Shown: positions 1-31,342 of the stretch, piece after piece | Layout: every line of letters starts with the position of its first letter | How positions within the stretch are numbered: the first letter of the stretch is position 1 | Virus record (IMG/VR): IMGVR_UViG_3300019458_000003 | Span: 64,001-95,342 of that record | Direction: 5' to 3' (one strand) | DNA: 31,342 nucleotides | Origin: a virus | Notes under the pieces: model-generated | Databases searched by the model: none | What the model saw: the letters and a program-made list of their open reading frames with translations, nothing else | What the model was told of the DNA's origin: nothing | Made by a program: the position numbers and the translations under genes

Positions 1-47
1 AACTGAAGGGAAGTTGAAATAAGTTATCTAACTAGACCGTTTTGTTA

Positions 48-326
48 TCACATACCATTTAATTCTCCTAAAAACAAATAGGCTTTGACTCTTTTGTCCG
101 CAATTTTTTCAAGTCTAATTCTACCTCTCTCGACATAAACAACTTGTGCTGTCTCCGGTTTGGTGTCAATGGCCACACACATTTCATTGAGACGTTTTTG
201 GAAAGCTGAGTTAGTTGCCGAGGTCATAGGATCATCTAAATGAAGCTCCGTTCCCCACCCAAGAGCACGACAAGCCGTCCCAATTAGTTGCGCTGCAAAT
301 GGAAGCACCTTTTCGTCAATTCTCAT
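48..326 (-). CDS. Small protein after the tail module, unknown
   Basis: This 92-residue protein from ATG 326 (MRIDEKVLPFAAQLIGTACR) is mixed alpha/beta and ends AYLFLGELNGM. A TTG six codons upstream would lengthen it slightly, but the ATG is more natural. It is the first gene after the promoter region, so it probably starts a new transcription unit that runs off the left edge. No family is recognised. Confidence 0.65.
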   Translation of the reverse strand: MRIDEKVLPFAAQLIGTACRALGWGTELHLDDPMTSATNSAFQKRLNEMCVAIDTKPETAQVVYVERGRIRLEKIADKRVKAYLFLGELNGM

Positions 327-377
327 TTTCTCAACATTCCCCAATTAGTGCACTTTTTCATTTTTATACTTACTTTT

Positions 378-424
378 AAAAAACCTTAAAAAACTTTCAC
401 AGTTACTTAAAAAACCTTAAAAAA
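378..424. repeat. Phased A-tract repeat (four A6 tracts)
   Basis: Four A6 tracts begin at 378, 388, 409 and 419 (steps 10, 21, 10), i.e. in helical phase, and the unit TTAAAAAACCTTAAAAAAC occurs twice. Such phased tracts bend DNA. It lies just downstream of the predicted promoter start and could also be a repressor or activator site. Confidence 0.6.
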
Positions 425-437
425 CAAATACATTTTT

Positions 438-466
438 ATTTTACCACAAAAAACGAAACTTGTTAA
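438..466 (-). promoter_or_regulatory. Sigma70-like promoter (minus strand)
   Basis: On the minus strand TTAACA (466-461) and TAAAAT (443-438) are separated by 17 bases, each one mismatch from the TTGACA/TATAAT consensus. The start of transcription would be about 430, with a U-rich leader of ~100 bases before the gene at 326. It is the best promoter I see in the window. Confidence 0.55.
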
Positions 467-599
467 GTATTCGATTTTTATTTTTTGTTATTCGAGCGAC
501 TTTTCATTCGTGTGCCGCTGGGATGTGGGGATGGCTATTCTACTACCTTGCAATATACGCGAGTTAAAGGAAATGCCTACCGCGCCCCAAGGAAATACA

Positions 600-1157
600 T
601 CAGGAAGATGGTCTTTTAAGTTGCAAAAAGGGGCAGGGAAACCGATTCGGGTTTCCTATGTTGACCTCTACGGACATGGGAGGATCTGTCAGAACAGGGT
701 TTCCGATAGGACTTAAAACTGTGCCGTCATCGTCAGTAGTAGTCCAAGAGGTACCTGCTGAACTCTCCTCCAACTCTCCACCGTCCAACCGGTGGATCAT
801 ATCGTTGCCGTCGTTGTTCAGGTCTGAGTTTATAACCAACGTTCTTGGTCCTCCGATAGACGGTGATTGAGCACCAACAGGAATAAGATAATCAAGAGTG
901 TAGGCAATTATCTTTCCAGATTCCTTAGTAAACATAAATGGTTTCCCCCCAACGTAGGCATTTTGAGATAGGGTTAGCCCTTTGTCATAAGTTTTTTTGT
1001 ATAGAAAAGTTGGAGAACCCGAAGATGTTCCTTGCTCAATAGGTGCATACCACTTTTTGACATGATTTACAAACGTGGAATCGGAGATATTAGCATCGCC
1101 TCCATCAACCTGTTTTATTCGAGCTTCAATTGTTTCGATATTAGTAAAAACTAGCAT
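600..1157 (-). CDS. Last tail-module protein, unknown
   Basis: This 185-residue protein starts one base after the upstream stop and ends the packed tail operon. It has KKWYAPIEQGTSSGSPTFLY, GGKPFMFTKESGKIIAYTLD and an acidic middle (NSDLNNDGNDMIHRLDGGEL). I recognise no family. Position at the end of the tip genes suggests a tip or fibre-associated protein. Confidence 0.6.
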   Translation of the reverse strand: MLVFTNIETIEARIKQVDGGDANISDSTFVNHVKKWYAPIEQGTSSGSPTFLYKKTYDKGLTLSQNAYVGGKPFMFTKESGKIIAYTLDYLIPVGAQSPSIGGPRTLVINSDLNNDGNDMIHRLDGGELEESSAGTSWTTTDDDGTVLSPIGNPVLTDPPMSVEVNIGNPNRFPCPFLQLKRPSS

Positions 1158-1158
1158 A

Positions 1159-2727
1159 TCAAACGCATCCGCCTAGTCCTGTAATATCCACAATTATATC
1201 CCCCGGCATGAAATCGTAATCTATAGTAAAGTCGTCCAGATCTACACTCAAGCCTAGATCATCGGCTAATTCTTTGAAAAACGGCTTTAGTCTCGACTCA
1301 ACAACCACTTTCACAATTCCGAGAGAGCTAGTCCCGGTTTTTTGAAAGTCAATCGAGTGTCCAAATAAAGACGGTGAAATAATGACAACCGAAGTACCGC
1401 CATTATAAGCACCAGTAACGACAGGAGAATCGAAAGTACCAAATACGTCTCCTACTTGTATTATTCGCGCATCTCTGAAAGCAGATTCATATGTCTGATC
1501 TAAAACAAATTGAACAACATCTTGACTAGTTGGTGGTCCTATCTCACAACCAGCAGTAGAGACAATATAGTCTGTTACCGCTACGCTTCTAAATCCCCCC
1601 AAAAATGTAGACTCTTGCATCTCACTTTCAGCTACAACTATGTTTGCTGTCTCTACAACCACCGTTGTTCCGCTGTTTAGAGGCTTTGAAAAGCTGGGGT
1701 AATTTGTAAGTGTTCCTGTTGTGCAGTTTAACAGGACCGTATCTCCGCCCGATCCAACCAACGTGCCGCCCTCGTTCTTATGGTACAAAGTGCCAGTAGA
1801 CTCAAGGACCGCATTGTTTGAATTATGTGGGACATTTCTGTAATACTCTGTTCGAATACCATTAAGCGTGGTTACTGAATTTGTAAATTTGCCTATATCT
1901 GCTACTGCGATGAGAGCGCGAGCATAGAGAATCCGATCTTCCAACGCCCCCATAATAGCCAAGTTATATTCTGGCTGTTGGTCTACCGTAATCCCAGCAA
2001 AACTCCACGTCCCTCCCCCGTTTCTAACGCTTATTCGTAACTTTATTTCTGCTCCTTCCGCAGGGATTTGCCCCTGTATCCCATCCCCAAATTCTACTGT
2101 GGCTGTGCTGCTATCATAAATATAGACCGTGGAATCAGGTCCAGATCCATCAAAACCTATGACCTGGCTCCAAACTTGACCATCCACTCGAACCGTTGGA
2201 GCGCCTAGAGTTGGTGTATCAAATTCACTCGCTGTGAATGTCTGCGAAGGACTACCGCTACTCGTTCCTAAGGTAATATGATTTATAAAATCGTACCGAG
2301 TGATGAATGTTCTGACTGAATAATCAGTATTTCCACCAATGAGAACCGTATCTAGCCCTACGCGAGAAGGAGTAAACTCTTCTAAAAACAATGATAGTCT
2401 ATCCTCAAATTGAAGTAACTTTCCTGAATTGAAACAGAAATCGGCTGGCAGACTCGGTGATACTGTTAATTGTTTTGTTGGTCGATGCCTAGTAGCTATG
2501 CCGCATGTCATGGTTCCGTACACCACCGGCTCCATTGATCCAATATCTCTTGGGTTATTGCTCTGAATAAAATAGATGGCCGGTGGAGGACATCTAGTCC
2601 CTAACGTTCGATCAAAGAATATCGTTGCTGCAAGAGGAGTCGTAGTCACTACATCAAATAGATATATGATCGTCCCATCATCGGGATCAATATACCAAGC
2701 CCCGTTCGGGTGTCTGATGTCAGCCAT
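1159..2727 (-). CDS. Tail-tip/baseplate protein with FGDG module
   Basis: This 522-residue protein has an N-terminal beta part and, at ~152-235, a module (LGTSSGSPSQTF, VRVDGQVWSQVIGFDGSG, VEFGDGIQGQIPAEG) homologous to that in the LamG adhesin and to segments of baseplate J-like proteins of contractile injection systems. The C-terminal ~60 residues (VVVESRLKPFFKELADDLGL to DIIVDITGLGG) also resemble the end of J-like wedge proteins. A baseplate-like tip subunit is the best guess. It is tightly coupled to its neighbours. Confidence 0.68.
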   Translation of the reverse strand: MADIRHPNGAWYIDPDDGTIIYLFDVVTTTPLAATIFFDRTLGTRCPPPAIYFIQSNNPRDIGSMEPVVYGTMTCGIATRHRPTKQLTVSPSLPADFCFNSGKLLQFEDRLSLFLEEFTPSRVGLDTVLIGGNTDYSVRTFITRYDFINHITLGTSSGSPSQTFTASEFDTPTLGAPTVRVDGQVWSQVIGFDGSGPDSTVYIYDSSTATVEFGDGIQGQIPAEGAEIKLRISVRNGGGTWSFAGITVDQQPEYNLAIMGALEDRILYARALIAVADIGKFTNSVTTLNGIRTEYYRNVPHNSNNAVLESTGTLYHKNEGGTLVGSGGDTVLLNCTTGTLTNYPSFSKPLNSGTTVVVETANIVVAESEMQESTFLGGFRSVAVTDYIVSTAGCEIGPPTSQDVVQFVLDQTYESAFRDARIIQVGDVFGTFDSPVVTGAYNGGTSVVIISPSLFGHSIDFQKTGTSSLGIVKVVVESRLKPFFKELADDLGLSVDLDDFTIDYDFMPGDIIVDITGLGGCV

Positions 2728-3473
2728 TACGCGAGTACAATCTTTTTGAAATTAGCATGTGATATTTGAATGCCCTCGAATGGGATACCTTCATAGAACC
2801 TGGTTAGGTTGGGGTCAACTGATATACTCGAACCTCCACTTACCATGGCGACCTGTTGACTGACCGACACAGGATGTCGCAGATCTTCAATATGAATGCC
2901 TTTAATTTTCGTATTCTCTGGGAGAGTAGGTGATTGAGCCGATGTCGCATCTGGTAATTCAAATGAAGTAACAATTGCTCCATTTTTGTCAATATACGGT
3001 GCTCCTCGCTCCACTTCAATCCACTCATCTTGAGGATTCGATATTCCGAAATCTTCAGACAAAATCGGGTTTTGAGCAACTTCGTTTCCGTCCGCATCTA
3101 ATTTGAAATACTCTTCTAAAGTCGAACCAGATGCATTCAATAGTCTCTCGGTAGATTGACGCAATTCAATAATATGACGCACCAGGACATGATTATCAGA
3201 TCCAAAATCGCTAAATTCAGTTTGAGGGATTCCCGCTTCATCTTCTTGATCATGTCGCTGATCCTGCAATTCTTGTAGGTGGACGATAGCCTTCCGCACC
3301 AAGGTGTCTCCCACATATGTCTCACCGTTTAACCCTCTGGGGGTTAAAATCGGATCGTCGCTCCATTGAGGCACAGGTCGCCCTTCGGAGTCCGTACCTT
3401 GTGCACCCTGAACTCGGTCCGATTCGTCCAGGCTACCCGTTCCGACATCGGAATGACATGTTGGGCATAACAT
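2727..3473 (-). CDS. Tail-tip protein with N-terminal CxxC, unknown
   Basis: This 248-residue protein starts MLCPTCHSDVG, a half zinc knuckle, and then has a helical part (LVRKAIVHLQELQDQRHDQE; HVLVRHIIELRQSTERLLN), and near the C-terminus IKGIHIEDLRHPV, a short motif often met in phage tail proteins (I-x-x-x-H-[IL]-x-x-L-R). It is in the tip module with one-base overlap to the next gene. Function is unknown. Confidence 0.62.
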   Translation of the reverse strand: MLCPTCHSDVGTGSLDESDRVQGAQGTDSEGRPVPQWSDDPILTPRGLNGETYVGDTLVRKAIVHLQELQDQRHDQEDEAGIPQTEFSDFGSDNHVLVRHIIELRQSTERLLNASGSTLEEYFKLDADGNEVAQNPILSEDFGISNPQDEWIEVERGAPYIDKNGAIVTSFELPDATSAQSPTLPENTKIKGIHIEDLRHPVSVSQQVAMVSGGSSISVDPNLTRFYEGIPFEGIQISHANFKKIVLA

Positions 3474-3474
3474 T

Positions 3475-5649
3475 TTATAAGTAAACGGCTCCTGGAGCTT
3501 CAGGGGGAGTATTGTTTCTTTGAAATTCTTGCCTTCTCTGAGTCGCTATATTTTGATCAACTTTAGCATCCTCTTGGCCGAGCCTAAAAGTGGTTTGTGC
3601 TCGACGTTCTGACTCCCGCCCGTTATCTGGGGTTGGTATCTCTTCTATGATATTGGGAATAAAGATCTCATTGGTTAACGTGACTTGTGTAGTGAATCCG
3701 TTGCTGACATTGTGGACCACGCGTGCAACATCTAATTTCTGACCATCTACTAAAATTGTACTTTTGAGATCAATAGTTTCGTCACCAATAACTGTAATCG
3801 TCCCGCCGGTTCGCGAGCGATTTAATCTCGCGTATTCATTTTGGGCACGTTCTTGAACTATGTCGAGTACTTCGGTTTCATTTGTGAACAATTGACCAGG
3901 GATTGAATTAACAAAGATTTGATATTGATTGTCGGTAATAGTCCTCTTCACAGTGCCGCTGCCAACTGTTGCGGTTGGACGCCCATCCTCATAAGTATAG
4001 GAAACCCTCAAGGCACCTGGAAACCACGACAATCTGGTTAATACCTGAACGGATATGGTGCCGCCACCCGCTATTCCGAGCTTACTTCGTTCCACGAAAG
4101 CACTGATAGTTTCAGTTTCCCAAATCTTAGGGACATCTCCGACAAAAACACGGGTTTGGTCTTCAGATTCATACCTGACGCTAGATCCGACAGAGGAGAA
4201 CCCGCTCGGTTGCACGTTGATAGCTTTGATCGCATACTTAAGCCTTCTGTCACCCTGAATATTGCCTTCCTTCTGAGACAAAGGAAAGAAAGGCCAGGTA
4301 GCTGGTTCATCGCCTAAGCCCTCTAAGCCCATCTCTTCAGGGGTTACTTGAATGTCAGGTTTATATTCAATTACAGGCTCAGGTCTTTGGCTGCCTTCAA
4401 CAAATACGTCGCGTATGTTTGGCTCCGATCTCAAGAAAGAAATGGTAAGCTTACCAGAGTCATCTGGTTCTAAATCTGTATCTTGAATAGCAATAATCTT
4501 TCTCACTCGAAGAAGACTCGGTGGTCCAATTACAGTGACTTCATCGACAACATCCTGACGGTTTTCCGTGACATTAAATTCTAAAATGTTCTTTCCCTTA
4601 GTAAACTGCCTAGTTACGTCTCCACCTTGACCGAATTGATAAACCTCCAATTGCTCCGTGACCTGATTAAAATACAACTTATAGTTGCCCAGCTTCCGGA
4701 TAACGGACTCTGTAGCATCCAACAGAGTCTGATCCGTCAGATGTAAAGTGCCGGGGAACTCTTCGGGAGTACCTGATGGTGTATATCCCAAGATGGACGA
4801 TAAAATTTCGTTGGCGGGACTCTTATTTGCTTCAGTATCTTCCTCTTCTTCCTTCTCATTCCATATAGATTTGTCTGTAGGAACAACGGATTCTTGAAGT
4901 TGAGTGATGTTAGAAATAACTGTAAATGATTTGCCGATTCCGGATCGACTTATGATCTTCGTGATCCCTTTGATTTTGCCTTTGAGGACGCGGCGGCTGT
5001 TGATAAAAATCTCCACTATGTCGTTGTATACTGGAAATCCGCCGCCATCGGGATCTTTCCTGATTTCGAATATGCCGCGAGATAAGTCATTACCATATCC
5101 CAATTCAACGCTTGCTAGAATAGCCTCGGTGTTTGTAACGCTGTTGACTTTTACTTCCCAAGTAGGCTTGGTAAATTTTGACTGAGTAAGATCAAATGTC
5201 GGAGTTGCTGTTAAGGTATTTGAATCCGCGCTCTCTGTCCCTATACCGTTGACTCCTCTTAACATAAAAGTATAGAGAGTGCCTGTCGTTAATCCTCCCA
5301 CATCATATTGAGTAGATGAACCAGATAGAGGATTCGCGTTGGCTAGCGTAAACGGATCAATAGATGCTGCAATTTTATAATATACGTTGTAGAAGGGACC
5401 GCCTCCAGACCACACCAATCTAACGCTATCACCAAGTTTAAGATCTGTGGCTGTTAATAATGTAGGTGCCGTAGGGGTCGTTTGTTCTGGCTCTATGTTA
5501 CCCTCTTCATCCACCGCCCCGACACGTTCAGCAACAACGTTCCCTATGAGATCAAGAAACTTCAGAGATACAATTGTAGAGGATCCTACCGTTTGAGACG
5601 GTTGAACCTCCAAGATTGTTGACTCTGAATCTATCGTCTGCGTTGGCAT
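3475..5649 (-). CDS. Tail hub protein with FN3 domain
   Basis: This 724-residue protein has: two units of the T-I-D type repeat at the N-terminus (QTIDSESTILEVQPSQTVGS); a fibronectin type III domain at ~60-151 (LTATDLKLGDSVRLVWSGGG; YDVGGLTTGTLYTFMLRGVN); and a large hub region from ~155. The hub part has gp27/gp44-like text (GIFEIRKDPDGGGFPVYNDI; VLKGKIKGITKIISRSGIGK; ENRQDVVDEVTVIGPPSLL; GQKLDVARVVHNVSNGFTTQ), as in tail hub/late control proteins. A charged C-terminal tail follows. Such proteins form the hub of the tail tip. The FN3 insert may be surface-exposed. The start overlaps the upstream stop. Confidence 0.72.
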   Translation of the reverse strand: MPTQTIDSESTILEVQPSQTVGSSTIVSLKFLDLIGNVVAERVGAVDEEGNIEPEQTTPTAPTLLTATDLKLGDSVRLVWSGGGPFYNVYYKIAASIDPFTLANANPLSGSSTQYDVGGLTTGTLYTFMLRGVNGIGTESADSNTLTATPTFDLTQSKFTKPTWEVKVNSVTNTEAILASVELGYGNDLSRGIFEIRKDPDGGGFPVYNDIVEIFINSRRVLKGKIKGITKIISRSGIGKSFTVISNITQLQESVVPTDKSIWNEKEEEEDTEANKSPANEILSSILGYTPSGTPEEFPGTLHLTDQTLLDATESVIRKLGNYKLYFNQVTEQLEVYQFGQGGDVTRQFTKGKNILEFNVTENRQDVVDEVTVIGPPSLLRVRKIIAIQDTDLEPDDSGKLTISFLRSEPNIRDVFVEGSQRPEPVIEYKPDIQVTPEEMGLEGLGDEPATWPFFPLSQKEGNIQGDRRLKYAIKAINVQPSGFSSVGSSVRYESEDQTRVFVGDVPKIWETETISAFVERSKLGIAGGGTISVQVLTRLSWFPGALRVSYTYEDGRPTATVGSGTVKRTITDNQYQIFVNSIPGQLFTNETEVLDIVQERAQNEYARLNRSRTGGTITVIGDETIDLKSTILVDGQKLDVARVVHNVSNGFTTQVTLTNEIFIPNIIEEIPTPDNGRESERRAQTTFRLGQEDAKVDQNIATQRRQEFQRNNTPPEAPGAVYL

Positions 5650-6086
5650 TAGACAATGTGCATATCGTCGCGGTCAGAAATTTGTAATAACGTTTTATGG
5701 TTACGACCGTCTGGCTCGTTGTGCTGGACGCCAATGAAGTATAAAATGTTTGGATCGCCCATTGTTGCCATTTTTGATCCGTTCCAACTCATCTGGCGAG
5801 TAACCCGACGGAAATAAATCAAACGACAGTTCGCTTTATTTGTCATTACGTCGTCCTCGATAGGCAAATCAAGATTGAGCTTCGACTTTATAGTAATCGT
5901 TCCTCGCGCTAAATCAACGCGGTATATTCTTGATGTTGTAGTATTTTCTAATTCAAAAGCTACGAGAGCCGATTTTTCTTGATATTGAAGGACATCTCGA
6001 AATGGGTGCTCAATGTCGCCCTCAAACTGTTTAATTATAGTTTCGTCTTTAAAGAATGCCTTCCACACCAACAATAGTTTGTCCAT
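5649..6086 (-). CDS. Small tail-tip protein, unknown
   Basis: The 145-residue frame from ATG 6086 (MDKLLLVWKAFFKDETII) has CGGGAG seven bases before it; ten codons upstream there is another ATG with no ribosome binding site, so I chose the later start. The protein is mixed alpha/beta (LVAFELENTTTSRIYRVDLA; CRLIYFRRVTRQMSWNGS; ILYFIGVQHNEPDG). Its stop overlaps the hub gene start as TAATG. Function is unknown; probably a tip or hub accessory. Confidence 0.62.
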   Translation of the reverse strand: MDKLLLVWKAFFKDETIIKQFEGDIEHPFRDVLQYQEKSALVAFELENTTTSRIYRVDLARGTITIKSKLNLDLPIEDDVMTNKANCRLIYFRRVTRQMSWNGSKMATMGDPNILYFIGVQHNEPDGRNHKTLLQISDRDDMHIV

Positions 6087-6158
6087 GGTTTTCTCCCGAA
6101 AGTGAATGGGCACCATATTGTATTAGGATGCCCACTTAAACTATGACATTGAATTGTC

Positions 6159-6623
6159 TTATACTTCGTCATACTTCAGGGTCATGGTCTGTGTACCGAT
6201 ACTTCCCGGAGTTGCTGCGCCGGTTGTTTGCAACTGCATGGTGAGATAACCGGAAAAGCTAGGTGAAGCTCCTGGAGAAGCTGGAACTAATGCTGTACCC
6301 TCCGTGGTTGGTATATTAGCCGTAGCCACAATCGATGTTGAGTCAGTCGGAGTTGCGTAAGCTGCGTCAGCGACTGCTTTAATAGTGATACCGGTTCCGA
6401 GAGATCCTGCTGACTTCCAGAACTTGAGGTTATCGATCATGGTATAAGTTCCGCTAAATCTACCGCGGATCCGCTTTTCATAACTGTTGTTTCCTGCCAC
6501 CACGCGGTTATTCGGGGAAGCGAGGTTCGGAGAATCTAGATTACCGAAGTTCACGTTAGTGATACCATTTGTCACGGTTTCACCAGCGCCATTACTCTCT
6601 GACCATTGAAATGTTGCGGACAT
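6159..6623 (-). CDS. Small tail protein, beta-rich, unknown
   Basis: This 154-residue Ser/Thr/Gly-rich protein (FQWSESNGAGETVTNGITNV; NNRVVAGNNSYEKRIRGRF; FSGYLTMQLQTTGAATPG) looks like a beta-sandwich virion protein. It has a good ribosome binding site (GGAAGGAG). It sits between the LamG adhesin and a small alpha/beta protein in the tip module. I recognise no family. Confidence 0.65.
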   Translation of the reverse strand: MSATFQWSESNGAGETVTNGITNVNFGNLDSPNLASPNNRVVAGNNSYEKRIRGRFSGTYTMIDNLKFWKSAGSLGTGITIKAVADAAYATPTDSTSIVATANIPTTEGTALVPASPGASPSFSGYLTMQLQTTGAATPGSIGTQTMTLKYDEV

Positions 6624-6646
6624 TTATTGTCTCCTTCCTTTCTATT

Positions 6647-8710
6647 TTATTCGCGATAAGAAAATCTCACCTTAAACTTCACTGTCCCACCGCCAGAAGA
6701 TGAGGCTGACGATGGCAAAGTTACAAGAAAATTAAGCTTCTTAGCAGAACCACTTGGTATTGGATTTGCAAATTCATGTGTTGTTGTATCGTTAACTTGA
6801 GTGAATCCACCTTCAGCATCGTCTTCAATCGTATACTCATAATCAATGAGCACCGTAGGCGTTCCTCCTGGGATTGCCGTACCCAGCGTGACAACGCCGC
6901 TTTGGTCATCGAATCCACCACCAGTGAAATAGTTTGTGCCTAATCGGTTAGGGTCGGTTCCTAGCCACACTCCCGTGACATCAACTACTTTCGGGCGGTG
7001 GATGACTGTTACATGAGTCGTGTCTGTGGGAACTCGTTCTTCAAGTTCCACTGTTAAGTTATTCGCCACAACTTCATTAGATTGCACCCCTAACCATAAT
7101 TGTTCTACCACTTGTTTACCATACAAAAGTGTGTCAGGGGTATAAGAAGCTTTAACACTCTCACCCATAGGGGGGATTTTACCCTGTATCCCATCCCCAA
7201 ATACAATCTCGCCTGTTGTTGCATCAAATGTATAAACTTCTGAAGTTGGTCCCGATCCAGCAAATGTGGAAACTCTAACCCAAGAGATATCGTTTACTTT
7301 GACTGTGATAAGCTCATCGTTATCCAACGCGGGAGGAAAGGCGACTGTAAAAGATTGATCTGCAGTTCCATTGCTTGTCCCTTGAAGCTCATTCTCAATG
7401 TTGAATTGGACAACGCTAATAGTAACTTCTCTAGCGTCAAATGAATTAAGAACATTTCCTTTGTCATTGAAAAGTAAAAATGGATTATCGGCATGCAACT
7501 CTGTGGTGCCCGCCTCAACAACTCCGAAATCTAATGGGTTGCTGGCCGTCCCAACCGGCGTAGATAAATCAGATTCCTTGAACAATTGCAAATTCACTTC
7601 CCTTACCAAAATATCCGTGTTAGCATTTATGGTCTGCGCGGGCTGCAACAGGATGGTAGAATTGGCACCAATCGCTTGAGTAACGCCTAGTTGTTTGACA
7701 AAAGTATTAGAATCGATTGTTTGAGTGATTGTAGCCTGTATCAATGTCTCAGCGTTTATAGTCTGACTAGGTTGTGTCTCTAAAATATCCGTATCTGCAT
7801 CAATAGTCTCGGTAGCTACCAGTTCCAACACGGTGGTAATGGCATCGATAGTAACTTCAGTCGCGCCGTCAACGGAAGTCTCTGCATCGATTGTCTCTAC
7901 ACCTTGATTAGTGATAATGTCAGTATCGGTGTCAATGGTTTGACTAAAAATGCCCTCCAGGACAGTAGTCAATCCGTCAATCGTCTGAATTGAGACATTT
8001 TCCGGAGTGTTTCCAGCGCCCCCGTTGTATAGGTCGGTTTTTTCCTGCGTATTCAGGACTCTTTTCCATACACCCGTTTCATCAATTCTTCCGTCCCATG
8101 GGTTGATAGGACTACCGCCAGATACATTCGCGCCCAACGCGAAGCGAGAAGTGCCATCAAAAACGCCACCTGTATGGGCGGCGGTGTTGGCCGTGCCATT
8201 ATTAACTTGAATACCAATAGCATCGCCTGTGGCATCATGCCAACAGACAACGAAAATCCATTCACCGGTAGAGGGTGACCCAAAATTGTCTGCGTTTACG
8301 CTCGATAGACCACCGCCACCGGTAGAAGAAACTTCAAACTGCAACCTATCTGTCCCACCTCCGATATAACGCAAACGATATTCACGTTGATCATCGACCT
8401 GATTCCACTTTCCAATGGGACTTGCAGATATTGGTTTTGTGTCAAAATAAACCCATAAAGCCAAGGAAAAACTGATATCGCCCATGCTTAGATCAGCGTT
8501 ATCAGCTATGTCCAAATATTCTGAATTAGCAGCTACAAATTGGGCAGCATCATTAACTATACCGGTGGCTTGACCCACTGTATTGTTGTCAGTTAGGTCG
8601 TTGGCTCCAACTACATCAATGCGAGTACCGGACGCCTCGTCTAGCTTCCAATAAGCTACAAGATCGTCAGTCAATGTACCGCCTGTATCAGGATTAAAGA
8701 CTAATGCCAT
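6647..8710 (-). CDS. LamG-domain tail adhesin with T-I-D repeats and FGDG module
   Basis: This 687-residue protein has three parts. Residues ~10-235 form a LamG/concanavalin A-like domain (LVAYWKLDEASG; FSLALWVYFDTK; GRIDETGVWKRVL), a carbohydrate-binding fold. Residues ~242-370 hold about nine units of a 14-17 residue repeat with core T-I-[DN]-[AST]-x-T-x-[IVL]. Residues ~440-530 carry a module with GTSNGTADQSF and IVFGDGIQGKIPPMG also found in the tip protein at 1159-2727. The C-terminal ~150 residues are beta-rich. It likely binds host surface sugar. Ribosome binding site AAAGGAA. Adhesin role is inferred from the LamG domain and tail position. Confidence 0.75.
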   Translation of the reverse strand: MALVFNPDTGGTLTDDLVAYWKLDEASGTRIDVVGANDLTDNNTVGQATGIVNDAAQFVAANSEYLDIADNADLSMGDISFSLALWVYFDTKPISASPIGKWNQVDDQREYRLRYIGGGTDRLQFEVSSTGGGGLSSVNADNFGSPSTGEWIFVVCWHDATGDAIGIQVNNGTANTAAHTGGVFDGTSRFALGANVSGGSPINPWDGRIDETGVWKRVLNTQEKTDLYNGGAGNTPENVSIQTIDGLTTVLEGIFSQTIDTDTDIITNQGVETIDAETSVDGATEVTIDAITTVLELVATETIDADTDILETQPSQTINAETLIQATITQTIDSNTFVKQLGVTQAIGANSTILLQPAQTINANTDILVREVNLQLFKESDLSTPVGTASNPLDFGVVEAGTTELHADNPFLLFNDKGNVLNSFDAREVTISVVQFNIENELQGTSNGTADQSFTVAFPPALDNDELITVKVNDISWVRVSTFAGSGPTSEVYTFDATTGEIVFGDGIQGKIPPMGESVKASYTPDTLLYGKQVVEQLWLGVQSNEVVANNLTVELEERVPTDTTHVTVIHRPKVVDVTGVWLGTDPNRLGTNYFTGGGFDDQSGVVTLGTAIPGGTPTVLIDYEYTIEDDAEGGFTQVNDTTTHEFANPIPSGSAKKLNFLVTLPSSASSSGGGTVKFKVRFSYRE

Positions 8711-8719
8711 TGGGTTCCT

Positions 8720-9154
8720 TTAGACAACATTTTCGGTTGGATCTGATAAAAGGATCTCAATTCGATATTCCAGAATCCGCGAGTTCGTCAATTCTTCGTA
8801 TATGATGCTCAGTGGCAACCCATTATAAAAAATGTGTTCACTGTTTGGGTTACCTAGATTAGAGATAATATGTAGTTGTCCTTCCTGGGTAACATCGACT
8901 CCGGATTCTAAATCTCGACGCTTTTCGTCTAGGTCGTCATATGGACCATCAGGGGTAACAAGAAACCCGTGGAGCACGAACCGTTCCGAATCTTTACCTA
9001 GCTGCTGCGTTATACTCCCTTCCATCAGGGGCACTTTAAATTCTACTATTTTCTGACCCGTGTGTGGTCTGAGTAAGGAGGGTCTTGGATAGAATGAGTA
9101 CGTACCGCCCATCCCTGTCGGTCCTTTCCTCCATTCTACGTCCACACGAAGCAT
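8720..9154 (-). CDS. Distal tail/baseplate protein (DNA_circ-like N-terminal plan)
   Basis: This 144-residue protein follows the tape measure. Its text KIVEFKVPLMEGSITQQLGK, SERFVLHGFLVTPDG, DDLDEKRRDLESG and GQLHIISNLGN follows the pattern of the Mu gp43-type N-terminal ('DNA circularisation') domain, a tail-tube/baseplate connecting fold. It probably forms the first ring after the tube (Dit-like). The protein is shorter than full-length gp43. It starts at a TAATG overlap. Confidence 0.65.
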   Translation of the reverse strand: MLRVDVEWRKGPTGMGGTYSFYPRPSLLRPHTGQKIVEFKVPLMEGSITQQLGKDSERFVLHGFLVTPDGPYDDLDEKRRDLESGVDVTQEGQLHIISNLGNPNSEHIFYNGLPLSIIYEELTNSRILEYRIEILLSDPTENVV

Positions 9155-11142
9155 TATCTAACTCCTGAAGGAGCGGTTCTACGTCTCCGCGCCGAATTTT
9201 CGATCTCAATATCCAATCTGCGTAATCCACGATCTACGGCACCAATAACTCGTTCTATTTCACGATCCCCAAATCGGACTTGTACATCGAGAGCCACGCT
9301 TTGCTGTTCTGCAGCAGCACTTAATTGACTCTTGAAATCTTCTACCAGGGAGCGACCGGCACGAGCCTCTCCTAAGGCAGTCTCTAAGGGCTGTGCCTCT
9401 TCTACCGCTTGTTGTAGGAGTTGTGCTGCTTCCGTAGCTGCACGCTGTCGAGCCGCTAGTTTCTCTCTCTCAGCTTCTAGCTCGACAATCTCACCCCTGC
9501 GTGCTCTCTCTTCTATCCCTTCTAGCTCAAGCCGTAGAGTCTCAGATATACGAGTTTGTTCGGCCTGAGTGATCTGGCGAATATTTCGTAAGCGTCGTTC
9601 TAGATCGCTATTCTCAAGATCTTCTGCATTCACTCCAGGGAGAAGTAATTGTCGAGATGCTTCTATGATACGGCTAAGCTGCTGAATTTCGCTTTGTCGG
9701 ATCGACAGTCGCTGCTCAGAGGCTGCACGTTCAAATTCAATCGTATCGTTTTGTAATTTTCGTTCTAGTAATCGGCGCTCTTCTCCCACTACGCGAGCAT
9801 CGGCCAATAATCTACGACTATTGGAAATTTCTTCGAATAGTTCAAGCTGTCTGGCCTCGGCGCGTGATTTTGTTAGATCTCTGGTTCGCTTTTCTTCGGC
9901 TTCCAGACCAACGCGGGAAGCTTGCTCCTGAAGTTGGATAAGCTCGTTTAGCTCGCGCTGCCTAACCTGCAGACGACCTAGTTGATCTCGAAATATGGCT
10001 CGCTCACGGTCGGCCTGATCGCTTTCCACGTCAGTTAAAGCTTCTAGTCGAGATTGGACAGCCGCAATTGCATTCTCTACTCCTTGCAATTCTTGCCCAA
10101 ATGTAGTAAAAGCTCCTACATCCCGACGCAACGCTTGAGCTACCCCAAAGTTGGTCCGTGCCAGTTCATCGCCAGATTGTTTTAGTTGCTCAAATAATTC
10201 TGATAACCGATTAACTCCAAATAAAAGTCCTCCGGCGGCTAGGATTACTCCCAATCCACCAAGGTTGACCAGTAAGGATTTAAGAGCAACTCCGGCACCG
10301 GCTGAACTAGTAATAATAGAGGCTAAAGATTTTTCAAATCCAAGTGCTTTGAAAGCCTGCACCGCTGCAATTACCCCTCCAAGCTCAATCGCTGTCTTAG
10401 CTAGAGGTTCTGGTAAATTGGCAAGCCTGCCTGTTACCGCCTCTATTGTTGGAAGGAAATCTCTACCAATAGACTGTCCTACTTCGCCTAAGCGATTACG
10501 GATAATAGCTAATTGCCCTGCCAGCGTTTGCCCTTCCTTTTGAGCAAATCCGTTAAATTTGGTAGCCAACTCATCAATCAGATTGCCCTGTTTTTCCATC
10601 TCCCGGATTTGGGCTGAGGTTAGTCCTGTAATTAAAGATAAGGGACGGACCAATCCCTGTTGAGCACGGCCTAGCGCTAGGGTAACAGAATTTAAATCTG
10701 CTCCTGTTGCAGAAGCAATATTTAGAGCCACCTCCAATTGGTTGAATGCTTGTACTGAGGAGTTAGCGGTTCGAAGAGATAAGTTTAAGGCGGTCAATAA
10801 TTCCGATTGAGAGAACCTAGTAAACTTAGAAAATGACGTGGTTAGATTAACTGCGGATCGTGCTGCCTCGTCTCCAGATTCCCCAAGAAGAGAGAATCTG
10901 TTAGACAATAGTGCTACGACCCTCTCTTGTTCTACGGCTTGAGCGATGAAATTTTGCAATCCCGTCGCTGAAAAAGCGCCTAGGGCTACACGGCCAATTC
11001 GACCTACCGCGCCTTCTAAGTCTAGAGTTGCTCGTTGAGCATTCTTTAAGTCTTTCACAAGATCCTTTGTCGCTCTATCAGCGGCATCGAATCCTTTGCG
11101 ATCGAACTCAGAAGTAATTCTCAACGCCAGTTGTGATGGCAT
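9154..11142 (-). CDS. Tape measure protein
   Basis: This 662-residue protein sets the length of the tail. It begins with a helical head (ALRITSEFDRKGFDAADRAT), has hydrophobic segments about 250-266 and a membrane-type segment at 286-310 (LVNLGGLGVILAAGGLLFGV), as needed for membrane insertion at ejection, and then ~300 residues of Arg/Glu/Gln-rich coiled coil. At about 0.15 nm per residue it would set a tail near 100 nm (estimate from the usual ratio). It follows the chaperone genes and its stop overlaps the next start as TAATG. Confidence 0.88.
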   Translation of the reverse strand: MPSQLALRITSEFDRKGFDAADRATKDLVKDLKNAQRATLDLEGAVGRIGRVALGAFSATGLQNFIAQAVEQERVVALLSNRFSLLGESGDEAARSAVNLTTSFSKFTRFSQSELLTALNLSLRTANSSVQAFNQLEVALNIASATGADLNSVTLALGRAQQGLVRPLSLITGLTSAQIREMEKQGNLIDELATKFNGFAQKEGQTLAGQLAIIRNRLGEVGQSIGRDFLPTIEAVTGRLANLPEPLAKTAIELGGVIAAVQAFKALGFEKSLASIITSSAGAGVALKSLLVNLGGLGVILAAGGLLFGVNRLSELFEQLKQSGDELARTNFGVAQALRRDVGAFTTFGQELQGVENAIAAVQSRLEALTDVESDQADRERAIFRDQLGRLQVRQRELNELIQLQEQASRVGLEAEEKRTRDLTKSRAEARQLELFEEISNSRRLLADARVVGEERRLLERKLQNDTIEFERAASEQRLSIRQSEIQQLSRIIEASRQLLLPGVNAEDLENSDLERRLRNIRQITQAEQTRISETLRLELEGIEERARRGEIVELEAEREKLAARQRAATEAAQLLQQAVEEAQPLETALGEARAGRSLVEDFKSQLSAAAEQQSVALDVQVRFGDREIERVIGAVDRGLRRLDIEIENSARRRRTAPSGVR

Positions 11143-11160
11143 TTGTTAGCAATTCTCTCC

Positions 11161-11334
11161 TCAATCTCTTGTTCTAATAGAAACGGATCGATCGGTCTTT
11201 TTCTCTGCCTTGGCAGCATTAATCTCCATTGCGGTTTCGACCAAAACCATGTACTCTTCAAAGTATAGATCTTCCGTGGAAGCGGCTTCAAAGATTCTTA
11301 AACCGAAGGAGTTAGCCACGTGAAGCCGATTCAT
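11161..11334 (-). CDS. Chaperone T-part, -1 frameshift extension
   Basis: These 57 codons (MNRLHVANSFGLRIFEAAST..., ending SIRTRD) lie between the chaperone and tape measure genes. They are in the -1 frame relative to the chaperone, so slippage would give a fusion of about 239 residues (the gpGT-like long form), whose T-part is thought to bind the tube protein in lambda. There is also an AAGGAG site ten bases before the ATG, so separate translation is possible. The end is helical and acidic/basic mixed. The stop is 18 bases before the tape measure start. Confidence 0.72.
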   Translation of the reverse strand: MNRLHVANSFGLRIFEAASTEDLYFEEYMVLVETAMEINAAKAEKKTDRSVSIRTRD

Positions 11335-11348
11335 GAACGTGACGCTCC

Positions 11349-11879
11349 TTATGTATTTTTTCTTTCTTCCTCAGTTAAAGAGAAAGCTTCACGATATTTA
11401 CGATCTAACTCTACAAGAGTTGCCTCATCTATACCCGCCAGATCTTCCTGGCTTGTGAAATATCGCTCTCTCGGATTATCTTTTTTGCGGAGAGAGTAGT
11501 AAACAATGCCAGTCGCGTTGGCTTTCCACATAACGTAAAGCTGAACGTCGAGGTCGAAACCCATGTCTTTACCCATGATTCGAGTTTCAGCAGATAGACC
11601 CTGCACCATTAGCATTTCCGGCAATTTAAGCGGAACTAACACACCGCAAATAGTATCTTGCCTAAGCTCGGCAACTCTACGCTCAGCTTCTTTAATTTTT
11701 TCTAGGTTGTCCGGTTCGTTGGACTTCTTTAGCTCCTCGATATTTCTCTCAAGAGTCTCTGTGATACTCATATATCTAAGCACTTCTACTTCAGCCGATT
11801 TTCTAGTCAACTTCTCTTGCGCTGAAGCAGCCGCTGCTCCTTTAGAAACTGTGCCTTCTGTTGCTCGTTGTTCGCCCAT
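11349..11879 (-). CDS. Tail assembly chaperone, short form (gpG-like)
   Basis: This 176-residue protein lies between the tube and tape measure genes, the fixed position of the tail assembly chaperone that coats the tape measure during assembly. It is mainly helical with a coiled-coil stretch at ~35-75 (ITETLERNIEELKKSNEPDN). Its last codons run into an A AAA AAT slippery stretch directly before the stop, with another frame open beyond it. The start has GGGAGG nine bases upstream. Family membership comes from context. Confidence 0.72.
   Translation of the reverse strand: MGEQRATEGTVSKGAAAASAQEKLTRKSAEVEVLRYMSITETLERNIEELKKSNEPDNLEKIKEAERRVAELRQDTICGVLVPLKLPEMLMVQGLSAETRIMGKDMGFDLDVQLYVMWKANATGIVYYSLRKKDNPRERYFTSQEDLAGIDEATLVELDRKYREAFSLTEEERKNT
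11355..11361 (-). promoter_or_regulatory. Predicted -1 ribosomal frameshift site (A AAA AAT)
   Basis: On the coding strand the codons are AGA AAA AAT ACA TAA. The heptamer A AAA AAT allows both tRNAs to slip by -1, after which reading continues YIRSVTFMNRL in the frame of the small downstream ORF. Eleven bases after the heptamer, GTCACGT can pair with ACGTGGC (7 bp, one G.U) as a possible stimulatory hairpin. This is the standard lambda G/GT arrangement. Confidence 0.75.
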
Positions 11880-11907
11880 CTAGTTGCCCTCCCGTTTTCC
11901 CGAATGT

Positions 11908-12010
11908 CACACTACTTATTTGTAGTGTAAAAGAATGAGGGAGTCCAGATTATTGCTGTCGGGATTGCAGCAAAATCTGAATACGCGGGCGTCGTTTTGA
12001 CTCCCTCGGA
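11908..12010 (-). terminator. Structured intergenic RNA between tube and chaperone genes
   Basis: Three nested or adjacent inverted repeats fill this 150-base gap. An outer stem GAGGGAGTC/GACTCCCTC (11937-11945 with 11999-12007, 9 bp) encloses a long stem CAGATT+TTGCTG / CAGCAA+AATCTG (11946-11979, 12 bp with one bulged base, 9-nt loop). The outer stem is followed on the transcribed strand by ATTCTTTT, a weak T-tract. A second hairpin ACACTAC/GTAGTGT (11909-11928) follows. It may set a step-down in expression from tube to chaperone, or be an RNA-stability element. Confidence 0.6.
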
Positions 12011-12028
12011 ACTACACTAACTTAACGA

Positions 12029-12778
12029 TTATGTGTCGATATAAGCCGTCCAAGCTTCCCACACATCGGTAGTAGCTGGCGCGGATGTTAATGTGAACTT
12101 AGTAGCGCTCACTGTAAATTCCGCTGTATCGGCTTCTTCTCCGTTCTTTAACACAAGAAGATAACGAGTCCCAGCCGTATCAACTTCTTCCGTAGCTTCG
12201 TTCAAGGTAATTTCGTACGGAGACATTGCGGGAAAGTTCTGGTCTACATCTGAGTTAGGCGGATCAGTTTGTTCATAAACCGACGCATCGGGCATGTTCG
12301 CAAGCATGCGGCTGTATAACATGGCCGCGCCCTTAAGTCTACGAACATTCTGCGCCGCTGCGTCAACTGTAATCCTAGATTCTTCACGGACCGGCTCTAC
12401 TGTAGCCACCCCACGAACGCGGCATCCGTGTGCCAATACGCTTTGGAAAATCAACCCCGTCGTTTCACTTCTTACATTCAACATCGCGTTGAACGCCCTC
12501 AATGTTGCGGGATTGTGCATAGTGATGGTGGAGCTTGGGTCTAGATCGTTGAACACCGAGTCCACAAGATTGCTGTCTGAATCGAAGTAGTCGAATCTTA
12601 CATCCACTCCGTCAAAAGTCGTAACAACTATCGCAGCCTCATCCCGATCAAATTCGAATATTGTCCTCTCACTAAAACGAGGCGTGTAGTCGAATGACTG
12701 AGCTAAGGGAACACGGATAATCCCGTGAGAGCGGCTGGAAAGCTCTAACTTTGTCCTGGTCCCAATTACTGTCTCCAT
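12029..12778 (-). CDS. Major tail tube protein
   Basis: This 249-residue protein between the tail terminator and tail assembly chaperone genes is the likely tube subunit. It is beta-rich (VIGTRTKLELSSRSHGIIRV; YTPRFSERTIFEFDRDEAAI; GLIFQSVLAHGCRVRGVATV). The last ~75 residues look like a separate Ig-like decoration domain (SPYEITLNEATEEVDTAGTR to the C-terminus). The start has the site AAGGAGAG. It is followed by a strong structured RNA region, as often seen for an abundant protein. No sheath gene accompanies it. Confidence 0.75.
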   Translation of the reverse strand: METVIGTRTKLELSSRSHGIIRVPLAQSFDYTPRFSERTIFEFDRDEAAIVVTTFDGVDVRFDYFDSDSNLVDSVFNDLDPSSTITMHNPATLRAFNAMLNVRSETTGLIFQSVLAHGCRVRGVATVEPVREESRITVDAAAQNVRRLKGAAMLYSRMLANMPDASVYEQTDPPNSDVDQNFPAMSPYEITLNEATEEVDTAGTRYLLVLKNGEEADTAEFTVSATKFTLTSAPATTDVWEAWTAYIDT

Positions 12779-12796
12779 ATTGTATCTCTCCTTTTC

Positions 12797-13390
12797 TTAG
12801 GTGATTTCGTACCAAAATACTCTTACAAGTAACCTGTATCGCTTTATGTTTGCATCTACTGCGTCTACTATAAACCTTTCTGTAATAGAATTGGGGTTTT
12901 TATCAAAGTAGATCACCCCAACAGTTGGAGGCATCGCTTGAGAGTGGTCTTTCAACAAAATTGGCGGGACAACAAAATCGTCTGCCGATTCATCAAAATC
13001 CCCCGCATTCATCAAGGCATATACCACCTGATCCCTTAAATCCCTAACTATCTTTTCCGCATTCGCCACCTCTGCCGTATCTTTCGCCCAACAATTAATT
13101 TCCATCAAAGTTTGTTGTTTAGTACCCTTAATCGGATCTCCTGTATTGGGATCCGTACCCAATATCCTGCCTATAGCTGTCTCGCCTGGGTTGAATAGTC
13201 CAACTTCTGATATCGTAATCGATGGGAACATTAGGGCTGTCAACGGATATCCAAAAAGAAACCAAAAGGTTTTCCCCACAGACAGAGTGGTACCCATGCC
13301 CGGATGTACCTCACCCTCCGGAAGTTGTTCGATTAGCCATTTGTTAAAGCTGGTAATAGTAGACTGTTTACCAGATGGTGAACTTGGCAT
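12797..13390 (-). CDS. Tail terminator protein
   Basis: This 197-residue protein with YPLTALMFPSITISEVGLFN, TLMEINCWAKDTAEVANAEK and a late beta strand RYRLLVRVFWYEIT matches the alpha/beta plan of tail terminators (U/gp17-like): helix, central beta sheet with 'i.i..w'. It caps the tail tube next to the head. It is directly before the tail tube gene, the expected position. Confidence 0.7.
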   Translation of the reverse strand: MPSSPSGKQSTITSFNKWLIEQLPEGEVHPGMGTTLSVGKTFWFLFGYPLTALMFPSITISEVGLFNPGETAIGRILGTDPNTGDPIKGTKQQTLMEINCWAKDTAEVANAEKIVRDLRDQVVYALMNAGDFDESADDFVVPPILLKDHSQAMPPTVGVIYFDKNPNSITERFIVDAVDANIKRYRLLVRVFWYEIT

Positions 13391-13950
13391 TAAGCTGTCG
13401 GCTCCTCTGCAGGATCGGGGTCCACGATATCTTGCGCTTCTTGTATCTTCTTGAACCAGGATGTAAAAATTTGCTCGAATAAAAATTCGGCCTTATACTT
13501 GGCCAATTCTACGAAGGCAGTTCGATCGTCCACGTATTCACCGTAAGGGACTTCGTTGATAATAGTAACATCAAACGGCGTTGGAGCCTCGAATTTCGAA
13601 TATGCGGCACCTGCAGAAGTCGCCATTGGATCGATGTGATAATCGCGGCCTGGCGCTTTCTCAGCTATGCTGATATCAAAAATCTGCCTAGAATAATCAA
13701 TTCGGTTTTCATCTAACCAAGATGTCCAACCACCTCTTAAGGCGCTAGTATCGATAGGGGTGACTCGGATTAAATATTTATGGGCTTCAAACACTAAAGA
13801 AGCGAATGTTTTCTCTGCCTTGGCAGCGTACTTATCTCCAAATCGAAGTAGCTCATTAATTATTTCTGGATTTTCGAGTTGAATGCTGATTCGTAGAGAA
13901 TTAGCAGCTGGCTTCGTATCTAAATTTTTAAAATCAATCTTTTCAGCCAT
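13390..13950 (-). CDS. HK97 gp10-like neck/tail-completion protein
   Basis: This 186-residue protein has an N-terminal helical part followed by RVTPIDTSALRGGWTSWLDE and, near the C-terminus, IINEVPYGEYVDDRT. That pair (D-T-[GS]-A-L-R-x-x-W and the later N-x-V-P-Y-x-x-Y-[IV]) is the signature of HK97 gp10-type neck proteins that help complete the head-tail join. The family is typically ~110-150 residues; this one carries some extra length. It sits between the head-closure-like and terminator genes with TAATG joins on both sides. The acidic C-terminus (DIVDPDPAEE) may be flexible. Confidence 0.78.
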   Translation of the reverse strand: MAEKIDFKNLDTKPAANSLRISIQLENPEIINELLRFGDKYAAKAEKTFASLVFEAHKYLIRVTPIDTSALRGGWTSWLDENRIDYSRQIFDISIAEKAPGRDYHIDPMATSAGAAYSKFEAPTPFDVTIINEVPYGEYVDDRTAFVELAKYKAEFLFEQIFTSWFKKIQEAQDIVDPDPAEEPTA

Positions 13951-14369
13951 TATTGTGGCTTATCATCAACCTTGCGAAATGTATATCTCCAGAGAAATGT
14001 CTGTCCATTCAACGTTTCCGGTTGTGGTTTCCCAAATACACGATATTCTGAATGTTGCCAGATAATCCTATCGCCAATATGACCGACCGTGTCCACAACC
14101 TCACGCAATTTCTCTTTCATCTGCACTTTAATGTCGCCAATTTGATAAATGCCGCCACTATAAAGAATGTCATTTTGTTCTACGGAGTCGATCACGGCTC
14201 TGGTAGGCTTCATGGTAAAGGTATAAGTACGTCCCTCTCCCTTGGCCGGGTCTCCGGGACTTGATGAAGCGACTAATTTGAGAATGACTGGCTCACCGAG
14301 TTCAGAGATTACGTCCGAGAGCATTTTCCTAATACCACAACTAAGAAAGTTTGGTCTTCCACAAGACAT
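13950..14369 (-). CDS. Head-closure/stopper-like protein
   Basis: This 139-residue protein of the size and beta-rich plan of head-closure proteins: GEPVILKLVASSS, RTYTFTMKPTRAVIDSV, then IGDRIIWQHSEYRVFG. It follows the connector genes and precedes the gp10-like and terminator genes, as the stopper does in HK97/SPP1-type modules. The start has GGAG seven bases upstream of the ATG. The stop overlaps the next start as TAATG. Assignment rests on size, order and motif pattern. Confidence 0.62.
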   Translation of the reverse strand: MSCGRPNFLSCGIRKMLSDVISELGEPVILKLVASSSPGDPAKGEGRTYTFTMKPTRAVIDSVEQNDILYSGGIYQIGDIKVQMKEKLREVVDTVGHIGDRIIWQHSEYRVFGKPQPETLNGQTFLWRYTFRKVDDKPQ

Positions 14370-14372
14370 ATT

Positions 14373-15062
14373 TTACTCCAATCGATTCGAAGTATTCCAC
14401 TGTCGTAATTGTCTGACCAAAAGCATTAATTCCTCTTGGTATGTCCCTATGATTAATTCGAAAGTTTTTGGTATATTATCGAGACTAATGGACTTTCCAG
14501 CAACTGAAACTGCAAAGAAACTTCTAGTCTCGATCAATAGTGTCTTTAAAACGTTAATGGTGAATTGCAGACAAATTGCTGTCTCATACTCTACTAGTAT
14601 ACTCTCCGGATCAATGGTTCGTCTCACTAAAACGCCTACTTCGGACACCGACATGAGAAACAATTCCTCCATGGTTTCATCCGACAACGGCCTGTAGGAA
14701 TAATGAACACGAATAATGTCTGTAGTAGCTACTACTAGAGTAATCTCTCCTGCTGCATGGTTCACAGTGTAATCTGTTCCTTCATAGAGTAAAACCTCTG
14801 CACCGGTCGACGGATCAACGCGATGCACAACGACTGGAGGGTTTACGAGCAGATTTAGATTTCCCGTGACATAAACCGTGCCTCCATCCTCAGTCGGCTC
14901 TAGATCCTGGTCCTCCACGCATGCTACTAGAGTAGACAGAAAGCCCTGACTACACCTAGTCAATAACTCTGACGCTGTGGTAGCAATGAACGTATTCGAA
15001 TTAATAGTCCTGGTAAGAGTGTTTTCGATGAAAGTAGCAGAAGTAATCGTGGAAGTTGGCAT
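14373..15062 (-). CDS. Neck-region protein with T-I-D/N repeat N-terminus
   Basis: This 229-residue protein starts with two units of a repeat (STITSATFIENTLT, RTINSNTFIATTAS) that is also found in the LamG adhesin and at the N-terminus of the tail hub. The middle part is beta (TGAEVLLYEGTDYTVNHAAG), and the C-terminal half is helical. It starts by TAATG overlap with the connector. It sits where the second connector or neck fibre gene would be. I cannot assign a family; a neck/whisker role is only an inference. Confidence 0.62.
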   Translation of the reverse strand: MPTSTITSATFIENTLTRTINSNTFIATTASELLTRCSQGFLSTLVACVEDQDLEPTEDGGTVYVTGNLNLLVNPPVVVHRVDPSTGAEVLLYEGTDYTVNHAAGEITLVVATTDIIRVHYSYRPLSDETMEELFLMSVSEVGVLVRRTIDPESILVEYETAICLQFTINVLKTLLIETRSFFAVSVAGKSISLDNIPKTFELIIGTYQEELMLLVRQLRQWNTSNRLE

Positions 15063-15964
15063 TATACACCCAACCTTTTATAACGCTTTAATGTATTCTT
15101 AGCGGACTCTTCAAGCATCTTAATTAATCCTGCATATGGCATCTCTCCGTAGCTCTTGGAGACGCCATCCACACTAACGCTAATAGCTCCCGAACTCATG
15201 AAGATTCCTTTATCTATCAGTACATATTTGGCGGCTAAACAAGCTGTCGCGTCCGTGATTTCCAATGGCAGATTGCCCGCTACGCTACTAACAAGATCGT
15301 CAGCAGTTTGAGGGTTTGAATATCCATATATATATCGCACACGGATATTTGAAGTGCCTCGTAGCCAAGTGTAATTCCAAAATGGCACCGCTTGTGATTC
15401 AAGGAATAAAATTCTAGGTGGAATAGTTAATATACCCAATGAGCTATTGACAAACATGTCTGACTTGCCGTATTGTATCTGTGAACTAGAGAAATCGGCT
15501 GTTTGGTCTGCGGGATTAGCGTCTGCGTTCTGAAACCCCAAACCGGGTTCAAAGGTATACGGCACAGTGATAGGGATATCCGCATCTATCAGACCCGCAT
15601 TCTTTGGTTCTACGCCCCCGCTTCTAGCTACTTTTGTACCAAGCGAGTCTACGTTTTGCGTGTAGTACCATCTCTTGAATTGAAACCATTGGGCTGATGG
15701 GATTAAATATAAGGTGACGTTCAAGATCTCCCTTACTGGCTTATGTTTTAATATTAAAGTTGCGCTACCGCTACCATTGTAAAACTCTTCGGTTTCAGTC
15801 AGGTCGAAGTTAGTACCACAGAAAGAGTCCACATCTCTTTGTGCCCATGGGATATACTTATCAGTAATTGATGCAATTAGTGAACTCGGCACATCAGATA
15901 CATCGAGACCCAATAGCTTCTTTTTGACATCATCAACAGTGCAGTATAAATAAGAGAGTGCCAT
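15062..15964 (-). CDS. Head-tail connector (HK97 gp6-like adaptor)
   Basis: This 300-residue protein from the ATG at 15964 begins LSYLYCTVDDVKKKLLGLDV, followed by SSLIASITDKYIPWAQRDVD and GSGSATLILKHKPVREILNV, which is the helical N-terminal plan of the phage head-tail connector/adaptor family that docks below the portal. The C-terminal helices (LAAKYVLIDKGIFMSS, AGLIKMLEESAKNTLKRY) fit too. It is longer than usual members (commonly ~100-200 residues) because of a beta insertion at about 90-220. An earlier in-frame ATG exists ten codons upstream, but the TAATG overlap with the upstream gene favours this one. Confidence 0.72.
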   Translation of the reverse strand: MALSYLYCTVDDVKKKLLGLDVSDVPSSLIASITDKYIPWAQRDVDSFCGTNFDLTETEEFYNGSGSATLILKHKPVREILNVTLYLIPSAQWFQFKRWYYTQNVDSLGTKVARSGGVEPKNAGLIDADIPITVPYTFEPGLGFQNADANPADQTADFSSSQIQYGKSDMFVNSSLGILTIPPRILFLESQAVPFWNYTWLRGTSNIRVRYIYGYSNPQTADDLVSSVAGNLPLEITDATACLAAKYVLIDKGIFMSSGAISVSVDGVSKSYGEMPYAGLIKMLEESAKNTLKRYKRLGV

Positions 15965-16335
15965 TATTTTTTCAACCTCAACCAGACTATACACTTTCTC
16001 CCGTTTGTATCTACGGCAACGTATGTGAAGCGATATTTCAGACCTGTGGGAACTTCAGCAGGGCTGTCTGTTTCTGAGTTAATTGTAACTACAATCGCCC
16101 CAACTTCAGGACTAAGATAGGCATTGTTCGCAAAAGAGTGCACCAACGTGTCTCCCTCTTCCCCCGGAATCACTATATCCAAGCTACCTTTGTCGCCAAA
16201 AACTGTCCCGGATTGAGGAAAGATTTGTACTCCGTGTAACTCGGAAGGATAGTCAAGAACTATTTCTCCGATTCCTACAGTTTGACCAGGCTCAACCACG
16301 GTTTGAATCCCTTCAAATCTGAGCGCAAGAGGCAT
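15964..16335 (-). CDS. Small beta-rich protein, unknown
   Basis: This 123-residue protein is rich in beta strands (PLALRFEGIQTVVEPGQTVG, DTLVHSFANNAYLSPEVGAI, YRFTYVAVDTNGRKCIVWLR). I recognise no family. Its stop overlaps the start of the head-tail connector as TAATG, so it ends the head-decoration set and leads into the neck genes. Confidence 0.6.
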   Translation of the reverse strand: MPLALRFEGIQTVVEPGQTVGIGEIVLDYPSELHGVQIFPQSGTVFGDKGSLDIVIPGEEGDTLVHSFANNAYLSPEVGAIVVTINSETDSPAEVPTGLKYRFTYVAVDTNGRKCIVWLRLKK

Positions 16336-16336
16336 T

Positions 16337-16792
16337 TTATAACTCCACCCAATCTATATTGATACGTATTTCGTTACCTACGCCAACGTTGTCTCGGCGA
16401 ATCAGAAGTTTGTGACCGGGAGCCAGTAGCACAATTGGGATTCTTGAATAGTTTCTAAGGTCGGTTCCGGTACTAAAAGATTTCAAATTCTGACCTGTTG
16501 CAGTTATAACTGGTTGGTCGTACAATTTTCCTTCCGGAATCACGATACTGTTTGTCTTCAACGGTGTGACAGACTGAGCATTGCCTAATGAAGAGAATGA
16601 GGGATTCAGAGAAATATGCCATGTTGCGTAGGTGGCCGAGTTCAAAAACAATTCAAAGTTCTGAAAAAGAATATATTTGGTCGCGGAATTGTTGTGAAAA
16701 AGAGCCACATTCTCAGGAATGCCAAGGGAGTTTCGTACTATCTCGGCATGAAACATGTAGCCGTCATTAAGTTGATTAGGACATGGAATCAT
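16337..16792 (-). CDS. Beta-rich structural protein, unknown
   Basis: This 151-residue, mostly beta protein with N-terminal CPNQLNDGYMFHAEI and a C-terminal segment (RIPIVLLAPGHKLLIRRDN) resembling the end of small head-fibre beta sandwich proteins. Its start overlaps the upstream stop by 4 bases, and one base separates it from the next gene, so it is part of the same translation unit. Function is unknown; its place in the head-decoration set is inferred from position. Confidence 0.6.
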   Translation of the reverse strand: MIPCPNQLNDGYMFHAEIVRNSLGIPENVALFHNNSATKYILFQNFELFLNSATYATWHISLNPSFSSLGNAQSVTPLKTNSIVIPEGKLYDQPVITATGQNLKSFSTGTDLRNYSRIPIVLLAPGHKLLIRRDNVGVGNEIRINIDWVEL

Positions 16793-17382
16793 TCTTCGTA
16801 TCCTGTCAGTGATAAACTATATGTGATGGTTCCGCTTGCGATGTTTACATTAACATTTGTTAAAAACTTTTTGGGTTCGGTGAATGTGGCCACCAATGCA
16901 GTTGGCTGAGAAGATGCTGCAGTCGTAGCTAAACCGGCTGGAGGCATACTCACGGGAATTACCACAGCTGTATTATCGCGAATTTGCAATCTACCGGCAG
17001 CTGCTATACTTGTATTGTAAACCGTTAGAACCACATCCGTCACATAAAGAACTTTACCCACAGTAACAGTATAAAGTGTCTGATTGCCAGTCTGGTGATC
17101 TAGTGAGCCTTGTCTCTGTACCCGGCCTGCTCTTTGCGAAGGACGATCCGGTATCGCGCTAGACCGTCCGCTCAGAGTTTCAGTATTAGCAAGCGCTTTG
17201 TAATTCGTTTCGAAATCTGTAACGTCCGCCCCACCATCTTTATATACTACTGTGGTCCAAACTACAATCCCGTCACTGGCTAATAAATCGTACCCGTTAT
17301 CGCTTTCAATATATTGCCAATTTAATTTCTTAGTGATCACTAACGTTTTCAATTGTGTATAAGAAATGATATATGAGGCCAT
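16789..17382 (-). CDS. Beta-rich structural protein, unknown
   Basis: This 197-residue protein starts with a short helical part, then TLSGRSSAIPDRPSQRAGR, then a beta domain (LYTVTVGKVLYVTDVVLTVYN to TITYSLSLTGYEE) like small jelly-roll virion proteins. A similar motif (KIFIRNVTTSAI, TNTTVGAFDVIFYF) occurs at the C-terminus of the long fibre gene, so the two may be distantly related. It overlaps the next gene by ATGA. Probably a further member of the head fibre/decoration set; no family is recognised. Confidence 0.65.
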   Translation of the reverse strand: MASYIISYTQLKTLVITKKLNWQYIESDNGYDLLASDGIVVWTTVVYKDGGADVTDFETNYKALANTETLSGRSSAIPDRPSQRAGRVQRQGSLDHQTGNQTLYTVTVGKVLYVTDVVLTVYNTSIAAAGRLQIRDNTAVVIPVSMPPAGLATTAASSQPTALVATFTEPKKFLTNVNVNIASGTITYSLSLTGYEE

Positions 17383-17387
17383 TTTCC

Positions 17388-19886
17388 TTACGTTGAACTC
17401 ACTGTGAAATAAAATATAACATCAAACGCACCCACCGTAGTATTGGTTTGACATTTAACGTGTATGCCTTGGCTTGCCCGTAGAGTGATTGGAGCCATCT
17501 GGTCGATATCTGCTATATAAACAGGGAAATGCTGCCCCAAACTCTGTTGCGAATCTTCTAATCCTGTTCCACCCGACGCCAATTCATCAGAGCTAAAATT
17601 GAAGCTATCTAATAAAGCACCCTCCCCAGAGATGCTAGCTGCTGAACGGGCTGTGACATCACTATCAAGGGCTTGATTTGTGTCCATTTCTACAGGAGTC
17701 AGTACATTTCCAGAAGAATGCCCGGTAATACGGAACACTTCAAGATTCGCTAGAACGCCAGTAATCGCAGAAGTAGTTACATTTCTAATAAAAATTTTTC
17801 TAATCCTAACAATCACATCACTACCGGCTCCGTTAAGAAGCGATAGCATAGATTTACCGTTCCCTGGAGCTTCGCCCCCGTTCGATATAATATACGAAGC
17901 TTGGGTTGCGAGACTCACTGGTTGTGTAGTTGTTCCCGTTGGGTCTGTTCTTACAGGGTTGGAAGCAGTTCCAATTTCTGTTCCGGCGACATTTCTAAGA
18001 TTGACATGCGCCGCACGTTGAGCCGTGATTCTCAGTGGAGCAACGTTGTCTTCTGTAGCTGCGGTTGTAGTGGTATCATCTAATTGCCCGCCAATTGCCG
18101 CCGCTTTACTGAATGCAGCATTCATCGAATGAACAATATCGTCAATTAACTGCAAGGCCGTAATTTCAGTCGCTTGATTTGCGCTGGTTGCTGCTCCGGT
18201 AGGTAGAGAGATCGTCCCCGAAATGTCGTTAATATTCCAAGTCCCCGATTGCACGGCGGCAACCGAGTCAGAAGCGCTTGTCAGATCGCGAATATCTAGA
18301 TTTACTGCATCAACCGTAAGAGCGCCCCCATTATCAGACACCGGGATCACGGTCTGATCTGAAGCTATAACAACCGGTGTACTAGCGGACATCACCTTTT
18401 GGCCTAACGTGTTAATGCGGCCTGTAAAGGTCGCTTCTGCTAGGCGAGTGGACAGCGCAACATCTAGCGTAGTATCTACAGACTCAACCGCTGTCTTAAT
18501 GGCATCTGCGGTTGTCTCCGAAGCTCTGGTAGCTAACGTGGCTTCAGTGGCTGCACCGGCGGGCAAAGGTTGAGAATTTTGCTTTACTACTAAAGCGTTG
18601 TCTACCCCGTCAGATTCAATAGTCGCTCTAGTGTCTGTGGTTCCATCTTTTAATTCTACAGCACCGATTTCAATGTCGGCTCCTGATAGATCCGCGTCAA
18701 CTTGGACACGTCCCGATATCACTGTTCCGGCCAGGGTCTCCGTAGCGGTCTTAACGTCAGCTAATGTGGCCTCCGTTGCAGCGCCGGTCGGTAGAGATAT
18801 AGTGCCCGTAATATTGTTAATATTCCAAGTACCACTTTGTGTTGCGGCGACGGTACCATCAACAGTTAAACTAGCACCGTTATCCGATACTGGAATAACT
18901 GTTTGGTCTGATGCTAGGACCACGGGAGTACTGGCAGCCATTAACTTCTGACCAAGAGTGTTGATTCTAGATGTAAACGTTGCGTCCGCGAGCCGAGTAG
19001 ACAATAACACATCTAGGTTATCTGTGTCAGCTTCAATGGCAGCTACAGTGGCTTCCGTAGCTAATCCAATGGTATTTCCGACCACATCAACGTCTTGAAC
19101 CCCAGAGGGCGTAGATATAATCGTACCTGTGACTGGAATGGGACTCCCTGCATCATTTTTAATCTCAACTTCTGGAATAGTATCGATTATGACATGCTGT
19201 TGATCAGCAGGTTCAGTTTTCTGTAGCAACTCTGTCAATACTGAAGATAGAGTAGTTTCGGTTGCCGCGCCGGTTGGGAGAGGGAGAGACGCTGCAGATA
19301 TGGGCTGTGTAACTTGACTACCATCCACTACTAATCGTCCGGTAGCAAATGTCAATAAGTCTGTCTTTGCCTTAATCCCGGCTAGAGTAGCTTCGCTAGC
19401 GCGAGTAGATAGAGCAACGTCCAGATTTCCATCAATACTGCTAGCTAACACCTGAATAGCTGATAGAGTTGCCTCAGTTGCAAGTGTGGATAGAGCAACA
19501 TCTAGATTTTGAAATAAAGGAGTTAAATCAGCGCCGGTCTGATCTGTACCGCCCCACCGATCAACATTCGTATCGATGGCTGGATTCGTAATTAGAACGT
19601 GAACCGTTCCATCGTTTTCGACCTTTAGATATCTAACGTTGGCAGCAGTCTGATCGGTTGATCCAACCTTGACATTTCCAAGCACTATAGTTGCATCTTC
19701 CACTATAAGTTCGGTGTCAACCTTTAGAGCCAATGTGCCGTCGCCTTGATCTACTGTCGCGGCAGGTGCCCAACCAGTAATTCGCCCCATCCCATCGACG
19801 ATAGGGAAGCATAGACCGGCCACCGGTCGGCTGTTTCCGTCTACAGGCAATGGTACAGGACGTTTCCCGCTTATGTCATTCGCCAT
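17388..19886 (-). CDS. Repeat-rich fibre/head-decoration protein, long paralog
   Basis: This 832-residue protein shares the N-terminal domain (~1-57) and repeat units with its neighbour: LDVALSTRASEATLAGIK-type helical units, two RINTLGQK.M.ASTPVV.ASDQT blocks (at 307-329 and 490-512) and GTWNINNITGTISLPTGAATEATLA blocks (first at ~352-376). The shaft is followed by a distinct C-terminal beta domain (~650-832) with IVRIRKIFIRNVTTSAI and FPVYIADIDQMAPITLRASQ, perhaps a receptor- or capsid-binding head. The start has a strong GGAGG eight bases before the ATG. A 54-base exact match to the shorter gene shows recent duplication or gene conversion. Likely a virion fibre; attachment to the head is inferred from gene order. 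Confidence 0.78.
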   Translation of the reverse strand: MANDISGKRPVPLPVDGNSRPVAGLCFPIVDGMGRITGWAPAATVDQGDGTLALKVDTELIVEDATIVLGNVKVGSTDQTAANVRYLKVENDGTVHVLITNPAIDTNVDRWGGTDQTGADLTPLFQNLDVALSTLATEATLSAIQVLASSIDGNLDVALSTRASEATLAGIKAKTDLLTFATGRLVVDGSQVTQPISAASLPLPTGAATETTLSSVLTELLQKTEPADQQHVIIDTIPEVEIKNDAGSPIPVTGTIISTPSGVQDVDVVGNTIGLATEATVAAIEADTDNLDVLLSTRLADATFTSRINTLGQKLMAASTPVVLASDQTVIPVSDNGASLTVDGTVAATQSGTWNINNITGTISLPTGAATEATLADVKTATETLAGTVISGRVQVDADLSGADIEIGAVELKDGTTDTRATIESDGVDNALVVKQNSQPLPAGAATEATLATRASETTADAIKTAVESVDTTLDVALSTRLAEATFTGRINTLGQKVMSASTPVVIASDQTVIPVSDNGGALTVDAVNLDIRDLTSASDSVAAVQSGTWNINDISGTISLPTGAATSANQATEITALQLIDDIVHSMNAAFSKAAAIGGQLDDTTTTAATEDNVAPLRITAQRAAHVNLRNVAGTEIGTASNPVRTDPTGTTTQPVSLATQASYIISNGGEAPGNGKSMLSLLNGAGSDVIVRIRKIFIRNVTTSAITGVLANLEVFRITGHSSGNVLTPVEMDTNQALDSDVTARSAASISGEGALLDSFNFSSDELASGGTGLEDSQQSLGQHFPVYIADIDQMAPITLRASQGIHVKCQTNTTVGAFDVIFYFTVSST

Positions 19887-20041
19887 TTGGCGAGCCTCCG
19901 ATAAGAATTAAATTTCCACTTGATCTTGGTCCAGAGAGAGCTACCCTTGAGAACCTCAGGCATTTTAATGCTCTTGCGAACCTTCATTTTGATAGAACCC
20001 TGGCGACTCTTAATACGTATTGTCTTTCGCCAAGGGGTCAT
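19871..20041 (-). CDS. Tiny basic ORF (56 residues) between the fibre paralogs
   Basis: The frame starts at an ATG 5 bases after the stop of the short fibre gene and runs 56 codons (MTPWRKTIRIKSRQGSIKMK...), overlapping the start of the large fibre gene by 16 bases. The product is extremely basic with many Lys/Arg and Trp. There is no clear ribosome binding site, so it would depend on coupling. It could instead be a non-coding spacer. It fills the only 160-base gap in this part. Confidence 0.35.
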   Translation of the reverse strand: MTPWRKTIRIKSRQGSIKMKVRKSIKMPEVLKGSSLWTKIKWKFNSYRRLAKWRMT

Positions 20042-20046
20042 CAATA

Positions 20047-21216
20047 TTATGCTATTTCTATGGCTCGAACGCTGACGGTCGTCCCATCTGATATTGCATA
20101 TACGTCGCCAGTATACTTGTTACTCCCATAGAATTGATTTGCAACCAACGGAGACCCGTTTGCCGTAGTTACACCCGATGTTAACCCTACGTATATTGTT
20201 TCTGATGCATTCTCATGGACTATCGTATATTCTTTGCGATTGGCGTTAGCTGCTAGTACAAGAGTGGCGGCACCCGTCACGCTTACTGCTGTCGCTGATC
20301 CTGAAGATGCTTGTGACTCTTGGCTGGCAACTGTAATTGCTGATTGATCTGATGCTATAACAATTGGCGTAGAGTTCGCCATGGTTTTCTGCCCAAGAGT
20401 ATTGATTCTAGCTTGGAAGCCAGTTAGGGTGAGGAGTGTTGCTAGAGTGGCTTCAGTTGCCGCACCCGTCGGTAATGAAACAGTTCCGGTAATGTTGTTT
20501 ATGTTCCAAGTGCCACTTTGCGTAGCCGCGACGGTACCATCTACTGTTAAGCTTCCACCATTGTCAGATACCGGGATCACGGTCTGATCTGAAGCTATAA
20601 CAACCGGTGTACTAGCGGACATCTCTTTCTGACCGAGAGTATTAATACGTGCGGTAAAAGTTGCATCAGCTAGTCGAGTAGACAGCGTAGCTTCTGTAGA
20701 AGCGCCAGTCGGTAATGGTTGAGAGTTTTGCTTCACCACCAGAGCGTTATCCATGCCATCAGACTCAATCGTAGCCCTGGTATCATCCGTCCCATTCTTT
20801 AACTCTACAGCACCTATCTGTATATCCGAAGCATCTAGGTCAGCTTCCACAAGGAGCCTTCCTGAATTGAAGGTGAACTGATCTGTCTGAGTCTTGATAC
20901 CCGACAGTGTTGTTTCACTAGCACGGGTACTCAAATCTACATCTAAATTTTGAAGTAAAGGAGTCCAATCCGCGCTGGTTTGAGGTGTTCCTCCTACTGA
21001 TACGAGATTTACGTCACTAGATCCACCCCCACCGCCTCCACTGGTAGCTAAAGTTGCAGTCCCATCTCCATTATCAGTAGCCTTCGCTGGCAAATATCCG
21101 ATAATTTCTGTCCCACTAACGATGGGTAGTATTAATACAGAGGAATCTCGCCCGTTTTGGTCATACGGAAAAGCTTTAATTTTTTTGCCCTTATATTGTG
21201 TAGGATCTGTGGGCAT
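20047..21216 (-). CDS. Repeat-rich fibre/head-decoration protein, short paralog
   Basis: This 389-residue protein has an N-terminal domain (PTQYKGKKIKAFPYD, VLILPIVSGTEIIGYLPA), a Gly-rich linker (GGGGGG at about 60-65), then repeats of the type STRLADATFTARINTLGQK, MSASTPVVIASDQTVIPV and SLTVDGTVAATQSGTWNI. The C-terminal ~75 residues form a separate beta domain (EYTIVHENASETIYVGLTSG ... FYGSNKYTGDVYAISDG). Such repeats are common in phage fibre and capsid-appendage proteins and suggest an elongated trimeric or beta-helical shaft. It is homologous to the larger gene at 17388-19886, including the N-terminal domain. Its position right after the capsid gene points to head fibres and not tail fibres. 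The start has an AAAGGAG site. Confidence 0.75.
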   Translation of the reverse strand: MPTDPTQYKGKKIKAFPYDQNGRDSSVLILPIVSGTEIIGYLPAKATDNGDGTATLATSGGGGGGSSDVNLVSVGGTPQTSADWTPLLQNLDVDLSTRASETTLSGIKTQTDQFTFNSGRLLVEADLDASDIQIGAVELKNGTDDTRATIESDGMDNALVVKQNSQPLPTGASTEATLSTRLADATFTARINTLGQKEMSASTPVVIASDQTVIPVSDNGGSLTVDGTVAATQSGTWNINNITGTVSLPTGAATEATLATLLTLTGFQARINTLGQKTMANSTPIVIASDQSAITVASQESQASSGSATAVSVTGAATLVLAANANRKEYTIVHENASETIYVGLTSGVTTANGSPLVANQFYGSNKYTGDVYAISDGTTVSVRAIEIA

Positions 21217-21260
21217 TTTGTATACTCTCCTTTACCCTATTCTCTTTTGTACACACATAT

Positions 21261-21287
21261 GATACCGAAGCTTACGCTGTCGGTATC
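21261..21287 (-). terminator. Hairpin overlapping the stop of the small capsid-associated gene
   Basis: GATACCGA pairs with TCGGTATC (8 bp), and inside it AGC-GTAA-GCT adds 3 bp closed by a GTAA tetraloop, with one bulged C. The stop codon TAA lies in the tetraloop region. The sequence after it on the transcribed strand is ATATGTGTGTAC, so there is no T-tract. An attenuator or mRNA stability element is likely. Confidence 0.5.
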
Positions 21288-21631
21288 CGTGATGTACTTG
21301 AGTTTTTCGAAAATCTCGATTTTATGAAATTCATCGCTCGACACATTAGGCACAGACTTTGTGGAGCAAAATCGTAATTAACCTTAACCGATGTAGTGGC
21401 GGTGCTGGTTGTAACTGGAAAAGATAGAGTGAGTTCGGGAACAATCTCAGGTTCTACGGATTTAGATTCCTCAGCTACTAACTCATAGCCCGCACATTGA
21501 AGGAGACGCTTAGCATCAACTTCAGAAATATTAATAACTCCGCCTGACTTTTTTGGTCGTCTTTGGACGTTGTAATACATGTTTCCCACTCGGACTCGTC
21601 CAACTCCAACAGGACATCTTACAGTGGCCAT
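21272..21631 (-). CDS. Small capsid-associated/structural protein, unknown
   Basis: This 119-residue protein starts with beta-rich text (ATVRCPVGVGRVRVGNMYYNV) and a helix GVINISEVDAKRLLQCAGYELV, a pattern seen in short phage head proteins next to capsid genes. The C-terminal part has CLMC (two cysteines) and a basic tail (KSRFSKNSSTSR). The start is well defined by CGGGAGGATAG just before the ATG. It is the first gene after the capsid gene and its hairpin. Possible roles are a decoration or cement protein; I cannot assign a family. Confidence 0.65.
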   Translation of the reverse strand: MATVRCPVGVGRVRVGNMYYNVQRRPKKSGGVINISEVDAKRLLQCAGYELVAEESKSVEPEIVPELTLSFPVTTSTATTSVKVNYDFAPQSLCLMCRAMNFIKSRFSKNSSTSRIPTA

Positions 21632-21666
21632 CTATCCTCCCGCTAGTTTACAGTGTCTCTGGTTCA

Positions 21667-21694
21667 GGGGAGCGGAGCCAATGCTCCGCTCCCC
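21667..21694 (-). terminator. Strong hairpin after the capsid gene
   Basis: GGGGAGCGGAGC pairs perfectly with GCTCCGCTCCCC (12 bp, very GC-rich) around the 4-base loop. It starts 37 bases after the capsid stop codon. On the transcribed strand it is followed by TGAACCAGAG, with no T-tract, so it probably reduces read-through or protects the 3' end of the capsid message and does not fully terminate. Confidence 0.6.
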
Positions 21695-21731
21695 GCCCTC
21701 AATTACTTTTCCATCGACTTCAACGCAACTA

Positions 21732-23627
21732 TTAAACCTCAGTTGTGCCGATGTTGATGATTTTCCCTTGAAAGGCTTCACACGTAATCTGGAGTACGGT
21801 GAACTCAGCAACCAGCGTTCGATAAGCCGATTGAAGAAGCGCCAAGTCAATAGCACTCAGCGGCATCAAGTCAACCATCTGAATCGCGTTACCATCTTCA
21901 AGAACCGTCTTGTCATCGATGACCAAGAGGCTTGAGTGGTCCATACCGTCAACCGGGAGGTAACGAGACCCGATAATGTCAACCACACCGAAAGGTGAGG
22001 TCCAACGAGTCACGCTAACACCAGCCGGAATGTCCGCCATAGATCCGGCACCGGCCTGGAACAAACGGTAGAACGATCCAAGAACCAATTCACTAATCCT
22101 CTGAACCTCGCGGTAACCAGCAACCACAGCTTGCGGCTTACCACCAACTTCTACAATGTCCCTCTCCAGGCTCGTGATGTCAGAAAGAGAGAGCGCATTG
22201 CTGGTGTTGTCCACAACGTTGGTTGTTGTCTGAGTCAGAAGACCGTCGTACTGAAGACCGCTACCAACAGAAGAATCTCCGTTGATAATAGCCCACTCTT
22301 CCATCAAGGCCACGTTCAACATCTTGACCTTGATTTGGTGCTTTTTGATGTCAGTGTAGGTACCACCGGCCATCTGGTCGAAAAAGCTTACCGTTACCAC
22401 GTCACCGAGCGATGTATACGGAGCGCTCAGGAATTTGTAATTAGGGGTCGTGGCATCTGGAAGACTGCCCTTCTCGAAGAACCCCTTAGCAGGATTCGTA
22501 CCGAGAAAGAGACCTTCTGCAGCGGTCGTAGGAACGAGACGGTACCAAGAGTGCGCCTTACCATTACCCTGAATGCGGTTCAAACGATTTCGCAGAGGAG
22601 TATCTGTCGGGGCCATAACAGCCATTTCAGCTTGCAACAAACTGTTACTGCTCTTACGAGCGGCTAGGACATTTCTGCCTAGCTCTGCATATCTCTATGC
22701 AGGTCAGACTATATCATCACTTAGTATTCAAGTGTTCTACGTATAGTCGTTGAGGGTTTAACCTGATTCACATATTGACAAAATTTAAAGAATTTTCTAT
22801 GAATCGAGAAACATACACCTGAGTCAGCCAAGCTACCTAAGTTCATAGAGAAACTGAGCACATCCCATTTTCCCAATCTCGGAGCACCTATCTTAACACC
22901 CACTCTTCTGAAAGCTGCCACAATTGGTTCTAGTTTCGGACCCTTCCCGCAGATACCCGATTGGTAACACATCAAGAAGTTTCCGATAGATTGAGGTCGC
23001 TTTCTACCTTTGAAGGTGCTAATATATCCATCCCCATCAATAAACGCCGACAGAAGATGTACCAAGTGCTTAGCTTGTAACTCTGGAACTGTGGTTTTGT
23101 GGTTGGTAAGTAACTGAATCCATTCACAAAACGAGGTATTGGAGACTGACGCCTCATAAATCCTCTGCGTCCTTCCAACCCCCGCATGGCTGTTCGGGTT
23201 ATTAAACGTTCTATCATATTCCCGCCACCTGACCGGCTGGACCAAGACCTTTTCTAAGGCCGTCTTGGTCTTCCAAGCGTATTCTCGATCAATACTTTGA
23301 TGAGAGAATATTTTAGATCGTCTAATCCCATCCCCGTGTACGCATCCGTCGCTTAAGTATACTCCTACTAAATGCGCAAGAGGGTTAGACCATGCAGTAA
23401 AGTTCCATGTATGTCTCATTAGGTTATCTTCCCTGCTGATTGTCTCTATCCGTGTCTTTTTCCTCTTTGGGAGTCACGGCCTAGCGAGAGTTTCCAGCAA
23501 ATAGTAGAATTTAACGAGGACTTGCAAGAGGTTAATCCTCGCGAACTAAGAGTAACCCAGAGACATCTACCGAGCTAATAGCCTTCTGGATGTCTTGAAT
23601 TGCTTGATTAACTTGCTGTGCGTTCAT
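21732..23627 (-). CDS. Major capsid protein, split by a group I intron
   Basis: Exon 1 is 23627-23535 (31 codons, MNAQQVNQAIQDIQKAISSV to LLLVRED) and exon 2 is 22682-21732 (starting LGRNVLAARKSSN). Joined in frame they give 347 residues. Exon 2 holds a HK97-fold-type capsid body, with RNRLNRIQGNGKAHSWYRL, GLQYDGLL and the late VVDIIGSRYLPV beta strands. Without splicing the message stops at TAA directly at the exon 1/intron border (GAT|TAA). The exon 2 frame has no ATG before residue 'EMAV', only a TTG, so an unspliced downstream start is unlikely. The exon 1 start has an AAGGAG site. The gene follows the protease/scaffold by 39 bases and is followed by a strong hairpin. Splice positions are deduced from pairing and frame, not from an RNA experiment. 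Confidence 0.87.
22683..23534 (-). ncRNA. Group I intron in the major capsid gene
   Basis: The self-splicing core can be folded by eye. P1: exon CGAGGAU pairs with the internal guide GUCCUCG (23521-23515), with the diagnostic U.G at the 5' splice site. P3: TTCTAC (23509-23504) with GTAGAA (22740-22735). P4: TGCTG (23499-23495) with CAGCA (23438-23434), within the typical AATCAGCAGGGAAG Q element. P6: GGG with CCC at 22756-22754. P7: GACTATA (22748-22742) with TATAGTC (22713-22707). P8: CACTT with AAGTG (22734-22718). P9: CTGCATA-GAGA-TATGCAG (22702-22685). The intron ends on G22683. Length 852 nt, with the endonuclease gene in the P6 loop. P10 is not convincing. Confidence 0.92.
22721..23419 (-). 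CDS. LAGLIDADG homing endonuclease (intron-encoded)
   Basis: This 232-residue protein has two LAGLIDADG helices: residues 14-25 (LAHLVGVYLSDG, catalytic Asp likely D24) and 120-131 (VHLLSAFIDGDG, catalytic Asp likely D130). That makes it a single-chain, two-motif enzyme acting as a monomer. It would cut intronless capsid genes near the exon 1/exon 2 junction and copy the intron there; some relatives also assist splicing as maturases. The ORF starts just after the Q element and its last codons (KPSTTIRRTLEY) encode P6', P7, P3' and P8 of the ribozyme, so gene and ribozyme overlap. The ribosome binding site is weak (GGGAAG, inside the intron core), so its translation may be limited by intron folding. 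The frame is intact. Confidence 0.92.
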   Translation of the reverse strand: MRHTWNFTAWSNPLAHLVGVYLSDGCVHGDGIRRSKIFSHQSIDREYAWKTKTALEKVLVQPVRWREYDRTFNNPNSHAGVGRTQRIYEASVSNTSFCEWIQLLTNHKTTVPELQAKHLVHLLSAFIDGDGYISTFKGRKRPQSIGNFLMCYQSGICGKGPKLEPIVAAFRRVGVKIGAPRLGKWDVLSFSMNLGSLADSGVCFSIHRKFFKFCQYVNQVKPSTTIRRTLEY

Positions 23628-23666
23628 TTCTTTGGTATTCTCCTTTGGTTTTGGTATTGCTTTGTT

Positions 23667-24524
23667 TTAGGCTTTCTGGATGGAGCCGTCACCAAACTTG
23701 TTGTCTAGTGACTTATTAAGATACTGCTCTCGTTTAGCGGCTAAATCTGAGGGAAGCTCTTTCCCTGGATTAGCGCGTTGCCAAGAACGGATCTCGTCGT
23801 ACGATTTCTGCAAGGTATCACCATCGGCATCGCCGGTCTTCTCGACTCGGTTGTAGCGCCTTGGGAGTGGTTGCTTCTTAATTGTGTCAACTTCTTTCCT
23901 TAATGAATCAACTGCGTCGGCCAATTTCCTTAGATCTCCAGATTCAGAAGATTTCTTAGTAGCTACCTTATCGGCTGGCTCTTCGTCTTCTTCCTCATCC
24001 TTCTTTTTCTTAGCTTCGATCTTCGCCTTAATATCTTCCGGCATGTCACCTTCGACAGCCTTCGTCACTGGCGCTGCGCCGTGACCTTCATGTTCCTCTT
24101 GAGTCTTCAAGTTCGAATTAGCGGGATGTCCGTCTTCTTCTGGAGCGGAAGGATTCGGCTCGCCTTCTTTAGCTTTAACCGCCGGGGGTTCCTTTGCACC
24201 ATTCGTAGGAGCCGCTGGCTCTTTCTGAGTCTGTAAATCAGATGTCGCCGGGTCAGCAGCCTTAGTTACTGGAGCCGCACCATGACCTTGGTGCTCTTCC
24301 TGCGTCTTAAGATTTGAATTTTCAGGATGACCTGCCTCTTCGGGATTAGAAGGCTTTACTGCCGGAGCATCCGTAGGGTTCAAATTCTTGTCCTCTTGCT
24401 TGGGGGTCGCCTTAGCGCCCGCCTTAGGATCATGGGCACCTTCATATTGCTTTAATAGCTTACCAATTCGTTCTACCAATCCATCGATCTTTCCTGATAA
24501 TTCCTTAGCCATCGTATCGTTCAT
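23667..24524 (-). CDS. Putative scaffold protein from nested in-frame start
   Basis: Inside the protease gene, codon 296 (ATG, MNDTMAKELSGKIDGLVERI) is preceded by AGGAGGTGA, a long match to the 16S anti-Shine-Dalgarno, with a second GAGG closer to the ATG. Initiation here would give a 285-residue scaffold lacking the protease domain, in the same way lambda Nu3 is made inside gene C. The GGAGG-to-ATG distance of 13 bases is longer than ideal. The encoded part is acidic/charged with a coiled coil, as expected of a scaffold. The start is inferred; no product is proven. Confidence 0.5.
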   Translation of the reverse strand: MNDTMAKELSGKIDGLVERIGKLLKQYEGAHDPKAGAKATPKQEDKNLNPTDAPAVKPSNPEEAGHPENSNLKTQEEHQGHGAAPVTKAADPATSDLQTQKEPAAPTNGAKEPPAVKAKEGEPNPSAPEEDGHPANSNLKTQEEHEGHGAAPVTKAVEGDMPEDIKAKIEAKKKKDEEEDEEPADKVATKKSSESGDLRKLADAVDSLRKEVDTIKKQPLPRRYNRVEKTGDADGDTLQKSYDEIRSWQRANPGKELPSDLAAKREQYLNKSLDNKFGDGSIQKA

Positions 24525-25409
24525 TTCCTCTTGTTCACCTCCTGATTTTCTACTATGTGATTTGCAAAATTTACATTCATCATCCTTGTGGGAAGCACCT
24601 AGAATATCTTTGGCCTTGTTGTGCACTTGCGTCCGTTCTTCCTCGGAGATAGGGTGATCTCCGAGCTTTCTAAGGACGGTTTGAGCATGCACCTTGTCGG
24701 GCATCGGCAAAAGTCTTTCTTTGATCAACTTTCCCTGTGGTGAAGAAAACTTACGAACAATTCCAAAATCGTCGTCTTCCATCTTCTCTAGTTCTTCGGG
24801 TGTCCGAGCCTTCTTAGCTAAAGCATCGGCTTTGTCTCTTAAATCTTTAATCTCTGCCTCAAGCATGGCATCTGAGTCAGTTACAATCACTTTCTGAAGA
24901 TCTTCAACCAATTCTGTTTGTTCCAGTTGACCGTTATCAGCCCGTTTCACCAAGGCGAAAGTGGCCTCTGGGTTTGCCGGATTGTCAACTAGAGATAATT
25001 CGTTGAGCTTATATTTTGTAATCCTAGTGACCTGACGCGCTGAACCGCTGGAAGTATCTTTAACAATTTGGACGCACTTATCTACCGTTTGTCCACCGAT
25101 ACTGAATCCGGTTAAAATGCCTTCCTTCACCTTGTTCCAGGTGTCTTCGGCTCCCTTGGAGATATAAGCCTTAACATAAATCTGCTTTCCACTGTCGTCT
25201 GGAATAACTTCAACTGCTTTTCCAACGGCTTTGGGTTCATGCATCTCCCGTACGTTTCCTTGCCATTCAGAGAAAGCATTCTTGGAAGCCATATAATCAA
25301 CAACCTCACCTTGTTTATCTACCGCCTCTGTGGTCGCAACACCTTCGACAATGCGGCGCTCCTTATCAACCTTAACGATAGGTAGAAAAAGCCTTAAGTT
25401 GCCATTCAT
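23667..25409 (-). CDS. Prohead protease (S78/XkdF-like) fused to scaffold region
   Basis: This 580-residue protein starts with a caudoviral prohead protease domain (~1-157): VEGVATTEAVDKQGEVVD, REMHEP with likely catalytic H57, ILTGFSIGGQ with likely nucleophile S103, and ELSLVDNPANPEA at 137-149. It cuts scaffold and capsid proteins during head maturation. Residues 200-290 hold a small domain ending in a putative zinc cluster (H274, C279, C282, H285). Residues ~295-520 are scaffold-like: charged, Pro/Ala/Glu-rich, with coiled coil at 492-511. Two near-identical 24-residue repeats at 361-384 and 428-451 (core NSNLKTQEEH.GHGAAPVTKA) flank a related shorter unit. The start has the ribosome binding site GAGGAGG. 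It lies directly upstream of the capsid gene, as in HK97-type head modules. Confidence 0.88.
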   Translation of the reverse strand: MNGNLRLFLPIVKVDKERRIVEGVATTEAVDKQGEVVDYMASKNAFSEWQGNVREMHEPKAVGKAVEVIPDDSGKQIYVKAYISKGAEDTWNKVKEGILTGFSIGGQTVDKCVQIVKDTSSGSARQVTRITKYKLNELSLVDNPANPEATFALVKRADNGQLEQTELVEDLQKVIVTDSDAMLEAEIKDLRDKADALAKKARTPEELEKMEDDDFGIVRKFSSPQGKLIKERLLPMPDKVHAQTVLRKLGDHPISEEERTQVHNKAKDILGASHKDDECKFCKSHSRKSGGEQEEMNDTMAKELSGKIDGLVERIGKLLKQYEGAHDPKAGAKATPKQEDKNLNPTDAPAVKPSNPEEAGHPENSNLKTQEEHQGHGAAPVTKAADPATSDLQTQKEPAAPTNGAKEPPAVKAKEGEPNPSAPEEDGHPANSNLKTQEEHEGHGAAPVTKAVEGDMPEDIKAKIEAKKKKDEEEDEEPADKVATKKSSESGDLRKLADAVDSLRKEVDTIKKQPLPRRYNRVEKTGDADGDTLQKSYDEIRSWQRANPGKELPSDLAAKREQYLNKSLDNKFGDGSIQKA

Positions 25410-25432
25410 ATTCTAATTTTCCTCCTCGGTGA

Positions 25433-26020
25433 TTAGAACTCTAGAGCCATATAAACTAAAAGTGCAGGTTCTTGAACTTCTAGGTCTATCCCGGCTCCAA
25501 TTCCAATGCTCGTATTATCTATGCGAATAGGTTTTTGTAATTTGATGTCGTGGCTAATGCCTGCCCCTACAAACGGGACCGTTGCGAGAAAATCTAAATT
25601 AAATCTGTAGGCGTGAGCAACTTCCATTGCCATCCCTGCCGCCGGACTACCAGCCGACGTAACGCCTCCCACCAACTTTGGTTTTAATTCAATACCATAC
25701 GGGAGAAGATTTTTAACGTTGCTCGTCGTGACTTTCTTGCCATCAAAGAGCACCTGTCGATCCTTAATAGTTAAAATGTGAGACTTTCCTTCTGCATCTT
25801 TTAATTCGATGATAGAATCATCTAGATTAACTTCGACAGGCTTTCTCTGTAGTCCCTTCCAGTATCCATACCCAAATGCAACAAGTCCCGCTATCAAGGC
25901 TACACGCAAGCCAACTGCCGCGCTCTTAGACCACAATACAGGGTCTGCCAAGTCCAAGCTTTTGCAAGCTTTTATGATATCAAAATTTTCGTTTGCTGAT
26001 CGTCTTTTTTTTCTAGCCAT
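25433..26020 (-). CDS. Single-pass membrane protein, unknown function
   Basis: This is a 195-residue protein. A basic N-terminus (ARKKRRSAN) is followed by a short helix and a transmembrane segment at about residues 33-54 (AVGLRVALIAGLVAFGYGYW), predicting N-in orientation. The remainder is beta-rich; the last ~70 residues alternate hydrophobic and polar residues and end in an aromatic residue (VYMALEF), a pattern reminiscent of small outer-membrane-type beta proteins. It has no signal-peptidase site that I can identify. A membrane protein sitting between portal/minor head genes and the protease is unusual. Possible roles are host-membrane interaction during ejection or superinfection exclusion; neither is shown. 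Confidence 0.7.
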   Translation of the reverse strand: MARKKRRSANENFDIIKACKSLDLADPVLWSKSAAVGLRVALIAGLVAFGYGYWKGLQRKPVEVNLDDSIIELKDAEGKSHILTIKDRQVLFDGKKVTTSNVKNLLPYGIELKPKLVGGVTSAGSPAAGMAMEVAHAYRFNLDFLATVPFVGAGISHDIKLQKPIRIDNTSIGIGAGIDLEVQEPALLVYMALEF

Positions 26021-26304
26021 TATGATTTGAGTCTATCAAAAGAAGCTCTCATGTGGATCTCTAACTTTTCCAAAGTAGCTTGTATAGCAGCTTTCTTAGA
26101 GACTAAAGAATCTTCCCCCATAACTTTACGCATGGTTGGAGATTCTACTTTTTCCATTCGTTTTTCTAAATCCGCTATATTCACCAAATATTCGGCTAGG
26201 GTCTTCTTTGCTGACTCTAGCGTTGTTAGATATTTGGTTACAAACATACCATCTAGATTCTTTAAAATAGTTTCTGCTGTAGCTGTTTGCTGTTGTTCAC
26301 CCAT
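26020..26304 (-). CDS. Small coiled-coil protein, unknown function
   Basis: This 94-residue, almost entirely helical protein has heptad-like spacing of Leu/Ile (ETILKNLDG, LTTLESAKKTLAEYLVNIADLEKRMEKVES, AAIQATLEKLEIHMRASF). I recognise no family. Its stop overlaps the start of the following membrane-protein gene as TAATG. The ribosome binding site is TGAGGAATCCT before the ATG. Position just upstream of a one-TM protein and the prohead protease would fit a scaffold accessory or a partner of the membrane protein, but this is not shown by the sequence. Confidence 0.7.
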   Translation of the reverse strand: MGEQQQTATAETILKNLDGMFVTKYLTTLESAKKTLAEYLVNIADLEKRMEKVESPTMRKVMGEDSLVSKKAAIQATLEKLEIHMRASFDRLKS

Positions 26305-26327
26305 AGGATTCCTCAGAGTTACTTACA

Positions 26328-26357
26328 GGAGGAGAAAGTTTTTAGACTCTCTCCTCC
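26328..26357 (-). terminator. Hairpin after the 76-residue gene (attenuator-like)
   Basis: GGAGGAGA pairs with TCTCCTCC (8 bp), with a further AGT/ACT inside after one mismatch, around an A/T-rich loop. It begins 13 bases after the stop codon on the transcribed strand. The sequence after it is TGTAAGTAACT, so there is no T-tract; partial termination or 3'-end protection is more likely than full termination. Its 3' arm is followed closely by the next ribosome binding site. Confidence 0.45.
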
Positions 26358-26370
26358 CGAAGTCCATCTA

Positions 26371-26601
26371 TTAGCTGGATGTGACCGCTTCCCATGCTGA
26401 GCCGGTGTAAAAGTTCAGCTTGTTCGTGGTTGTGTTGAAAATCAACTGACCTTCTTCTGGACCAACGATTGCATCGCGTTGCGTGGTCGTAAGGCTGGGG
26501 AGAATAAGACCTCCATCCTTAACTACCCCGTCATTGTCAGTCTGGGTAGCGAGGCGAATACGTCCTGTCCAATGTTTGTCAGGCGCGTTGTTTAGAGCCA
26601 T
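26371..26601 (-). CDS. Small appendage-type structural protein (tail-fibre-like fold)
   Basis: This 76-residue protein consists almost entirely of a motif that normally sits inside large phage tail-fibre or appendage proteins: GGLILPSLTTTQRDAI, then PEEGQLIFNTTTNKLNFYTG and SAWEAV. Here it stands alone between head genes. The start is supported by a strong ribosome binding site AAAGGAGGAAAG seven bases before the ATG. A hairpin follows the stop, as for other abundant structural genes in this window. It is most likely a decoration or fibre-knob protein of the virion, but the partner is unknown. Confidence 0.75.
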   Translation of the reverse strand: MALNNAPDKHWTGRIRLATQTDNDGVVKDGGLILPSLTTTQRDAIVGPEEGQLIFNTTTNKLNFYTGSAWEAVTSS

Positions 26602-26670
26602 GTTTCTTTCCTCCTTTTATATTGATACTCTGTGCGCACAAAGGCGGGCGTTGCCGCATCTTTGTTGTTA

Positions 26671-26688
26671 TTGGTGCATGGGCACCAA
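26671..26688 (-). other. Intergenic hairpin (7-bp stem, 4-nt loop)
   Basis: On the plus strand TTGGTGC pairs with GCACCAA around the loop ATGG. It lies in the 109-base gap before the 76-residue gene. On the transcribed strand it is followed by AATAACAACAAAG and not a T-run, so it is not a standard intrinsic terminator. It may be an RNA processing or stability hairpin. Confidence 0.35.
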
Positions 26689-26710
26689 ATTTCATTTGCT
26701 TACTTTTACA

Positions 26711-26998
26711 TTATTTACACTTCGAATGCCACTTAGATTCGCATTTAGTACAAGGTGATCCCATTGAGAATACTTTATTAACCCCGCCCGCATCTTTCAT
26801 TCTATCCTCGCGAAATCTTATTTTACGGGGGTCTACCTTACAATCAAAACTGGAGCCGTCATCATGCTTAACAGTAAATGTATCCTTACCAGTACGAACG
26901 ACTTTCTCTGGCTGCGAATTTTTCTTCTTGTGATCCTTATTTATCCACTTCTCGCGTCCGCGATTCAAACGAGTCTTGGGCGTGATAATGTTTCCCAT
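26711..26998 (-). CDS. Small basic protein with C-terminal CCHC cluster
   Basis: This is a 95-residue protein of unknown function, very rich in Lys and Arg. Its middle part (KDTFTVKHDDGSSFDCKVD) looks like a small beta strand pair, and the C-terminus CTKCESKWHSKCK holds C83, C86, H91 and C94, a plausible zinc-binding knuckle. Its ATG overlaps the stop of the MuF gene (TAATG), so translation is likely coupled. It is the second small putative zinc protein in the head module. Position between the minor head protein and the protease suggests an accessory head role, which is an inference. Confidence 0.65.
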   Translation of the reverse strand: MGNIITPKTRLNRGREKWINKDHKKKNSQPEKVVRTGKDTFTVKHDDGSSFDCKVDPRKIRFREDRMKDAGGVNKVFSMGSPCTKCESKWHSKCK

Positions 26999-29682
26999 TA
27001 TTTGAAGTTTATCCTATATTTTATATCACCAATCTTACTATAATTATCTTTGGCATCAGCGACATCTGATAAGTCTTCTATAACGCCCCTTTGTGCTGAC
27101 CCATTCCGAAATTTCAATTCTGCTTCCCCGTTTCGAACTACTACTACAGCTTCTTGATCCAATTCATTCTGCTGAAACGCTAAACTCTCCAACTCCTTTA
27201 ATTCTGCTTCATTAACATCCGCGACGTAACTTCTCTCGGTGCTGCCTCCCCATTGATCTTCTTGCAATACTACATTATCGGAGTAATTCTGCAGGATCCT
27301 CTTCAATCCAATGCTGCGCGCTTCATTTTGCTTGGGTGATAAGTTCGATTTCTCGGCGGAAACTATAATCTTAGTTCCATGTCTGAGATATCCCTTTACA
27401 GCATTAAAATCTTTCAACTTGTTCGAACTCGGCGTTGAAACAGTTTCCCTATCGATGCTCGGTTTACTTGCAGATCCTCCAGAAGTAAACTTACCCGATT
27501 CATCTCTGGGGTGAAGGTCTTCAGACCAATCCTTCCTAATACCCGAAAATCCAACACCTTTAGAGGTTCTCTCTCTCCAATCGTAAAGCGGTGCCGCGTG
27601 CTTATATCCCAACATTGGTTCATTAACGGCCAATGTTGTATTGTCATCTATTTCTTTGTTGGCGATGATTGAGGTAACCGCATCCGAATAGGTTTTGTAG
27701 GGAGTTCCAGATTCGTATTCGTTTTCTCTTTGCCAATAGTGAACTTCAATTCGATCTGCGTCTCTGACACCACCAGAAGAAGGTGTATACGACACTCTAA
27801 CCCAATCTTTATCTATTTGCCCTGGAACCTTCCCAGATTCAAAGGACTCTGAATGTTCTCTAGCAAAAGGCATGATATAAAAAGAAGATTTATCGGCGTT
27901 GTAAACCAATTTAAACCCGCTTCCGGGCATCTCGGTAGCGGCTTGAACATCAAAGGCCAATTCCTTCAATGTTGCAGTATTAAATGGGCGATCAACTTCT
28001 ACCGGTTTCCATGTTGCGTTGCCGTGGTAATCTTCTTCTAAGGAAGACTTGATAGACTGTCGTACCGTTCCGCCGCTTCCTGATGTAGCCGTTGTAGTAA
28101 ATTTTCCGCTCTCGTCACGAGGGTGCAATTCTTCAGACCATTCAGCTTTGGCAATACCGCTTGCGATAGGTTTCTTAGTGTCCCGGCTATGTACCCAATC
28201 TTTGAAAACCGACAGATCCATTTGAGTAATACCACCAAGTCCACCCCAACCCTTGCCATAGTTAGCCAGGTAACCCTCTTGGGCTTTCTGAGAGTTTGTA
28301 AACCCTAGCATCACTTTGTGCTCATCAAAGCTCTTAGTATCAGGGACGATTTGGTCTATCACAAACACTTGCTGATTGTCGGGATTGGGACCTATGAAAA
28401 CGTCAACCTGGTCTCCGTCTTTATCTTCGGTACCTTTTATATATCCGTAATGATGTGCCAAGGTACTAGACCATTTCTTTCCGTCTTTGGACACGCCAGA
28501 ACGCGTTGATCCCTTTGGGTTCTCAATTGATATATCCAACCCATGTAGATTTACGTGCCCCTTTTTGTAATTTCCACTTTCTTTCTGACTCTGGGTAGGG
28601 TGCCTATCAGTGTCATTTACGACGGAATCGATCGAAGCCTTTTCTAAGGTGTTAGAGTGAACCGCCTTGTCGATCCCAGGAGCACCCCTCCATATTAGAG
28701 ATTCATCCGTAGGAAAGTCAGCAGGTTCAAATAGCTCCGGACAACGGCAGTTAGTTAAGCAGTTATTGGTGCCGGATTCTTCCATATATTGATCAACCGT
28801 CATCCAAAACCCGTCGTTCGATTCGCAACCTTCGCAAACGCGGTTATCGTGCATAGTGCGCCAAAATCCGCCTTCGATAATATCTCCGATCGGCGCACCG
28901 GTATCTTCATCTAGGATCGGCTCACCGGTAGGCTCTCCGGTTTCTTCGTCAATCTTCTGAACATCCTTAATAGCCTGTCCCATACCATTTGCCAATAAAA
29001 CACTTCCAACCGCCGCTGCGAACATGGGTAGACGATGAGATTCCTTGGCTTGAGCAACCTTCATGGCCTCAAGTAGTTGCTCGTCTGAAGCATATTCTTC
29101 TTCGAGAACTTCCTGATATCGCTCATAGAGATCATCGCTGAGCTTATCAATAAATTCATCGTTCCAATCTTGCTTCCCTAAAAGATTTTCGCGATCCCGT
29201 TGGGTTAATTCGTCATCTATCTCTTGGTTGGTGAGAATTTGACCGCGTTGTTTTCCCAATAGGTATACGGCAAGGAAAGCCGCCGGAGCCAATTTCTTCA
29301 AGCGCTCACGCATCTTGTCAACTTCAGGCTGAACCGCATCTTCACTGCCATCTTTAAGTAGCACACCCTTTATCAGGGTGCCCTTCTCTATAGATTCCGA
29401 TAACTTAGACAGGTACTTTTGTTTGAGAGCTTCAGCAATCTTTTTCTGGTGTTGCTCCCAAATTTTTATCAATCCAGCCTTGTATTTCTTAATTGCTCGG
29501 TCTACCCTTTTAGTGATCTTTACCGGAACCGCCCTTTTCTTCATAATTCCGAGATAGTCACCGACAAACTCAATGGCATTAATCAAAGGGTAACATTTAG
29601 TGGTCGTTATAAATACGACCTTATCGTTGTAAACCTTTCTTAATTCTGCGAGAGTTTTTGGCGTGTCTAGATCTAGGCGCAT
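26998..29682 (-). CDS. MuF-type minor head protein with InPase-like and extra C-terminal domains
   Basis: This is a large minor capsid (head morphogenesis) protein of 894 residues from the chosen ATG. Its N-terminal third is helical and ends in a MuF-like cysteine cluster: C283/C286 in RVCEGCESN and C308/C312/C314 in NNCLTNCRCP, the usual Mu gpF/SPP1 gp7 C-terminal signature. Residues ~360-497 (HPTQSQKESGNYKKGH, then SSTLAHHYGYIKGTEDKDGDQ and DEHKVMLGF) match the inorganic-pyrophosphatase-like domain found in phage polyvalent and MuF proteins. Two linkers WSE[ED]LHPRDESGKFT (515-529 and 719-733) flank an unrecognised domain. The last ~100 residues resemble DUF3293-like domains (weak, from memory of the motif pattern). 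I prefer ATG at 29682 because the residues before it are basic and unlike a head protein and the longer form starts with GTG and overlaps the upstream gene by 155 bases. The stop overlaps the next start as TAATG. Confidence 0.88.
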   Translation of the reverse strand: MRLDLDTPKTLAELRKVYNDKVVFITTTKCYPLINAIEFVGDYLGIMKKRAVPVKITKRVDRAIKKYKAGLIKIWEQHQKKIAEALKQKYLSKLSESIEKGTLIKGVLLKDGSEDAVQPEVDKMRERLKKLAPAAFLAVYLLGKQRGQILTNQEIDDELTQRDRENLLGKQDWNDEFIDKLSDDLYERYQEVLEEEYASDEQLLEAMKVAQAKESHRLPMFAAAVGSVLLANGMGQAIKDVQKIDEETGEPTGEPILDEDTGAPIGDIIEGGFWRTMHDNRVCEGCESNDGFWMTVDQYMEESGTNNCLTNCRCPELFEPADFPTDESLIWRGAPGIDKAVHSNTLEKASIDSVVNDTDRHPTQSQKESGNYKKGHVNLHGLDISIENPKGSTRSGVSKDGKKWSSTLAHHYGYIKGTEDKDGDQVDVFIGPNPDNQQVFVIDQIVPDTKSFDEHKVMLGFTNSQKAQEGYLANYGKGWGGLGGITQMDLSVFKDWVHSRDTKKPIASGIAKAEWSEELHPRDESGKFTTTATSGSGGTVRQSIKSSLEEDYHGNATWKPVEVDRPFNTATLKELAFDVQAATEMPGSGFKLVYNADKSSFYIMPFAREHSESFESGKVPGQIDKDWVRVSYTPSSGGVRDADRIEVHYWQRENEYESGTPYKTYSDAVTSIIANKEIDDNTTLAVNEPMLGYKHAAPLYDWRERTSKGVGFSGIRKDWSEDLHPRDESGKFTSGGSASKPSIDRETVSTPSSNKLKDFNAVKGYLRHGTKIIVSAEKSNLSPKQNEARSIGLKRILQNYSDNVVLQEDQWGGSTERSYVADVNEAELKELESLAFQQNELDQEAVVVVRNGEAELKFRNGSAQRGVIEDLSDVADAKDNYSKIGDIKYRINFK

Positions 29683-29926
29683 GTATATCGATTTTACCCT
29701 TATAAATGATTTTCCACTTAGGTTCTGATGGTTTCTTGCGACGAATCTTTTTTGCCTTGTCCTTGCCTCGCACACCAGGTTTGTTAATTATCAGTAAACC
29801 GCCACACCCAATGCAGATAATGCCCTGGTAGAAGCCGTCTCCTCTTATCATGGCGAACATTCTGGATTCTATCTCTGATAGAGTTCCACAAAGGTCGCAA
29901 ATAATTCTGACCCACTTGGGTCTCAT
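29621..29926 (-). CDS. Small zinc-ribbon-like protein
   Basis: This is a 101-residue basic protein of unknown function. Two CxxC knuckles are visible, C10-x2-C13 and C38-x2-C41, separated by 24 residues, which is the layout of a zinc ribbon or rubredoxin-like knuckle. The C-terminal half is rich in Lys and Arg (KAKKIRRKKPSEPKWK) and could contact nucleic acid. Its ATG lies 2 bases after the portal stop, and its 3' end overlaps the start of the MuF gene by about 60 bases, so the three genes are probably translationally coupled. Family assignment is not possible from sequence alone. A packaging or DNA-binding accessory role is only an inference from position and charge. Confidence 0.7.
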   Translation of the reverse strand: MRPKWVRIICDLCGTLSEIESRMFAMIRGDGFYQGIICIGCGGLLIINKPGVRGKDKAKKIRRKKPSEPKWKIIYKGKIDIHAPRSRHAKNSRRIKKGLQR

Positions 29927-29928
29927 GG

Positions 29929-31342
29929 TTACTTGCCCTTTGAAACCGGATTGTCGTCAGAAAAGCCAATCTTGATTGTGGCTTCAATGCCTTTTTCTTG
30001 CAAGTCTTTCACAACCGTGTCAAGCATTTCATGTTGTTTAACCAACGGTTGCCTACGGTTCATCTTTAAATTTACAGTTTGGGGTTGCGGAGCTTGAGGC
30101 TTTTTTTCGGCAGCGCCCTGTCCCTCGTTAGGTGTAGGAGTCTCAGTCATATCTTCAGGCTTTCCGCCAGCTTGTTCGTTTTCTACAGCTTGTTCCTCAA
30201 TATCTTCTCGTCCCTCTTCTGATTCTTCTAGGTCAGAAATCGACATGAGTTGGGAAGCGACCGTAAGAGCATCTCCACCGTCTGCCGGTTTAAGACCTAG
30301 TTTCTTGCGGCGGTCATTGCGACTCATAACCCCATTTTGAATATCCATAGCATCGATTCGAGATTGCTTCTCTTCATCGGTAAAGTCCATCTCGGTCCAT
30401 GCAAACTTCACATCCGTGAACTCAAATTCTTTCTTTACGATCTCACTGTTGTAATATTGCTCTAACAGTTGCATAATGGTACGGACACCCCTTGCATATG
30501 AGATATCCCTTTGTGTCTGCCCGGTTTCTCGGTGCAAATCCGTAGTAAAACCGATGTCCTGCGGGGAAATACCGTAGCATGCGGTCTTAATGCTCATCGT
30601 CCATTTTAAATATTCCATCATCTGCATTTCGCGGTTTGTCTGATTGCTAATTGGAATAAACTTCGAATTTTCTGATCCGCTTATAAATAACATGCGATGA
30701 AGACCGCCACGACCCCTGACTTCATTTTCCCACATTTGTTGAAAGAGATTTCTCTGATCTTCTGTCACATCCTTGCCTAGATCCATAACCCCAGGGGGGA
30801 CATTAGAATTTTTGAAAAAGTCAATGTTGTACTCATCTGCATAAATACTTGCAGTAATAACATATGCGGATGCCTCCAAAGGAGACATTCCGTACCCGCT
30901 GTCTTGGGGGTTGGCCACTATGTATACTAATTCATCCCTCGTAAATTCAGCCCGCCTAATTCCTCCATCTTCCCAGATGTAAGAAGGTTCCGGTGGATCA
31001 GGGAGGGTACGATCTTCATTACGGTAAATCCGAATATCTTTACCTGGGAGATGGTACAATTCCGCAAGGTCGCCGCCGTAGCTCAAGTTTTTGACTATGC
31101 ATCCGGCGTCATAGATTAGTATATCATTCAAGACTAAATCTTGTAGTTTTCGGAGATTGTTTTCAATTCCTCTTTCCGAGGGCACTTCGAAGATTTTCTT
31201 AATTGGGGCGCGGTGACTTTCAGCGTCATGTCGTACCTTACGGACTACCGACGCAAACAGCCATTGGATAGCCTTCTTTTTTTCAAACATGGCTGTACCC
31301 TCAGCCAGTATCCCCCTTAACCGCTTGTGAATCTCATTTTCA
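29929..31342 (-). CDS. Portal protein (HK97-like), N-terminus beyond the window
   Basis: This is the dodecameric portal through which DNA enters and leaves the capsid and on which the prohead is nucleated. The frame contains portal-type elements: an aromatic stretch with YIWEDGG, then DELVYIVANPQDSGYGMSPLEA-like text (the common 'h.. p.. yG.Spl.a' segment of phage portals), a clip/stem region (DITEDQR-type helix, MWENEVRG), and the C-terminal NDRRKKLGLKPADGGD segment typical of HK97 portals. The first Met in the window (31290) is probably internal: the frame stays open for 17 further codons to the window edge and no good ribosome binding site precedes that Met. The last ~100 residues are acidic and Gln/Pro-rich, then end in a basic/hydrophobic helix. 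It is first of the minus-strand morphogenesis genes visible and is followed after 2 bases by the zinc-ribbon gene. The terminase would be expected upstream, outside the window. Confidence 0.88.
   Translation of the reverse strand, partial: ENEIHKRLRGILAEGTAMFEKKKAIQWLFASVVRKVRHDAESHRAPIKKIFEVPSERGIENNLRKLQDLVLNDILIYDAGCIVKNLSYGGDLAELYHLPGKDIRIYRNEDRTLPDPPEPSYIWEDGGIRRAEFTRDELVYIVANPQDSGYGMSPLEASAYVITASIYADEYNIDFFKNSNVPPGVMDLGKDVTEDQRNLFQQMWENEVRGRGGLHRMLFISGSENSKFIPISNQTNREMQMMEYLKWTMSIKTACYGISPQDIGFTTDLHRETGQTQRDISYARGVRTIMQLLEQYYNSEIVKKEFEFTDVKFAWTEMDFTDEEKQSRIDAMDIQNGVMSRNDRRKKLGLKPADGGDALTVASQLMSISDLEESEEGREDIEEQAVENEQAGGKPEDMTETPTPNEGQGAAEKKPQAPQPQTVNLKMNRRQPLVKQHEMLDTVVKDLQEKGIEATIKIGFSDDNPVSKGK

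Follow-up and report, generated by a model that had tools for sequence, protein, structure and literature searches.

Our analysis describes an 897-nt insertion in the major capsid gene of an uncultivated virus of bacteria; its assignment as a group I intron is well supported by its sequence, and from its structure we infer splicing. The insertion is in all likelihood a mobile group I intron, which sits after codon 31 of the capsid gene, would be spliced out to leave a message for a 332-residue protein, and would spread into intronless alleles by means of a LAGLIDADG homing endonuclease. The DNA analyzed, referred to below as the window, is 31,342 nt long and covers positions 64,001 to 95,342 of the IMG/VR record IMGVR_UViG_3300019458_000003. 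A second record, L033 (IMGVR_UViG_3300027896_002139), carries an insertion at the same codon, with a homologous RNA core and endonuclease. That the capsid gene holds a group I intron had been put forward in the original prediction, and a covariance-model match just under threshold, intronless homologs, the P1 and P10 pairings and compensatory base changes support this; the 3' splice site proposed there has to be moved, and the LAGLIDADG reading frame that occupies most of the intron had been overlooked. The features are as follows.

23535..23627, minus strand: exon 1 of the major capsid gene; 31 codons, MNAQQVNQ...LLLVRED, ending in GAGGAT at the 5' splice site; intronless homologs share this N-terminus.
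22638..23534, minus strand: group I intron; 897 nt, TAACCT...AGTTTG; supported by the RF00028 match, intronless junctions and 10 compensatory pairs relative to L033.
23515..23541, minus strand: P1; exon CGAGGAU pairs with the IGS GUCCUCG, with a U.G wobble at the splice site; the outer pair is C-G here and U-A in L033.
23421..23509, minus strand: 5' core; P3 5' strand UUCUAC, P4 UGCUG/CAGCA, P5 and its extension, and the P6 and P6a 5' strands GGG and UAACCU.
22721..23419, minus strand: LAGLIDADG homing endonuclease reading frame in the P6 loop; 232 aa, motifs LAHLVGVYLSDG and LLSAFIDGDG; its closing codons overlap P6a', P7, P3' and P8.
22703..22764, minus strand: 3' core; P6a', P6', J6/7, P7 (GACUAU/AUAGUC), P3' (GUAGAA), P8 and J8/7.
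22702-22685, 22683-22663 and 22661-22650, minus strand: hairpins P9, P9.1 (GCUAGG..CCUAGC) and P9.2 (GCUC..GAGC), all intronic; found by free folding, with L033 counterparts that differ in sequence.
22631..22637, minus strand: P10 strand of exon 2; UUGCAAG, 7 bp with CUUGCAA at 23528-23522, directly 5' of the IGS.
21732..22637, minus strand: exon 2 of the major capsid gene; 301 codons and a stop, beginning TTGCAAGCTGAAATG; supported by Pfam SU10_MCP, homologs and PDB capsid matches.

Capsid gene and splice junctions

The capsid reading frame opens at 23627 on the minus strand behind an AGGAG-type ribosome site and continues for 31 codons to GAGGAT, where TAA follows as the first triplet of the intron, so that unspliced RNA would specify a 31-residue peptide only. 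The original prediction had read exon 1 (23627-23535) and its end in this way, and the homologs agree with it, their capsid N-terminus matching exon 1 with the conserved LLLVRED retained. Its assignment of the gene to the major capsid protein is likewise secure, given the match of exon 2 to Pfam SU10_MCP (PF17236; 56.1 bits against a cut-off of 24.1, E 5e-15), the matches of a profile built from intact relatives (profile A1) to solved phage capsid structures in the PDB (best E 2.8e-9), and the genes upstream, where a prohead protease gene adjoins and a portal gene lies farther off. No capsid relatives were found among GenBank phages at E 1e-5 or among bacterial genomes, and the AlphaFold model of the capsid protein (pLDDT 38) was too poor for use.

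Other probable structural genes were noted in the window. A 925-aa head-region protein (26998-29775, minus strand) unites a PF18823 'InPase' domain (E 1e-57) with a weakly matching Mu F-like head domain and, at its C-terminus, a domain like that of S-adenosylmethionine lyases (E 1.3e-6, which passes the cut-off); it possibly provides a virion-borne anti-restriction activity. The large proteins encoded at 6647-8710 and 3475-5649 on the minus strand, in which LamG-like and fn3 domains occur, are likely tail or receptor-binding structures.

The 3' junction was located by comparison with 21 relatives from IMG/VR without an insertion at the site, which are about 40-87% identical and include near-duplicates. 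All 21 run RED-LQ or RQD-LE across the junction (LVRED-LQAEM or close variants). The junction thus has TTG before it and TTGCAAGCT after it, with G as the last base of the intron and exon 2 starting at 22637. Among the G-preceded positions from 22720 to 22603, this is the only one with more than two P10 pairs, and a P10 of 7 bp occurs at just 2 of the 7594 G-preceded positions on the minus strand of the window (0.026%). The other in-frame positions preceded by G (22652, 22634 and 22622) were rejected as 3' sites, P10 being absent there. The relatives' junctions, P10 and the fact that CTAGGC forms the 5' arm of P9.1 together define an intron of 897 nt from 23534 to 22638, and the exons joined at 23535/22637 encode a capsid protein of 332 residues.

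Ribozyme core and covariation

All of the standard helices form: P1, P3, P4, P5, P6, P7, P8 and P9, together with P9.1, P9.2 and P10, could be assigned by hand pairing and by folding of the RNA without its reading frame, with P3 and P10, as pseudoknots, placed by hand. The six of these that had been foreseen (P1, P3, P4, P7, P8 and P9) are among them. The resulting structure of 61 pairs has the P3-P8 and P4-P6 core with the P7/P3 pseudoknot, and the RNA from which the reading frame was removed folds more stably than 200 of 200 shuffled sequences (z -5.4).

The covariance search for Intron_gpI (Rfam RF00028) on the minus strand, which the original prediction had named as a check, does find a match in the local stretch (22844-22685, minus strand; 49.6 bits, E 4.3e-11), yet this falls 0.4 bits short of the gathering score of 50, and no Rfam match passes the gathering threshold in the whole window. 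The shortfall is understandable, since the two halves of the core lie on either side of a 699-nt reading frame (stop included) and the model is matched in two parts; on its own, the 5' half of the core gives a weak match (15.5 bits). When the search was made at the scale of the genome, the match had an E of 4.8e-13; it is the only RF00028 match in the 95-kb record, and no further group I introns and no HNH or LAGLIDADG families were found elsewhere in it. No sigma-70-like promoter was found within the intron.

The insertion in L033 matches RF00028 at 46.5 bits, and its 3' end shares with that of the window the motif AACAGTTTG directly before the junction; the papers on phage introns considered here do not describe it. 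The two carriers are 74% identical in capsid exon 2. When the 61 pairs, with the P3 and P10 pseudoknots included, are compared between them, 48 are unchanged, 10 are compensatory and 3 are broken, with 97.5% of cells paired; slid-partner controls gave 24-40% paired, and none of their pairs had both partners changed. P1, P4, the P5 extension, P6a, P8 and P9 contain the compensatory pairs, which imply selection on the intron RNA, while P3, P6 and P7 are invariant between the two sequences, so that the comparison speaks neither for nor against them.

These structural data bear on two other readings of the insertion. The original prediction ended the same intron 45 nt earlier, at AGAG/CTAGGC (22682), which gave a length of 852 nt and a joined protein of 347 residues. 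The reading frame is open at this end, a G precedes the site, and the Rfam model stops at P9, just upstream of it; however, there are zero P10 pairs at the site, the 15 added residues (LGRNVLAARKSSNSL) occur in 0 of 21 relatives, hairpin P9.1 would be split although its L033 counterpart is intronic too, and the L033 intron finishes with the same motif as the 22637 junction. An end at 22682 is accordingly exceedingly improbable. Hardly any probability attaches, either, to a group I insertion that is dead or decaying and in which the capsid protein starts internally in exon 2 and exon 1 goes unused: in-frame TTG and ATG codons are present at the start of exon 2, but the core, P1, P10 and exon 1, with the LLLVRED of its homologs, are all intact, the compensatory changes imply an RNA under selection, and the endonuclease reading frame is open in both carriers.

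The intron-encoded endonuclease

The endonuclease of the window scores 19.1 bits against Pfam LAGLIDADG_3 (E 0.0016), below the cut-off of 22.5, and its L033 counterpart scores above the cut-off at 27.5 bits (E 3.8e-6); the second motif, LLSAFIDGDG, was read by eye. The two proteins are 58% identical, with dN at 0.42 and dS saturated, and the endonuclease looks to be under purifying selection. A stretch of 29 nt (AAACCCTCAACGACTATACGTAGAACACT) is identical in the window and L033, against 55% nucleotide identity in the remainder of the reading frame, which indicates that the coding sequence in this stretch is constrained by RNA function. The reading frame of the window ends inside the ribozyme core (22721-22764, minus strand), and that of L033 is longer and extends to the P7 3' strand, so that the position of the stop differs.

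L033 holds the only relative of the endonuclease in IMG/VR; none was found in GenBank phages at E 1e-5, nor in bacterial and archaeal genomes. A fold search with the AlphaFold model of the endonuclease placed LAGLIDADG proteins nearest, none of them significant, and is only suggestive because the model is of low confidence (pLDDT 45).

Distribution and probable mobility of the intron

In the capsid tree the window pairs with the intronless L002 (support 91/81) and L033 is sister to the intronless L006 (support 100/99), to which it is 83% identical at the DNA level over 2.2 kb, in an alignment that begins at the exon 2 boundary. With an intronless sister for each carrier, the intron is patchy and mobile-looking in its distribution, as homing would predict, though loss could also account for it. 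The last codon of exon 1 is GAC in 17 of the 21 alleles without this intron and GAT in both carriers (n=2), and the U that this places before the junction is the base required by P1; two carriers are too few for co-conversion to be read from this difference.

We propose that the transcript would fold and that guanosine would attack after GAGGAU, at the U.G wobble of P1; exon 1 would then be joined to UUGCAAG, held by P10 behind the terminal G, to give a single capsid protein of 332 residues. The endonuclease would be expected to cut the intronless capsid alleles of co-infecting relatives at the conserved VRED-LQAE codons, and repair of the cut allele would copy the intron across. A stable, vertically inherited intron that has been lost many times and does not home between viruses is an unlikely alternative. 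It would fit the divergence between the carriers of both intron and exon 2 (endonuclease 58%, capsid 74% identical) and the finding of two carriers only; against it, there is for each carrier a much closer relative that lacks the intron, and the endonuclease is apparently conserved by selection, as repeated homing would need.

An intron that homes might also be retained for a benefit to the phage. The intron endonuclease of phiPA3 is reported to cut co-infecting rivals and lower their virion yield (PMC11620839). By analogy, the endonuclease described here could cut the capsid gene of intronless rivals during co-infection and reduce their yield of virions, with splicing of the capsid transcript serving as a gate on late expression and repair also converting the last base of exon 1 (GAC to GAT); we consider this extension of the homing model rather doubtful.

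Phages whose major capsid gene contains a group I intron have been described before, and the window adds another case. Mycobacteriophage LittleE has an 819-bp probable group I intron in its major capsid gene (Pope et al. 2013, PMC3706429), the splicing of which was proven by RT-PCR and N-terminal sequencing and called efficient (PMC3706429), a point of comparison for the suggestion in the original prediction that splicing efficiency may limit the yield of virions. As described, the LittleE intron is like that of the window in the U before the 5' site, the terminal G, a LAGLIDADG-type reading frame and the existence of intronless relatives (PMC3706429); LittleE differs in being a temperate mycobacteriophage of Cluster J and in having its endonuclease on the opposite strand, whereas that of the window is on the same strand. 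Delta and Zeta crAss-like phages have group I introns in their MCP genes, one of which is in five fragments (Yutin et al. 2021, PMC7886860). They resemble the present case as uncultivated phages with group I introns in a capsid gene, the same gene being invaded recurrently (PMC7886860), but they belong to another phage group and have intron-dense genomes, in contrast to the single RF00028 match found here in the 95-kb record.

The capsid family of the window appears to have been entered a second time. L014 (IMGVR_UViG_3300009502_000077) has, at another position in this gene, a different insertion of 742 nt (3258-3999), with a joined reading of KM-V-NTALIEEW, a P1 of 7 bp identified by eye, a P10 of 4 bp and an HNH reading frame (Pfam HNH, E 1.2e-9). 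It is probably a group I-like intron, its low Rfam score (17 bits) leaving it short of proof.

For annotation, intron-split capsid genes are prone to mis-annotation in metagenomes, and P10 and homologs, rather than the reading frame alone, should decide where a group I intron finishes at its 3' side. For the phages themselves, the window offers a well-delimited and very probably mobile intron, placed in a gene that is essential and highly expressed, with intronless sister alleles that mark the point of insertion. Two sites in one capsid family, associated with unrelated endonucleases (LAGLIDADG in the window and L033, HNH in L014), support the idea that homing repeatedly targets conserved head genes.
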